Below, piece after piece: positions 1 through 59,078 of a stretch of 59,078 nt of DNA. Made by a program: the position numbers and the translations under genes. The notes under the pieces were generated by a model, which made no database searches, was not told where the DNA came from, and worked only from the letters and a program-made list of their open reading frames with translations. Within the stretch, counting starts at the first letter, position 1, and every line of letters begins with the position of its first letter. This stretch comes from Atopobium sp. UBA1382 (GTDB taxonomy: Bacteria > Actinomycetota > Coriobacteriia > Coriobacteriales > Atopobiaceae). The DNA is taken from positions 112,251 through 171,328 of the forward strand of contig DBQY01000016.1 of NCBI GenBank assembly GCA_002305805.1, in the 5' to 3' direction.

Positions 1-206
1 CTGGAGATCACGGAGCACAGGAGGTCGTGCGTCATGGGTCGTCCCCCGGGGCGCCCGTGCACGCCCATGGTGATGGCGGTCGCCTCGAAGGAGCCGATGC
101 GAATGGGGAGCTGCTGGGAGGAGCCGTCGCCCGCCTGCTCGCGCGTGCGGAGCACGACGAGGGACGCAATCGGCCCCTCGCCCACGACGACGCTCTCTAT
201 GTCCAT
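1..206 (-). CDS. Bifunctional nuclease family protein (DUF151/BFN), 5' part only
   Basis: The first 68 codons of a gene that reads leftward out of the window. It opens MDIESVVVGEGPIASLVVLR and continues with an LPIRIGSFEATAI stretch and a TMGVHGRPGGRPMTHDLL stretch. That pattern (LPI.IG..EA followed by RP.THDLL) is the hallmark of the DUF151/BFN domain, a small conserved protein reported to have nuclease activity in some bacteria and plants. The start at 206 has GAGGAG three to four bases upstream, which is close but usable. The gene is divergent from the tRNA pair at 360. The catalytic half lies outside the window, so activity cannot be judged. Confidence 0.8.
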   Translation of the reverse strand, partial: MDIESVVVGEGPIASLVVLRTREQAGDGSSQQLPIRIGSFEATAITMGVHGRPGGRPMTHDLLCSVIS

Positions 207-317
207 TCTCCTCAGCGGCACGGCACTCCTCTCGTTTTCTCTGCTCGCATATCCTACCCAATAGTTGACGCTTCGCAACTTGGACGGCAACATCGTCAGG
301 AAATTGCAAAAAAGTCG

Positions 318-346
318 TTGACCCCGCGCGGGCAGCTGTGTAATAT
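318..346 (+). promoter_or_regulatory. Promoter of the tRNA-Ile/tRNA-Ala unit
   Basis: TTGACC at 318-323 and TAATAT at 341-346 are separated by exactly 17 bases, a near-consensus housekeeping sigma promoter ending 14 bases before the tRNA-Ile 5' end. It is one of the best promoters in the window, as expected for stable RNA. Confidence 0.85.
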
Positions 347-359
347 ATCTCCTTGCGTT

Positions 360-436
360 GGGCCTGTAGCTCAGTTGGTCAGAGCGTCCGGCTGATAACC
401 GGGAGGTCACAAGTTCGAACCTTGTCAGGCCCACCA
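360..436 (+). tRNA. tRNA-Ile (GAU)
   Basis: Full cloverleaf with acceptor GGGCCTG paired to CAGGCCC, anticodon GAT in the loop CTGATAA, a GTTCGAA T-loop and an encoded CCA at 434-436. It reads isoleucine AUC/AUU codons. Seventy-nine bases separate it from tRNA-Ala. An Ile-Ala pair is usually found in rRNA spacers, but here no rRNA is adjacent. Confidence 0.97.
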
Positions 437-450
437 CTTCCTGACAATAG

Positions 451-495
451 TCGCCCCAGCGTTAGCCGAGTCGCCGCTGGGGCGATTATTATTTT
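451..495 (+). terminator. Hairpin between tRNA-Ile and tRNA-Ala
   Basis: TCGCCCCAGCG and CGCTGGGGCGA form an 11-bp perfect stem around a short loop, followed by TTATTATTTT. It looks like an intrinsic terminator, or a processing or attenuation hairpin, placed directly after tRNA-Ile. No separate promoter is obvious for tRNA-Ala, so some read-through is likely. Confidence 0.6.
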
Positions 496-515
496 CCGGC
501 ACAGGCCGGCCCAGA

Positions 516-591
516 GGGGACGTAGCTCAGCTGGGAGAGCGCGGGCTTTGCAAGCCTGAGGTCGTGGGTTCGATCCCCATCGTCTCCACCA
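516..591 (+). tRNA. tRNA-Ala (UGC)
   Basis: Cloverleaf with acceptor GGGGACG pairing to CGTCTCC (one G-U pair), anticodon TGC in CTTTGCAAG, T-loop GTTCGATCC and an encoded CCA at 589-591. It decodes GCN alanine codons. It is probably co-transcribed with tRNA-Ile from the promoter at 318. Confidence 0.97.
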
Positions 592-601
592 TGCAACGGT
601 T

Positions 602-630
602 CCGGGGCCCCGCGGGCCCCGGTTTTTTCT
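602..630 (+). terminator. Intrinsic terminator after tRNA-Ala
   Basis: CCGGGGCCC and GGGCCCCGG form a GC-rich stem followed by six T residues (623-628), eleven bases after the tRNA CCA end. A textbook rho-independent terminator for the tRNA unit. Confidence 0.85.
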
Positions 631-676
631 TTCATGGGCTTTAGCCCGTGCCGCGCGGTACGCGCGGCACACAAAT

Positions 677-1392
677 CCGCCCGCTCAGCGGGTGGAGGGC
701 ACCAATTGCTACGCAACAAAACACCCTCCCCTCTAGCATGGTGATTGTTCAGGTCGCCAGCCCCGAGGGGATGGTGATTGCCGTGGCCCAGAAGGCCAAC
801 AGCCTCGCGCACACGAAGTGGCTGTGCAATCACCACATCGTGTTCTCGCCAAAGTATAGGCGAAAGGCCATCTACAACGAGTACCGCAGGGACCTGGCGC
901 AGATCTTTCGGGACCTGTGCCAGTGGAAGGGCGTCGAGATCATAGAGGGGCACCTGATGCCCGACCACGTGCACATGCTGGCCGGCATCCCGCCCAAGAT
1001 CAGCGTGTCGAGCTTCATGGGGTACCCGAGGGGGAAGAGCTCGCTGCTCATGTTCGACAGGCACGCGAACCTCAAGCACGAGTTCGGGAACAGGAGGTTC
1101 TGGGCGGAGGGCTACTACGTCTCAACCGCCGGGCCCGACGAGGCGACGATCGCGAAGCACGTCAGGGAGCAGGAGCGCGCCGACATCGCCCAGGACAGGC
1201 CGGGCGTCAAGGAGTACGAGGACCCCTTCGCGAGGGGCCCGCAGGGCGGGTAGGCGCGCCGCCGGTTCGACCGGCGCGCCACGAGCCAGGGGGCTATCGG
1301 GCCTGAACGCCAGTTCAGGCCAGGGGCTTGAGCCCCTGGCCTGGGACCCTAGGGTTATACCCTAAGAGCAGACCACCCGCTGTGCGGGTGGT
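677..1392 (+). mobile_element. IS200-type insertion sequence (approximate ends)
   Basis: A single TnpA gene is flanked by subterminal palindromes rather than terminal inverted repeats, as in the IS200/IS605 family, which moves as single-stranded DNA and recognises hairpins at each end. The left hairpin (677-695, CCGCCCGCT/AGCGGGTGG) and right hairpin (1372-1392, ACCACCCGC/GCGGGTGGT) are versions of one sequence, which supports their role as end signals. Further hairpins sit at 637-648, 1298-1320, 1319-1340 and 1350-1362. The true cleavage points cannot be fixed from one copy. There is no TnpB gene. Confidence 0.7.
783..1253 (+). CDS. tnpA: IS200-family transposase TnpA, catalytic Tyr replaced by His
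   Basis: A 156-aa HUH single-strand transposase by similarity to IS200 TnpA: SLAHTKW near the N-terminus, HIVFSPKYRRK, the metal-binding PDHVHML (HUH) motif, IPPKISVSSFMGY and FWAEGYYVST. The nucleophilic tyrosine normally lies in a K/D-Y-I-x-x-Q segment after this. Here the segment reads IAKHVREQE, with a CAC codon at 1158-1160, so the expected Tyr is His, one transition from TAC. If that alignment is right the enzyme cannot form the 5'-phosphotyrosine link. The GTG start at 783 matches family length and uses GAGGGG at 765-770. An in-frame ATG at 771 is the alternative. Confidence 0.85.
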   Translation: MAQKANSLAHTKWLCNHHIVFSPKYRRKAIYNEYRRDLAQIFRDLCQWKGVEIIEGHLMPDHVHMLAGIPPKISVSSFMGYPRGKSSLLMFDRHANLKHEFGNRRFWAEGYYVSTAGPDEATIAKHVREQERADIAQDRPGVKEYEDPFARGPQGG

Positions 1393-1611
1393 CCTGATTT
1401 TGAGCGCACTGTCGACTGGCCCCTCAAACCGAGCGGTGCATTGGGGTCTCGTGAGTAAACAGATACCTCCCCCCAACTGGACTAACGACGCCGCTAACAC
1501 CTTGTTTACACAAAAGTACTTGAAAAATAGGCACGGGGAGTATGGTCAAAGCTGAGTTTTCAGCTAGGTGCAAGGTGCCGTCCGACGGGCGGCCGCCGAG
1601 AAGGGACAGAG
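1254..1611. other. Intergenic: IS200 right-end hairpins and adhesin promoter region
   Basis: The left part carries three consecutive palindromes (1298-1320, 1319-1340, 1372-1392) belonging to the IS200 right end. The right part (1490-1560) is AT-rich. TTTACA at 1505-1510 and TTGAAA at 1520-1525 are candidate -35 boxes for the surface-protein gene at 1612, but no good -10 match is correctly spaced. No further gene is seen. Confidence 0.5.
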
Positions 1612-4600
1612 ATGGAGAAGAGACGAACACGGCTCCCGCTGCTCGCGGTCCTCGCCGTGGCGCTCGCGGCTGTCATCGGCTTCGCGCCGAAGACGGCGTG
1701 GGCTGTCGAGGTGAATAATGCTGAAAGCCTGAAAACAGAGCTTGCAGCGGCCGATGGCGATGAGGCGGTTACTCTGACGGGGAACGTTGAACTTACCGAG
1801 TCACTGAGCGTTGCGGGTGCCAAGACCCTCGATTTGAACGGCAAGAGCATTACCGGTAAATGCGACGTGTTGATCAATGTACCCGCTGAATCCGTACTTA
1901 CCATTCGAGATTCGGAGGATGGCACGGGTTTAATTTCCGGAGGAGCCGGTCAGTCCGGCGCGGCATTGGAAGTTGCGGGCACGCTGAATCTCGAGAGCGG
2001 TTCAATTAAATCGACCAATGCCGCAAGTCCCGTTGCAATTACCGGCGAGAGCGCCGAACTGAATATGACTGGTGGCGCGATCATAAACGAAAGCACGTGG
2101 TCACGATCTGAGCTTCCTGTTCTTCAGGGTGTCAGCGCTAGGGACGGCGCTGATGTGAACATAAGCGGTGGCACGGTAGATGCGCCGAATCCGGAGGGCT
2201 GTGGAGTCAGAGCCTACGGTTCCGACGTCGCGCTCTCGGGCTCGGGCGTCATCAGTGGCTACTACGGTCTGTTCCTGTTTAACGATAACAATGACAACAC
2301 CTTTGAGAGCAAACCATCGTCCTTCAATATGACTGACGGCACTATTGACTGCACGGTCTACGCGATTGGTGGCAACAACACATCCTCGGCAGGGTGCGAG
2401 GCAACCATTTGGGATGGCGTTATCAAGTCAAGTGATGAGGAAGTCTGCGTATATTGGCCGATGGAGGGCCGGCTCACGATTTCGGGCGGAACCTTCACGG
2501 GTGGCACAGCGCTTGAGATCAAGATGGGCGAGCTCAACATATCCGGGGGCACGTTCAAGAGCAGGGACGCCTATATGTCCGTGTTCAACGGAGGCAGCGC
2601 CTATGAGGACGGCTCCGCGCTCAAGATCGTGGGTCAGCAGTATGGAGCGAGTGAGGGACAGTACATCGTTTCGCCCAGCCTGAAGGTGGACATTACCGGC
2701 GGAGAGTTTTCGAGTGTGCACGGCAATGCCATATCTGTGTACAGCCTCGACCAGACGGTGGACATCTCTGGTAGAACCCTCACTACTGACGTGATGATTG
2801 GCGACAATGCCGTGCTCTCGTCTGCTGACGGCAGAGATGCCGTGCGCGTGCTAAGCAAGAATGACTTCACGCCGGAATCTGGCATTGGGGTTAAGACAAG
2901 CAAGACGACAATCAAGTACGCGTCGCTGGCGAATGCTGCCGCAGTTGCGGATGGCACCACAAACACGAATGCGGGCGGCGGCATTGAAGCCGAGGAAATC
3001 AAGACGCTCTTCACCTCACTTGCGAACGCCACGGCTTCTTCAGACGATGCGAAGGAGCCCATCTCGAAAATCACCCTTCTTCGTGATGTCGACGAGGACG
3101 TAACCATTCCCGCGGGCGCCGACGTCGCGATTGACCTCGGCACGCACGACCTCTCCGGCACCATCAACAACGAGGGCAAGCTCTCGCTCACCGCGGCCAA
3201 AGATAACGGTGGCAGCCTGATTGGCCAGGTCATCGGCAGTGGTACCACGTCGGGCATCGACACCATTACCGTTGCGGTCGCCCAGATTGGCGACAAGACC
3301 TACTCCACCATCGCTGACGCCATCAAGGCCGCCGGCAACCAGGACACCATCGTTCTTCTCGCCGACGTGCACGAGTCCATCATCATCCCGGCTGACAAGA
3401 CCATCACGCTCGACCTCGCCGGCTTCGCGCTGACTAACGGCACCGACTCTGACACCATCAGCAACTACGGCACGCTCGTGGTCAAGGACTCCGAGGGCAC
3501 GGGCGTCGTGGACAACCTCAACCACGGCAAGGCTGCCATCAACAACTACACCACCGGCGTCGCTACGCTGAATGGCGGCACGTTCCGTCGCTCTATGGAG
3601 GCCGGCACCGCTGGTGATGCGAATGGCAACAACTCCTACTACTACACGATTAGGAACAAGGGCATGATGACGCTCAACGCGGGCGTCACCGTTGAGTCGC
3701 TGCTCTCGGACGGGTCCTTCTCCAAGCTCTCGAGCGTCATCTGCAACGGCTTCAGGAACCCCGACGAGCTTGAAGAGTATCAGGGCAAGAACCCCACCCT
3801 CGTCATCGACGGCGCGACCATCCGCGGCGGTCTCTACGTCAAGAACGACTACTACGGCGTCATCGACATGCGCTCCGGTGACGTCATGGGCAGCAGCGCC
3901 GGTATCTTCAACTACGGAACGGCCACCATCTCCGGCGGCACCGTGAGCGTCGAGCGTGCCGACCGCTACGCCGTGTGGAACTACGCGAAGGAGGACAAGG
4001 GGGGCAACCCTGCGGACCTGACCATCACGGGGGGCACGTTCAACGCTACCGGCGAGAACCAGTCCGCCGTGCACCAGACCGTAAACGACCAGTTCTGCGG
4101 CACGATCGCCATCTCCGGCGGCACCTTCAACGGCGCCATCACCGCTGACGAGAACGCGCCCGAGCCCAACGCCGGCATCGCCATCTCCGGCGGCACCTTC
4201 GACCACCAGCCGGCTGCGGAGTACCTGGCCGAGGGCTTCGTCCCCAACAAACTTCCCGGGGGCGGTTTCGGTGTGCACAAGCACACCCTCGTCGAGCACC
4301 CGGCCAAGGCCCCGACCTGCACCGAGGCCGGCAACATTCGGTACTGGCAGTGCTCGGTCTGCGGTGCGCAGTTCACCGACACCGAGGGCACCACGCCGGT
4401 GACCTGCAGCGTCGAGCTCGAGGCGACCGGTCACGAGCTCAAGCGCGTGCCCGCCCGCGAGGCCACGGCTGACGCCAAGGGCAACGTCGAGTTCTGGTAC
4501 TGCTCCACCTGCGGCGACATCTTCCTCGACGGCGCCGCGACCAAGCCCGCGACCCTGGACGACGTGCTCGTCCCGGCGACCGGCGAGCAGCCCGTCGTGA

Positions 4601-4986
4601 AGCACACCGTCACGCTGGTCTACGGCACGGGCAAGACCGAGACCGTCGAGGTCGCCAACGGCGCCCTCCTGGCGATGCCGGAGACCCCGACCTACGACGG
4701 CTACACGTTCCTCGCCTGGTACACCGACGAGGGCCTGACCCAGGAGTACGACTTCTCGACCCCGGTGACCGGCGACCTCACGCTCTACGCCGGCTGGCTC
4801 CCCGCCGGCCAGCAGGGCGGCGGCGGGCCGGTGACCACGCCCGAGCAGAAGCCCGCGGCGGACGAGAAGAACGACCAGCTCGCGCAGACGAGCGACCCGA
4901 CCAGCCTCGTGCCGGTCGCCGTCGCCGGCGCGGCCGGCGTAAGCGCCCTGGCCGGCGCGCTCGTCGCGCGCAGGCGCCAGCGCTAG
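1612..4986 (+). CDS. Wall-anchored surface protein with beta-helix (ISGGTF) repeats
   Basis: A 1,124-aa secreted surface protein. Residues 1-31 are a signal peptide (MEKRRTR, hydrophobic core, cleavage after AWA). The body holds many short ISGGTF/NISGGT-type units spaced like the coils of a right-handed beta-helix. From about residue 885 there are two Cys-pair repeats (YWQCSVCGAQFTD, FWYCSTCGDIFLD), then a Listeria-Bacteroides (InlB B-type) repeat (GYTFLAWYTDEG), and a C-terminal anchor LAQTSDPTS, hydrophobic segment, RRRQR. LAQTS replaces LPXTG, so the sorting sequence is a variant. The 5' half (about 1705-3060) uses more A/T-ending codons than the 3' half, suggesting a mosaic gene. Likely role: adhesion or surface decoration (inference). 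Confidence 0.85.
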   Translation: MEKRRTRLPLLAVLAVALAAVIGFAPKTAWAVEVNNAESLKTELAAADGDEAVTLTGNVELTESLSVAGAKTLDLNGKSITGKCDVLINVPAESVLTIRDSEDGTGLISGGAGQSGAALEVAGTLNLESGSIKSTNAASPVAITGESAELNMTGGAIINESTWSRSELPVLQGVSARDGADVNISGGTVDAPNPEGCGVRAYGSDVALSGSGVISGYYGLFLFNDNNDNTFESKPSSFNMTDGTIDCTVYAIGGNNTSSAGCEATIWDGVIKSSDEEVCVYWPMEGRLTISGGTFTGGTALEIKMGELNISGGTFKSRDAYMSVFNGGSAYEDGSALKIVGQQYGASEGQYIVSPSLKVDITGGEFSSVHGNAISVYSLDQTVDISGRTLTTDVMIGDNAVLSSADGRDAVRVLSKNDFTPESGIGVKTSKTTIKYASLANAAAVADGTTNTNAGGGIEAEEIKTLFTSLANATASSDDAKEPISKITLLRDVDEDVTIPAGADVAIDLGTHDLSGTINNEGKLSLTAAKDNGGSLIGQVIGSGTTSGIDTITVAVAQIGDKTYSTIADAIKAAGNQDTIVLLADVHESIIIPADKTITLDLAGFALTNGTDSDTISNYGTLVVKDSEGTGVVDNLNHGKAAINNYTTGVATLNGGTFRRSMEAGTAGDANGNNSYYYTIRNKGMMTLNAGVTVESLLSDGSFSKLSSVICNGFRNPDELEEYQGKNPTLVIDGATIRGGLYVKNDYYGVIDMRSGDVMGSSAGIFNYGTATISGGTVSVERADRYAVWNYAKEDKGGNPADLTITGGTFNATGENQSAVHQTVNDQFCGTIAISGGTFNGAITADENAPEPNAGIAISGGTFDHQPAAEYLAEGFVPNKLPGGGFGVHKHTLVEHPAKAPTCTEAGNIRYWQCSVCGAQFTDTEGTTPVTCSVELEATGHELKRVPAREATADAKGNVEFWYCSTCGDIFLDGAATKPATLDDVLVPATGEQPVVKHTVTLVYGTGKTETVEVANGALLAMPETPTYDGYTFLAWYTDEGLTQEYDFSTPVTGDLTLYAGWLPAGQQGGGGPVTTPEQKPAADEKNDQLAQTSDPTSLVPVAVAGAAGVSALAGALVARRRQR

Positions 4987-5050
4987 TCCTTCTCGGCTGG
5001 TGACATAGCTCCGAGCGAGGGGCGGTCCGGACGACCCGGGCCGCCCCTTT
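4945..5050 (+). repeat. 106-bp direct repeat, copy 1 (sorting-signal tail plus terminator)
   Basis: Identical base for base to 9115-9220. It covers the last 14 sense codons of the surface protein, the stop codon, the 3' untranslated stretch and the terminator stem. Identity extends through non-coding DNA, so it reflects recent duplication or gene conversion rather than protein-level selection. Confidence 0.9.
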
Positions 5051-5051
5051 T
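5019..5051 (+). terminator. Intrinsic terminator of first surface-protein gene
   Basis: GGGGCGG and CCGCCCC pair around a 15-base loop that itself contains TCCGG/CCCGGG-like pairing. Four T residues follow. Part of the 106-bp repeat. Confidence 0.8.
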
Positions 5052-5180
5052 GCTGCAGGGTCCCCTGCGCTGGCGTTTGTCGGGGGAGGGGCCATGTTTT
5101 ACCCGTGGGCAATGTGAGTTCGAGTAAAATCAGGCTGATAATCTGTGCTCAGGTGCACGTGTATTTGGATGGAGTTGACT

Positions 5181-5233
5181 ATGAGGCTGGCTCGGAAGCT
5201 TGCTCGCGGGTTCGTACGGAATGCCAGGGGGGG
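5181..5233 (+). other. Out-of-frame leader and G7 tract of the second surface protein
   Basis: ATG at 5181 has GGAG six bases upstream and encodes MRLARKLARGFVRNARGG, a basic n-region typical of signal peptides, but then stops after a few codons. The hydrophobic part (VALFALSLALVVG...ALA) lies one frame away, in the frame of the main coding region. The frames meet at GGGGGGG (5227-5233). With six G the two parts would join into one perfect signal peptide. Either a sequencing error or a phase-variable homopolymer would explain this. Confidence 0.75.
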
Positions 5234-8200
5234 TAGCGCTTTTTGCGCTTAGTCTCGCGCTTGTCGTGGGTGTGTCCGTTGTCCCCGTACCCGCGCTTGC
5301 GGAGCCGACCACGGAAGTCTGCGGAGCCTTCACGGTGACCGTAGCCGACGGCGACGAAGCAACCTATAGCTACAGTGGTGGCGTGCTGTCGATAACCGGC
5401 GGCACGCTGACCGTTGCCAACACTGATCCCGCGACGCCGACAGACGACCGCGTCCAGATTTCCGGCCAGGTCGACGTCACCTTCGCAGGCGTGAACATCG
5501 AGAGCTTTGGGAGCGGGGGAGATTATCCTGTCGACGTCGATGACTACGAAGGCACCGAGGTAACGATTTGCCTTGTGAACCAGAATCGTCTCGTCTCGCA
5601 CGGCAATGACACCGCTGCTCTTAACAAAAGCCGCGGTCAGAGTGGAGATAGCGACAAGAGCAAGCTGACCATCACCAGCGCATCGGGCGACGGGAGCACC
5701 GAGGGCTCTCTCGTTGTTGAGGCCAGCGGAAGCCGCTCTGCCGCAATCGGTGGTAGCGGCCAACGAGGCGATGTCTCCGACGTCACTATTGCGGGCGGCA
5801 CCATTACCGCTTCGGTGCAGAGCGGTGCCGCCATCGGTGCGACGGACGGTGGTTCGACATGGCGCATGGTCATCTCGGGCGGGATCGTCAAGACCGAGGG
5901 CGGAGACGGCCTCGGGGCCGTTCATGATCCCGGCGGACTAAGCGAGTTCAAGATCACGGGCGGGTATGTGGTTACCACGGCGTACCGGGGCAGCACGCCC
6001 ACGGGTGGCCTTGTGAGCACGGACGGCGGCAACAGCTTCGTCGCCCGCGGGAAGTGCGAGCTGCCGGCGTCCCAGAGCCCGCTCACGACCCAGGACCTGA
6101 CCATCGAAACGGGCGCGGAGCTCACCATCCCTGAGGGCGCTACCTTGACGACGAAAGGAACGGTGATTAACAACGGCACCGTGTCGGGCGCGGGAACGCT
6201 AAAGAGCGAGGGCACGTTCTACAACAACGGCACGATTGGCGACGAGGTCGTCGAGGGTGACGTCACGGAGCAGTTGGTGACCGTTGAGCGCGGAACCGTG
6301 AACGGCTTTACAGAGCCGCAGGTCGTTACCGCCGGAACGACTGTGACGATCAAGGCGGACGAGGTCAAGGGCATGGTGTTCTCCGGCTGGGAGATCACGA
6401 TGGGCCACGGGTTTGAGATCGCTGACCCCAGCTCTGCCGAGACCACCTTTACGATGCCCGAGGGCAGCTGCGTCACGGTGCGCCCGACCTATCGGTATCT
6501 GTTCGGCACGATCGTGACCGAAGCGGGGGAGGAGATACCCGTCACGAGTGGGGAATCGTACGGTATGTCCAGCGCGCTCCGAGAAGTTAACTGGCAGGAC
6601 TATCCCAACAGCACGCTCGTGCTCACTGCTCCCGACGATACGGCCGTGGGCGTAAGTTCCGACTTGAGATTGTATGAGTGGCCCGAGGGCGCGACGGTCG
6701 ACCTGAACGGGCGGACGATGCGTGTCTCTGAATTTTGGATGATGCCTGAGAGCGGTTCGAGGTTGACTATCTGTAACGGAACCCTGTCGGGAGACAGGGG
6801 GTTGCGCATTATGGACACTCAGCTCACGTTGAGAGGTGTGGTGCTGGCGACTGAGGGCTCGGCTAGCCTTGCGGTCATGGTCAATAGCGGTTCCCTAGTG
6901 TTTGAGGGGGACGCGTGTTTTGCCGACAGTGTGTTAAGAGTGAGCGTTGTAGGGTACGGCGGAAGTGTGACGATGCCCTGCGCGCTAGCGAAAAGCGTGG
7001 ATCTGCAAGTGGGCGACGAGGTCGGCATCAATAGGATTCACTCGTGGACCACGGGTGAGGACGGAGCGGAGACTTGCTCGTCCTGTGATCTCGCGCGTGG
7101 TGTCGCCGAAGTTACGCTCAGTCCGGCAGTCGACTTTGTGTACGACGGAGAACCTCTGGCGGCTGCCGATATGGGCGTCAGCGCGTTCTGTGACGGAGCC
7201 GTTTGCTCCGACAAGGTGGTCTTCTCATATGTTGAGGAGCGTACCGATGGAATGCCAACGCAGTCTAGGACCGGACTGCCGAGGTATGCGGGCACCTACC
7301 GGGTGACGGCGACGCTGTACGGCGCCTCGACGGAAGATACCGCGTACGACACCGTCTCACAGACCGTGGAGGTCGAGATAGCGCCCAAGCCAGTGACGGT
7401 GCGCTATGAGGGGATGGTCACGGCGAACAACAAGGTCTATGACGGAACTCAAAACGCTTCGATTTCTGGAGTCGATTCAGACACCGATTTCACGATCGAG
7501 GGCGTTGTGGGTAACGATCAGGGTTGGGTTTGGCTACGTTTTGACGGCGTGTACGGGGAGTTCAACGATTCCTCTGTCGGTGAGAATAAGCCGGTCTCCG
7601 TTCTTCTCGACAACCCCAGTCTTTCGGATGACAACTACACGCTCGACAGCAACGAGGTGGCCCTCTCGACTTCCGTGACCGCCTCGATTTCGCAACGTCC
7701 CGTGACGCTCTCGTGGCAGAACACCGAGGGGCGCTACTTCGGTGACGGCAAGGTCGTCACGGCGAGCGTTGTGAACGCGATCGAGGGTGATGACGTTGTC
7801 GCTCAGGTGACGGACGGCGATAAGCGCGAGGTGGGGACCTACACCGCGTCGGCCGAGCTCGCGGGCGCGAACGCGGGCAACTATGCTCTTGCAGCAGGCG
7901 CGCAGACAAGCGCTGAGTACAAGATCTCCCCGGCCGTGGTGACGCCGGAGGGGACCCAGACGATCGTGACCAACGAGGTGGGGGAGCCCACGAACACGTT
8001 CGTCTTTGGCGACACGATCGTCGTTCGCGTGGTGCCCGCGCTTTCGAGCGTCGACGCCGACAATGGTCCCGCGTCGACGGACGCGACCGCTCGAGCGCTC
8101 ACGGCTCCCGAGCCGGAACAGATGGCGCTCTACTACGGCGGGATGCAGATCTCAGAGCCCGCGAGCGCAGCCGACGATGGCTCGTACACCATGACCTATG

Positions 8201-9156
8201 ACACGAGCGACGGCATCGTGCCGGCGGGCACCGCGTCCGAGGCGCTCTTGGCCCGCTTGGTCGGCTCGGAGAATGTCGAGCAGTTTGAGGTCAGAGTGCA
8301 GGTGACCATCGTCAAGGCGCAGCAGTCCGCGCCCGCTGACGTTACCCCTGTCGACGAGACCACGGTTGGCGAGGGCGGCTCGCTCACAGGCCTTCCCGCT
8401 GGCGGCGAGTGGCGTCCGGCGGGCGAGGGCGCGTGGCAGCAGGTGCCCGAGAGCGGCGAGGTGAGCGGCCTGCCGGCGGGTGACTACGAGGTTCGTCTGC
8501 CCGGCGACGATTGCCATGAGCCGTCGGAGGCGGTCACGGTGAGCGTCAACGACTTCTCGTCCACGCACGGCGACATCACCTATCCCGCGGGCACGAGTGA
8601 CCCCGGTGACGGAACGGCGGTTCTGCCCGAAGCCGGCGGCGCGGTGACCTTCCCCAACGGAGCAACGGCGACTCTGCCCGGCGGCGCGACCGTCGACCCG
8701 GATGTGCAGACCGCCACGACCGAGTCGGGCGTCGTGGTGACGCCTTCCGGCGACGGTCTCTCCGTCGAGCTGCCGGGTGGTGCCACGGTGACCGCCGGGT
8801 CCGTGACGGTTGCGGCCGATGGCTCGGTCGAGCTGCCCGACGGTGGCGAGATAACCTACCAGGACGGAACGACGGGCCAGGTTGCGGCCGGCGAGACGGT
8901 AAAGCCCGATGCGACGGCACCCGAGCCCGAGCCGACCCCCGATCCGGACCCGACCCCGGATCCGACTCCGGACACAGAGCCCGATCAAGGGACGGACCCC
9001 GAGCCCGCCGGCGACCAGGGGCCCGCGGCGGACGAGAAGGGCGACCAGCTCGCCCAGACGAGCGACCCGACGAGCCTCGTGCCGGTCGCCGTCGCCGGCG
9101 GCGCGGGCGTCGCGGCCCTGGCCGGCGCGCTCGTCGCGCGCAGGCGCCAGCGCTAG
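5221..9156 (+). CDS. Second wall-anchored surface protein (MBG/YDG-type repeats), possibly phase-variable
   Basis: A 1,311-aa protein from ATG 5221; a TTG at 5200 is also in frame. As read, its N-terminus MPGGVALFALSLALVVG lacks the charged start of a signal peptide, which is found out of frame at 5181. The body begins with short beta-strand, ISGG-like units. Around residues 720-900 it has domains resembling bacterial MBG/YDG stalk repeats (KVYDGTQNASISG, RPVTLSWQ, GNYALAAGAQ). Then come Gly/Thr-rich LPGGATV and ELPDGG repeats, a Pro-Asp wall-spanning PDPTPDPTPDTEPD segment and a LAQTSDPTS sorting signal nearly identical to that of the preceding gene. Tandem paralogue-like arrangement; likely a surface stalk or adhesin (inference). 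Confidence 0.8.
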   Translation: MPGGVALFALSLALVVGVSVVPVPALAEPTTEVCGAFTVTVADGDEATYSYSGGVLSITGGTLTVANTDPATPTDDRVQISGQVDVTFAGVNIESFGSGGDYPVDVDDYEGTEVTICLVNQNRLVSHGNDTAALNKSRGQSGDSDKSKLTITSASGDGSTEGSLVVEASGSRSAAIGGSGQRGDVSDVTIAGGTITASVQSGAAIGATDGGSTWRMVISGGIVKTEGGDGLGAVHDPGGLSEFKITGGYVVTTAYRGSTPTGGLVSTDGGNSFVARGKCELPASQSPLTTQDLTIETGAELTIPEGATLTTKGTVINNGTVSGAGTLKSEGTFYNNGTIGDEVVEGDVTEQLVTVERGTVNGFTEPQVVTAGTTVTIKADEVKGMVFSGWEITMGHGFEIADPSSAETTFTMPEGSCVTVRPTYRYLFGTIVTEAGEEIPVTSGESYGMSSALREVNWQDYPNSTLVLTAPDDTAVGVSSDLRLYEWPEGATVDLNGRTMRVSEFWMMPESGSRLTICNGTLSGDRGLRIMDTQLTLRGVVLATEGSASLAVMVNSGSLVFEGDACFADSVLRVSVVGYGGSVTMPCALAKSVDLQVGDEVGINRIHSWTTGEDGAETCSSCDLARGVAEVTLSPAVDFVYDGEPLAAADMGVSAFCDGAVCSDKVVFSYVEERTDGMPTQSRTGLPRYAGTYRVTATLYGASTEDTAYDTVSQTVEVEIAPKPVTVRYEGMVTANNKVYDGTQNASISGVDSDTDFTIEGVVGNDQGWVWLRFDGVYGEFNDSSVGENKPVSVLLDNPSLSDDNYTLDSNEVALSTSVTASISQRPVTLSWQNTEGRYFGDGKVVTASVVNAIEGDDVVAQVTDGDKREVGTYTASAELAGANAGNYALAAGAQTSAEYKISPAVVTPEGTQTIVTNEVGEPTNTFVFGDTIVVRVVPALSSVDADNGPASTDATARALTAPEPEQMALYYGGMQISEPASAADDGSYTMTYDTSDGIVPAGTASEALLARLVGSENVEQFEVRVQVTIVKAQQSAPADVTPVDETTVGEGGSLTGLPAGGEWRPAGEGAWQQVPESGEVSGLPAGDYEVRLPGDDCHEPSEAVTVSVNDFSSTHGDITYPAGTSDPGDGTAVLPEAGGAVTFPNGATATLPGGATVDPDVQTATTESGVVVTPSGDGLSVELPGGATVTAGSVTVAADGSVELPDGGEITYQDGTTGQVAAGETVKPDATAPEPEPTPDPDPTPDPTPDTEPDQGTDPEPAGDQGPAADEKGDQLAQTSDPTSLVPVAVAGGAGVAALAGALVARRRQR

Positions 9157-9220
9157 TCCTTCTCGGCTGGTGACATAGCTCCGAGCGAGGGGCGGTCCGG
9201 ACGACCCGGGCCGCCCCTTT
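9115..9220 (+). repeat. 106-bp direct repeat, copy 2
   Basis: Second copy of the block at 4945-5050, 4,170 bp downstream in the same orientation. Similarity that is not perfect extends further left, into the LAQTSDPTS codons. Recombination between the copies would delete the second gene or form a chimera. Confidence 0.9.
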
Positions 9221-9221
9221 A
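9189..9221 (+). terminator. Terminator of second surface-protein gene
   Basis: Same stem-loop as at 5019-5051 (GGGGCGG/CCGCCCC), here followed by TTTA rather than TTTT. Confidence 0.7.
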
Positions 9222-9780
9222 CTGTTGCGCGGCGTCCCGCCGGTTTCGTTCGTCACGGTAGGTGAAACTTCTTTCACCCACCCATCCGAACGCTTTTGGG
9301 CGGATTCCGTTCGTGGGAGTGGGAACAACCGGGCGAGACAAGCCGGAGGCGGCGCAGGTCGTCACGCGCCCCTCGTGACGGAGCATGTCCAACTGCCGTG
9401 GCAAGACATGGCCAAGTACCGTAAAAAATACGGCCAAGTACCGTAATATAATTGGAGAACACGTAACGACGAATGCGGAGAACACGTAGCGACGAATGCC
9501 GAAAACCCCTAACGCACATGCCGGGAAATACGTATCACACGGGTCAGGGGCGCGGTCGCCTGTGTGAAAAGGCGGGGACGCCATGGAGGGTGCGCACGAA
9601 CACATGGCCCGTCAGGGCGGGGACCCCATCAAACCAGTCGGCTACCTACGACACGCTCCTCCGGCCCTTCTCGGCGGCCCGTGCCGACCGCTCGCCCAAT
9701 TCTCGCCGCGTCGTTCTTCTCGCCGGGTATCAGACCAGAGGCGGCACATCGCCCGCCAGCCCAACCGAAAGGAGCCTCCC
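9222..9780. other. 559-bp intergenic region with several small repeats
   Basis: No convincing gene. From left to right: the palindrome GGTGAAACTTCTTTCACC near 9260; two copies of GGCCAAGTACCGTAA around 9411-9446 with CCGTA/TACGG inverted symmetry; and a tandem of 23-bp units at 9454-9499 that decays through 9545. The DNA upstream of the dehydrogenase ends with AAAGGAG as its ribosome site. Confidence 0.6.
9454..9545 (+). repeat. Tandem 23-bp repeat, two good and two decayed units
   Basis: Units 9454-9476 and 9477-9499 differ at one base and start GGAGAACACGTA. 9500-9522 matches at about 14 of 23 positions and 9523-9545 more weakly. There are no spacers, so this is not a CRISPR. It is iteron- or operator-like and sits 235 bp upstream of the SDR gene. 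Confidence 0.6.
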
Positions 9781-10548
9781 ATGTCCGACCTCTTTGACCT
9801 CACCGGCAAGGTCGCCCTCGTCACCGGCGCGTCGTCCGGCCTCGGCGTCCAGATCGCCAAGGCGCTCGCGGGCAACGGTGCCAATGTCGCGCTGGTCGCG
9901 CGCCGCAAGGAGCGCCTCGAGGCCGTTGCCGCCGACATCGAGGCCCTGGGCGCCGAGGCGTACGTGCACGTGTGCGACGTCTCGGACGTCGAGCAGATCA
10001 AGCAGACCGTGGCCGACGTGGAGGAGCACTTTGGCAAGATCGACATCCTCTGCAACAACGCGGGTCTGGGCCTGACCGCCCCCGCCGAGGAGATGTCCGA
10101 CGCCGACTGGCTGACCATGATGGACGTCAACCTCAACGCGCCATACTTCTTCGCGCGCGAGTGCGCCCGCGGCATGATCAAGCGCGGGTACGGCAAGATC
10201 ATCAACACCGGTTCCATCCACTCCACCGTCGGCATGCTCGAGTGGCCGGTGGGCGCCTATGCCACCACCAAGGGCGGCCTGCTCATGATGACCAAGGAGC
10301 TGGCCGTTGAGTGGGCCAAGTACGGCATCACCGTAAACGCCATCGGCCCAGCGTACTTCCCGTCTGAGATGACGAGCTCCGTGCTGGACGGCGGCGCCTT
10401 TGACCAGGTGGCGGCCACGCGCTGCCCGATGGGGCGCCCGGGGCGCGACGGCGAGCTGGACGGCGCGGTGCTCTACTTTGCCTCTGACGCCTCGTCCTAC
10501 ACCACCGGCCAGCTCCTTACCATCGACGGTGGCTGGACCGCGATTTAG
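9781..10548 (+). CDS. SDR-family oxidoreductase (gluconate 5-dehydrogenase-like)
   Basis: A 255-aa classical short-chain dehydrogenase/reductase. It has the dinucleotide-binding motif TGASSGLG near residue 16, NNAG, a catalytic Ser in TGSIHS, and the YxxxK pair in GAYATTKGG. The C-terminus ends in TGQLLTIDGGWTAI, typical of NAD(P)-dependent sugar-acid or 3-oxoacyl reductases. The overall pattern is closest to gluconate 5-dehydrogenases, but substrate cannot be fixed from sequence. ATG 9781 follows AAAGGAG at good spacing. It stands alone, without a sugar-uptake neighbour. Confidence 0.85.
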   Translation: MSDLFDLTGKVALVTGASSGLGVQIAKALAGNGANVALVARRKERLEAVAADIEALGAEAYVHVCDVSDVEQIKQTVADVEEHFGKIDILCNNAGLGLTAPAEEMSDADWLTMMDVNLNAPYFFARECARGMIKRGYGKIINTGSIHSTVGMLEWPVGAYATTKGGLLMMTKELAVEWAKYGITVNAIGPAYFPSEMTSSVLDGGAFDQVAATRCPMGRPGRDGELDGAVLYFASDASSYTTGQLLTIDGGWTAI

Positions 10549-11074
10549 CGCGCCTGCCCGGCGCCTCACAAGCTGGCGCCGTGGGGCCGTCCTCCGGGGC
10601 GGCCCCTTCTCGTGCCGCCGCGTCTACGAAATCGGGACGGTCCTCCTGTGACGGATTGGGGCTTCTAAGAATTCGCTATCGTCCCGATTGTGGCTGCAGC
10701 AACGTCTACGAATTGGCTATCGTCCCGGCTGTGAGGGCCGTATCGTCTACGAATTGACGCCCGTCCCGCGGTTGGACGGGCCTCTGGTCTGGGACAACCG
10801 CGTTTTCTTAGACGCGACAGCCGGTCGGGCTGGGACGATAGCCAATTCTTAGACGTCGTGGGACGCGAAACCGGGGCGCTCGGCATTTTGCAGACACGGC
10901 CGCCGCGTGACGTTGCCCGGCGAGAAGTGCGACGAGAATCGCAGGGCGAGAGGTGCGGCGAGAATCGCCCGGCGAGAAGCACGACGAAGCCGCTCGGCAC
11001 GCGCCGCTTCGCCCCGCGCCCCCGCCCCCACCTGCGGTATCATCTCAGCAGAAATCCGCGCACGAGGAGGGGAC
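10549..11074. other. 526-bp intergenic region holding repeat array A
   Basis: No gene seen. Just after the SDR stop is a GC-rich inverted repeat (GGGGCCGTCC/GGGGCGGCCCC, about 10581-10607) that could terminate transcription. 10621-10858 is the repeat array described separately. 10860-11070 is GC-rich, with repeated GCGAGAAG-type tracts leading to the ribosome site GAGGAGGGG of the next gene. Confidence 0.6.
10621..10858. repeat. Intergenic convergent repeat array A (four direct, two inverted units)
   Basis: Units of about 25 nt with consensus CGTCTAmGAAttsgctatCGTCC occur in direct orientation at about 10621, 10671, 10703 and 10744, and in inverted orientation at about 10788-10814 and 10830-10855. 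The unit at 10703 and the last one share the segment GAATTGGCTATCGTCCC exactly, in opposite strands. Spacers of 15-30 nt are unrelated. A transcript could fold into long stems. Function unknown. A related array is at 42551-42809. Confidence 0.75.
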
Positions 11075-11497
11075 ATGGCCGAGAGTGACGAGCTGCGCGA
11101 TGGCGTCTCGCCGCAGACAGACGAGCTGGCGAGCACGCTCATGGGTGACGCGCTGGACCTGCTCGCCGCCGGCGACCCCTTCTGCGTGCTCCTCGCCGTG
11201 CAGGACGACTCCGGCGAGATAACGAGCTACGAGTTCTCCGACGACGGCGAGGAGGCCTGCCTCGAGGCCGCCCGCGCCAAGGTGGGGCAGGTCGCGGGTG
11301 CCCGTCGCTGCGCGATCGTCTACGAGGGCGCGGTCGAGGCCGAGGGCGAGGGCTTCGCCGACGCCCTGCTCCTCGAGTTCGGAGAGCGCGGCTGGCGCTC
11401 CTACTCCGCGTACTCGCTCGTGGACGGCGTCGGCACTGGTGATGGTTTCACGTGGACCGACCCCGCGCCGGCCGGAGAGGTGCCCCCGCTGCTGTAA
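11075..11497 (+). CDS. Small acidic conserved hypothetical protein
   Basis: A 140-aa, strongly acidic, soluble protein starting MAESDELRDGVSPQTDELAS, with no signal peptide or membrane segment. I recognise no domain. The region ARRCAIVYEGAVEAEGEGFADALLLEFGERG reads like a compact alpha/beta fold. ATG 11075 follows GAGGAGGGGAC. It ends 69 bp before typA and is probably upstream of it on the same strand. The CCGTA...TACGG motif lies in that spacer. Confidence 0.7.
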   Translation: MAESDELRDGVSPQTDELASTLMGDALDLLAAGDPFCVLLAVQDDSGEITSYEFSDDGEEACLEAARAKVGQVAGARRCAIVYEGAVEAEGEGFADALLLEFGERGWRSYSAYSLVDGVGTGDGFTWTDPAPAGEVPPLL

Positions 11498-11566
11498 AGT
11501 ACCGTATGGCGAAAATACGGAACCGCCGGCCGATGCGGGCCGGCTGAGCAGAGGCGAGAGGGACCC

Positions 11567-13405
<1,839 letters not shown>

Positions 13406-13417
13406 CGAGCCTCACCA

Positions 13418-13476
13418 TACATACCTACTTCAAATCGGGCCCATAGGGGGCAAAATCGGGTAGGTGTGTATGGTCG
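13418..13476. terminator. Convergent hairpin between typA and the TRIC gene
   Basis: CCATACATACCTAC and GTAGGTGTGTATGG pair over about 14 bp with one or two mismatches, around a loop with two copies of AAATCGGG in the same direction. It lies between two converging genes, so it probably ends transcription from both sides, although no U-run follows on either strand. Confidence 0.55.
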
Positions 13477-13492
13477 ACCTAAGTAGACGAGC

Positions 13493-14212
13493 CTAGCTCC
13501 GGCGCCTCGAGCGCCAGCGGGAGACGCGAACCCTCCGAACCGCGCGCCCCACGCGCGGCCCGAGGTCGACGTCGGCCGGCGTCTGCACGTCAAAGCGCAG
13601 CGACCAGCGGCGCAGGCCGATCGTCACCGCGATGCACAGCAGTCCCGCCCAGAGCTTGCTCATCGAGAGTCCCATCACGGCGGCGTAGTAGGCGGCGCTG
13701 CCGGCGAGCGCGCAGACGGCGTAGAGGTTGGAGCGCTGGAAGATGCGCGGGACCTCGCCGAGGAACACGTCGCGCAGCATGCCGCCGCCGACGCCGGTCA
13801 TGATGCCCATGAGCAGGCACGCCGCGAGGTGCAGGCCGTGCACGAGCGCCTTGTCGCAGCCCACGAGCGCAAAGAGCGCGACCGCGGCGATGTCCAGCCA
13901 CTCGAGCAGGCCCCCGGCGCGGTCGAGCGGCTGCGGGAAGAGGAAGGCCACGAGGGCCGTCGCCACGCTCGCCGGGATCGCGAACGGCGAGTCCAGCATG
14001 TAGACGCTGCCCACCTGCATCATGACGTCGCGGATGAGGCCGCCGCCCAGCCCGCACAGGAGCGCGAGCCCCACAAAGCCCACGGCGTCCAGGTGCCGCG
14101 CCCGCGCCACGGCGACGCCGCCGGCCGAGCCCACGATCACGGACGCGAGGTCGACCCACGTGGGCAGCGAGACGGCGGCCAGCTCGGGATAGGTTGAGAA
14201 CAGCTCGGGCAC
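13493..14212 (-). CDS. TRIC/UPF0126-family membrane channel
   Basis: A 239-aa protein with about seven hydrophobic segments and two copies of the family signature: GGGLIRDVMMQ and GGGMLRDVFLGEVP. Bacterial UPF0126 proteins are homologues of trimeric intracellular cation channels and conduct K+/Na+ in tested members. The GTG start at 14212 has GAGGAG five bases upstream. The longer frame upstream is basic and not membrane-like, so I reject it. The C-terminal tail is very arginine-rich. Convergent with typA. Confidence 0.88.
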   Translation of the reverse strand: MPELFSTYPELAAVSLPTWVDLASVIVGSAGGVAVARARHLDAVGFVGLALLCGLGGGLIRDVMMQVGSVYMLDSPFAIPASVATALVAFLFPQPLDRAGGLLEWLDIAAVALFALVGCDKALVHGLHLAACLLMGIMTGVGGGMLRDVFLGEVPRIFQRSNLYAVCALAGSAAYYAAVMGLSMSKLWAGLLCIAVTIGLRRWSLRFDVQTPADVDLGPRVGRAVRRVRVSRWRSRRRS

Positions 14213-14322
14213 GGGTGCTCCTCGGTGACTGGGAAGGGTCGGGCCCGCCCATTGTCGCGCACGCGGGACCTTTCCGCGATGGGAATTCCGATTTCCCCCT
14301 CGCGCGCCCGCGCGACATACGC

Positions 14323-14328
14323 TATACT
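14323..14328 (+). promoter_or_regulatory. -10 box of the tRNA-Ser pair
   Basis: TATACT lies 20 bases before the tRNA-Ser(GGA) 5' end. No clear -35 is visible 17 bases upstream in the GC-rich flank. Confidence 0.5.
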
Positions 14329-14347
14329 GACCGCTGCACCATTTCAC

Positions 14348-14438
14348 GGAGAGTTGTCCGAGTGGCCGAAGGAGCACGATTGGAAATCGTGTAGGCGCCT
14401 AAAGCGTCTCCAGGGTTCAAATCCCTGACTCTCCGCCA
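14348..14438 (+). tRNA. tRNA-Ser (GGA)
   Basis: A class II tRNA with a long variable arm. Acceptor GGAGAGT pairs with ACTCTCC, anticodon GGA is in GATTGGAAATC, T-loop GTTCAAATC, with an encoded CCA at 14436-14438. It reads UCC/UCU serine codons. Confidence 0.97.
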
Positions 14439-14477
14439 GCACTTTCCGTGGCCCCGCAAGGGGCCACGTCACCCTTC

Positions 14478-14567
14478 GGAGGGGTGGCAGAGTGGTTGAA
14501 TGCGGCGGTCTCGAAAACCGTTTACCCCTTCGGGGGTACGAGGGTTCGAATCCCTCCTCCTCCGCCA
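14478..14567 (+). tRNA. tRNA-Ser (CGA)
   Basis: A class II tRNA with anticodon CGA in GTCTCGAAAAC, variable arm stem ACCCC/GGGGT, T-loop GTTCGAATC and CCA at 14565-14567. It reads UCG, a codon expected to be frequent in this GC-rich genome. Thirty-nine bases after tRNA-Ser(GGA), probably the same transcript. Confidence 0.97.
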
Positions 14568-14578
14568 TCGCACGCAAC

Positions 14579-14607
14579 GACCGGTCCCGTGGGGCCGGTT
14601 TTTTTGG
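14579..14607 (+). terminator. Intrinsic terminator after the tRNA-Ser pair
   Basis: ACCGGTCCC and GGGGCCGGT form a stem followed by seven T residues, twelve bases past the tRNA CCA end. Confidence 0.85.
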
Positions 14608-14676
14608 TACGCCGGAACGGTGCGGGCGGTCCGTTGGGGTACGCTACAGGGAGCAGCCACGGCCAAGGAGGTCACG

Positions 14677-15552
14677 ATGAACGACACCGAGCTCGAGGGG
14701 TTTCGCCCCGACAGGTACTTTGCGCGCTCATGGGCCCTGCTCACCCGTGACCGGGGCTGGATCAAGCCGGTGCTCGTCATGGCTGCCGCCTGCCTCGTTC
14801 CCATCGTGGGGCTGCTCGGCGTCCTGGGCTATGCCGCGGAGTGGGCGCGCCTGACCGCCTGGGGCGTGACGTCGTCCCCCAAGCAGAAGGGCGTGCGGGT
14901 CGGCGCCTGCATCGCCAGCGGCTGGCGCGTCTTCGTGGTCATGCTCGGCTGGGGACTGGTGATCGCGCTGGTCTCCGGCGTGCTCTCGGCGATTCCGCTG
15001 CTGGGGCCCCTGCTTACGTTTGCCTGGTTCGTCATCTCCGTCGCTCTCGGCATCATGATCATGGTCGCCGCCCTGCGCGCGACCATCTACCAGAAGATCG
15101 GCGCGGGATTTCGCATCTCCACGATCTGGCAGATGGTGAGCAGCGACGTTGCCGGCCTCGTGAGGATCTTTGGCATGCAGATGGCGGGCGCTGCGATCAG
15201 CTGGGCGGCTGGTTTCGTTGTCATGTTGCTGGCGGTGATGACGATGCTCCCGCGGCTCCTCTACTACGTCGACTACGTGGCCGAGTTCGACGCCATCATG
15301 TCCGACTCCATGCGGATGTCCCTCTTCTTTGACATGATCGTCGACTTCCTCACGGTGATGGGCCCCTTCCTCATCGTGGTGTCCGTGGTGTCGGGGATCA
15401 TCTCCATCATCATGATGCTGCTCGGCTATACGGCAGTGGGGCTGTGGATGCGCCAGTTCAACGTCCCCACCTGGGGCCGCGACGAGGACCCGCTGCCCGT
15501 GACGACGCAAAGTGCCGCGCCGGGCGAGAAGGACGGTCCAGCCGGCGCATAG
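14677..15552 (+). CDS. Polytopic membrane protein, DUF4013-like
   Basis: A 291-aa integral membrane protein with about six hydrophobic segments, a short charged N-terminus (MNDTELEGFRPDRYFARSW) and a polar tail. The N-terminal segment followed by a Gly/Leu-rich pair of helices and alternating long helices resembles DUF4013 proteins, whose function is unknown. ATG 14677 follows AAGGAGG at seven bases. It stands between the tRNA-Ser terminator and the ribosomal-protein operon. The family assignment is tentative. Confidence 0.65.
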   Translation: MNDTELEGFRPDRYFARSWALLTRDRGWIKPVLVMAAACLVPIVGLLGVLGYAAEWARLTAWGVTSSPKQKGVRVGACIASGWRVFVVMLGWGLVIALVSGVLSAIPLLGPLLTFAWFVISVALGIMIMVAALRATIYQKIGAGFRISTIWQMVSSDVAGLVRIFGMQMAGAAISWAAGFVVMLLAVMTMLPRLLYYVDYVAEFDAIMSDSMRMSLFFDMIVDFLTVMGPFLIVVSVVSGIISIIMMLLGYTAVGLWMRQFNVPTWGRDEDPLPVTTQSAAPGEKDGPAGA

Positions 15553-15575
15553 ACGATTGCTCCGTGTGGAGAACT

Positions 15576-15635
15576 CGTGGTCGCCGCGGGCGAGCACATT
15601 GCCGTGTCGTCGTGTTTCTCGCCCGCCCACCACGG
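15576..15635 (+). terminator. Long hairpin downstream of the DUF4013-like gene
   Basis: CGTGGTCGCC-GCGGGCGAG and CTCGCCCGCCCACCACGG form an interrupted stem of about 16 bp around a 23-base loop. No U-run follows. The rest of the gap to rpsF (15636-15830) holds only the rpsF promoter. Confidence 0.5.
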
Positions 15636-15729
15636 CCGTGTCAGCTGGATGCGGGCTGACGGACAGTCAAGGCGGGGTTTGGTGCCACCTTGCGCATCTA
15701 CCATCTCCTCAACGGGATGTGTGGAAGGT

Positions 15730-15758
15730 TTTAGCAGGTAGTCATTATGTGATATGAT
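15730..15758 (+). promoter_or_regulatory. Promoter of the rpsF operon
   Basis: TATGAT at 15753-15758 is preceded, after 17 bases, by the weak -35 TTTAGC (15730-15735). It sits in a short AT-rich pocket 73 bases before rpsF. Confidence 0.55.
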
Positions 15759-15830
15759 GCTTCGCCGAACCTTTCCTGCTCCGGGCGTCCTTCACGACCC
15801 GGGGCCATTAGCCCAGAGGAGGTGAAACAC

Positions 15831-16121
15831 ATGAAGGCCTATGAACTGCTGTATTTTGTCGACCCCACGTGCAACGAGGAGACTCGTGCCGCCGTCATGA
15901 AGCGCATCGAGGTTGCGCTCGGCGAGACCGGCAAGGTTGACAACGTCGAGGACTGGGGCAAGCGCAAGCTCGCCTTTGAGGTCGACGATCTCACGGAGGG
16001 CGACTACACCCTCATCAACTTCCACGCAGATCCCACGGTGATCGCCGAGCTCGATCGAGTTCTGCGCATCAACGACGCCGTCAAGCGTCACATGATCGTG
16101 CGCCGCACCGACAAGGAGTAG
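15831..16121 (+). CDS. rpsF: 30S ribosomal protein S6
   Basis: 96 aa, beginning MKAYELLYFVDP and containing the conserved WGKRKLAFEVDDLTEGDY and a basic C-terminal KRHMIVRRTDKE. S6 binds 16S rRNA in the platform as a dimer with S18, encoded two genes downstream. ATG 15831 follows AGGAGG at a spacing of eight; a GTG nine bases upstream overlaps that ribosome site and is not used. First gene of the operon. Confidence 0.97.
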   Translation: MKAYELLYFVDPTCNEETRAAVMKRIEVALGETGKVDNVEDWGKRKLAFEVDDLTEGDYTLINFHADPTVIAELDRVLRINDAVKRHMIVRRTDKE

Positions 16122-16166
16122 GCATGGAAGCGCGAGCCAACGGCTCGCACGAGAGGGAGTGAGACC

Positions 16167-16646
16167 ATGAGCATCAACAGGGTCAACATCTCGGGCAACC
16201 TCACGAGGGACCCCGAGCTGCGCATGACGGGCGGCGGCACGCAGATCCTTGCGTTTGGCGTTGCCGTGAACGACCGTCGTCGCAACCCGCAGACCGGCGA
16301 GTGGGAGGACTATCCCAACTTCATCGACTGCATCGTCTTCGGCGCCCGCGCCGAACCGCTCTCCCGCTTCCTCTCCAAGGGCTCGAAGGTTGCCGTTGAG
16401 GGCAAGCTTCGCTACAGCTCCTGGGAGACGAAGGACGGACAGAAGCGCAGCAAGCTCGAGGTCGTCGTCGACGAGGTGGAGTTCCTCTCCTCGAGGAACC
16501 AGCAGGGCGGCGGTGCCCCCGCGTTCCAGCAGGGACAGCAGGCACCCGCGTACTCCGCCCCGACTCCCGCCGCGCCGCAGGCGTACCCCGCGCCCGTCCA
16601 GACCCCGCCGTCGGCTGAGGTCTACGACGAGGACATCCCGTTCTAA
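16167..16646 (+). CDS. ssb: Single-stranded DNA-binding protein
   Basis: 159 aa with an OB-fold N-terminus (MSINRVNISGNLTRDPELR, then NFIDCIVFGARAEPLSRFLSKGSKVAVEGKL), a flexible Gln/Pro/Ala linker (about residues 112-150) and the acidic tip DEDIPF that recruits replication and repair partners. It lies between rpsF and rpsR in the classic order. Confidence 0.97.
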   Translation: MSINRVNISGNLTRDPELRMTGGGTQILAFGVAVNDRRRNPQTGEWEDYPNFIDCIVFGARAEPLSRFLSKGSKVAVEGKLRYSSWETKDGQKRSKLEVVVDEVEFLSSRNQQGGGAPAFQQGQQAPAYSAPTPAAPQAYPAPVQTPPSAEVYDEDIPF

Positions 16647-16688
16647 CCATCCGGCGGCATCTCGCCGCCAACAGAAAGGCAAGAAGAC

Positions 16689-16961
16689 ATGGCTCAGCAG
16701 AAGCAGGATTTTCAGCGCCAGCCGCGTCGCAAGTACTGCCAGTTCTGCAAGGAGGAGACCGAGTACATCGACTACAAGGATGTGCAGCTTCTCCGCAAGT
16801 ACATGACCGATCGCGGCAAGATCAAGCCGCGTCGCGTCACTGGCGCCTGCACGCAGCACCAGCACGACATCGCGCTTGCGATCAAGCGCGCCCGTGAGAT
16901 GGCGCTTCTCCCCTACACCGTCCCCGTGGTCTCCAGCCGCGGCGGTCGTAACCGCGGCTAG
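16689..16961 (+). CDS. rpsR: 30S ribosomal protein S18
   Basis: 90 aa with the conserved [32 protein letters not shown] and the basic C-terminus. The Cys pair in CQFC together with further Cys and His residues (GACTQHQH) indicates the zinc-binding form of S18. Ribosome site AGAAAGGC at suitable spacing. Confidence 0.97.
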
Positions 16962-16989
16962 TCCGCGGTCCTGATTAGAGCGCAGGCAC

Positions 16990-18042
16990 ATGGCTGGCTG
17001 GACCAACAACGACCGACCCCCGGTGCCGCAGGGCATCACGGGGTCCGCGCAGGAGGGGCGGGGCATCGTCCCCCGCACCCCGGGGCAGGACGAGCGGCGC
17101 GGCGCGCCCTCCCTTCCCGTCGGGGCGGTCCTCTGCGCGCTGGGAGGCGCAGTGGCAAGCTCGACGCTCTCCTTCGTCGGGCCCGGCCTCGTGAGCTACG
17201 GGTACCTTTCCGTGGCGCCTCGGGGCGGCATTCGCGCCCGTGTTGTCTGCCTGGCCTCCATGCTCGTCCCGGCAGCTGTCGTGGGCATGCTCGCGGGCGT
17301 CTCGATGGCCGCCTCGGCCGTCGTAGCCTGTCTCATGGCCCTCGCGGTCTGCGAGCTGACGGCGTCGCATCGCCTGACCCCCGGCGCCCTGTGCGCCGTC
17401 GTGGGTGCTGGCGCTCTGGCGCTGCTCGGAGCGGACGAGCTCGTCGCGCTGGCAAACGGAACCACGCTGTCTGCCGACGTGCGCTCGCTCGTCGACGCAC
17501 TCCAGCAGCAGCTTGGTGACGCCCTCGTAGGCTCCTCCGCGCAGCTTGGCGCGGTGTGGGCCGCGGTCGAGCTCCTGTGGCCCGTGGCCTATGTCATGGC
17601 AGCCCTGGGCTCGTGCGTCTCGGCGCTCGTCGGCGCGCTCGTCGCGTCCCGTTCGAGTTCCGACGTCGCCCGGCTTCCGCGTCTCGCGGACTTCGACCTG
17701 CCTCTCTGGGTGGTCGCGGTTCTCGTTGCCTCGGTCGCCGGCATCGCGTTCGCGGTCTCCGTGGACGGCTCGGCCTCTCAGGTCGCGCTTGCCCTTTCGG
17801 CAAACGTTGCCATGGCCGTGAGGTTTGCCCTCGCGGCTCAGGGACTGGCCGTGCTCGTCTGGCTTGCGCGTGGGAAGGGCCTCGGCCCGTTCACGTCGAC
17901 GCTCATGGGCGTCGTTGCGCTCTATCTGGAAGTACAGTTCGTCGTATTGACCATCGCGGGCCTCGTTGACGTCTGGGCCAACTTCCGCCACCTCGATCGT
18001 GGCGTGCGGCCGGGCGCGACGGGCGCGACGATGCAGGACTAG
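16990..18042 (+). CDS. Membrane protein in the DUF2232 position (YybS-like)
   Basis: 350 aa: a polar, proline-rich 45-residue N-terminus, then about eight hydrophobic segments rich in Ala/Val/Leu. Position between rpsR and rplI, topology and length match DUF2232 (YybS-type) proteins, which share the ECF S-component-like fold and have no settled function. Starts 28 bp after rpsR and ends 36 bp before rplI, so it is inside the operon. Confidence 0.75.
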   Translation: MAGWTNNDRPPVPQGITGSAQEGRGIVPRTPGQDERRGAPSLPVGAVLCALGGAVASSTLSFVGPGLVSYGYLSVAPRGGIRARVVCLASMLVPAAVVGMLAGVSMAASAVVACLMALAVCELTASHRLTPGALCAVVGAGALALLGADELVALANGTTLSADVRSLVDALQQQLGDALVGSSAQLGAVWAAVELLWPVAYVMAALGSCVSALVGALVASRSSSDVARLPRLADFDLPLWVVAVLVASVAGIAFAVSVDGSASQVALALSANVAMAVRFALAAQGLAVLVWLARGKGLGPFTSTLMGVVALYLEVQFVVLTIAGLVDVWANFRHLDRGVRPGATGATMQD

Positions 18043-18078
18043 CGGCCGGGGAGACCCGACCGAACGAAGGAGTGTCTC

Positions 18079-18612
18079 ATGAAGGTCATTCTCTTGAGTG
18101 AGCTTCGGGGCAAGGGCGGCGAGGGTGACGTCGTTGACGTCGCCCAGGGCTTCGCGGAGAACTACCTGTTCCCCAACAAGATCGCCCAGCCCGCCACCCC
18201 GGGCAACATCAAGCAGCTCGAGGAGCGTCGTCACAACATCGAGAAGCGCGAGGCGGAGCGCATTGCCGCTGCCGAGGCCACCAAGGCCGCCCTCGACGGC
18301 AAGTCGGTGACCGTCGACGCCAAGATCGGCGAGGAGGGCCAGCTCTTCGGCTCCGTCACCCCCGCTCAGATTGCCGAGGCCATCCAGGCCCAGCTCGGCC
18401 TGGAGGTCGACCGCAAGCGCGTCGGCCGCGGCAACAACATCAAGACCTCCGGCAAGCACGCCGTCGAGGTCAACCTCTACCGTGAGATCACGGCCACGGT
18501 CAACGTCCTCGTGGGCGTGACCGAGGAGGAGGCCACCGAGACCGACGCCGGGGCTGAGGCCGAGGTCGTCGAGGAGGCCACCGAGGAGGTCGTCGAGGAG
18601 GCCGCCGAGTAG
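18079..18612 (+). CDS. rplI: 50S ribosomal protein L9
   Basis: 177 aa: MKVILLSELRGKGGEGDVVDVAQGFAENYLFPNKIA is the canonical L9 N-domain, followed by the long connecting helix and the C-terminal 23S-binding domain (LFGSVTPAQIAEAI). Unusually it ends in an extra Glu/Ala/Thr-rich tail of about 25 residues (EEATETDAGAEAEVVEEATEEVVEEAAE), longer than typical 150-aa L9. Ribosome site GAAGGAG. Confidence 0.96.
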   Translation: MKVILLSELRGKGGEGDVVDVAQGFAENYLFPNKIAQPATPGNIKQLEERRHNIEKREAERIAAAEATKAALDGKSVTVDAKIGEEGQLFGSVTPAQIAEAIQAQLGLEVDRKRVGRGNNIKTSGKHAVEVNLYREITATVNVLVGVTEEEATETDAGAEAEVVEEATEEVVEEAAE

Positions 18613-18689
18613 CCTCGGCTCACTTTTCGACGCCCGTGTTTCTGAGCTGCGGGTTTCTACACTATCCGCAGGTCAGCTTAGGGTAAGGA

Positions 18690-18723
18690 AACGCCCCGGA
18701 CTGCATGTTGCAGCCCGGGGCGT
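18690..18723 (+). terminator. Strong hairpin after rplI
   Basis: AACGCCCCGG-CTGCA and TGCAG-CCCGGGGCGTT form an almost perfect stem of about 15 bp with a three-base loop. Only TCTGTGG follows, so it may act with rho or as a 3' stabiliser. Confidence 0.65.
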
Positions 18724-19107
18724 TCTGTGGTTCTTGGAAATAAGACCAGTCTCTACCTGCGGTTTTGTTAATTAGTGCACCCCTTTATATACATTCCGAG
18801 ACCGCATCGGGTGGCTCAAACGGACGGTCAAATTGTTGAAAACTCGTCGACAACGTGACCAAAGCAGAAAGAAAAAACTTGTTGAAAACGTTGAAAGAGC
18901 GCATATTCGCCGTTCAGGTGCCCCGGGTTTCCGTCCTGCGGTGTAGAAGAGCGCGAGGAGCCAAATTCACCCCTTGACAGCCGTCTCTGAGAGTGCGTGC
19001 ACGTCCGTCGTCCGACTGAAACCGGCGGTTGTTCGTCGCATGCGGAGTGGAGCCACCATCGCTCGCGCTAGAATGGTCGGACGCAGAAAGAGGAGGAGGC
19101 CCCACGC
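18724..19107. other. 384-bp AT-rich region upstream of dnaB
   Basis: No gene. AT-rich compared with its surroundings. Two copies of TTGTTGAAAAC (about 18832 and 18879), a consensus -35 TTGACA at 18974-18979 without a matching -10, and TAGAAT at 19069-19074 as a candidate -10 for dnaB. Confidence 0.5.
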
Positions 19108-20490
19108 ATGAGCGACTACGACGTGAACCCCACCAGGATGACGGTCGACAACGGAGGCGCCATGCCCCAGGACGTCGAGGCGGAGGCCTCGGTCCTCTCT
19201 GCCATGATGGTCTCGACGGACGCCCTCCAGGAGTGCCTGATCGACCTTGAGCCCGATGACTTCTATCTCCCCTCCAACCGCACCGTGTTTCTCGCCATGC
19301 GGGAGATGTTCGACAAGAACCTCCCCGTGGACACGATCTCCCTCGCCGACTACCTCAAGAGCACCGGCGCGCTGGAGCGCGTGGGCGGCCGCAGCTTCCT
19401 GCTGGGCCTCGGCAACAACTCGCTCGCGCTCGTGGGATGGCGCCGCCACGTGGAGATGCTCCACCGCGACACCACCCTCAGAAAGATGATCAACGCCTCC
19501 GCGCAGATCACGGCGCTGGCCTTCGACGCGCCCGAGGACACCAAGGAGGTCGTGGACAAGGCCGAGCGCCTGCTGCTCGACGTCACCAACCGCGACGTCC
19601 GCTCGAGCGAGCAGTCCCTCGAGGAGATCATGAGCAACCTCTACGAGGAGCTGGGCGCCAACGCCGCCAACAAGGATCGCACGCTCGGCGTCTCGACCGG
19701 CTTCCCCAAGATCGACGAGTGCCTGCTCGGGCTGCGTCCGGGCCAGATGGTCGTCATCGGCGCCCGCCCGGGCGTGGGTAAGACCTCGTTCGCGCTCAAC
19801 CTGGCCACCAACGCCGCCTTTGCTGGGGCGTCCGTGGCGCTCTTCTCGCTCGAGATGTCCAAGGTGGAGATCGCGCAGCGCCTGCTCGCCGCCAACGCGC
19901 GCGTGGGACTGCAGGAGATCCGCTCCGCGCGCATCCGCAACGAGCAGTGGCCGCAGATTCTGCAGGCCACCAACGACCTCTCCCAGCTCGACATCGTGAT
20001 CGACGACACGCCCGGCACCACGGTGACGGAGATCCGCGCAAAGGCGCGCCGCATCCTGCACGGCAAGGAGCTGGGCCTCGTGATCATCGACTACCTGCAG
20101 CTCATCTCCCCGCCCGCCGGCCAGCGCCGCGCGGACAGCCGCGCCACCGAGGTCTCCGAGATGAGCCGTGGCATCAAGATCATGGCCAAGGACCTCGGCG
20201 TGCCCGTGGTGGCGCTCTCGCAGCTCAACCGTACCGTCGAGAACCGCACCGGCAAGCGCCCCCAGCTCTCCGACCTGCGCGAGTCCGGCTCCATCGAGCA
20301 GGACGCCGACATCGTCGCGCTGCTCGACCGCTCGATGAACGAGGACGAGGCCGCGCGCGACGACCGCCCGGCCATGAACGAGACCACGTTCATCATCGCC
20401 AAGAACCGCTCGGGCGCACTCGCCGACATTCCGCTCACGTTCCTGCCCGGCTCCACCAAGTTCGTCGAGGTCGACAGCTTCCACGACTAG
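19108..20490 (+). CDS. dnaB: Replicative DNA helicase DnaB
   Basis: 460 aa. Residues about 15-120 are the N-terminal primase-interacting domain (PQDVEAEASVLSAMM). The RecA-like C-domain has Walker A GARPGVGKTS (218-227), LGLVIIDYLQLI (Walker B), the SQLNRTVENR loop and DLRESGSIEQDAD. It unwinds the fork as a hexamer. No intein is present. Ribosome site GAGGAGG. The rplI-dnaB-purA order is conserved in Gram-positives. Confidence 0.98.
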   Translation: MSDYDVNPTRMTVDNGGAMPQDVEAEASVLSAMMVSTDALQECLIDLEPDDFYLPSNRTVFLAMREMFDKNLPVDTISLADYLKSTGALERVGGRSFLLGLGNNSLALVGWRRHVEMLHRDTTLRKMINASAQITALAFDAPEDTKEVVDKAERLLLDVTNRDVRSSEQSLEEIMSNLYEELGANAANKDRTLGVSTGFPKIDECLLGLRPGQMVVIGARPGVGKTSFALNLATNAAFAGASVALFSLEMSKVEIAQRLLAANARVGLQEIRSARIRNEQWPQILQATNDLSQLDIVIDDTPGTTVTEIRAKARRILHGKELGLVIIDYLQLISPPAGQRRADSRATEVSEMSRGIKIMAKDLGVPVVALSQLNRTVENRTGKRPQLSDLRESGSIEQDADIVALLDRSMNEDEAARDDRPAMNETTFIIAKNRSGALADIPLTFLPGSTKFVEVDSFHD

Positions 20491-20540
20491 GCGCGCCATG
20501 AGACAACCGAACCTGTCCCCTCTGTCTCGCCCGTCTGCCG

Positions 20541-20546
20541 TATAAT
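20541..20546 (+). promoter_or_regulatory. -10 box of purA
   Basis: A perfect TATAAT 37 bases before the purA ATG. The -35 region is pyrimidine-rich without a clear hexamer. Confidence 0.55.
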
Positions 20547-20582
20547 GTGAGTTCGTATGTGAATCGCGACGAAAGGGCGCAC

Positions 20583-21863
20583 ATGTCGGCATCGGTGCTC
20601 GTGGGAACTCAGTGGGGCGACGAGGGCAAGGGTAAGGTCACCGACCTCATCTCCGGCGACTTTGACGTGGTCTGCCGCTACGCCGGCGGTGCCAACGCCG
20701 GCCACACCGTCATCGCTAACGGCAAGAAGCTGGCGCTGCACCAGGTTCCCTCCGGTGTCATGTACGAGGGCACCTACCCCGTGATCGGCAACGGCTGCAT
20801 CGTCGACCCGGAGATTCTCCTCTCCGAGATCGACACGCTCGCCGAGCAGGGCATCTCCGCCGAGCGCCTCAAGATCTCCGGCAACGCGCACATCGTCATG
20901 CCCTACCACAAGGACCTCGACGGCGCGCACGAGAAGAAGCTCGGCAAGAACCTCATCGGTACCACCAAGCGCGGCGTCGGCCCCTGCTACATGGACAAGA
21001 TGAACCGCACCGGCCTGCGCATCCAGGACATGCTGGACGAGAAGATCTTCCGCGAGAAGCTCGAGAGCGCGCTGGCCTACACCAACCCCATCCTCGAGAA
21101 GGTCTACGAGCTGCCCACCTACACCGTCGAGCAGATCTGCGAGACCTATCTGCCCTACGCCGAGCGCATCCGCCCGTACATCGTGGAGAGCAGCCTCTTC
21201 CTCAACGAGCAGATCGAGAGCGGCAAGAGCGTGCTCTTCGAGGGCGCCCAGGCCACGATGCTCGACATCGACCACGGCACCTATCCGTTTGTCACCAGCT
21301 CCAACTGCACCGCCGGCGGCGCCGTCACCGGCTCGGGCGTGGGTCCCACCAACATCGACCGCGTCCTCGGCGTGGCCAAGGCCTACCTCACGCGCGTGGG
21401 CTCGGGCCCCTTCCCCACGGAGCTCTTCGACGAGATCGGCGACAGGCTCGGCGAGGTCGGCCACGAGTTCGGCGTGACCACCGGTCGCAAGCGCCGCTGC
21501 GGCTGGTACGACGCCGTCGTCGTCAACTACGCCGCGCGCGTGAACGGCCTCACGGACCTGGCCATCACCAAGCTCGACGTCCTCGGCTGCCTGGACGAGA
21601 TCAAGGTCTGCGTCGCCTACGAGTGCGACGGCGTGGAGTACCGCACCGTCCCCGAGCACCAGAGCGTCTTCTACCATGCCAAGCCGGTCTACGAGACCCT
21701 GCCCGGATGGAAGTGCGACATCTCCGGCATCCGCAACTTCTACCAGCTCCCGCGCGAGGCCAAGGATTACATCGACTTCCTCGAGCAGCTCGCCGGCGTG
21801 CGCGTCTCCATCATCACCGTCGGCCCGGACCGCGAGCAGACCATCGACCGCTACTGGCACTAG
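20583..21863 (+). CDS. purA: Adenylosuccinate synthetase
   Basis: 426 aa. It converts IMP, aspartate and GTP to adenylosuccinate, the first step from IMP to AMP. The GTP-binding GTQWGDEGKGKVTD is at residues 8-21, with NAGHTVI and the C-terminal TTGRKRRCGW and SVGPDR-like VGPDREQT signatures. ATG 20583 is used because the domain begins two residues later; an upstream in-frame GTG would add an unrelated leader. Confidence 0.97.
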   Translation: MSASVLVGTQWGDEGKGKVTDLISGDFDVVCRYAGGANAGHTVIANGKKLALHQVPSGVMYEGTYPVIGNGCIVDPEILLSEIDTLAEQGISAERLKISGNAHIVMPYHKDLDGAHEKKLGKNLIGTTKRGVGPCYMDKMNRTGLRIQDMLDEKIFREKLESALAYTNPILEKVYELPTYTVEQICETYLPYAERIRPYIVESSLFLNEQIESGKSVLFEGAQATMLDIDHGTYPFVTSSNCTAGGAVTGSGVGPTNIDRVLGVAKAYLTRVGSGPFPTELFDEIGDRLGEVGHEFGVTTGRKRRCGWYDAVVVNYAARVNGLTDLAITKLDVLGCLDEIKVCVAYECDGVEYRTVPEHQSVFYHAKPVYETLPGWKCDISGIRNFYQLPREAKDYIDFLEQLAGVRVSIITVGPDREQTIDRYWH

Positions 21864-21876
21864 GCGGGAGGCCCGC

Positions 21877-22779
21877 GTGGCCGAGAAGGACTTCGCGATC
21901 GTCTGTGACGCCACGAGCGACCTGCCCCTCTCGTTCCTCGAGAAGGCGCGGGTCGAGTTCGTGAGGCTTCCGCCTGCGCATGGCTCCGGCCCGACGGCCG
22001 CGACGGCGCTCGAGCGCACCTATCGCACGCTCGCCAGGCAGGGCTTCTCGCGCGTGGTGTCCGTGCACTCCTCGGCGTCCTTCTCGCCCGCCGTCGACGA
22101 GGCGCGCCGTGCCGCCGCTGCCTGCGCGGACGTGGTCGACGTACGGATTGTTGCCTCCGGGTCGGCCTCCGCCGCCACGGGCATGCTGATCGACCGCGCC
22201 GCGCGCTATCGCCATTTTGACGTTGCCTTTGAGGACGCGGTCGCCGGGCTTGGGGAGCTTGCCTCCCACGTGCGCCTGCTCGCGATTCCCGCGCCGTCCT
22301 CGCGCCTCGTCGTGCGCCGCCCGCGCCGCACGCGCGCCGGGCTGATCGGCCGTGCCGCGGCGACCCTGCGCGTGCGCATGACCGGCGAGCGCGGGCTCTA
22401 CCTGCTCTCCCAGGGCAACGTCACCCAGCTCGCGCGCAACAACGACCTCGACGAGCTCACCCATCGCCTGGCCCACGCGGTCTCGACCGTATGCGCCAAC
22501 GAGGGCCAGCTCGTCCATGCGCTGACCGCGTCCAAGAACGTCCGCGGCCTGCGTGCCGTCGAGCGTGCGATCGGGGAATCCGGTGTGGACTCGACCTGTC
22601 TGGGAGCGGTCCGTGCGACTGCGCTCACCGAGGGCGTTCTGGGGACGGGTGCCGTCGCGGTGGCAATCGCGCCGCGCTCCGCCTACTGGCGCGACGAGGC
22701 CACGCTGGAAGGTTTGGGTTCACAAGACAGCGCTCTCGAGAGTAGCGACGAGCAAAACCGCAGGATTGGTGAGCACTGA
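21877..22779 (+). CDS. DegV-family fatty-acid-binding protein (divergent)
   Basis: 300 aa. It starts with AIVCDATSDLPLSFLEKARVEFVRLPP, matching the DegV opening (D-S/A-T-S-D-L-P then v.vvPl). DegV/FakB proteins bind fatty acids and present them to a fatty-acid kinase. The usual loop that contacts the lipid carboxylate is not clear here, and the central part is Arg/Ala-rich, so the binding function is less certain than the fold. GTG 21877 has GGGAGG at five bases and lies 13 bp after purA. Its 3' end contains one arm of a long inverted repeat (22710-22723). Confidence 0.75.
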   Translation: MAEKDFAIVCDATSDLPLSFLEKARVEFVRLPPAHGSGPTAATALERTYRTLARQGFSRVVSVHSSASFSPAVDEARRAAAACADVVDVRIVASGSASAATGMLIDRAARYRHFDVAFEDAVAGLGELASHVRLLAIPAPSSRLVVRRPRRTRAGLIGRAAATLRVRMTGERGLYLLSQGNVTQLARNNDLDELTHRLAHAVSTVCANEGQLVHALTASKNVRGLRAVERAIGESGVDSTCLGAVRATALTEGVLGTGAVAVAIAPRSAYWRDEATLEGLGSQDSALESSDEQNRRIGEH

Positions 22780-22802
22780 CGGAGTAACGTGAACCCAAAC
22801 CT
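22710..22802. repeat. Perfect 14-bp inverted repeat spanning the degV-purD junction
   Basis: AGGTTTGGGTTCAC (22710-22723, inside the degV-like gene) pairs exactly with GTGAACCCAAACCT (22789-22802). The 65-nt loop contains a smaller hairpin, CGCTCTCGAGAGTAGCG, plus the stop codon. This would put the degV stop and the purD leader into one folded RNA. Confidence 0.8.
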
Positions 22803-22854
22803 CACGGAACAGGGAACAAAGACGGCCCCGCGGGGCCCGAACAAGGAGGTTTTC

Positions 22855-24144
22855 ATGAACAAGAAGGTCGACATCCTGCTTCTGGGCTCCGGCGGGCGCG
22901 AGCATGCGCTTCTCGTCAAGCTCGCGGAGTCCCCGCGCGCGGGCAAGCTCTACGTGGCGCCCGGCAACGGCGGCATGGACGTCATGGCCGAGAAGGCCGA
23001 AGGCCTGGACGCCGAGTCCCCGGTCGCGGTGGCCGAGTGGGCGCGCGCCCACGAGATCGGCCTCGTGGTCATCGGGCCGGAGGCGCCGCTCGTGGAGGGC
23101 GTCGCGGACGCCGTGCGCTCCGCGGGCATCGCGTGCTTTGGCCCCAACGGCGACGCCGCCCAGATGGAGGGCTCCAAGAAATTCGCCAAGCAGGTCATGA
23201 GCCGCGCCGGCGTGCCCACCGCCGCCTATCGCAGCTTCACCGACGAGGAGTCCTGCGCGGACTACGTCCGCCGCGAGGGCGCCCCGATCGTCATCAAGGC
23301 CGACGGCCTGGCCGCGGGCAAGGGCGTAATCGTGGCCAAGACCACCGATGAGGCCCTGGCCGGCGTCCACGAGTGCTTCTCGGGCGCGTTCGGCGATGCC
23401 GGCGCCACCGTCGTCGTGGAGGAGACCCTCGACGGCCCCGAGTGCTCGCTGCTGGCGCTCACTGACGGCAAGACCGTGGTGCCGCTCGCCACCGCGCAGG
23501 ACCACAAGCGCGCCCTTGACGGCGACAAGGGTCCCAACACGGGCGGCATGGGCGTCTACTCGCCGGTTCCCGAGCACCTGGTCTCCGCGGAGCAGCTCGA
23601 CGCGATGGTCGAGGTTGAGCGCAAGGTCGTGGCCGAGCTCGCCGAGGAGGGCATCACCTACTCCGGCTGCCTCTACGGCGGCTTCATGCTCACGTCCGAG
23701 GGCCCCAAGGTCCTGGAGTTCAACGCGCGCTTCGGCGATCCCGAGACCCAGGTCGTGCTGCCGCGCATGAAGGGCGACCTCGTGGGGCTCTTCCTCGCGT
23801 GCGACGACGGTACCCTCTCCGAGGACATGGTCTCCTGGGACGACGACTGGGCGGTCTCGGTGGTGCTCACCTCCGCCGGCTACCCCGGCGCGTACGAGAA
23901 GGGCAAGGTCATCACCGGCATCGAGCGCGCCGAGGAGCTCCCCGGCGTGACCGTCTACCACGCCGGCACCGCGCTCGCCGAGGACGGCTCGCTCGTCACC
24001 GCCGGCGGCCGCGTGCTCGACGTCACCGCCGTGGCGCCCACCTTCGAGGAGGCCCGCGAGCGCGCCTACGCCGCCTGCGAGCTCATCGACTTCGAGGGCA
24101 AGACGTATCGCAGCGACATCGGCATGCGCGCGATCAAGCGGTAG
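22855..24144 (+). CDS. purD: Phosphoribosylamine-glycine ligase
   Basis: 429 aa. The ATP-grasp enzyme joining phosphoribosylamine and glycine, second step of purine synthesis. Visible signatures are LLLGSGGREHAL, VIGPEAPL, the ATP-grasp VIKADGLAAGKGVIVA, DHKRALDGDKGPNTGGMG and FNARFGDPETQ. ATG 22855 follows AAGGAGG at six bases. A CCCCGCGGGG hairpin (about 22826) lies in the leader. It is separated from the purE-purF-purM-purN operon by more than 22 kb. Confidence 0.97.
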   Translation: MNKKVDILLLGSGGREHALLVKLAESPRAGKLYVAPGNGGMDVMAEKAEGLDAESPVAVAEWARAHEIGLVVIGPEAPLVEGVADAVRSAGIACFGPNGDAAQMEGSKKFAKQVMSRAGVPTAAYRSFTDEESCADYVRREGAPIVIKADGLAAGKGVIVAKTTDEALAGVHECFSGAFGDAGATVVVEETLDGPECSLLALTDGKTVVPLATAQDHKRALDGDKGPNTGGMGVYSPVPEHLVSAEQLDAMVEVERKVVAELAEEGITYSGCLYGGFMLTSEGPKVLEFNARFGDPETQVVLPRMKGDLVGLFLACDDGTLSEDMVSWDDDWAVSVVLTSAGYPGAYEKGKVITGIERAEELPGVTVYHAGTALAEDGSLVTAGGRVLDVTAVAPTFEEARERAYAACELIDFEGKTYRSDIGMRAIKR

Positions 24145-24180
24145 CGCGCCGACCCGCACGGAAGGGCATCTGCCTCGCGC

Positions 24181-24259
24181 GTGGCCGCTCGTGAATTCAC
24201 GGGCGGCCACTTTCTGCGCCAAAGCCGAGAAGAACCCGCCATCGTGAATTCACAGGCGG
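24181..24259. promoter_or_regulatory. Two palindromes sharing a GTGAATTCAC core
   Basis: 24181-24210 is GTGGCCGC/GCGGCCAC flanking CGTGAATTCACG. 24236-24259 is CCGCC/GGCGG flanking the same TCGTGAATTCAC core. They lie between purD and the MNT gene. The first could be a purD terminator. The shared central palindrome in both suggests a protein-binding operator. Confidence 0.6.
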
Positions 24260-24274
24260 TCGTCAGCGATGCAT

Positions 24275-24293
24275 CCGTTGCCCTATCATGAGG
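24275..24293 (+). promoter_or_regulatory. Shared promoter element, copy 1
   Basis: CCGTTGCCCTATCATGAGG, with TATCAT as a candidate -10, lies 14 bases before the MNT start. Exactly the same 19 bases occur at 25021-25039, upstream of the Nudix gene. Confidence 0.55.
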
Positions 24294-24306
24294 GCAGGAG
24301 GTCCGC

Positions 24307-24600
24307 ATGGCAGCAGTTCCCATCGAGCAGGTCTATCGCCAGATCGTCGAGTTCGCGCGCGCCGCGGGCGCCCGGCGCGTAGTGCTCTTTGGCTCGCGCG
24401 CGCGGGGGACCAACCAGCCCCGGAGCGACATAGACCTCGCCGTCGAGGGATGCCCCGACTTCCCGGATCTTGAGGACCGCCTGCAAAACGAGCTCTGGTC
24501 CTTGCTTAGACTTGACGTGGTCAATCTGGACGATCCCGTATCCGATGACCTTCGCGCGGAGATTGCCCGCGACGGAAAGGTGCTCTATGAAGAAGTATGA
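24307..24600 (+). CDS. Minimal nucleotidyltransferase (MNT), antitoxin of a HEPN/MNT pair
   Basis: 97 aa. The polymerase-beta-like core GSRARG...RSDIDLAV (residues 33-50) supplies the Gly-Ser motif and the Asp pair that bind metal and ATP; a further Asp lies in LLRLDVVNLDD. Stand-alone MNTs of this size act as antitoxins that add AMP to a HEPN ribonuclease partner. The partner gene starts inside this one (14-nt overlap), so they are translationally coupled. Confidence 0.88.
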   Translation: MAAVPIEQVYRQIVEFARAAGARRVVLFGSRARGTNQPRSDIDLAVEGCPDFPDLEDRLQNELWSLLRLDVVNLDDPVSDDLRAEIARDGKVLYEEV

Positions 24601-24997
24601 GAACTATGTCGCCGCGTTCGACGTGCTCAGGCGTGCTCCTGAGCAGGATCTCACTAACGACTTCGTCCAGAGCGGCATCATCGATAAGTTTGCGGTGCAG
24701 TTCGAGCTCGGCTGGAAGCTGCTCAAGCGCCTGCTCGCATACGAGGGGGAGCCGGCCGCCGCAACGGGCTCCCCATGCGACGTGCTGAAGGCCGCCTCGG
24801 CGATTTACGACTTCATGGACGAGGACGTGTGGCTGTCCATGCTCCGCGACCGTAACAAGATGATGCACATATATGATGCCAACGAGGCCGCGTCGCTGCT
24901 CAAGGCGACGCTCGAGCGCTACCTGCCCGAGTTCGAGCGCCTGCAAGAGGGACTTCTTGCTCGTTACGGGGAGATGCTCACCGCCCCGGACGAGTAA
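24587..24997 (+). CDS. HEPN-domain toxin (HI0074-type nucleotidyltransferase partner)
   Basis: 136 aa, all-helical: MKKYENYVAAFDVLRRAPEQ, then FAVQFELGWKLLKRLL, which is characteristic of the HI0074 'nucleotidyltransferase substrate-binding' family, and RDRNKMMHIYD, which carries the R-x4-6-H catalytic motif of HEPN RNases and a nearby Tyr. That Tyr is the usual AMPylation target in type VII toxin-antitoxin systems. Start ATG 24587 overlaps the MNT gene, with GGAAAGG upstream. Confidence 0.88.
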   Translation: MKKYENYVAAFDVLRRAPEQDLTNDFVQSGIIDKFAVQFELGWKLLKRLLAYEGEPAAATGSPCDVLKAASAIYDFMDEDVWLSMLRDRNKMMHIYDANEAASLLKATLERYLPEFERLQEGLLARYGEMLTAPDE

Positions 24998-25020
24998 AAG
25001 GGCCTCGTCGTGCCCCGCGC

Positions 25021-25039
25021 CCGTTGCCCTATCATGAGG
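25021..25039 (+). promoter_or_regulatory. Shared promoter element, copy 2
   Basis: Identical 19-bp copy of 24275-24293, here 32 bases before the Nudix start. Its presence before two unrelated neighbouring units suggests a common regulator or sigma factor, or a small duplication. Confidence 0.55.
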
Positions 25040-25070
25040 ACGAGAAGAACCACGTGACCAAGGAGGACCC

Positions 25071-25790
25071 ATGTCCGATACCGATAAGAACGACCAGCAG
25101 GCGGCCCTCGACGACATGCGCGAGTCCGTTGCCGCCTTCACCTACGACGGTGACCGCTCCGTCCTGGACCACCTCTCCGGCGCGCCCGAGGAGCGCGACC
25201 TCGTCCTCGGCGACGACGACCCGCGCGACGCGGATCTCGCCGAGCGCCCGCTCACCGAGGATGTGGCCTGGACCGGCCGCATCTTCAACGTCGACCGCCT
25301 GCGCGTGGAGCTGCCCGACGGCCGCGTGGCCATCCGCGACGTGGTGCGCCACCCCGGCGCCGTCGCCGTCGTGGCGCTCACCGAGGACGGGCGCATCTGT
25401 CTGGTGCGCCAGTACCGCACCGCGCTCGGCCGCGTGACCGTGGAGATCCCGGCCGGCAAGCTCGCCCCCGGCGAGGACCCGCTCGAGTGCGCGACCCGCG
25501 AGCTGCTGGAGGAGACCGGCATGTCCGCCGAGAAGGTCGCGTTTCTGACCACGATCGCCACCTCCGACGGCTTCTGCGACGAGCTGATCCACATCTACAT
25601 GGCCACCGGCCTCACGTTCTCCCGCTCCGAACCGGACGCCGACGAGTTCATCAACGTGGACCTCGTCCCGCTCGAGGAGCTCGTGGACGCGGTGCTCGAC
25701 GGGCGCATCGAGGACGCCAAGACCGTCGTGGGAGCGCTGATCTGCGACGCCGTCATGCACCGCCTGGTGCCGGAGCCCGCGGGGCAGTAG
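25071..25790 (+). CDS. Nudix hydrolase (ADP-ribose pyrophosphatase-like)
   Basis: 239 aa. The Nudix box GKLAPGEDPLECATRELLEETG (begins near residue 127) fits GX5EX7REUXEEXGU exactly. The flanking VRQYRTALGRVTVEIPAG and DEFINVDLVPLEELVD are typical of ADP-ribose pyrophosphatases, which clear ADP-ribose and similar nucleoside diphosphates. An acidic N-terminal extension of about 55 residues is not part of the core family. Ribosome site AAGGAGG. Confidence 0.88.
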   Translation: MSDTDKNDQQAALDDMRESVAAFTYDGDRSVLDHLSGAPEERDLVLGDDDPRDADLAERPLTEDVAWTGRIFNVDRLRVELPDGRVAIRDVVRHPGAVAVVALTEDGRICLVRQYRTALGRVTVEIPAGKLAPGEDPLECATRELLEETGMSAEKVAFLTTIATSDGFCDELIHIYMATGLTFSRSEPDADEFINVDLVPLEELVDAVLDGRIEDAKTVVGALICDAVMHRLVPEPAGQ

Positions 25791-25936
25791 CGGGTGACGG
25801 GCCCTTCTCGTCCGTTGCCTCTTCTATTCCGTTGTTGGTGAGAAAGCGACTCGCTCGCCGAAAGTGTGCGCAGTCGTTACCGTTGGATGCTATAAACAAC
25901 CTTTACATCGTGAAGCCGGAGGGGAGGTCTCAACAC

Positions 25937-26305
25937 ATGTGCTACTACATCGGCATTGAAAGCCTGGTGGTTGGCGCGCTCGTGGAAATGCTGCAGCGAG
26001 ACGAGTCGCAGCGTTCCGTGTCCTATGCGACCATAGAGAAGTACGGCAATGCGGTCGTGAAGGTTCTCGAGGACCAGAACGAGGAGGCAGTCCTTGTTCT
26101 TTCTCGTGCGAACACACGTGGCTTCATCATGGACTGCTCTGACATTTTTCACGTTGAGGACCCCGACTCTCCCGACGGAAGAATCGTTCTTAGAGAAGGC
26201 GTAGGGCCCCGTGAGCTTGCGCGTCGCTTTGCCGGAAGAATGCCGCTGGCAATCATAAACGCCTTGGCCGACGAGAGGTCGGTGCGCGCGCTGCTTGCGG
26301 CATGA
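25937..26305 (+). CDS. Unknown 122-aa protein coupled to an HD phosphohydrolase
   Basis: Starts MCYYIGIESLVVGALVEML; a compact alpha/beta-looking protein without signal peptide. A stretch of alternating hydrophobics (AVLVLSRANTRGFIMDCSDIFHVED) suggests a beta-sheet core. I recognise no family. GGAGGGGAGG lies upstream of ATG 25937. Its stop codon overlaps the ATG of the next gene (ATGA at 26302-26305), so the two products are made together and probably act together. Base composition is lower in GC than the genes to the left. Confidence 0.7.
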   Translation: MCYYIGIESLVVGALVEMLQRDESQRSVSYATIEKYGNAVVKVLEDQNEEAVLVLSRANTRGFIMDCSDIFHVEDPDSPDGRIVLREGVGPRELARRFAGRMPLAIINALADERSVRALLAA

Positions 26306-27951
26306 GGGGGCCGGTCTCCTTGGGTGACGTGGCGACTGGAACTGTCAAACGAATAAAGGATCCGGTTTACGGATATATCGAGCTGCCAAGGAGCCTCTTT
26401 GATTCGGTGGTGGATACCGCCGAGTTTCAGAGGCTTCGTCGTATTGTCCAGACGAGCTATGCTCCGCTCTACCCGTCTGCTCTGCACAACAGATTCGTTC
26501 ATTCTCTGGGCGTGTATCACCTCGGTTCGATGGCAGCGGCAGCATTGGTCAGATCAGCGACAGGTCGATACGGAGAGAAGGCGCCGCAAGGCTGGAAGGA
26601 TTCTCTGGAGACGTTCCGCCTCGCCTGTCTGCTTCACGATGTGGGTCACGCTCCGTTTTCCCATACAGGAGAGGACTTCTACCGAGAGAAGGGTCACAGG
26701 CCTTCCATAGACGACGAGCTCAAAGAAGTTGTTGGCGACCCGCGGTTCTCAAGGGACGCTTCAGCGGCTGCAAAGGAGGCCGCGCCGCACGAGGTGATGA
26801 GTGCCCTTGTCGGGCTAGAGCGATATGCCTCCGTCATTCCGGACCGTGCGCTGTTTGCGCGTTGCATTACTGGATACAAGCATGCCCATCCCAGAGGCGA
26901 GCGGGAGTACCTGGAGAACGTCCTAATCGAGCTGCTCAACTCCTCGACAATCGACGTTGACAAGCTCGACTACCTCATACGTGACGCATACGTCATTGGC
27001 TTCGACTCGATTGTCATTGACTACGTGCGGCTGCTGAGAGGAATTAGTCTTACGGGACGAGAGGGGCACCCGGTCATTGCCTTCCATAAGTCAGCGTTGA
27101 GCGTTTTGGAAAATGTCGTCTATGCTCGTGACCTCGAGAAGGAGTGGGTGCAGTCTCACCCGGTCATCCTCTATGAGCAGTATCTGATTCAGCGCATGGC
27201 GGCCGTGGTCAACGCTGCCCTGCGGTCTGACGGCGATTTGGGAGTCTTCTGCAAACAGGCGCTGACGGTTTCGGGGATACGGCTGGCGAGTGGTCAGACG
27301 CTTCGACGAATGTCCGATGATGACATCATCTACCTGGCCAAACAGGTGCAGGAGCCAGATGAGAGCATCACGGAGTACCTCGACCGAGGCAAGAGGCGTC
27401 ATCCCATATGGAAATCGGAGGCAGAGTTTAGGGCGCTCTTCTGCTTGGAGGCGGCGGAGAACCAGGAGGCGATCGATGCCCTTGCCGCGGCGCTCGAGGG
27501 TCTATCAGAATATCTGGACGCAAAAGGCTTGGGCCGGGTCATCAACGTAAAGACCCTGGAGACCATCGAATCGGAGATGCGCGCCCTTGAGGAGCAGGAC
27601 GCGAAGTCCCTCCTCGCCAAAGAGAGGGATGAGGGCCGGGACTTGCAAGACCAGCACCATCTGCTCCGGGCTCTGCACGACTTCTCTGAGCGGAGAGAGA
27701 TTGAGTTTGACTACGTTCTTCTTGATCAGAAGAGCTTCAAGAGCGGGTTTGAGTCCGGTGACCTTGGGAGCCTAAAAGTTGTGTTCTCTGACAGGGCTGG
27801 AGAGCCGTCGTACCTGCTCAAGGGCCTGTTACCCTCTACGAGGCTCGCGGGCGAGTCTCAGCGCGTCTTTTACCTCTTCCACCACGATGCCTCGCAGGGG
27901 GACTTTCCCAAGAAAGAGCTCGTGGACTGTCTGAAGTCCGTGTTTGCGTGA
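26302..27951 (+). CDS. HD-superfamily phosphohydrolase (dNTPase-like)
   Basis: 549 aa. Metal-binding residues of the HD domain are visible as H67 in HNRFVHSLG, H112-D113 in LLHDVGHAPFSH, and Asp in IDVDKLDYLIRDAY near 218-223. This spacing and the RLRRIVQTS and DYLIRDA motifs match YdhJ/SAMHD1-like HD proteins, which hydrolyse dNTPs or related nucleotides. A long C-terminal region (about 330-549) is helical and unassigned. Translationally coupled to the 122-aa gene. Relatives in coupled pairs include dNTP-depleting phage-defence enzymes, so defence is possible (inference). Confidence 0.82.
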   Translation: MRGPVSLGDVATGTVKRIKDPVYGYIELPRSLFDSVVDTAEFQRLRRIVQTSYAPLYPSALHNRFVHSLGVYHLGSMAAAALVRSATGRYGEKAPQGWKDSLETFRLACLLHDVGHAPFSHTGEDFYREKGHRPSIDDELKEVVGDPRFSRDASAAAKEAAPHEVMSALVGLERYASVIPDRALFARCITGYKHAHPRGEREYLENVLIELLNSSTIDVDKLDYLIRDAYVIGFDSIVIDYVRLLRGISLTGREGHPVIAFHKSALSVLENVVYARDLEKEWVQSHPVILYEQYLIQRMAAVVNAALRSDGDLGVFCKQALTVSGIRLASGQTLRRMSDDDIIYLAKQVQEPDESITEYLDRGKRRHPIWKSEAEFRALFCLEAAENQEAIDALAAALEGLSEYLDAKGLGRVINVKTLETIESEMRALEEQDAKSLLAKERDEGRDLQDQHHLLRALHDFSERREIEFDYVLLDQKSFKSGFESGDLGSLKVVFSDRAGEPSYLLKGLLPSTRLAGESQRVFYLFHHDASQGDFPKKELVDCLKSVFA

Positions 27952-28543
27952 CGGAGCCGTCGGGCCTTCTTGTGGCGACCTTCGACCCGAGACTCGTCAG
28001 TAGTGCGGGGCGGGGGAGATTAAGAATTGATACCTCCGCCAGCGAATAGTCATTGCAGGAACCTGAATCACAAAAAACACATAAATCAAATACAGCCAAT
28101 GTACGTGCAAAAATGGCCTACAGGAATCAATAAACTACCTGATAAGAACGCTCTGGCGAAGAGATTGAGCGTTCGTTGACCAGTGATATAACGAGCGCTT
28201 CGAAATAAAAAATGTAGCCCCGGGTGCATTCTCGGGCTATCATCTGTCGTAACTCTCAAGATGCGCTTGAGACTCATGTCGGGGCGTCCGAGATGTCGGC
28301 CGGCGCGAGGGGCGCGCGCGTCCGAGGGCCTTTCGAGTTGTCGAAGCAAGCCAGCTGCGCCGAGGGGCTGTTGGTGTCGTGCGTTGGAGGTTGAAGTGTC
28401 GGAGATCAAGAGCGCTCACATGAGGAAAAACGGAGCAGGGGGTAAAGTTTAGATTTCAGGGTGAATGATATATTTAGCCAATATGTATAGCTATCGCTAG
28501 GCTTGCGCAGTCAACAAAGCACAAGGTGGCAGGGAGGTACGAT
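27952..28543. other. 592-bp AT-rich gap before the giant adhesin
   Basis: No gene is convincing on either strand. At 28213-28242, TAGCCCCGGG.../...CGGGCTA forms a hairpin whose U-run (ATTTTTTATTT) is on the minus strand, i.e. a terminator for leftward transcription whose source would lie between 28250 and 28500. TCTCAAG/CTTGAGA (about 28254) is a further small hairpin. The last 60 bases are AT-rich and probably hold the adhesin promoter. Confidence 0.5.
28213..28242 (-). terminator. Leftward intrinsic terminator
   Basis: Read on the minus strand: GATAGCCCG, loop, CGGGGCTAC, then ATTTTTTATTT. It has no leftward gene to serve in this gap, so it may end an unannotated small RNA or be a remnant. 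Confidence 0.5.
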
Positions 28544-30361
28544 ATGTCCCGAGCGACGAGAAAGCCGGAGGCAGAGGCCCGTTCTGCAAGGGGGAGGGGG
28601 AACGTTGGCCGCGGACGCCGCGCCGTCGCACTTGCGCTGGCGGTCGTGCTCGTCTTTGAGTCCATGTTCAGCAGCGGCGTTCCGGCTGCGTTCGCCGACG
28701 CGATCACGGACGGCGCGGGTCAGACGGACGTCTCTGCGCAGCTGCTCGAGCCCTCGGAGGACGTTGCCCAGATCAGCACGCCGACCACGGAGAGCGGCGC
28801 GCCCGAGGGCGACGAGTCCGGGACGTCGACAGAGGAGGTCGTGACCCCCACCGAGGAGGGCGCGGAGGAGAAGAGCGCCGACTCTACGGAGAAGACCGAG
28901 GAGCCTGACGAGAAGAACGAAGCCTCGCAGCCCTCGACGGATCCCGAGCAGACGCCGACGACCGACCAGAGCGGAGACTCCGAGACCGTGCCCGAGACTG
29001 AGCCCGAGCAGGCCCCCGCGGACCCGCGCGACTGGACCGGCCGCACGGAGAGCCTCAGGCTCTCGTCCCCGAACGGCCTGACCTTTGCCGAGGACGCGAG
29101 CCCCGCGGAGGACGGCTCGCTTGCGGCGACGCTCGACCTGGCGATCGAGCTCGACGCGACCCTCGACGAGGACCTTCCGACCCTGATCGCCGGAGACACG
29201 ATTCGCGTGCCCCTGCCCGAGGGCATAACGCTCGCCCTCGACGAGCCCCTTGACGTCTACCAGCTTAACGACGAGGGCGAGCCCACGGACCTGCTCGTTG
29301 CCAGGGCTGAGGTTGCGGACGACGGCGCGACCCTCAAGCTGACCGTGGTTGATTCCGAGGAGGTCGCCACTCTTGCAGAGGTTTCCCTGCGCCTGAGCCT
29401 TCCCGTCAAAGTGGCGGGCGACCTGCTGGGCGAGGAGCCCGGCGAGCTCGAGTGGATTCTCCAGACCGACGCCGAGGACCCCGCCGTCACCCAGACGGCG
29501 ACGCTTCAGCTCCCCGCCGTCCCCGCGGACGAGGAAGCCGAGAAGGACAACGAGGCGCCGGCCGAGCCCGTGGTCGTTGACGAGGAGACCGAGGCTCGGG
29601 TCGAGGCCGTCTCCCAGCAGGTGACTGCGACGCTGGCAGACCTTATGCCGGAGCTAAGCTATACCTACACGGAGCTCTCGGGCTCCGCGCAGATGAAGAT
29701 CACCTGGTGCGACAACAATTCGAGCAATCGCCCCGACATGGCAGGCTATGCTGAGAACGTCATCCCGCAGTTCTTGCTCGACGGCGACACCACTTGGATT
29801 GACCTTGTCGATGAGAACGGCAACCTTACGGAAGAGGCGCGCCAGAAACTCCATATCGGTGAGGGCCAGACGCCCAACTGGGTGAAGGGTACGAGCGCCG
29901 CGGCGCAGAGCATCGGCACGTGGAACGTGTCCGTCCAGGGTATGCCCACGAAGTTCGTCGAGACCATCACCACGCCGCAGCTCGACGAGGATGGCAATCA
30001 GATGTTCGATGAGCATGGCAACGCCCTCTTCGAAGACAAGCGGCATGAAACTGCCATCGCCTGGCGCCTCGACGATACGAATAAGCGCCCCCAGAACTAC
30101 ACCTACGGTGAGAACGACGAGGGAGCGAACGGCGACCAGCGCTACCTCATGCTCACGCAGCAGTACACCTTCACCATCCAGGGCAAGCTCGGCGATAAGA
30201 CGCTGAAGGTAATTTTCGGCGATAATCTCGGCACCGATGCGTACGCCGAGCACTTCCGTTTCAGCGCGCTCATCGACAACAAGCAGGTTGTCGATGGCAC
30301 CGGCAACGTGCGCTCCACCACGCTTGAAGAGATGATAGAGGCGCAGCTCGGCGAAGGCTAG
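28544..30361 (+). CDS. N-terminal part of giant Cna-B adhesin, ended by an in-frame amber codon
   Basis: 605 aa. A signal peptide with a long basic n-region (MSRATRKPEAEARSARGRG...) is cleaved after about AFA51. Residues 60-160 are Thr/Glu/Asp/Pro-rich, then comes an adhesin head-like beta-rich domain (SLRLSSPNGLTFAED, IRVPLPEGITLALDEPL). From about residue 365 the sequence (LSYTYTELSGSAQMKITWCDN) enters the repeat part and stops at TAG 30359-30361. The same frame then stays open for 9.9 kb, so this is a truncation of one gene. ATG 28544 has GGGAGG seven bases upstream; the GTG at 28526 does not. Confidence 0.8.
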   Translation: MSRATRKPEAEARSARGRGNVGRGRRAVALALAVVLVFESMFSSGVPAAFADAITDGAGQTDVSAQLLEPSEDVAQISTPTTESGAPEGDESGTSTEEVVTPTEEGAEEKSADSTEKTEEPDEKNEASQPSTDPEQTPTTDQSGDSETVPETEPEQAPADPRDWTGRTESLRLSSPNGLTFAEDASPAEDGSLAATLDLAIELDATLDEDLPTLIAGDTIRVPLPEGITLALDEPLDVYQLNDEGEPTDLLVARAEVADDGATLKLTVVDSEEVATLAEVSLRLSLPVKVAGDLLGEEPGELEWILQTDAEDPAVTQTATLQLPAVPADEEAEKDNEAPAEPVVVDEETEARVEAVSQQVTATLADLMPELSYTYTELSGSAQMKITWCDNNSSNRPDMAGYAENVIPQFLLDGDTTWIDLVDENGNLTEEARQKLHIGEGQTPNWVKGTSAAAQSIGTWNVSVQGMPTKFVETITTPQLDEDGNQMFDEHGNALFEDKRHETAIAWRLDDTNKRPQNYTYGENDEGANGDQRYLMLTQQYTFTIQGKLGDKTLKVIFGDNLGTDAYAEHFRFSALIDNKQVVDGTGNVRSTTLEEMIEAQLGEG

Positions 30362-30368
30362 GCCTTCG
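30352..30368 (+). other. Amber codon centred in a perfect 7-bp palindrome
   Basis: CGAAGGC-TAG-GCCTTCG. The stop codon is the loop of a seven-base-pair inverted repeat. CAG to TAG is the simplest ancestral change. Confidence 0.85.
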
Positions 30369-30448
30369 ACATCACGTTCTCCGAGGACGGCAATACGGCC
30401 ACCATCAAAGCGACGCTGCCGCAATACGACCTCAACGGCGCGCCGATT

Positions 30449-33400
30449 GTGTACTACGCGTACTTCGAGGACCCGACGGACACCACCTCGGGTAAGGACT
30501 ACTACCAGCCTGCGTACAACAACTCGGCGTCTCCGAGCCACGGCAGCTCTGTCGACAAGCTCTACGACGGTGGCGCCATGACGATCCGTCCCGTTGGTAC
30601 GACGAGCTACGATGCGACCAAGGTCTGGCTCGACGGCGAGAACAGCGATGAGCGCCCTGCGGCATCGTTCACGCTATGGCGCTATTCGACGAATGGCAGC
30701 CCTGCTACGGCATCGCAGGTGCAGATGAACGCTATCGACGGTTCCGGTACCGCCGCCGAGGGCATCGAATACGTGACCATCGAGATCCCCGAAGGCAGCG
30801 AAGATACCATCGACCTGGGCAAACTGCTCGCCGAGCAATATGGCGGGCAGGGCGCGGATATCTTGAGCAGCCTGCCCAAGTACGACCCGGACGGCTATCC
30901 CTACATCTATGCGCTGCGCGAGGATACGGGTCTGTCTTCCAACTATGAGGTCGTGTTCGGTTCTGTGGACAGCCAAGGCAACGAGACCGACACGCAGCCC
31001 AACTACACGGACGCGGACGGCGTGCAGCAGAAGCTCGATCAGCCCGATCGCTCGAACGACCCCTTCATCTACAATGACGGCACCATTACGAACCGCCTGA
31101 CCGGCACCGTGACGGTCGAGGCCACGAAGACGTGGGAAATCGCGGCGTTCCAGGACTCGCTCGATACCGTGACGGTCACGTTCACGGCGCAGAGCCGTCT
31201 GGCATCGAGCACGAGCGATGCCGATTGGCAGGATACGGACACGACGATCGGGGTTGATGGCTGGAAAGCCGAGACCTTGAGCCAGACGTTCAGCGGCACC
31301 TTCGACCAGTACGATTCCCAGGGTCGCGAACTCGAGTACCGCTGGATCGAGACGGGTATCTCGATCGACGGTGAGCCCGTCGAGTTCGAGCGCGACGGCG
31401 CGGGCGGCGGCTCGTTTACCCTGACGCTCGAGAACATGGAAGGCGAGCCGGAAGACCTCGCCTTCACCTCGACGTTCGAAGAGGCCACCGATCCCGACGG
31501 TACGGACACCATCACCAACACGTTCGACAACACCACGTACGAGCGTGTGGATAAGTTCTGGAAGCAGCCCGACGGCACCATGGCGCAGATCAAGCCGCAA
31601 GGTGCCGATGCCTATGGCAAGGATCCTGAGGATCTGAATACCGATGGTATCGCCACCGTGCAGCTGTTCCAGGACGGTGTGCTGATCGGCACGTTCGAGA
31701 TGGACGGTACGGTCGATGCTTCCGCTACGGACATCAAGAACCTCCCGGGCGCAACCTACCAGGAGACGAGCTCGTACCATCTCGATTTCGAGGATCTGCC
31801 CAAGTACAACCCGGAAAACGGCGTGCGCTACACCTACCTCGTGCTCGAGACGCCGAAGGATGGCTGGCACGTCGATCGCGTCTATGACGCGGAGACCCAT
31901 ACCACGACGATCAACAACACCATCGGCGTGGGCGAGGGCTCCGAGATCCGTGTCATCAAGCAGTGGAAGGACGGCGACGATTCCTCGCACCGCCTGCCCG
32001 TGGTGGTCGACCTCGTCGCGGTGAAGTCGATGACCGCAAAGCAGAATATCGATCCTGCGACAGATGAGCTCTATCACTATGAGCCCGGCGATATCGTAGT
32101 CGAGGACATCGTTCTCACGGCGGGCGAATCCTGGTATGCCGAGGTCGATGTTCCTATAGGTAACGTCGACTACACGTACTTCAAGGTCGTCGAGCGCGGC
32201 ATGGGCGTCGTCGAGCAGGAAGACGGCAGCATCGAGCCGCAGTACCCAGCCGTGACGTACGAAGAGGCGCGGGACGTATACAAAGGCATCACCGACGACC
32301 TCGCGTGGATCAACACCGCGTGGGAGTATATGAGTACGAAAGATGCCGTGCGCATCGCCACGGAAGATCACGTCTACCGCACCACGGCGGGTGAGGATGC
32401 CGCGCCGACGTATCTTGAAGATATGCAAGCTGTGACGGCGTCGAACCGTCGTCTGGGCATCTTCGACCTCACCATCGAGAAAACCTGGAACGATCAGGGA
32501 GAACATGACCGTCCGCAGGCCGAGCTCGTGGTGAGTTGCTTGGAGAACGACGGGGCGTTCGGTGTCGACGACCGCGGCGGCATCACGGTGTCTGCCGGCG
32601 GTGCGAATGCGAACACGCTGCCTGTGGTGGACAACGAGGACAACCAGCTCTCGACGGGCGTTGACAGCATCTACCGCGTGGAAGACGGCAAGCTCATCAT
32701 CACCGTCGATACCGCAGACGACGAGTACAGCTCGACGTACTATATCCACGGCCTGCCTAAGTACGACGGCAACGGTCTCGTCGTGCACTACGACGTCGAG
32801 GAGAGGTGGACGGACCAGAACGACGAGTACGTTTACACGAAGACCGTGAGAGACTACAAGGTGGGTACGCGCCACTTCCACGATAACCAGACCATCGAGT
32901 TCACGAACACGCGCCAGGGCACTCGCACGGTCACGTTCAACAAGGAGTGGCAAGACCGCTACGTGAACGAGAGCCTGCGCCAGCGCCCCGACATCTACCT
33001 CACGCTGTACCGCGTGACGGTGGGCGTGGACGATGAGGGCAACCTCACCTACAGCGATCCGGAGCAGGTCGACGGTTACGTGCAGTACCTGTGGACGGGC
33101 ACGCCCGATACCGAAGACCCGCAATACGAGCAAAGCTGCTCCATCGCGAACCTCCCTGCCTATGACGAGAACGGTAGCGAGTATATCTACTACGCGAGCG
33201 AGTCCATGGCGGCTGACGGCTCCGCGCTCGATTACGCCGACGTCAAGTTCAGCTACGAAGGCATGACAGCCCTGCATGAGGAAGCAAGCGAACCGCAAGC
33301 GGTCAAGGTGCCCAATGCTGAACAGGACAGCGATGATCCCACCGAGAACGGAACCGGTTGGGCGATCCATGAGAACGGCACGTTCGTAAACAGCCTGACC

Positions 33401-36400
33401 GATAACCTCGTTGCGCGCGGCACGAAGCTCTGGGAGGACGTGCCCGCGAATGTGAATCAGGGTGCGACGGGTACGATGCTTACCGCTACCGACCTGCCCG
33501 AGATCACTGTGTACCTGCAGCAGCGCGTGCAGGGCGAGGATACCTGGCCGTCGCTTAGGTTCAAGGTGGCAGAAGACGGCAGCTGGTCGTTCGCCGATGG
33601 TGCCGAGGCGATCGCCTGGACATCCGACCTCGAGCAGGTGACGACGAACCAGTACTCCTACTCCATGGCGCACACTAGGGCGAACACCACGGAGTCTGTG
33701 GCGGCGGCGATAGATGAAGACGGCCCCGTTCTGTCCACGGGTGAGGACCTGCTGCCGCGCTATACCGAGGACGGTAAGATCTATCAGTACCGCGCTGTCG
33801 AAGTCGTGTGGGGGCTCGTCGGCCAGCCGGGCGGACCGACCGCCGAAGAGATCGAGCGCATCGACTTCTCCAAGCTGCGCGACAGCGATGACGACTCGAT
33901 CGGCATCTACGTAATCGAGCACGGCGAGACCGGTTCGTTCCTCATCAACAACATTTATACGTCCGAGACCGGCAGCCTCACGGTGCAGAAGCACTACACC
34001 GGCCGCGACGCGGGCGACCTCTACCCCGAGACGACGTTCGACGTGTATCGCTACTACGTGAACGCCGACGGTGATAAGAGCGACGCTGCGCTCGTGGATT
34101 CCGTGACGCTCACGAACGACATGCTCAAGAACGGCGAGCAGCTCGACGGGCTCACGGTCACGGGTGCCGGCGATGCCGAGACCACGGCACAGTACACGTT
34201 CAGCGGGCTCGACATCTACGCGCCCGATGGCAGCTACTGGCAGTACTACGTGGTCGAGCACAACATCAACGGCTACACGACCACGGTGGGCGGGGGTAAC
34301 CTCACGGCAGATAAGGTGACCGGTGCGGGCCAGGCCGTCGACGGCGGCGTGAGCTCTGGCGGGCTCTGCCCGGAGAGCGGCACCGTCGAGGCGCCCGAGC
34401 CCGGTGGCGACTCCGGTGACGGTACATCGACGAGCAAGGTGACGGGTACCGTGCTCGCTACGGATAAGGTTGCCGAAGATGGCTCCATCACGCCCGGCGA
34501 CACCACGCCCGATGTGACGTTTAAGAACGAGTACACGCCCGAGCCGGTTGACCTCACGGGCACCAAGACGTGGGTCGACTTCAACAACATCTTCAATATC
34601 CGTCCCACGGCCGAGGAGTTCATGGCCGGGCTCAAGGTCGAGCGCATCGATAACAGCGAAACGGTCGATCTGGGCGCCACCGGTCAGCTGCAGTCGAACG
34701 ACCCCGATGGGCCGTACTACTTCAAGGTCTCGGAGAACGAGGGCACGAACACCTACACCATCACGCTCTCCAACGTGGACAAGTGGTCGCCGGACGGCAC
34801 CGCGTATCGCTACCGCATCACCGAGACGCTGACTAACATGGTGCTCGACGATACGGACAGGAATGCCGGCGGCTACTACACGACCGACAATGCCCAGGAT
34901 CCGGCGACGGCAACTTCGACCGTGAATGCGCAGAGCCCGGGTAGCGGGTTCCGCTTCACCAACACGCTCGAGGGCCAGGCAACCGTCGAGAAGCAGTGGA
35001 ACGATGGCGACGACCCCTATGGCCTGCGTCCTACGACTGTGACGGTTCGCCTGCAGGCGCGCTTTACGTATGCCGATGGCGAAACGAGCGCATGGCAGGA
35101 TCCGGAGGTCATCCTCAACAACCTGGGCTACTGGGATGCGTTCGTCAGTCAGTTCGAGTCCGAAGAGGCCGCCAAGGCCTTCCTAGAAAAGACGTTGAGC
35201 GCAGATACCGGCTGGCGCGGCTCCTGGACGGGGCTGCCCATGGGCGGTCGCGGAACCGCGACGGGACATACGGGCGAGTTCTTCAGCATCGAGTACCGTG
35301 CCGTTGAGGTGGCCATCGGCGATCAGAAGATCGAGCAGCCGACCTCCGCAGACGTGACGTTCACCTACACGAAGGCGGACGGCACTGTGTATCACCCGTA
35401 CCAGCCGGCGCAAGATAGCTGGACGAACACGGCGAACAGCAGCGCCACCACCATCTCGAACACGCTCGAGACCACGAAGATCTCTGCCACGAAGACCTGG
35501 GCGGGCGATGACGCCAACGCTTGGGGTACGCGCGGCGGCAATGAGTGGACCGTGCACTACCTGCTGCAGCGCAGGCTCGAGAGCTCCGGCGACGAGGGCT
35601 GGCAGTGGCTCATGGAGTACGGTGCGGAGCAGGCAGAGCTCGACGAGCCCTTCGCCGAGGGCATCGTCTCTGAAACGATTTCCGGTACGGTCGATTCGGC
35701 GGTCGCCAACTGGGAGAACCTGCCCGATTGCGATGAGAACGGTACGCCATACGAGTACCGCGTGGTCGAGCAGGTGCCAGGAAGCTATGACGTGACCGAC
35801 GCACGCGCTGAGCTCGTCGTCGAAGCGACCGAGCCCACGTCCGGCGTTATCTACCGCTACTACGTGGTCGATTCCGTCGAGGGCGACGCCGGCGATACGC
35901 AGACGTTTACCAACACGCTGCGCACCACGGAGCTCACCGGCACCAAGCGCTGGGACGATCACGGCACGACGCTCGCCGACGACCTCACCGAGGCGGACAT
36001 GCCCGACATGGTGCTGTATCGTGCCACCATCCTGGGTAACGGGAAGTTCGGTGCCACCGAGAACGTGACGAACTATGCTGGCCAGCCCGACTGGAAGGGT
36101 AGCGGCGAGACCTGGACGTTCACCTACACCGGCCTGCCCGCGGCGAACGAGAACGACGTCGATTACGTCTACTGGGCGGTTGAGAAGACGGCGGACGCAC
36201 CCGGTTACTATCCGCTGTACGGCACGGATAAGGCTGCCTCTTCGAGCGGTGCCGGCGGTACCGAGGTGAAGACCGAGGCCGCGGCCGGCGTGACGGGCGA
36301 GCAGGAGAACGAGCTCATCACGAACGTGGCGACGCGCCTCACCCTCGACAAGGTGAGTGACTTCACGCCTGAGGGCGCGGATGCACGCGAGGACCTCCGC

Positions 36401-39400
36401 GACATCGAGCTCACGGTGTACGGCACGAACGGCGACATCTACGCCGTGTGGAAGGATACGAACGCCGTCGCGTCGAGCACCGTGTGGCCGGGCGGCAAGA
36501 AGAACGGCGGCGAGACGGTGATGACGGGTGATAACGCCGGCTACATCGTCGGCCTGCCCGCCGGAACCTACACCGTGGAAGAGACGGGCGAGGTGCCCGA
36601 GGGCTATGCCAAGGCACCGACCGTGACCATCACGATCGCGAGCAACGGCAAGGTGAGCGCGACCCAGAGCGGCAACAATGCCGTGCTCGAGGTCGAGGGC
36701 ACGAACCCCAGCGGTATCATCACGGTGAACGTCGAGGACCCGGTGCTCCGCGGCCACCTGCGCCTCACGAAACACGTGTCCGATGACGGTGCCTACGGGG
36801 GCACGAATGACGCCGCACTCGCGGGCGCTACGTTCAGCCTGTACCGCGTCGACATGGATGGCGACGACAAGGATGAGCTCATTGCAAGCGGGCTCACGTC
36901 GAATAGCCAAGGCGTTGTGTACACGCGCAACTTCACCAACGTTTCCATCGAGACCAGGAGCACCGCGGGCGAAGACCTCACCTACGGCGGTAAGTACGAG
37001 AAACTCTCCGACGGCCTGCCGGCTGGCGAGTACTACTTCGTGGAGACCGCCACGACCTCCGGTGCCGTGATGCCGGACGAGGCGAACGCGAAGTCCGCCA
37101 CGCTTACGATCACGCAGGACACGCACTTCGCGTTCACGAACGCGCCGGTTGCCACCACCATGGGCAACGAGCGCTTCAACGCGAACGTGGTGCTGCATAA
37201 GTTCGATACGCTGACGAACGAACCCATCCAGGGCGCGAAGTTCCAGGTGGATTACACGCCGTCCGATGGCAGCACGGGTTGGGTCGACCGCGAGTTCACG
37301 ACGGATGCCAACGGCCGGCTCAAGCTCGAGAACCTCAAGAAGGGCACGTACGTCATCACCGAGGTCTCCAACACGGGCTACGTTTCGAATGGCTTCCATG
37401 CGACGTTTAAGCTCACCGACGCCAACGACGATGAGACCTATGACATCAAGAACATCGCCGACGGCGCGGATATCAGCTTTACCGTGACGAGCGGTGCGGA
37501 CGACTTCGTCGATGGCCAGGGCATCCCCAACGTGCCGCAGCGCGGATCGGTGACGATCGCCAAGACCGGCAAGGGCGGCGGTGCGCTCAACGGCGCGACG
37601 TTCGAGCTGCAGCGCCTGGGCGACGATGGCAAGACGTGGGAGACCGTTGTCAGCGGCCTTGTGACCGGCAACACCTACAAGCTTAACGACCGTAACGCCG
37701 CGCTCGACGGCGCGGGTACGGCGGGCGTCGACGGCCAGATCAAGGTCGAAAACGTGCTTTGGGGCACGTACCGCTTCGTGGAGACCGAGCCGGCGGACGG
37801 GTACTTCAACTACACCGATTCCGCGACCGCGGATGACCACCGCGTGACGAGCGGTAACCTCACCATCGATCGCACGCATCTGAACCCGTCGCTCACCGGT
37901 GGGAACGCTGTCCGCAACACGCCGACGAGCCTCGAGATCAACAAGGCCAACGATGTGCGTCAACCGCTCGCCGGTGCCGAGTTCCAGATTGCGGCGGTGA
38001 ACGGATCCGAATTCGCTGATCCGGATGCCTTTGCCGCGGGCACCTACGACGAGGCAACGAAGACCGTGACGCTCACGACCGATTCCACCGGTCACATCGA
38101 GCTCATCGGCCAGCTTGTCGTGGGCGGCACGTATACCATCTACGAGAGCAAGGCACCAAGTGGCTATGACCCGGCGGACGCCGTACTCACTGTGGTGGTG
38201 CAGGAGGACGGTTCGCTTGATGTGCAGGGCGGCCTGCCCGAGAACGGCCCCTACGACTGGGCGGATCTGAACGAGGACGGCAATGCGGATAACGCCTACT
38301 CCTTCATGGTGACGAACATACATGAGGAGATCGACATCCTGAAGGTGGACGACGAGGGCGATGCGCTCGAAGGCGCTGAGTTCACGCTCACCGGCTTGTG
38401 CATGGATAACAACACGAGCCACACCTACACCACCGATGAGGACGGTTACATCCACGTTGACGCCGGCCTCATGGGCGGCGTGCGCTACGAGCTTCGCGAG
38501 TTCAAGCCCGCCGACGGCTATGCCCAGTTGGAGGAGTCGCTCTACTTCATGATGGATGAGCGCGGCGAGATCGTGGTGACGGACGCACAGCAGAACCAGC
38601 TCGATGAGGAAGATTATCCCAAGGGGTATGCGGTGAACGACAACCGCATCTCGCTTACTGTGGAGAACGAGCCCGTCAAGCTGCAGATTACCAAGCGCGC
38701 GCCCGCCGGCGAGAACGGCGAACCGGGCAAGACGCTCCCGTGGGCGGAGTTCTCCATCACACCGGTGGACGACTCGAAGTTTGCTGCCGGCGCTGACCCG
38801 ACCGCACCGCAGACGATGCGGACCGGTGAAGACGGCACGCTCAGCATGACCGCTTGGCTCATCGTGGGCAACGAGTACGACATCACCGAGACCAAGGCAC
38901 CCGAGGGCTACGAGCGCGTCGCGGGAACCATGCGCATCCGCGTGGAGGAAGACGGTTCTATCAGCGTGGTCGGGTCGGTGAACGAGGACGGTAGCATAAC
39001 GCCTGCACCGCCCACGGGCTACACGAAGGTCGACGATAACACCTTCGAGGTTTCCGTGGTGAACGAACCCATCGAGATCAACATCGAGAAGGTGGGATCG
39101 AACGATACCGCAACCGGTCTTGAAGGCGCCGAGTTCGAGGTCACGGGCGTGTTCGCCGGTACCGGCGGACAGGAGGATCGCACCGAGACCCGCACCTTCA
39201 CCACGGGCGAGGACGGCCGAATTGACATCGAGGCCGAGCTCATCAGCGGCGAGCGGTACACGATTCGCGAGATCGTCGCGCCGGCTGGCTATGAGCTGCT
39301 CGAGGGCGAACTGACCGTTCAGGTCGCCGAGGACGGCACGCTTGAGATCGTGGGCGACGCACCTGCTGGTTACACCCTTGCCGATGGTTACGCGACCATC

Positions 39401-40273
39401 TTCGCTGTGGACGAACCGCTGCGCATCTCCTTCGTCAAGACCGATGAAGAGGGCGGCGCGCTTGCGGGCGCGACCTTCAGCATCGCTCCGGCGGGCGACG
39501 GTGCGACCTTCCCCGACGGTTCGGCGAGCAAGACGTTCACCTCGAATGAGAACGGATTGGTCTTCGAGGATCTACAGCTCACGGGTTCTGCCGAGGGCAC
39601 GGAGTACGTCGTCACCGAGCTCTCCGCGCCTGACGGCTACGAGGTTGCCCCCGCCTTCACGATTCTCGTGTTCGATGATGGCCACGTGGAACTGGGAGAC
39701 GTGCCCGAGACCATCGCCGGTGCGGTGAACGTGGATGCCGACGGCACTACGGTCTCTCTCGCCGACACGCGCATCGAGGCGCGCATCGTCAAGGTCTCCA
39801 CGAGAGGCGACGCGCTTGCGGGTGCCGAATTCGCCCTGACGGGTCGCTTTGCGGACGGTTACGGCACGCGGGCCGTGACGGTTGGCGAGGACGGCACGGC
39901 CGCCCTGGAGAGCCTGGTCGCAGGCGAGACGTACACCGTTCGCGAGACCGCCGCGCCCGAGGGCTATGACCTCATCGAAGGTGAGTGGAGCTTCACGGTG
40001 GCACCCGACGGAACCCTTTCCGGTGAGGCGACGGGCTCCGCGCCGACGTTCTTCTCGGCCGGAGAGTGTGGCTACCTGGTGGACGACGACGGTGTGACGC
40101 TGCGCGCCGTTGACGCGCCCACCCCGCCCGATGAGGTGACGGGCTCCACGCCCAAGACGGGTGACGTGACGAACCGGCTGATTCCGGTGGCGTTCGGCGC
40201 GGCGGGCCTCGCGGTCATCGCGGGCGCGCTCGCGTTCCGGCGCGCGACCCGACGTGAGGAGCGGGATCGATAG
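30449..40273 (+). CDS. Cna-B/SpaA repeat stalk and wall anchor of the giant adhesin
   Basis: In the same frame as the preceding part; open from 30362. First possible restart is GTG 30449, without a ribosome site and in the middle of a domain, so it is probably not translated alone. About eleven Cna-B-like modules open with a Lys-x-Trp motif (VIKQWKDGDD, IEKTWNDQG, VEKQWNDGDD, GTKTWVDF, ATKTWAGDD) where Lys usually forms an isopeptide bond. About ten SpaA/prealbumin-type modules follow (LAGAEFQI, LEGAEFTLTG, LAGATFSI, with GY.L ends). The C-terminus is TPKTGD, hydrophobic segment, RRATRREERDR: a sorting signal with Thr in place of Leu in LPXTG. Complete read-through protein: about 3,909 aa. 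Confidence 0.8.
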   Translation: MYYAYFEDPTDTTSGKDYYQPAYNNSASPSHGSSVDKLYDGGAMTIRPVGTTSYDATKVWLDGENSDERPAASFTLWRYSTNGSPATASQVQMNAIDGSGTAAEGIEYVTIEIPEGSEDTIDLGKLLAEQYGGQGADILSSLPKYDPDGYPYIYALREDTGLSSNYEVVFGSVDSQGNETDTQPNYTDADGVQQKLDQPDRSNDPFIYNDGTITNRLTGTVTVEATKTWEIAAFQDSLDTVTVTFTAQSRLASSTSDADWQDTDTTIGVDGWKAETLSQTFSGTFDQYDSQGRELEYRWIETGISIDGEPVEFERDGAGGGSFTLTLENMEGEPEDLAFTSTFEEATDPDGTDTITNTFDNTTYERVDKFWKQPDGTMAQIKPQGADAYGKDPEDLNTDGIATVQLFQDGVLIGTFEMDGTVDASATDIKNLPGATYQETSSYHLDFEDLPKYNPENGVRYTYLVLETPKDGWHVDRVYDAETHTTTINNTIGVGEGSEIRVIKQWKDGDDSSHRLPVVVDLVAVKSMTAKQNIDPATDELYHYEPGDIVVEDIVLTAGESWYAEVDVPIGNVDYTYFKVVERGMGVVEQEDGSIEPQYPAVTYEEARDVYKGITDDLAWINTAWEYMSTKDAVRIATEDHVYRTTAGEDAAPTYLEDMQAVTASNRRLGIFDLTIEKTWNDQGEHDRPQAELVVSCLENDGAFGVDDRGGITVSAGGANANTLPVVDNEDNQLSTGVDSIYRVEDGKLIITVDTADDEYSSTYYIHGLPKYDGNGLVVHYDVEERWTDQNDEYVYTKTVRDYKVGTRHFHDNQTIEFTNTRQGTRTVTFNKEWQDRYVNESLRQRPDIYLTLYRVTVGVDDEGNLTYSDPEQVDGYVQYLWTGTPDTEDPQYEQSCSIANLPAYDENGSEYIYYASESMAADGSALDYADVKFSYEGMTALHEEASEPQAVKVPNAEQDSDDPTENGTGWAIHENGTFVNSLTDNLVARGTKLWEDVPANVNQGATGTMLTATDLPEITVYLQQRVQGEDTWPSLRFKVAEDGSWSFADGAEAIAWTSDLEQVTTNQYSYSMAHTRANTTESVAAAIDEDGPVLSTGEDLLPRYTEDGKIYQYRAVEVVWGLVGQPGGPTAEEIERIDFSKLRDSDDDSIGIYVIEHGETGSFLINNIYTSETGSLTVQKHYTGRDAGDLYPETTFDVYRYYVNADGDKSDAALVDSVTLTNDMLKNGEQLDGLTVTGAGDAETTAQYTFSGLDIYAPDGSYWQYYVVEHNINGYTTTVGGGNLTADKVTGAGQAVDGGVSSGGLCPESGTVEAPEPGGDSGDGTSTSKVTGTVLATDKVAEDGSITPGDTTPDVTFKNEYTPEPVDLTGTKTWVDFNNIFNIRPTAEEFMAGLKVERIDNSETVDLGATGQLQSNDPDGPYYFKVSENEGTNTYTITLSNVDKWSPDGTAYRYRITETLTNMVLDDTDRNAGGYYTTDNAQDPATATSTVNAQSPGSGFRFTNTLEGQATVEKQWNDGDDPYGLRPTTVTVRLQARFTYADGETSAWQDPEVILNNLGYWDAFVSQFESEEAAKAFLEKTLSADTGWRGSWTGLPMGGRGTATGHTGEFFSIEYRAVEVAIGDQKIEQPTSADVTFTYTKADGTVYHPYQPAQDSWTNTANSSATTISNTLETTKISATKTWAGDDANAWGTRGGNEWTVHYLLQRRLESSGDEGWQWLMEYGAEQAELDEPFAEGIVSETISGTVDSAVANWENLPDCDENGTPYEYRVVEQVPGSYDVTDARAELVVEATEPTSGVIYRYYVVDSVEGDAGDTQTFTNTLRTTELTGTKRWDDHGTTLADDLTEADMPDMVLYRATILGNGKFGATENVTNYAGQPDWKGSGETWTFTYTGLPAANENDVDYVYWAVEKTADAPGYYPLYGTDKAASSSGAGGTEVKTEAAAGVTGEQENELITNVATRLTLDKVSDFTPEGADAREDLRDIELTVYGTNGDIYAVWKDTNAVASSTVWPGGKKNGGETVMTGDNAGYIVGLPAGTYTVEETGEVPEGYAKAPTVTITIASNGKVSATQSGNNAVLEVEGTNPSGIITVNVEDPVLRGHLRLTKHVSDDGAYGGTNDAALAGATFSLYRVDMDGDDKDELIASGLTSNSQGVVYTRNFTNVSIETRSTAGEDLTYGGKYEKLSDGLPAGEYYFVETATTSGAVMPDEANAKSATLTITQDTHFAFTNAPVATTMGNERFNANVVLHKFDTLTNEPIQGAKFQVDYTPSDGSTGWVDREFTTDANGRLKLENLKKGTYVITEVSNTGYVSNGFHATFKLTDANDDETYDIKNIADGADISFTVTSGADDFVDGQGIPNVPQRGSVTIAKTGKGGGALNGATFELQRLGDDGKTWETVVSGLVTGNTYKLNDRNAALDGAGTAGVDGQIKVENVLWGTYRFVETEPADGYFNYTDSATADDHRVTSGNLTIDRTHLNPSLTGGNAVRNTPTSLEINKANDVRQPLAGAEFQIAAVNGSEFADPDAFAAGTYDEATKTVTLTTDSTGHIELIGQLVVGGTYTIYESKAPSGYDPADAVLTVVVQEDGSLDVQGGLPENGPYDWADLNEDGNADNAYSFMVTNIHEEIDILKVDDEGDALEGAEFTLTGLCMDNNTSHTYTTDEDGYIHVDAGLMGGVRYELREFKPADGYAQLEESLYFMMDERGEIVVTDAQQNQLDEEDYPKGYAVNDNRISLTVENEPVKLQITKRAPAGENGEPGKTLPWAEFSITPVDDSKFAAGADPTAPQTMRTGEDGTLSMTAWLIVGNEYDITETKAPEGYERVAGTMRIRVEEDGSISVVGSVNEDGSITPAPPTGYTKVDDNTFEVSVVNEPIEINIEKVGSNDTATGLEGAEFEVTGVFAGTGGQEDRTETRTFTTGEDGRIDIEAELISGERYTIREIVAPAGYELLEGELTVQVAEDGTLEIVGDAPAGYTLADGYATIFAVDEPLRISFVKTDEEGGALAGATFSIAPAGDGATFPDGSASKTFTSNENGLVFEDLQLTGSAEGTEYVVTELSAPDGYEVAPAFTILVFDDGHVELGDVPETIAGAVNVDADGTTVSLADTRIEARIVKVSTRGDALAGAEFALTGRFADGYGTRAVTVGEDGTAALESLVAGETYTVRETAAPEGYDLIEGEWSFTVAPDGTLSGEATGSAPTFFSAGECGYLVDDDGVTLRAVDAPTPPDEVTGSTPKTGDVTNRLIPVAFGAAGLAVIAGALAFRRATRREERDR

Positions 40274-40277
40274 ATAG

Positions 40278-40314
40278 TCGCGGGAGGTCGGGTTTCTCGC
40301 CCGGCCTCCCGCAA
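40278..40314 (+). terminator. Hairpin after the giant adhesin
   Basis: GCGGGAGG-CGGG and CCCG-CCTCCCGC form a 12-bp interrupted stem with loop TTTCTCG. No U-run. The HTH gene begins 21 bases later, so partial read-through is possible. Confidence 0.55.
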
Positions 40315-40334
40315 GCACTGAGGAAGAGGCGAAC

Positions 40335-40583
40335 ATGAGCCAGGGCTCTGCGACATCGGGGCACCTCACGCCCACCGAGCGGCTCATTTTGGACTACCTT
40401 GCCAAGTGCGAGGGGCAACCGCGCACGAAGGCGCAGATCGCGGCGGATCTGGGTCGCAACCGCAAGACCATTGACCGGCTCATGGCCCATCTGCGTGCCG
40501 AGGGGCTCATCGTGTCTCAACCCACCTGGAACGAGGACGGCGGGCAACTCGCGAACACCTACCATCTGGGGCGCAGGCCATAG
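40335..40583 (+). CDS. Small winged-helix DNA-binding protein
   Basis: 82 aa. LTPTERLILDYLAKCEGQPRTKAQIAADLGRNRKTIDRLMAHLRAEGLIVSQPTW fits a winged helix: helix-turn-helix at about residues 33-55 followed by a beta wing. No ligand or dimerisation domain is visible, so it may bind DNA as a minimal MarR/ArsR-like repressor. It lies 61 bp after the adhesin in the same direction, suggesting that it regulates that locus or the following ABC gene. Ribosome site GAGGAAGAGG. Confidence 0.75.
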   Translation: MSQGSATSGHLTPTERLILDYLAKCEGQPRTKAQIAADLGRNRKTIDRLMAHLRAEGLIVSQPTWNEDGGQLANTYHLGRRP

Positions 40584-40790
40584 CGCTCGCATCGCTGTCG
40601 GAGTTTGTGGTTGTGCGGTCGATTATGTACGCCCTTCCGCAACCGGCGAAGTAACGTCAGCTTCGTTACCTGCGGAAACGTAGGTGTTGCAGCGCGCCGA
40701 TGTGTCCGGGGGTGTACATAACCGACGCTGCCCCGTCGCGCGCGTGGTACCCTTGCGACCGAATGTCACGCACCAACCAGGGAGTCTCCC
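40584..40790. promoter_or_regulatory. Branched inverted-repeat region upstream of the ABC exporter
   Basis: Nested repeats: GTCGATTATGTAC (about 40618) with GTACATAACCGAC (about 40714), TTCCGC with GCGGAA, and GTAACG with CGTTAC inside. A transcript could fold into a multi-armed structure; alternatively the outer arms are operator half-sites. No ORF. Confidence 0.5.
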
Positions 40791-42536
40791 ATGTTCCGTC
40801 GCTTCCTCACCTACTACCGCGGCCAGCTGCACCTCTTTGTGATCGACATCGTCGCCGCCGTCACCGTGGCGGCCGTTGACCTGGCCTTCCCGCAGATCCT
40901 CCGCAGCCTCGCGGGCGGCCTGTTCACCGAGGGCCCGGACGCGATCCTCGGCGTGCTGGCCTACCTGGCCGTTGGTCTGGTGGCCATGTACGCGCTGCGC
41001 TTTGTGTGCCGCTACTTTGTGATCTATTGGGGTCACGTCATGGGCGCGCGCATGGAGAGCCGCATGCGCGAGGACCTCTTTGACGCCTACGTGCGCCAGA
41101 GCTTCTCGTTCTTTGACCGCAACCGCTCCGGCGACCTCATGAGCCGCCTGGTCTCCGACCTCTTTGACATTTCCGAGGCCGCCCACCACGGACCGGAGTT
41201 TTTGCTGATCGGCGTGGTGGAGATTGCGGGCTCGTTTGTGATCCTCGCCACGATCAACGCTCCGCTCACGGCCGCGCTCGCGCTTATCGCCTGCCTGCTC
41301 GTGGCCTACAACGTGTGGGCCAACGTGCGCATGCGCGCGGTCTACACCGAGAACCGCGTGCGCATCTCCGGCGTGAACTCCCGTCTGGAGGACGCCCTCG
41401 GCGGCATGCGCGTGGTCAAGGGCTTTGCCGCGGAGGACGCAGAGAGCGAGAAGTTCCGTCGCTCCAACGACGCCTACCTGGACTCCAAGACGCGCATGTA
41501 CCGCGCCATGGGCCGCTACCAGGCCGCCATTGCGGTCATGATGGGCGCGCTGAACACCGTGGTGGTGGTCCTGGGCGGCTGGCTGATCGCGCGAGGGCAG
41601 ATGGAGGCGGCGGACCTCGCCACCTACGCGCTCTACATTTCGCTCTTCACCGCGCCGATCACGTCGATCCTGGATTTTACGGAGACCTTCCAGAAGGCGA
41701 TCGCGGGCTTCCGCCGCTTCTGCGAGGTGCTGGACGAGCAGCCGCAGATTCAGGACCGCCCCGGCGCGCGGGCGCTGCGCGTGAGCGAGGGCGCCATCCG
41801 CTACGACAACGTCCATTTTTCCTACTTGCCTAAAAGGGGTCAGACCCCTTTTAGGCAAGATGAGGTGATTCGCGGGCTGACGCTGGACATTCGTCCCGGA
41901 GAGACCATCGCGCTCGTGGGGCCCTCGGGCGGTGGCAAGTCCACCACCTGCGCGCTTCTGCCGCGCTTCTACGACGTGGACGCCGGCTCGATCTCGATTG
42001 ACGGCCAGGACGTGCGCGACGTCACGCAGAGGAGCCTGCGTGAGGCGATCGGACTGGTGCAGCAGGACGTCTACCTCTTCGACGGGACCGTTGCGGAGAA
42101 CATAGCCTACGGCTGCCCGGACGCCACCGCCGACGAGATTCGCCTGGCCGCGCGGCGCGCGAACATCGCTGAGTTCGTGGAGGGCCTGCCCGAAGGCTAT
42201 GAGACGCAGGTCGGCGAGCGCGGCAGCCATCTCTCCGGCGGTCAGAAGCAGCGGATCGCGATCGCGCGCTTGTTTCTCAAGAACCCGCCGATCCTGATCT
42301 TCGACGAGGCCACGAGCGCGCTGGACAACGAGAGCGAGCAGGCCGTCCAGGAGTCGCTCGAGGAGCTCTCGCGCGGGCGCACCACGCTGGTCATCGCGCA
42401 CCGCCTCTCGACGATCCGCCGGGCGGACGAGATCGTCACCATTGAGGACGGCCGCGTGGTGGAGCGCGGCACCCACGAGGAGCTTCTCGCCCGCGGCGGC
42501 ACGTACGCGCGCTATTTCGAGATGCAGTTCGCGTAG
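40791..42536 (+). CDS. ABC exporter, fused membrane and ATPase domains
   Basis: 581 aa half-transporter. Six transmembrane helices (about 15-300), then the nucleotide-binding domain with Walker A GPSGGGKST, signature LSGGQKQR, Walker B ILIFDEATSALD and the switch His in VIAHRLSTI. It is of the MsbA/LmrA multidrug or lipid type and works as a homodimer; substrate unknown. Residues 346-356 (LPKRGQTPFRQ) are encoded by a palindromic insert between FSY and the start of the ATPase domain. The insert is in frame and leaves all motifs intact. ATG 40791. Confidence 0.92.
   Translation: MFRRFLTYYRGQLHLFVIDIVAAVTVAAVDLAFPQILRSLAGGLFTEGPDAILGVLAYLAVGLVAMYALRFVCRYFVIYWGHVMGARMESRMREDLFDAYVRQSFSFFDRNRSGDLMSRLVSDLFDISEAAHHGPEFLLIGVVEIAGSFVILATINAPLTAALALIACLLVAYNVWANVRMRAVYTENRVRISGVNSRLEDALGGMRVVKGFAAEDAESEKFRRSNDAYLDSKTRMYRAMGRYQAAIAVMMGALNTVVVVLGGWLIARGQMEAADLATYALYISLFTAPITSILDFTETFQKAIAGFRRFCEVLDEQPQIQDRPGARALRVSEGAIRYDNVHFSYLPKRGQTPFRQDEVIRGLTLDIRPGETIALVGPSGGGKSTTCALLPRFYDVDAGSISIDGQDVRDVTQRSLREAIGLVQQDVYLFDGTVAENIAYGCPDATADEIRLAARRANIAEFVEGLPEGYETQVGERGSHLSGGQKQRIAIARLFLKNPPILIFDEATSALDNESEQAVQESLEELSRGRTTLVIAHRLSTIRRADEIVTIEDGRVVERGTHEELLARGGTYARYFEMQFA
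41826..41858. repeat. 33-nt palindromic element inside the ABC gene
   Basis: TTGCCTAAAAGGGGTC-A-GACCCCTTTTAGGCAA: two perfect 16-nt arms around one base. It starts on a codon boundary and adds exactly eleven codons. The GGGGTCAGACCCC core resembles dispersed REP-like palindromes found in many bacteria. Confidence 0.9.
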
Positions 42537-42910
42537 GGCGCGCGGAGGCCCGTCCGGAAATCGCTGCGTTTGTCCGCCGCGCGTCTAAGAATCCGCGTCC
42601 TTGTCGCCAGTCCTTCTAAAGAACGCCGCCCTTGTCCGCGGACCGTCTAAGAATCGCGGCCCTTGTCCACGCGCTGGCCGCTCAGTCCGGATAAAGGCCG
42701 CGTTTCCTAGAGCCGTCCCGTACAAGGGCGCCTTTTCCTAGATGCGTCCGCGACAAGCCTCCGTTTTCCTAGAGCCGTCACCCACAAGGGCCGCGATTCT
42801 CAGATCGCGCGCCCCCGCTTGTGGACGTTTCCCGTGACCTGTGCCGGGGTGTTTCTCGGCAGGTCCGCGCTGTATACTTGCGGAGCGAGGCATCAGTCGG
42901 AAGGGGGCGC
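42537..42910. other. 374-bp intergenic region almost filled by repeat array B
   Basis: No gene. 42551-42809 is the repeat array listed next. The remainder (42810-42910) carries the approach to the membrane-protein gene, with GTATACT at about 42871 as a possible -10. Confidence 0.6.
42551..42809. repeat. Intergenic convergent repeat array B (four direct, four inverted units)
   Basis: Direct units of about 25 nt start at about 42551, 42582, 42613 and 42644, a nearly even 31-nt period. Inverted units are at about 42689-42714, 42720-42746, 42751-42777 and 42782-42809, also about 31 nt apart. Consensus CGTCTAaGAAtcGCGgCCcTTGTCC. The unit at 42644 and the final inverted unit share GAATCGCGGCCCTTGT on opposite strands, so the two halves can pair into one long stem. 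Related in design and core to the array at 10621. Confidence 0.8.
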
Positions 42911-43708
42911 ATGTTCAGGAGGCACGTGAACGCTCGCGTGCAGCGCGGCGCGCTCTCGGCCGACGAGGCCGAGGAGCTGTTCTCCACCGTCGACCACACG
43001 GGCCACTCCGACGAGGAGCGCGCACGGCGCCAGCGCGCGCACCGCAAGGAGAAGGGCGTCTCCGTCGACGTTGACCCGCTCTCCGGCGACGACCCCTCCG
43101 GATCCGACGTCAGCCGGGTCATCACGCGCACGGCCGTCACCTTTGTCCTGGTGTTTCTCGTCCTCGTCGTGGCAGGTCAGGTTGCCTTTGGCATCATCCG
43201 CCGTGCCAACACGGCGCACCTCGCGGAGACCGCAAGCGTCCGCACCGTCGCGGACGCGCTGCGTGGCGGCGTGGAGTGGGGCGACGGCTTCACGCAGTTC
43301 CCCGAGGACTTCACCGTGCAGGAGGCGGACGAGAACACCGGCGTCATCGAGGTGGGCGTCGTGGACTCCGGCTCGTCGACCTCGCTCGAGTGCTTCTCGT
43401 CCTCCCAGGTCCAGGCGACCGCGCTCGCGGTCAACGCCCTGCTCAACCCCAACATCGACACCGTGATCTACCACGTGAGCGTCCACGTGGACGAGGACGG
43501 CAACATGCAGCAGTCCAGCCTCTTCGGCTTCTTCAAGCCCACGGGCGACGTCACCTCGTTCATGACCTTCGTCTGGCGAAAGACGCAGTCGGCGACCGGG
43601 GTCAACTTCTCGTGTACGATCACCGGCATCGACGAGTCGCTCCAGGAGGAGCTGCGCGACCAGGTGACCACTTCCTTCACCCCGGTCCAGACGTCGCGCG
43701 CAAACTAG
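42911..43708 (+). CDS. Single-pass membrane protein of unknown function
   Basis: 265 aa: a charged cytoplasmic N-terminus of about 70 residues (MFRRHVNARVQRGALSADEAEELF...), one transmembrane helix (AVTFVLVFLVLVVAGQVAFGII, about 76-97) and a folded extracellular domain (TVADALRGGVEWGDGFTQFPEDF...). No family recognised. ATG 42911 follows GAAGGGGG. It is followed by another single-pass protein, suggesting an envelope-related pair. Confidence 0.72.
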   Translation: MFRRHVNARVQRGALSADEAEELFSTVDHTGHSDEERARRQRAHRKEKGVSVDVDPLSGDDPSGSDVSRVITRTAVTFVLVFLVLVVAGQVAFGIIRRANTAHLAETASVRTVADALRGGVEWGDGFTQFPEDFTVQEADENTGVIEVGVVDSGSSTSLECFSSSQVQATALAVNALLNPNIDTVIYHVSVHVDEDGNMQQSSLFGFFKPTGDVTSFMTFVWRKTQSATGVNFSCTITGIDESLQEELRDQVTTSFTPVQTSRAN

Positions 43709-43810
43709 TTGCACCTTTTTGCGCCGCTTGTGGAAAGGTTCTCCCGATGAGGACCCCTCTACCCGGCGCGTCATGCTACCGTGTTGACGAATAGGACGAA
43801 GGAGGCCTCA

Positions 43811-45376
43811 ATGAGGTGCAAGAAGTGTGGTGAGGAGCTGCCGGAGCGGGCACGCTTCTGCTATGTGTGCGGCGCGCCGGTCGAGGAGATCCCCTCGCCC
43901 AAGCGCCTCGAGGATCCGCTCGACCCGCTGGCCGTCGGCGCCGTGCCCCTCGTGCCCGTCGCCCGCCCTCCGCGCGCCTACATGGTGGGGTCCCGGGGCG
44001 TTCGGAGTACCGTCACACACGTCGACCGCCGTGCGAGCCTGCCCGTGATCAGGCCGCAGGAGCCCGTTGTGGAGAAGCCCGAGGAGTTCGAAGAACCCCT
44101 CGTCGATGAGGTCACGGACGCCGATTCCACGGCATCGCTGGCCGCTGCCCGCGAGGCGGCCGCCACAGCCGACGTCGAGCAGGGCGAGGCTGCCAAGAAG
44201 CACGAGGAGCCCGCGGACGACGCCTCTCCCGCTGAGGACGTCCCCGCCGACGAGCCGGAGACGGCCGGCGAGAAGCCCGTCGACCGCGCCGCGTCCGCGG
44301 CCAAGGCCGCCGCGTCGGGTGCTTCCGAGCTCCTCAGGGGCGCGGGGGGCCGCCTTGCCTCCGCGGGGCGTCAGCTCCGTGACGGAGGCCGCGCGGTCGC
44401 CGACGGCTTCCAGGGCAGCCGCGTGCCTCCCGCCGCCGTTGCGGGCGGTGCCATCGCTGTCGCCCTTATCGTCATCATGGTTCTCGTTGGCCTGGGCACG
44501 AGCTGGCTCGGCCCGTTCGCCGCGCCGGACGAGGAGCCTCCCGTGGTGCAGCCGCCCTCGGACGGCAGTATCGCGCCGCTCGAGGCGGAGGGCGACGAGG
44601 CTGAGTCCGACGCGCTCCCCAGCGACGCCCCCGAGGTCCGCGACGCCGTTGCCGACTACTCATGGGCGGAGCTCTCCCAGATCTCCGCGCTCATCGCCGA
44701 CGCCGCCTCTGACGAGGAGGGCCTCGAGATTGCCGAGCAGTACAACCTGTGCGACGCGGACGGAACGCTCGACGGCACGCAGACCAAGAGCGTGACGCTC
44801 TCCGACGGCACCACGCTGGAGATGCGCGTCGCCGGCTTCCGAGCCGACGAGCGCGCTGACGGCGAGGGCGTTGCCGGCATCACCTTCATCGCCGCCAACC
44901 CCGCCGTGACCCGGGCCATGGGCTCGACGGAGGTCCTGGGTAACGGCTGGGTCGACTCCGAGCTTCGCGCCTGGATGAACGGCGAGCTTGCCGCCTCGCT
45001 GCCGGAGGACCTCTCCGACGCGGTCGTCGAGGTGAGCAAGCGCACCAACACCCCGCCCGACGTGGGCGGCAGCCAGCAGGTGACCGAAGACACCCTGTGG
45101 ATTCCCGCATACTCCGAGGTCGTGGGCCCGCTTGGTGAGGGTGCCGAGTTCTACAGCTCGTATGACAGCGAGGGCGACCAGTACCAGCTCTTCTCGGACG
45201 CCGGCGTCAGCTGGGGCGGCGACACGAGCTTCCTCGCCGTGGGCGCCAACTGGTGGCTGCGCAGCCCCGACCGCGCGAGCAGCATTCGCTACCTCAGCGT
45301 CCTTGACGACGGAACGCTCGGGTGGCGCTTCCGCCCTCAGGCGGACCACGCGGTTCTCGTCTCCTTCTGCGTCTAG
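43811..45376 (+). CDS. Zinc-ribbon membrane protein with DUF6273 domain
   Basis: 521 aa. The N-terminal zinc ribbon MRCKKCGEELPERARFCYVCGAP has two CxxC knuckles. Then come a long acidic, Ala/Glu/Pro-rich linker, a transmembrane helix at about residues 218-240 and an extracellular domain ending NWWLRSPDRASSIRYLSVLDDGTLGWRFRPQ, which matches the W-LRS...G....RP pattern of DUF6273 (C-type-lectin-like or FGE-like fold, role unknown). ATG 43811 has GGAGG at six bases. Confidence 0.8.
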   Translation: MRCKKCGEELPERARFCYVCGAPVEEIPSPKRLEDPLDPLAVGAVPLVPVARPPRAYMVGSRGVRSTVTHVDRRASLPVIRPQEPVVEKPEEFEEPLVDEVTDADSTASLAAAREAAATADVEQGEAAKKHEEPADDASPAEDVPADEPETAGEKPVDRAASAAKAAASGASELLRGAGGRLASAGRQLRDGGRAVADGFQGSRVPPAAVAGGAIAVALIVIMVLVGLGTSWLGPFAAPDEEPPVVQPPSDGSIAPLEAEGDEAESDALPSDAPEVRDAVADYSWAELSQISALIADAASDEEGLEIAEQYNLCDADGTLDGTQTKSVTLSDGTTLEMRVAGFRADERADGEGVAGITFIAANPAVTRAMGSTEVLGNGWVDSELRAWMNGELAASLPEDLSDAVVEVSKRTNTPPDVGGSQQVTEDTLWIPAYSEVVGPLGEGAEFYSSYDSEGDQYQLFSDAGVSWGGDTSFLAVGANWWLRSPDRASSIRYLSVLDDGTLGWRFRPQADHAVLVSFCV

Positions 45377-45420
45377 CAAAAACGGGGCGGAGGTCCTTGT
45401 CGGCCTCCGCCCCGTTCTCT
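45376..45420. terminator. Bidirectional terminator between the DUF6273 gene and pdxY
   Basis: AACGGGGCGGAGG and CCTCCGCCCCGTT form a perfect 13-bp stem. On the minus strand TTTTTGC follows, so it is a strong intrinsic terminator for pdxY; on the plus strand only CTCTGTG follows. Confidence 0.85.
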
Positions 45421-45442
45421 GTGTCGGCTGTGCCGTCGCCCG

Positions 45443-46324
45443 CTAGGCGAGAAGCGCTGTCACGTCTCCCAGCACGCTCTCAAAGCTCACGCCGCGCACC
45501 TGGTAGTCAGGCTGCTCGGGCGTGATCTGCATGGCGTGGCGCACCAGCTCGCTCGCAAAGCGCACGGAGGAGAGCAGGCTCTCACCGGCAAAGATCGCCG
45601 CGGTGAGGCCGGATGCGAAGAGGTCGCCCGTGCCGTGCAGCATGTAGGGCAGCAGCTCGCCGGAGACCTCCTCGGGCGTGCCGTCGCCCCCGGCCACGGC
45701 CACGTAGTTGCGGATGACGTTCTCGCCCTCGTGGACGATGCCCTTGAGCACCACGGACTTGGCGCCCATGCCCAGCAGCGCGTCCATCATGCGGCGGACG
45801 TAGGCCTCGTCGACGTCCTGGCTCTCGTAGGGGATGCCGGTGATGATGGAGGCCTCGGTGAGGTTGGGCGTGAGGACGTCGGCTCCGTCGACGAGGCTCT
45901 TCGTGGCCTCGCACATCTCGTCGGTGTAGGTGGGGTACTTGGAGCCGCCATCGCCCATCACCGGGTCGACGATGCGCAGCGCACTCGGGTACTCGCGGTA
46001 GATGCGCAGGATCGCGTCGACCTGCTCGGCCGAGCCCAGAAAGCCCGAGTAGACGCCGTCGAGCTCGATGCCCGCGTCACGCCAGCCGTCGAGGTAGCCG
46101 TCGAGCATGGGCGTGGTGTCGTGCATGTAGAACTTGGGGAAGCGCGTGTGCGCCGAGAAGAACGACGTGGGCACCGGGCACACGTCGATGCCGGCGGCCG
46201 AGAGCACGGGGATGGCCACTCCGAGGGAGCACTTGCCGTACCCGCAGAGGTCGTGGACGGCCGCGACGCGCGGCAGGTAGCCGCCCTCGCGTTGGTAGAG
46301 GTACAGATTGCTGGCGTTGTTCAT
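45443..46324 (-). CDS. pdxY: Pyridoxal/pyridoxamine kinase
   Basis: 293 aa ribokinase-fold enzyme that phosphorylates vitamin B6 forms to PLP precursors. RVAAVHDLCGYGKCSL (near residue 19), VDPVMGDGGSKY, LTPNLTEASIITG and the catalytic HGTGDLFASGL motif are all present; the last has HGTGD, as PdxY-type kinases do. ATG at 46324 has AAAGGAG. Divergent from purE. Confidence 0.92.
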   Translation of the reverse strand: MNNASNLYLYQREGGYLPRVAAVHDLCGYGKCSLGVAIPVLSAAGIDVCPVPTSFFSAHTRFPKFYMHDTTPMLDGYLDGWRDAGIELDGVYSGFLGSAEQVDAILRIYREYPSALRIVDPVMGDGGSKYPTYTDEMCEATKSLVDGADVLTPNLTEASIITGIPYESQDVDEAYVRRMMDALLGMGAKSVVLKGIVHEGENVIRNYVAVAGGDGTPEEVSGELLPYMLHGTGDLFASGLTAAIFAGESLLSSVRFASELVRHAMQITPEQPDYQVRGVSFESVLGDVTALLA

Positions 46325-46578
46325 GGGATTCTCCTTTGTCCGCGGACTGATGGACCAGCGTACAAGGGCACAGCATAGTCCTTTTGCGCGTTGCGTGGAG
46401 GCTCGTAACGCGCCGTTAGCGATGTTTTTCTCGGCGGCGCCCGTGAGCTGCGGGAGGAGCGGGAGCGTGACGTGCGGCTCGGCATGACGCCGGTTTCCGT
46501 GGAGGAGCGCAAGTAGGCGGTTCTTCTCGGCCCCATTGTCCCTATACTAGGGGCGTATGCAACGACAAAGGAGGCATC
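46325..46578. promoter_or_regulatory. Divergent promoter region between pdxY and purE
   Basis: TATACT at 46543-46548 is the likely -10 for purE. TTGTCCGCGG and GTACAAGGG at about 46337-46366 resemble one eroded pair of the array B units. A short stop-terminated frame (46415-46516) without a start is noted but not called. Confidence 0.5.
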
Positions 46579-47040
46579 ATGGCTGACCAGCCGCTCGTGG
46601 GAATCATCATGGGTTCCAAGTCCGACCTGCCCACCATGGAGGCGTGCACCAAGCAGCTCGAGGAGCTGGGCGTGCCGTACGAGCTGGTCATTGCCAGCGC
46701 GCACCGCAACCCGGACAAGGTCCACGAGTGGGCCGGCTCCGCGGCCGATCGCGGCCTCAAGGTGATCATCGCTGCGGCCGGCAAGGCCGCTCACCTCGGC
46801 GGCGTGGTCGCCGCGTTCACCCCGCTGCCCATCATCGGCGTGCCCATGAAGACCTCCGACCTCGGCGGCATGGACTCGCTGCTCTCCATGGTGCAGATGC
46901 CCTCCGGCGTGCCGGTGGCGTGCGTCGCCATCAACGGCGCCAAGAACGCGGCCATCTACGCAACGCAGATCCTGGGCACCACCATGCCCGAGTACCGCGA
47001 GAAGATCGTGGAGTTCAAGCGCCAGATGGCGGAGGCCTAG
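46579..47040 (+). CDS. purE: N5-carboxyaminoimidazole ribonucleotide mutase
   Basis: 153 aa. [29 protein letters not shown] and [24 protein letters not shown] are the PurE class I/II motifs. It carboxylates AIR or rearranges N5-CAIR in purine synthesis. The loop reads HLGGVVA instead of the more common HLPGM(V)A. No purK is in the window. First gene of purE-srtB-purF-purM-purN. Ribosome site AAAGGAGG. Confidence 0.96.
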
Positions 47041-47061
47041 GCGACAGGGCGAGGAGGGGCG

Positions 47062-48111
47062 ATGGCGTCGCACTTCAAGCAGCCGGGGGACACCGGCGGT
47101 AGGGACTCGCGCGGCCACAGGGGGGCGACCCCGAGGCGGTCGGCTGGCGGCCAGGGGGCGCATCTCAAGGTCCGGAGGGGCGGCGACGAGTCCTATCATG
47201 CCCCGGAAGGGAACCCCTACGCGGCGAGCACCCCGCACAGCGCTGACGCGCACTACATCCCCGTCGTCTCCGGCGCGCCCGTGGAGGGGCGCCGTCGCAG
47301 CCACTTTGCCGAGACCGACCCCTATGACCTCTCCGGCCGCAGGAGCCGCGACCCCAAGAAGCGCGTGGGCAGAATCGTGTCCGTGATCCTGTTTGTGGTG
47401 GGCGTTGGGCTTATCGCTACGGCCGCCGGCATGTGGCTCTACAACCAGTGGAACTATCACCAGCAGGACGTTCTCAACGAGAAGCTCGCGACCTACGCCG
47501 ACGTCTCCGACAACGGGACGACGCCTCCGCAGGTTGACTGGGAGGCGCTGAAGGCCATCAACGACGAGGTCGTCGGGTGGGTGCAGATTCCGGGGACCGT
47601 GGTGAGCTACCCCGTCTACCAGGCGGCGGACAACGAGAAGTACCTGACCACGGGCGCCGACGGCAGCTCCGTCATCGGCGGCCAGATCTTCATGGACTGC
47701 GAGAACACGGCGCCGGGCATGGTGGACGGCCAGACGATCATCTATGGTCACCACCTGCGCAACGGGGCCATGTTCAAGGCGGTCTCGGATATGACCAACC
47801 AGGAGATGTTCGACAGCGTCTCCACGGTCTGGTACGTGACGGAGGAGGCCACCTACGAGCTGGAGCCGCTGCTGATCTACCAGACCGATGCGAGCGACAC
47901 CAACGCGCGCCAGTTCACGTTTGGCTCGGACGAGGAGCTGCGTGCCTACCTCACCGAGCTTCTTGGCCGCGCGGCGGCGCAGAGTCCCGACGCCGAGGTG
48001 CTCATCTCCCAGGCGAGCCACGTCCTCACGCTCTGCACCTGCAACTACGATTACAGTGACAACGGACGCACGCTGCTCGTCTGCGTGCCCAAGGTGACCG
48101 ACGGCGAGTAG
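47062..48111 (+). CDS. srtB: Class B sortase embedded in the purine operon
   Basis: 349 aa. An unusually long, basic, polar N-terminal tail of about 100 residues precedes one transmembrane helix (about 104-126); the catalytic domain is outside. VDWEALKAINDEVVGWVQIPGT and GQIFMDCEN are class B features. Catalytic His lies in IIYGHH (230/231), Cys in TLCTC (C327) and Arg in NGRTLLVC (336). It starts 22 bp after purE and ends 33 bp before purF. It is the only sortase in the window and so a candidate to attach the LAQTS/TPKTG surface proteins, although class B enzymes normally prefer NPQTN-like signals. Confidence 0.88.
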   Translation: MASHFKQPGDTGGRDSRGHRGATPRRSAGGQGAHLKVRRGGDESYHAPEGNPYAASTPHSADAHYIPVVSGAPVEGRRRSHFAETDPYDLSGRRSRDPKKRVGRIVSVILFVVGVGLIATAAGMWLYNQWNYHQQDVLNEKLATYADVSDNGTTPPQVDWEALKAINDEVVGWVQIPGTVVSYPVYQAADNEKYLTTGADGSSVIGGQIFMDCENTAPGMVDGQTIIYGHHLRNGAMFKAVSDMTNQEMFDSVSTVWYVTEEATYELEPLLIYQTDASDTNARQFTFGSDEELRAYLTELLGRAAAQSPDAEVLISQASHVLTLCTCNYDYSDNGRTLLVCVPKVTDGE

Positions 48112-48144
48112 GGTTCGGGACTTCCGGAAGACGCGAGGGGACGG

Positions 48145-49614
48145 ATGGACGAGACGATCCACGAGGAGTGCGGCGTCTTCGGCGTGTGGGCGCCCGGGCG
48201 CGACGTTGCGCGCCTCACGTACTTTGCGCTGCGGGCGCTGCAGCACCGCGGGCAGGAGTCCGCTGGCATCGCGGTGGGCAACGGGAGCACCGTGCTCGTG
48301 CGCAAGGACCTCGGCTTGGTCACGCAGGTCTTTACCGACGCAGACCTCTCCGCCATGCCGGGCAAGGTGGCCTGCGGGCACTGTCGCTACGGGACGGCCG
48401 GCGCCAAGGGCTGGGAGTCCGCGCAGCCGCACCTCTCCGTCGTCGACGACGTGGTCATCGCGCTGGCGCACAACGGCACGCTCGTGAACTTCGAGGCTCT
48501 GCGGCGCGAACTCATCGAGATGGGCATCCCGTTTCGCTCCAACACGGACTCCGAGGTTGCGGCCAAGCTCATCGGGTACTTCACCCAGCGCGCAGGACGG
48601 CTGCGCTCGGGCATCGCGCACACGATGCGCATGCTCCAGGGCGGTTACGCGATGGTGCTCGTGCGCGAGAACGCGCTCTACGCCTTCCGCGACCCGCACG
48701 GCATCCGGCCGCTCGTGCTCGGGCGGCTCGGCGACGACGGCTGGGTCGCGGCGAGTGAGACCTGCGCGCTCGACATTGCCGGCGCCACCTTCGTCCGGGA
48801 GGTCGAGCCCGGTGAGATCGTGCGCGTCTCCGACGACGGCATCCGCTCGGAGCGTGGTTGCGTGCCGGGCGCGCGTGCCAACTGTATCTTCGAGCACGTG
48901 TACTTCTCGCGCCCCGACTCGGTGGTGCGGGGGTCGAGCTTCTATCTGATGCGTCATAACATGGGACGCCGCCTTGCCCGGGAGACTCCCGTCGAGGCGG
49001 ACCTCGTGATCTCCGTGCCGGACTCTGGCACGCCGGCTGCCGAGGGCTTTGCCCAGGAGCTGGGGATTCCCTTTGGGACCGGCCTCATCAAGAACCGTTA
49101 CGTGGCGCGCACCTTCATCCAGCCAACGCAGGAGCTGCGGCAGATGGGCGTGCGGCTCAAGCTCAACGCGCTGCCCGACGTGGTGCGCGGCAAGCGCCTC
49201 GTGATGGTGGACGACTCCATCGTACGCGGTACCACAAGCCGTCAGATCGTGCGGCTGCTCAAGGCGGCAGGCGCGACCGAGGTTCATGTGCGCTCGGCGT
49301 CGCCGATGGTCACGTGGCCGTGCTTCTACGGGATCGACACCGGCAGCCAGGACCAGCTCATCGCCGCGCACATGACGCTCGACGAGATCCGGGCGCACAT
49401 CGAGGCGGACTCGGTGGGGTTCCTCTCCGTCGAGGGGCTTCTCGCCTGCGTGCCGGAGGACGGCTACTGCACGGCGTGCTTCACCGGCGACTATCCCGTG
49501 GAGATACCGCGCCCCTGGTGGGAGGAGCGGTTCCTGCCGGGGCGCGAGCCCAACAACCTGGAGCGGGCGTCGGACGTCTCGCGCACGCCGCTCGCCCAGG
49601 TTCCCGTAGAATGA
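48145..49614 (+). CDS. purF: Amidophosphoribosyltransferase
   Basis: 489 aa. Committed step of purine synthesis: glutamine plus PRPP to phosphoribosylamine. The N-terminal nucleophile is Cys9 (EECGVFGVW) after an eight-residue propeptide; RALQHRGQESAGI follows. The PRPP loop is RLVMVDDSIVRGTTSRQI, and SVPDSGTPAAEGFA is also conserved. Cys residues such as NCIF and CTACF are consistent with the Fe-S-containing, propeptide-processed type. Ribosome site is weak (GAGGGG). Confidence 0.97.
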   Translation: MDETIHEECGVFGVWAPGRDVARLTYFALRALQHRGQESAGIAVGNGSTVLVRKDLGLVTQVFTDADLSAMPGKVACGHCRYGTAGAKGWESAQPHLSVVDDVVIALAHNGTLVNFEALRRELIEMGIPFRSNTDSEVAAKLIGYFTQRAGRLRSGIAHTMRMLQGGYAMVLVRENALYAFRDPHGIRPLVLGRLGDDGWVAASETCALDIAGATFVREVEPGEIVRVSDDGIRSERGCVPGARANCIFEHVYFSRPDSVVRGSSFYLMRHNMGRRLARETPVEADLVISVPDSGTPAAEGFAQELGIPFGTGLIKNRYVARTFIQPTQELRQMGVRLKLNALPDVVRGKRLVMVDDSIVRGTTSRQIVRLLKAAGATEVHVRSASPMVTWPCFYGIDTGSQDQLIAAHMTLDEIRAHIEADSVGFLSVEGLLACVPEDGYCTACFTGDYPVEIPRPWWEERFLPGREPNNLERASDVSRTPLAQVPVE

Positions 49615-49649
49615 CGAAGTGGAAAGCCCGTCTGTCAGGAAGGACCGAG

Positions 49650-50729
49650 ATGGCCGAGAACACCAAGCACGTGAGCTACGCCGACGCCGGCGTCGACACC
49701 GCCGAGGGCGCCCGCGCCGTGGACGCGATCAAGGTGGCCGTGGCGACCACCAACCGACCCGAGGTCATCGGTGGTCTGGGCGGCTTTGGGTCGTGCTTCT
49801 CCGCCGCCGCGCTGAAGGACATGGAAGACCCGATTCTGGTGTCCGGCACCGACGGTGTGGGTACCAAGCTGGCCATCGCGCAGCTGCTCGACCGTCACGA
49901 GACGGTGGGCGAGGACCTGGTGGCCATGTGCGTGGACGACATCGTCCCGATGGGCGCCGAGCCGCTGTTCTTCCTCGATTACGTTGCCATCGGCAAGCTG
50001 CGCGCCGAGCACGTGGCCAAGATCGTGGGCGGCATCGCCGAGGGCTGCCGCAAGTCCGGCTGCGCGCTCGTGGGCGGCGAGATGGCCGAGCACCCCGGCG
50101 TCATGGCCGCCGATGACTACGACCTCGCCGGCTTTGTGGTGGGCGTCGTGGACCGTCCCAAGCTGCTGGGCCCGGAGCTCGTCCGCGAGGGCGATGTGAT
50201 CCTCGGCCTGCCGAGCTCGGGCATCCACTCCAACGGCTACTCGCTCGTGCGCAAGGTCGCGATCGAGGGGCGCAGCGTGGAGGAGCTGGAGACGCCGCTT
50301 GTGGAGCTGGGCGGCGAGTCGCTCGCGGACGCCGTGATGCGCCCGACCAAGATCTACGCGGGCCAGCTGCTGGCCGCGCTGCGCGCCGGCGCGCCCGTCC
50401 ACGCGATGGCGCACATCACCGGCGGTGGCATCACCGAGAACCTCGACCGCGCGATGCCCGAGGGGCTCGACGCGCTAGTCTACCGCGGCGGCGAGGACGG
50501 TCCCGCGTGGGACGTGCCGCCTGTGATCTCCTACATGATCCGCGAGGCGGGTCTCACGACCGAGGAGGCGTACCGCACGTTCAACATGGGCGTGGGCATG
50601 AGCGTCATCTGCGCGCCCGAGGACGCGGAGCGCGTGCGCGAGCTCCTTGCCGAGCAGGGGCTCGAGAGCTTTGTGATGGGCGAGGTCGTGCCCGGCACCG
50701 GAAAGGTGGTCTACGACGATGAGCGTTAG
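49650..50729 (+). CDS. purM: Phosphoribosylformylglycinamidine cyclo-ligase
   Basis: 359 aa AIR synthetase. YADAGVDTAEGARAVDAIK, SGTDGVGTKLAIAQ, VDDIVPMGAEPLFFLDY and GGGITENLDRAMP are standard motifs. ATG 49650 follows AGGAAGGA and is 35 bp after purF. It overlaps purN by 11 bp, so these two are translationally coupled. Confidence 0.97.
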   Translation: MAENTKHVSYADAGVDTAEGARAVDAIKVAVATTNRPEVIGGLGGFGSCFSAAALKDMEDPILVSGTDGVGTKLAIAQLLDRHETVGEDLVAMCVDDIVPMGAEPLFFLDYVAIGKLRAEHVAKIVGGIAEGCRKSGCALVGGEMAEHPGVMAADDYDLAGFVVGVVDRPKLLGPELVREGDVILGLPSSGIHSNGYSLVRKVAIEGRSVEELETPLVELGGESLADAVMRPTKIYAGQLLAALRAGAPVHAMAHITGGGITENLDRAMPEGLDALVYRGGEDGPAWDVPPVISYMIREAGLTTEEAYRTFNMGVGMSVICAPEDAERVRELLAEQGLESFVMGEVVPGTGKVVYDDER

Positions 50730-51333
50730 GCTGGGCGTCCTCATCTCCGGTAGCGGGACCAACCTGCAGGCCATCATCGACCGCATCGCGGATGGCACGC
50801 TTGACGCCTCGATCGAGCTCGTGGTGAGCTCGCGGCCGAGCGCCTTTGGCCTCAAGCGCGCCGAGGCGGCGGGGCTGCAGACGCTCACGCTCTCCAAGGA
50901 GATCTACGCCGACCCGGAGAAGGCGGACGAGATCATCGCCGCCGAGCTCAAGCGCCATGGCGTGGACTACGTCATCATGGCCGGCTACATGCGCAAGGTG
51001 CACGACCCGATTCTGGCGGCGTTCCCCAATCGCGTAGTCAACCTGCACCCGGCGCTGCTGCCGAGCTTCCCTGGTGCCCACGCCATCGCCGACGCGTACG
51101 CGCGCGGCGTGAAGGTCACGGGTGTGACGGTGCACTTTGCGAACGCCGACTACGACGCCGGCCCCATCATCGCGCAGCGCGCGCTCGCGGTCGAGGAGGG
51201 CTGGACGGTCGACGAGCTCGAGGAGCACATCCACGAGATCGAGCACGAGCTGTACCCCGAGGTTGTGGGCCTGCTCGCCGAAGGTCGCGTCCACGTGCGT
51301 CCCGACCTGACGGTGGCGATCGACCCGGTCTAG
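50719..51333 (+). CDS. purN: Phosphoribosylglycinamide formyltransferase
   Basis: 204 aa. It transfers formyl from 10-formyl-THF to GAR. LISGSGTNLQAIID binds phosphoribosyl. The catalytic N-H-D triad is seen in RVVNLHPALLPSFPGAHA and VHFANADYDAGPIIAQ (family: VH.v....D.G.ii.Q). Last gene of the operon, ending six bases from the convergent methyltransferase stop. Confidence 0.97.
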   Translation: MSVRLGVLISGSGTNLQAIIDRIADGTLDASIELVVSSRPSAFGLKRAEAAGLQTLTLSKEIYADPEKADEIIAAELKRHGVDYVIMAGYMRKVHDPILAAFPNRVVNLHPALLPSFPGAHAIADAYARGVKVTGVTVHFANADYDAGPIIAQRALAVEEGWTVDELEEHIHEIEHELYPEVVGLLAEGRVHVRPDLTVAIDPV

Positions 51334-51339
51334 CCGCCG

Positions 51340-52506
51340 CTAGCGGCGCTCGAGCGTGACGACGGACTCGACGTGCTTGGTGTGGGGGAACATGTCCACG
51401 GGCGCGACGCGGGTCAGACGGTAGCCGTGTCCGCGAAGGACCTCGAGGTCGCGGGTCTGGGTGACGACGTTGCAGCTTACGTAGACGATGCGCCGCGGCT
51501 CGAGCGCGGCGGCGCCCGCGAGGAACTCAGGCGTGCTGCCCGCGCGCGGAGGGTCCATGATCACGACGTCAAAGTGCTGGTTGCGGCCCTCGTGCGCCAT
51601 CCATGACGTGGCGTCCGCCGCGACAAAGCGGCAGCGGTCGGCGACGTCGTTGGCGCGCGCATTTCGCTCGGCGCTGGCGATTGCGGCGGCGACCTGCTCG
51701 ACGCCGGTCACGTGTAGCCCCTCGTGCTGAGACGCGGCGCAGATGCCGATGGTTCCGGTGCCGCAGTAGGCGTCGAGCGCGGAGGTCGCGTCATCGAGGC
51801 CCTCGAGCGCGAGTCGGTAGAGGGCCTCGGTCTGGGCGGGGTTGGTCTGATAGAAGCTCGTGGGGCCAATCTCGAAGCGGCAGCCGAGCAGCTCGTCGTG
51901 CATGATGCCGGGGCCAAGGAGGGTGCGGCAGCGCCGCCCGAGGATCGCGTTGGTGCGCCGCTCGTTGACGTTGAGGACGATGCTCGTGACGTCGGGGCAA
52001 GCAGCGCGCAGCTCGCTAACCACGCGGCGCTCGTCGCGCAGCTCCGGGACACGAGAGACCAGCGTGAGGAGCACGTCGTTGCTCTTCCATCCGCAGCGGA
52101 CGACCGCATGACGCAACACGCCGGTGCCGCGGTCCTCGTCATAGGGCGGGATGTGGAGTCGCTCGGTGACGCGAGCGACTGCATTCAGAATCTTGCGTGC
52201 ACGCGGGTCCTCCACCAGGCACTCATTGCAGGGCACGATCCGATGCGTTCCGGCAGCGTAGAAGCCGCAGCGCACCCGGCCGCCTCGTGCGTGGGCGAAC
52301 GGCGTCGCCGCCTTGTGGCGGTAGCGCACGGGCTCGTCCATGCCGCGGATGTCCTCGATGGCCGCGCTGTCAGCGGAGGCCATGTCTCCAAGTAGATCGA
52401 CAACCTGCTCCTGCTTGCGGCGCAGTTGTATGGGGTAGGGCACTGCGAGCCACTCGCAGCCGCCGCAGTCCCGAGCGATTGGGCAGGTGTAGGTCTTGTA
52501 TCCCAT
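51340..52506 (-). CDS. 23S rRNA/tRNA (uracil-5-)-methyltransferase, TrmA/RlmC/RlmD family
   Basis: 388 aa. N-terminal Fe-S cysteines (CPIARDCGGCEW plus CNEC), then a SAM domain with LDAYCGTGTIGI, DPPRAGSTPEF and the catalytic Cys in VYVSCNVVTQTRDL. The enzyme makes m5U in rRNA or tRNA. It lacks the N-terminal TRAM domain of the longer RlmD type, so it is closer to RlmC in size. Start chosen at 52506, with AGGAGGGG five bases upstream, rather than the ATG 18 bases earlier. Confidence 0.88.
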   Translation of the reverse strand: MGYKTYTCPIARDCGGCEWLAVPYPIQLRRKQEQVVDLLGDMASADSAAIEDIRGMDEPVRYRHKAATPFAHARGGRVRCGFYAAGTHRIVPCNECLVEDPRARKILNAVARVTERLHIPPYDEDRGTGVLRHAVVRCGWKSNDVLLTLVSRVPELRDERRVVSELRAACPDVTSIVLNVNERRTNAILGRRCRTLLGPGIMHDELLGCRFEIGPTSFYQTNPAQTEALYRLALEGLDDATSALDAYCGTGTIGICAASQHEGLHVTGVEQVAAAIASAERNARANDVADRCRFVAADATSWMAHEGRNQHFDVVIMDPPRAGSTPEFLAGAAALEPRRIVYVSCNVVTQTRDLEVLRGHGYRLTRVAPVDMFPHTKHVESVVTLERR

Positions 52507-52657
52507 GCGCCCCTCCTTCTGCATGCAAGCTTACCCGACCGAGGCGGCGCGCGCCCCTTCCAACAGGCCCCGGGTCATAGGCGGGATCCTCCGTCCGTTG
52601 AAAGCGGCGCGTGCCTCCTGGTTCAGCTCGGTTTTGCGCGCTCGTGATGGTAGCTCG

Positions 52658-52784
52658 AAAAGGTTGGGTACTTTTTCAAGGGTCGGTAAAGTAGCTGGAC
52701 GTAACTGCTTCGAAGAGCTGCAGGTAGAAGGCTTGTGCCTGCTTTCGATACTCAGTAGGACGGCAAAAAAGTACCCAACCTTTT
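52658..52784. mobile_element. 127-nt MITE-like element with 19-bp inverted ends
   Basis: AAAAGGTTGGGTACTTTTT (52658-52676) is repeated perfectly in inverted form at 52766-52784. The interior has no ORF. It sits between the methyltransferase start and the 3' end of the AbiEi/DUF559-like gene. Flanking CG/CCG bases show no clear target duplication. No matching transposase is in the window. Confidence 0.7.
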
Positions 52785-52814
52785 GCCGAGAGGTGTTGAG
52801 ATCTGGCACCTTGC

Positions 52815-53783
52815 TCAAAACAGGATTCTCTGCGGGTCGTTCATCCAGTCAAAGAGGTCGATTTGCGCAAGGCGTTCCTCGCGGGTGTAGACGGGGTGCG
52901 ACAATCCGATCCGCTCCTCGAGGAGCCAGGTGAAGTCATCGAGCTTTTCGATGCGGTTTATCTGTCCCTCTGTTGCAGAGACCGTCTTGATACCCATCGC
53001 CTCGAGGACGTTGCGACGTGCCTGTGTGTGGTCGAGGCGAAACCTGCCCGTGTGGAACTCTATGCTGTCGAACTCGAGGTCGCAGTCGAAGTCGGGCAGG
53101 AAGAGGTCGCCGACGAGGCGGCTGGAGTCGAGCAGGCGCTGGCCGTGCTCGTCGATTTGTATTGCCTGGTTTGCGGCGATGCTGATGGGCCCGCGGCCTC
53201 CGAGCTCTGAAGGCAGACGGTAGTGCATGGCGAGTTGTGACTCCTTCGGAGATGCAGTGAGTTCGACGACATATTCGAGCGCGGCCCGTGCCTTGTTGGC
53301 CCCATAGGTGTTGGGAGGTAGGGCGCTGAGGAACCCTCCGAGAAGCGTGGTTGAAACCAGCTGCTCGCGCTTTCCCGTGTAGCCGCGTCCCTTGTCGGAG
53401 ATGGAGAACGTCGAGCAGAGGTAGTTGCCGACTTCGATGAGCTGCCATAGGCTCGCGGTCGAAGCCATCTGCAGGAACGTGAGCTCCGGGGAAGAGACGA
53501 TGTTGCCCTGCGGCAAGCTGCGAAACGACCCAGGGGGAAGGTCGGTCCGGCAGACGTGGACTTGGCAGTCGCGGATGCGGTGCTTGAGGGCGGGGTCGCA
53601 CACCACGAGGTGGAGCGGCCTGCCTGGCTCGGGGCCAAACGGGAGCGTCCCCTCCTTGACGAGCGCCGCTATGGCCTCAGCCTGCTTGAACCTGCCGATC
53701 GTGGCAGGTTCCGGGAGCGCCTCATCAGCGGGTTTGGTGAGCCAGTAGCGCAGTGCCGACTCGTATCCGATGCACAGTCCCAT
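52815..53783 (-). CDS. AbiEi-like / DUF559 nuclease-like protein
   Basis: 322 aa. The N-terminal half (GYESALRYW, RPLHLVVCDPALKHRI, VHVCRTDLPPGSF, VSSPELTFLQMA) resembles the AbiEi antitoxin C-domain layout: a promoter-associated residue run, then 'v.s.e.t.l.ma'. The C-terminal third (LPDFDCDLEFDSIEFHTGRFRLDHTQARRNVLEAMGIKTVS) matches the D...E-x-D-S....H....D..R...L...G layout of DUF559/Vsr-like PD-(D/E)XK domains. Similar two-part proteins occur singly in actinobacteria; role unknown. ATG 53783 has AAGGAGGG upstream. No AbiEii toxin gene is adjacent. Confidence 0.6.
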   Translation of the reverse strand: MGLCIGYESALRYWLTKPADEALPEPATIGRFKQAEAIAALVKEGTLPFGPEPGRPLHLVVCDPALKHRIRDCQVHVCRTDLPPGSFRSLPQGNIVSSPELTFLQMASTASLWQLIEVGNYLCSTFSISDKGRGYTGKREQLVSTTLLGGFLSALPPNTYGANKARAALEYVVELTASPKESQLAMHYRLPSELGGRGPISIAANQAIQIDEHGQRLLDSSRLVGDLFLPDFDCDLEFDSIEFHTGRFRLDHTQARRNVLEAMGIKTVSATEGQINRIEKLDDFTWLLEERIGLSHPVYTREERLAQIDLFDWMNDPQRILF

Positions 53784-53975
53784 CCCACATCCCTCCTTGG
53801 CTAGGACTACAAGCATACGGATGGCCTCTTCCACGAATTTGCCGTTGGCTGGCACGAATGTGCCGTCTGCGTCTCGCGGCTCTTAGGCTTACTTGCAAAG
53901 AAACCAATCTGATATCACAATGAACTCAGTCGAGGCGCCACCCCGAGGCCGCCCGTCGCTAGGAAAGGAACTGCA

Positions 53976-54992
53976 ATGACCGCAGAGAAGCAGGCTCGCG
54001 CCGCGTCCGGCTGGCCCATGCTCTTTGTCACCCTCGCCGCATATGCCGTCTCGATCTGGGGCATGATCCAGGGCGTCATCATCTTGGCCACTGCGGAGGA
54101 GGCCGGTGTGCCCGCCCCCGTCACGGGCCCGGTGCTGCTCGTGGGTGGCATCGCGCTACTGATTGTGGCCATTGTCATCAACTGCGGATTCTTCTCGCTG
54201 CAGCCGGGCCAGGCGCGCGTTCTCGTGCTCTTTGGAAACTACGTGGGAACGGTCCACGAGTCCGGCTTCTACTGGGCCAACCCCTTCTACGCGCGCAGCC
54301 TGGGCTCGGACGGCGCCGGCGCCTCCATCGACGTCAGCCTGGAAGAGGGCTCCCCGTCCGTGAAGGCCGCCGCCGCAAAGGCCCTCTCCACCAAGGTCTC
54401 CCTGCGCGCCCGCACCTTGAACGGCGACCGTCTCAAGGTCAACGACAAGATGGGCAACCCCATCGAGATCGCCACCGTCGTGGTCTGGCACGTGGCGGAC
54501 ACCGCCAAGGCCCTCTTTGACGTGGACAACTATCCCAGCTACGTGGCCATGCAGACCGAGACCGCGCTTCGCCACGTCGCCAGCATCTACGCCTACGACC
54601 ACATGGAGGACGACGACTCCTCCAACCGCTCCATCACGCTGCGCTCCAACATCGAGGAGGTGTCCGCCAGCCTCAAGGAGGAGCTCGGCCGTCGCCTGGC
54701 CCCGGCCGGCGTCTCCGTGGACGACGCGCGCCTCACCCATCTCGCCTACGCGCCCGAGATCGCCCAGGCCATGCTGCGCCGACAGCAGGCCGAGGCCATC
54801 ATCGCCGCGCGCAAGAAGATTGTCGAGGGCGCGGTCTCCATGGTCGACATGGCGCTCAAGGAGCTCTCCGATGGCGGCGTGGTGGAGTTCGACGAGGACC
54901 GCAAGGCCGTGATGGCCTCCAACCTGATGGTCGTCCTCTGCGGCGAGTCCGAGGCCCAGCCCGTCCTCAACACCGGCTCCCTCTACCAGTAA
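53976..54992 (+). CDS. SPFH/Band 7 membrane protein
   Basis: 338 aa. Two hydrophobic segments (about 13-37 and 48-73) anchor it to the membrane. The SPFH domain follows: PGQARVLVLFGNYVGTVHESGFYWANPFYAR, VNDKMGNPIEIATVVVWHVADTAKALFDVDNY and TETALRHVA. The C-terminus has a helical EIAQAMLRRQQAEAIIAARKKIVEGA segment that drives oligomerisation. Stomatin-like scaffold of unknown client. Ribosome site AAAGGAAC. Followed after 15 bp by a ribbon-helix-helix gene. Confidence 0.92.
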   Translation: MTAEKQARAASGWPMLFVTLAAYAVSIWGMIQGVIILATAEEAGVPAPVTGPVLLVGGIALLIVAIVINCGFFSLQPGQARVLVLFGNYVGTVHESGFYWANPFYARSLGSDGAGASIDVSLEEGSPSVKAAAAKALSTKVSLRARTLNGDRLKVNDKMGNPIEIATVVVWHVADTAKALFDVDNYPSYVAMQTETALRHVASIYAYDHMEDDDSSNRSITLRSNIEEVSASLKEELGRRLAPAGVSVDDARLTHLAYAPEIAQAMLRRQQAEAIIAARKKIVEGAVSMVDMALKELSDGGVVEFDEDRKAVMASNLMVVLCGESEAQPVLNTGSLYQ

Positions 54993-55007
54993 GTCGGCGA
55001 GAAGAGC

Positions 55008-55190
55008 GTGGCCGCCCGCAAGCAATATCCGCTTCGCATAGACCCAGAGGTCTGGGCCGCGGTCGAGCGCTGGGCCGCGGACGAGATGCGCAGCGCGAAT
55101 GGCCAGGTGGAGTGGATTCTGCGCGACGCCCTGCGCCGCGCGGGAAGGCTTCCAAAGAGGGGCAGCGGGGACGACGATCCCGAGAAGTGA
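55008..55190 (+). CDS. Arc-like ribbon-helix-helix protein
   Basis: 60 aa. [42 protein letters not shown] has the beta strand (YPLRID) and two helices of Arc/MetJ-type DNA-binding proteins. GTG start with only GAGAAG upstream. Its tail is acidic. Its closeness to the SPFH gene suggests one operon; this pairing recurs in actinobacteria from my memory, but the purpose is unknown. Confidence 0.75.
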
Positions 55191-55249
55191 GACGGGGCGG
55201 GGAGCCGGTGAACTGCACCCCAAAACTTGGACGCGATAAATCATAGCCG

Positions 55250-56158
55250 CTAGGCGGCCTCCCGAAGGGCCTGCTCCCGGAACTCCACCGGGGTCAGGCC
55301 CTTCAGCCCGACCTGGCGCCTCGTGTGGTTCCAGTGGTGGATGTAGGCCTCGAGGTCCGCCTTGAACCTCTCGAACGTGTCCCAGTCGCGGCCGCGGAAG
55401 AACTCGTCCTTCAGGTGGCCGAAGACCTGCTCGGTCGCGGCGTTGTCGATGCAGCTGCCCTTGCGCGACATGCTCTGGACGAAGCCGCTCTCCGCGAGCG
55501 CCGAGACGTAGGTCGCGTGCTGGTACTGCCAGCCCATGTCCGAGTGCAGGACCGGCCTGGCGCCCTCCGGCTTGGCCGCCATGAGCATCGAGAGCATCTC
55601 CTCCTGCTGCGCGAGGTCCGGGTGCTCGGAGACCGACCAGGCCACGATCTCCTTGCTTCCGAAGTCGTACACCGGCGCGAGGTAGGCCTTGCCGAACGAG
55701 CACTTGAACTCGGTGACGTCGGTCCCCATCTTCCGCCACGGCCCGCCCGCCTCGAAGTCGCGCCCGAGCACGTTCTCGAAGGTCTCGCCGACGACGCCCT
55801 TGTAGGAGTTGTAGCGGTGGTAGTCGGTCTCGCGGCGGATGCCGCACCTCAGCCCCATCTCGCGCATCATCTTGAGCGCCGTCTTGTCCGCTATCCGCTC
55901 GCCGTCCACGGCGCGCAGCTCCATGGCGATCTGGCGGTGGCCGACGCCGTTGGGGAGCCTGCCGAAGATCTCGGCGACCCTGTCCCGGAGCTCCGGCCTG
56001 GTCGGGGACCTCGGGCGCGCCAGCGCGTAGTAGTAGCTCGACCTGGCGAGGCCGGCGGCCTCGAGCAGGTCGGGCAGGTCGTGCCCCAGCCCTGAAAGCT
56101 CGGCGACCGCTAGGGCCTTCTCCCGCCTCGGGAGCGCAGCTCCGCCTTCAGGGCTATC
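55250..56158 (-). CDS. IS3-family transposase OrfB (DDE domain)
   Basis: About 303 codons. AAGLARSSYYYALARPR and LPNGVGHRQIAMELR are N-terminal OrfB features. The rve/DDE core has GTDVTEF (D), LHSDMGWQYQ (D) and EQVFGHLKDE (E). It ends LKGLTPVEFREQALREAA. The region has no clear start codon of its own at the left and should be reached by frameshift from orfA. From orfA's A7 stretch that shift would have to be +1 (or -2), not the usual -1. An internal ATG at 55924 would make a 224-aa product without the N-terminal part. Confidence 0.82.
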   Translation of the reverse strand, partial: DSPEGGAALPRREKALAVAELSGLGHDLPDLLEAAGLARSSYYYALARPRSPTRPELRDRVAEIFGRLPNGVGHRQIAMELRAVDGERIADKTALKMMREMGLRCGIRRETDYHRYNSYKGVVGETFENVLGRDFEAGGPWRKMGTDVTEFKCSFGKAYLAPVYDFGSKEIVAWSVSEHPDLAQQEEMLSMLMAAKPEGARPVLHSDMGWQYQHATYVSALAESGFVQSMSRKGSCIDNAATEQVFGHLKDEFFRGRDWDTFERFKADLEAYIHHWNHTRRQVGLKGLTPVEFREQALREAA

Positions 56159-56624
56159 GTTTTTTTAGGTACGCCACCTGCGCCTCGAGCCAGCGGACCT
56201 CGCGCTCGAGCTCCTGCCCCCTGGTCCTGGGCGCCGCCCCCGCGCCCGACCCGCGCGGCCTGCCCTTGGGCCTCGGCCTCAGCGCCTCGGCGCCGCCCTC
56301 GCGGTACAGGCGGCACCACTGGTCGAGCGGGCTCGAGCCGGCGATCCCGAAGCGCCGCATCGCCTCGGGCCTGGCCGTGCCCCCGTCGACCACGGCGCTC
56401 GCCGCGGCGACCTTGGTCTCGAAGTCGTATCTCGCGCGCGTCTTCCCCATGTTCAGCAGGCCGTCCCTCCCCACGGCTCGGTACGTCTGCCGCCATTTTC
56501 TCACGGCCCTGGCGGGGATGCCGAGCCGGTTCGCGACGGACTCGCAGCCATGGCCGGACGCGAACAGGTCCGCCGCGAGCTCCCTGAGCGCCCGGTCGTG
56601 CTTCGATCGAAGGTCGGTGGACAT
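56154..56624 (-). CDS. IS3-family transposase OrfA (helix-turn-helix)
   Basis: 156 aa. Two helix-turn-helix blocks (LFASGHGCESVANRLGIPARAVRKWRQTY, then a second with RFGIAGSSPLDQWCRLYREG), a basic linker and a leucine-zipper end (ELEREVRWLEAQVAYLKKR). Stops at TAG just after the slippery AAAAAAA (56160-56166). ATG 56624 has GGGAGG at seven bases. Confidence 0.82.
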   Translation of the reverse strand: MSTDLRSKHDRALRELAADLFASGHGCESVANRLGIPARAVRKWRQTYRAVGRDGLLNMGKTRARYDFETKVAAASAVVDGGTARPEAMRRFGIAGSSPLDQWCRLYREGGAEALRPRPKGRPRGSGAGAAPRTRGQELEREVRWLEAQVAYLKKR

Positions 56625-56683
56625 GGAGAAGCCTCCCATCTCTTGAACTTAGTTTCTCTGTCCAAGAAATGGGAGGCAGTTCA

Positions 56684-57027
56684 ATATCGGGGCCGCCCCG
56701 TTCTTCTCGCCGGCTTCCTTGGCGCGTCCCGTCTCACGTCGCAGCCCTAACCTCTGATGAAGCTCACGCTTTGCACGCCAAAAGCGTGACCTTCAATGAG
56801 CTGAGTCTGTCAACTCGCTCAAGTTCACGCTTTCGGCCCGGAGGAGCGTCTCTTCCAGGGGCGCGCACCTCCCGGGCCTGTCACAAAAACTCAGACGACA
56901 AAAACACGTCCCCAACGTTGACGCCCCCACCGTTCTTCTCGCCCGCTGCCCGATACGTTCGTCTTGCCGCCCGTGCGCATGGGTAAGGTGAGTGCATCGT
57001 GCACACACCCCGTCCGAGGGAGGCATC
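56684..57027. promoter_or_regulatory. 344-bp leader region upstream of the EF-G-like gene
   Basis: No ORF of interest. TCACGCTTT (56764-56772) and AAAGCGTGA (56781-56789) form a hairpin, and TTCACGCTTT recurs at about 56823, giving three half-sites. GTTCTTCTCGCC occurs twice (about 56699 and 56931). Other copies of TTCTTCTCG lie before purE and elsewhere. Confidence 0.45.
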
Positions 57028-59078
57028 ATGGCTGCAAAGGGAACGGAGAAGGTAAAGAACGTGGTCCTTGTGGGCCAAGGCGGCGTGGGCAAGACCATGC
57101 TGGCCGAGGCCATGCTTCACCTGACGGGGCGTACCACCCGTCTGGGCGGCCACGCCGGCACCAAGCCCACGCTTGACTACGACGGCGAGGAGGGGGAGCG
57201 CGGCTTCTCCATCTCCACCGCAATCGCACCGATCACCTGGGAGGGTACGCGCCTGAACGTGCTCGACGCCCCGTGCTACCCCGACTTCGTCGGTGACGCC
57301 TATGCCGCCATGAGCGCGTGCGAGACGGCCGTCTTTGTCGTGGACGCCGCGAGCGGTCCGGGCACCGTCACCACCCGCCTGTGGTACGCGGCCGAGGAGC
57401 TCAGCCTCGCCCGTGCGCTGTTCATCAACCGCCTCGACCGTCCGGACGCGGACTTCGACGTGGCCATGGCAGCGCTGCAGGATCGCTTTGGCACCAACCT
57501 CGGCGCCGTCACCATCCCCATGGGCTCTGGCGAGGCATTCTCCGGCGTCATCGACGTCGTCCACATGAAGGCGCGGCACCTCGAGGGCGGCAAGCCCGTC
57601 GTGGGGGACGTCCCCGCCGAGTACGCCGACGCCGCCGAGGCCGCTCGCGCCCAGCTCACCGAGCTGGTCGTCGAGGCCGACGACGAGATCATGATGAAGT
57701 ACCTCGAGGGCGAGGAGGTCACGCAGGACGAGCTCGAGGGTCTTCTCGCCAAGGCCATCCGCGAGCGCGTCTTTGTCCCCGTGTTCTCCGGCAGCTGCGT
57801 GCGCGAGGAGGGCGTTATCTCCTTCATGGACGCCGCGGTGGCCTGGTTCCCCACGATGGCCGACTTTGGCCGCATCCCGCTGGTCAACGGCGAGCAGCTC
57901 GACATCTCCGAGGACGACGAGCGCCCCGTGGTCTTTGCCTTCAAGTCCCTCAACGACCCGCAGAACGGTCGCCTCTCCTTCCTCAAGGTGCTGGCCGGCA
58001 CCATCACGCCGGGCATTGAGCTCACCAACGCGCGCACGCGCAAGAACGAGCGCCTCGGTCACCTCTACCAGATGTGCGGTAAGGAGACCAACGACGTCCA
58101 GTCCGCCGCCGCGGGCGACATCGTCGTGGTGCCCAAGCTCGAGGCCATGACCGGCGACACGCTCTCTGTGACCGGCAAGGTCGAGGCTGCCGAGTTCCGC
58201 TTCCCCAACTCGCTCTACCGCATCGCCATCGAGCCCGACGCGCGCGGCACCGAGGGCAAGCTCTACGCCTTCCTCGAGAAGTCCGCGGACGCCGACCCCA
58301 CCCTCAAGGTGGAACGTGACGAGGACACCGGCCAGACCGTCATCTCCGCCATCGGCGAGGCGCAGGTCAGCGTCCTCCTCGACCGTCTTGAGGATCGCGC
58401 GGGCATCACGGCCCACACCGTGGCGCTCAAGATCCCGTATCGCGAGACCATCCGCCGCGTGGCGTCCGCGCAGGGTCGCCACAAGAAGCAGACCGGTGGC
58501 GCCGGCCAGTACGGCGACTGCTGGCTGCGCATCGAGCCCAACCCGGGCGCAGGCTACGAGTTCGTGGACGAGGTCGTGGGCGGTCACATCCCGCGCGGCT
58601 TCATCCCGGCCATCGACAAGGGCGTTCAGGAGACCATGCGCGAGGGCGTGCTCGCCGGCTACCCGATGATTGACGTCAAGTGCGCCGTCTACGAGGGCTC
58701 TTATCACCCCGTGGACTCCAACGAGATGGCGTTCAAGACCGCCGCGCGCATCGGCTTCCAGAAGGCCGTCGCCCAGGCCGAGCCCGTGCTGCTCGAGCCC
58801 ATGGCGCATCTGCGCATCACCGTGCCCGAGAGCTACGCCGGCTCCGTGATGGGCGACGTCTCCGCGAGCCGAGGCCGCGTCGAGGGCATGGAGGCCGGCA
58901 CCGGCGCGCAGGCCGGCGAGACCACGGTCGTGGCCACCATCCCGTACGCCGAGGTTACCGACTACGCCACTCGCCTGCGATCGCTCTCGCGCGGTACGGG
59001 CGAGTTCGAGCTCGAGGTCAGCGGCTACGAGCAGGTCCCGCACGACATCCAGCAGAAGCTTGCCGAGGAGTATGCCGC
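57028..59078 (+). CDS. EF-G-like GTPase (EF-G2 type), 3' end outside the window
   Basis: 683 complete codons, open at the right edge. It has the overall EF-G domain order but altered GTPase motifs: G1 is GQGGVGKT, G3 reads DAPCYPDF in place of DTPGHVDF, and G4 is NRLD rather than NKMD. RGFSIS replaces RGITI in switch I. Domains II-V follow (AGQYGDCWLRIEP, GSYHPVDSNEMAFK, PESYAGSVMGD). This matches the secondary EF-G2 class, which binds GTP but lacks classical translocation activity in tested members. ATG 57028 has GAGGGAGG at five bases. Confidence 0.88.
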   Translation, partial: MAAKGTEKVKNVVLVGQGGVGKTMLAEAMLHLTGRTTRLGGHAGTKPTLDYDGEEGERGFSISTAIAPITWEGTRLNVLDAPCYPDFVGDAYAAMSACETAVFVVDAASGPGTVTTRLWYAAEELSLARALFINRLDRPDADFDVAMAALQDRFGTNLGAVTIPMGSGEAFSGVIDVVHMKARHLEGGKPVVGDVPAEYADAAEAARAQLTELVVEADDEIMMKYLEGEEVTQDELEGLLAKAIRERVFVPVFSGSCVREEGVISFMDAAVAWFPTMADFGRIPLVNGEQLDISEDDERPVVFAFKSLNDPQNGRLSFLKVLAGTITPGIELTNARTRKNERLGHLYQMCGKETNDVQSAAAGDIVVVPKLEAMTGDTLSVTGKVEAAEFRFPNSLYRIAIEPDARGTEGKLYAFLEKSADADPTLKVERDEDTGQTVISAIGEAQVSVLLDRLEDRAGITAHTVALKIPYRETIRRVASAQGRHKKQTGGAGQYGDCWLRIEPNPGAGYEFVDEVVGGHIPRGFIPAIDKGVQETMREGVLAGYPMIDVKCAVYEGSYHPVDSNEMAFKTAARIGFQKAVAQAEPVLLEPMAHLRITVPESYAGSVMGDVSASRGRVEGMEAGTGAQAGETTVVATIPYAEVTDYATRLRSLSRGTGEFELEVSGYEQVPHDIQQKLAEEYA

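Follow-up and report, generated by a model that had tools for sequence, protein, structure and literature searches.

The window, by which we mean the whole stretch of 59,078 nt that was analysed, carries an array of oriented repeats (array B) in the gap between two genes (Table 1). The upstream gene encodes a putative ABC exporter, a name assigned from its sequence, and its stop codon lies 16 nt ahead of the array. An orthologue of this gene precedes the same downstream gene in 19 of the 20 loci examined, our own included. The 265-aa product of the downstream gene has matches in 22 of 30 genomes, with identities of 71-100% in 19 genomes of its own genus, and as judged by eye the box TATACT stands ahead of the orthologous gene in 19 of 20 loci. 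A sigma-70 scan found no full promoter match near array B. Above the gathering score, Rfam 15 reported four tRNAs across the window and no structured-RNA match at the arrays. We also noted a perfect inverted repeat, CTTGCCTAAAAGGGGTC A GACCCCTTTTAGGCAAG, in frame inside the exporter coding region (41825-41859); a similar palindrome occurs upstream of plsX in G012 (locus L251).

Table 1. Features of the window discussed in the text, with unit scores from the matrix built on other genomes.
Feature	Position	Strand	Remarks
Array A	10623..10853		4 direct + 2 inverted units; period 41, centre offset 45; read from the sequence
Putative ABC exporter gene	40791..42536	+	ORF upstream of array B; name from sequence
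Array B	42553-42804		intergenic; 4 direct + 4 inverted 22-nt units flanking a 22-nt centre
Array B unit 1	42553..42574	+	direct, outermost left; 21.3 bits
Array B unit 2	42584..42605	+	direct; 30.9 bits; 31 nt after unit 1
Array B unit 3	42615..42636	+	direct; 27.3 bits; 31 nt after unit 2
Array B unit 4	42646..42667	+	direct, innermost; 34.6 bits; 31 nt after unit 3
Array B centre	42668..42689		22 nt, separates the two rows; start-to-start offset of units 4 and 5 is 44, the commonest value
Array B unit 5	42690..42711	-	inverted, innermost; 22.3 bits
Array B unit 6	42721..42742	-	inverted; 28.9 bits; 31 nt after unit 5
Array B unit 7	42752..42773	-	inverted; 21.4 bits; 31 nt after unit 6
Array B unit 8	42783..42804	-	inverted, outermost right; 26.9 bits; 31 nt after unit 7
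TATACT	42873..42878	+	-10-like box of the downstream gene; position checked
Downstream gene	42911..43708	+	ORF; 265-aa protein with an apparent membrane segment

The initial annotation had described eight degenerate copies of one repeat at 42551-42809, four pointing right and then four pointing left, evenly spaced at about three helical turns. All eight units lie within that interval and their period is exactly 31 nt in both arms. In this unit, which we call type I, both ends are conserved (TCTARGAAW on the left, CCTTGTC on the right) and a G in the middle is fixed. A weight matrix computed from 525 units of other genomes, with the orthologues of array B left out, recovered all eight units at 21.3-34.6 bits; this control is not wholly independent because the units were picked with a first matrix that had been seeded on the home genome, array B included. 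With the same matrix nothing else in the 59-kb window reached 12 bits, and two further places reached 8 bits. The 100 first-order Markov surrogates contained on average 0.22 matches when the threshold was 12 bits and 0.01 when it was 20 bits. We regard the observation of array B as confirmed.

A search of the home genome (2 Mb, G000) with array B matched 67 pieces. A two-unit model based on sequence only gave at least 118 matches, which form 36 clusters; as one cluster comprises two arrays, the total for this genome is about 37 arrays, at least. The loci that we fetched contained 105 distinct arrays with 806 units, a set that takes in array A and a few arrays of a second type (type II, see below). 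The direct-then-inverted order is thus found at many intergenic loci, which is the support that the initial annotation had asked for, and is not restricted to the two loci of the window. Eight of the about 37 arrays of the home genome are found 300 bp or less from a contig end (both ends of C4 and C22, and C6, C8, C12 and C19), where fewer than one is expected, and contig starts carry arrays in G001 (C17, C26) and G014 (C22, C23) as well. The assemblies seem to break at arrays.

Among 60 genomes searched with strict filters, eight matched at E ≤ 0.001 and none of the matches fell outside the genus. Type I is abundant in G000, G003, G005 and G015 with at least 80 to 108 matches each, and G023, G004, G007 and G025 have at least 2 to 7. 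There are thus three species about as rich as the home species, namely Olsenella uli An820 (G003), Olsenella sp. An270 (G005) and an uncultured Olsenella bin (G015). In a collection of species genomes, which may omit records near the home genome, the two-unit pattern matched 58 stretches, all of them in these three genomes and in G023 (Thermophilibacter provencensis), so that the taxa matched are Olsenella and Thermophilibacter only. A phage origin was considered and rejected, as the two-unit pattern had no exact match in viral contigs. In G023 a pair of arrays about 7 kb apart stands around a PTS gene cluster (L159, 7390-14493), and in G007 a pair stands around a two-gene permease-like cluster (L160, 8792-12093). 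Among the matches listed, these pairs look like transfers from array-rich relatives.

The layout of the arrays is strict. In the fetched loci the spacing between units on the same strand is 31 in 556 of 599 cases, 41 in 16 and 30 in 10, and spacing indels are few. The offset across the centre is 44 in 69 of 102 arrays and 75 (44 + 31) in another 15; the values 34, 65 and 74 occur three times each. Nearly all arrays begin with a + unit (103 of 105) and have both arms (102 of 105), an order that is partly imposed because clusters were split where the orientation turns from - to +. The arms are runs of 1-12 units in the same direction, mostly 2-6. Units at the edges deviate from the motif: innermost units are relaxed at the end that faces the centre and outermost units at their outer end. 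Of the units in 170 arms, 53% of the innermost vs 87% of the outermost end in C, and TA occupies unit positions 3-4 in 143 innermost vs 74 outermost units. Such edge effects fit with contacts between neighbours.

The other array of the window, array A, had also been noted in the initial annotation. Five of its six units score above 7 bits with the home-genome matrix and both arrays have the left half TCTAMGAAW in common. The period of array A is 41 and its inner part is different, however, and with the same layout it is thus a sister type and not a copy. Further types were found in relatives, where the layout is kept, the motif is changed and the spacing is about one helical turn longer. Type II is rich in G004 and G025 (at least 88 and 87 matches, respectively) and its frame resembles that of type I. 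Counted in the type II genomes only, its period is 41 in 58 of 69 cases and 31 in eight, and its centre offset is 44 in nine of 14 arrays and 34 in two. The type II unit is a partial dyad, with scores of up to 22 bits when a unit is read on its other strand. Type III occurs in G001 and G011 (55 and 29 pattern matches), with a period of 41 in 59 of 64 cases and a centre offset of 54 in six of 10; its pattern had no match in the 38 other genomes, and the reversed pattern gave none. The periods and centres thus shift by steps of about 10 bp, that is one turn of B-DNA at a time. The single frame common to types I, II and III was aligned by eye.

Another repeated word was encountered in G013 and G014 (26 and 37 matches), with successive copies mostly 40 apart; 38 other genomes gave 0 to 7 matches and reversed controls 0 to 6. 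The pattern of a variant from G007 matched, among 40 genomes, only two units in G007 and one in G005. Several other repeats were noticed along the way. Upstream of plsX in L245, L246 and L247, and also in L275, there are long inverted repeats whose arms resemble AACACGCAGAATTACC / GATTCTGCGTGTT, which form another repeat family of the genus. L251 (G012) has several CGAGCATGCCCC...GCACGG units in both orientations upstream of plsX, possibly a further array type. Inverted repeats with AAAAGTACCCA arms were seen in L202 and L197 (gaps in G001 and G007), and a short word, GGCGAGAAG / CTTCTCGCC, recurs next to arrays and in many other gaps across the genus (e.g. L038, L046, L015 and L016).

To describe the genomic place of the arrays we used gene calls from a simple codon-bias script. 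For 80 arrays with called neighbours the gap was convergent in 24 cases, co-directional in 44 and divergent in 12, and some of the 'divergent' neighbours look like false antisense ORFs. Convergent gaps are enriched relative to ordinary gene pairs (24/80 vs 31/267, odds ratio 3.3, p 0.0002), with a background made up of all adjacent pairs, among them those with short operon gaps. The median distance is 25.5 nt behind a stop codon and 117 nt ahead of a start codon. When ORFs lying mostly within arrays were dropped, 84 array-bearing gaps stood against one array inside a called ORF. We also looked at the genes flanking the 12 arrays in 'divergent' gaps as candidates for a binding protein; they are diverse with nothing in common.

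The motif is conserved at matching places. For 17 array pairs chosen by flank matches, in which nine home arrays were compared with An270, An820 and the uncultured bin, 1319 of 1470 high-information motif positions were identical. The corresponding numbers were 784 of 1219 for low-information unit positions, 816 of 1205 for linkers and 3818 of 4633 for the 150-nt flanks. The identity of the motif exceeded that of the linkers in 17 of 17 pairs, though part of it could reflect the alignment of non-matching units because all units share the motif. When matching gaps were compared between the four rich species, an array was present on both sides in 88 of 89 directed comparisons, in a sample that is biased because the loci were fetched for arrays.

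Beyond the four rich species the individual gaps gave different pictures. In the gap of array B, for which 20 loci were compared, four species have type I and G004 has type II. Judged by eye, G001 and G011 have type III and G007 has a related variant. By eye we also found other repeats in G010, G013, G014 and G016 and no recognisable array in G002, G012 and G018; in G006, G008, G009, G017 and G045 the gap is short. This gap suggested that the motif changes in place at every locus, an idea that was not borne out at plsX. Here, among 17 genus members, arrays are confined to the four type I species; the other 13 lack an array of types I to III and some of them have different inverted repeats. The restriction of the plsX arrays to type I species weakens in-place replacement of the motif. 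The gap at L004 was comparable in four of 16 loci, with an array in three type I species and none in G007. Taken together, plsX and L004 make a gain at clade level at permissive gaps as likely as replacement in place.

The best reading of these observations is in our opinion a row of protein-binding sites. We consider it somewhat probable that an array is a helically phased row of predicted sites for a lineage-specific DNA-binding protein, situated just behind genes. The motif, its phase and orientation, its conservation and the place of the arrays were observed directly; from them we infer the binding protein, its cooperative binding and a role as a boundary. Each 22-bp unit would be an oriented site on double-stranded DNA for one such protein. 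As one unit follows the next after a whole number of helical turns (31 or 41 bp), the bound proteins would share one face of the helix and could touch their neighbours, and two rows of protein would face one another over a fixed centre. The symmetric nucleoprotein complex would then form where one or two genes end, directly after the stop codon, and may act as a boundary that blocks read-through, shields neighbouring transcription units or holds supercoils. The regular spacing in all types, the conservation of the motif over the linkers, the little sign of selected pairing (see below), the relaxed edge units, the place behind genes and the arrays shared between species at matching gaps support this reading. 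The 44 co-directional arrays and the 12 in gaps called divergent, some of them probably wrong gene calls, count against it. So do the terminator-like hairpins ahead of several arrays, the excess pairing in parts of the arms, the weak correlation of arm sizes (all described below) and the partial dyad of type II units.

A rather unlikely alternative is that the arrays are selfish, either as REP/BIME/REPIN-like repeats or as miniature elements with multi-site inverted ends, which spread by transposition, have no role for the host and owe their spacing to a transposase. Hundreds of extragenic units behind genes, in lineage-specific families and with two ends of opposite orientation, would be expected of such elements, and the type I-only arrays at plsX agree with this as well. 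So do the array pairs of G023 and G007 around gene clusters, the former being 88% alike over 222 bp. Several observations speak against it. Compared with letter shuffles, type I and III units fold worse (-1.24 vs -2.24 kcal/mol for 200 sampled units and -4.51 vs -5.77 kcal/mol for 80, respectively) and type II units only slightly better (-6.60 vs -6.03 kcal/mol for 93). Neither is a REP transposase needed, and we dropped this link: PF01797 was found in 28 of 40 genomes, yet no Y1 transposase was detected at E ≤ 1e-3 in G005, a 98% complete genome with many type I arrays, and the two Y1 genes of G000 are about 9 and 19 kb away from the nearest array. Furthermore, 95 sampled arrays of the four rich genomes contained no near-identical full-length pair at different loci, and the array gaps are common to the species with flanks that are mostly 80-92% identical.

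We then consider the RNA. The initial annotation had stated that the ends of array B can pair into one long stem. A stable fold is indeed predicted on both strands (-108.5 kcal/mol, z -5.6 on the + strand and -129.7 kcal/mol, z -5.5 on the - strand, relative to shuffles), but a strong fold is a consequence of one motif standing in both orientations, and the stem as the feature that is kept did not hold up. We compared the pairing of the two arms in 69 arrays with centre 44 to that of arms taken from different arrays. Linkers 1 and 2 pair at 0.320 and 0.340 where 0.316 and 0.329 are expected, and unit 2 is slightly under the expectation. An excess of Watson-Crick pairs over the permuted arms, with z between 1.9 and 3.0, is seen in linker 3 (0.419 vs 0.342), in units 1, 3 and 4 and in the centre; it may be due to composition, because the outside flanks have an excess just as large (z 3.4). 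In a set of 755 units, letters with a strong mutual dependence are adjacent or a few places apart, the diagonals with raised sums contain such neighbours, and no compensating changes were found beyond neighbouring letters. Equal arms occur in 19 of 102 arrays vs 21.2 expected, and the sizes of the arms correlate weakly (0.32). After these tests of arm permutation, covariation and arm length, the long hairpin was set aside as a selected feature.

It is accordingly improbable that the array acts as a transcribed hairpin whose long stem serves as a bidirectional terminator or stabilises the 3' end of the upstream mRNA. The stable folds and the place of the arrays behind stop codons speak for this, as does a scan of 42400-43000 that gave one weak terminator-like site within array B on the + strand, with 0.4 expected in shuffles; an intrinsic terminator would be a short GC stem with a run of U after it at the end of a gene. 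Against it, the arms show no clear match beyond the shared motif and the flanks, and unequal arms are usual (83 of 102). Some arrays have spacings of 31 and 41 in different arms, which breaks the register of a stem, and there is no RNA reason for spacings that change in steps of 10. Judged by eye, several arrays come after an ordinary terminator-like hairpin and so are not needed to end those transcripts. That the arrays are functionless, degenerate leftovers of old tandem duplications is very improbable and largely refuted: two linkers are near-identical ten times as often within an array as between arrays (3.1% vs 0.31%), which indicates some tandem growth, and unit numbers vary between species at matching places, but the motif is kept in 17 of 17 pairs while the linkers drift, and hundreds of units have diverse linkers with few spacing indels.

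Rows of protein-binding sites thus remain the best reading, ahead of mobile repeats and RNA. More tentatively, the arrays may represent a new class of chromosome element, a proposal that we regard as possible rather than probable. On dozens of phased, mirror-symmetric arrays per genome, an architectural protein specific to the lineage would be loaded from either side toward the centre, and the arrays would insulate transcription units. Protein and motif would have changed jointly from one species to another, such that sister species have the same layout in a different sequence. If a protein binds the arrays, a common gut lineage would possess an architectural or boundary system, and the divergence of the motif between sister species would make the co-evolution of protein and DNA directly testable. 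The strict spacing and the clean motif should ease the capture of the binding protein. We know of no other bacterial case of mirror-symmetric site arrays phased turn by turn at dozens of gene ends, and in a literature search, judged by titles and the openings of abstracts, we found no description of such phased mirror arrays.

The nearest known kind are the REP/BIME repeats, from which the arrays depart in key features. According to PMC3733652 and PMC2817692, REP, BIME and REPIN sequences are extragenic, reach hundreds of copies, lie behind genes in convergent or co-directional gaps, are specific to lineages and occur in opposite orientation. The arrays resemble them in being extragenic (as the gap counts above illustrate), in many copies, behind genes, lineage-specific and with opposite orientations. 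A REP transposase (Y1_Tnp) is usually associated with REPs and flanked by them, but CGTC-tagged REPs without a dedicated transposase are reported in PMC3733652; likewise some array units begin with CGTC and the arrays have no dedicated transposase. According to the same paper, most REP families have no head-to-tail dimers, fewer than expected or a negligible number, and clusters are frequent in some GTAG families (PMC3733652). In our arrays it is usual for units to follow each other in one direction, up to 12 in a run, and the order is direct-then-inverted where BIMEs alternate. Where a REP unit is a stem-loop of 20-40 bp, the units of types I and III are not palindromic and type II is a partial dyad, and unlike in REPs the spacing is fixed to whole helical turns. 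The earlier judgement that this is no REP in the usual sense is therefore upheld by the non-palindromic units (I, III), the same-direction runs and the absence of a required transposase.

MITEs differ as well, since near-identical copies at unrelated sites were not found among 97 sampled arrays from five genomes. Seven pairs within a genome reached 88% or more over 50 bp or more: five with a length of 50-53 bp, one of 76 bp (neighbouring arrays) and one of 222 bp (the G023 pair). With respect to the terminal inverted repeats and target-site duplications of MITEs, the outer units of the arrays are degenerate and the unit numbers vary. In a CRISPR, repeats that are almost identical all point one way and are separated by unique spacers of about 30 nt. 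The arrays have regularly spaced repeats too, but their layout bears out the earlier statement that they are not CRISPRs: the 22-nt units are degenerate, the linkers are 9 nt long, the orientation inverts at the centre and there are many small arrays. The ends of Mu- and Tn7-like transposons carry several transposase sites each and are in opposite orientation. The oriented sites of about 22 bp, several per end and with inverted ends, are similar; unlike these transposons the arrays have no cargo between the halves, no defined outer ends were seen, the unit number is variable and the gaps are common to species. In plasmid iterons and centromere-like operator clusters, phased rows of sites load one protein cooperatively. 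The arrays are phased rows of sites in the same way, and may load a protein cooperatively, but unlike these clusters they are distributed by the dozen across the chromosome rather than confined to one locus.
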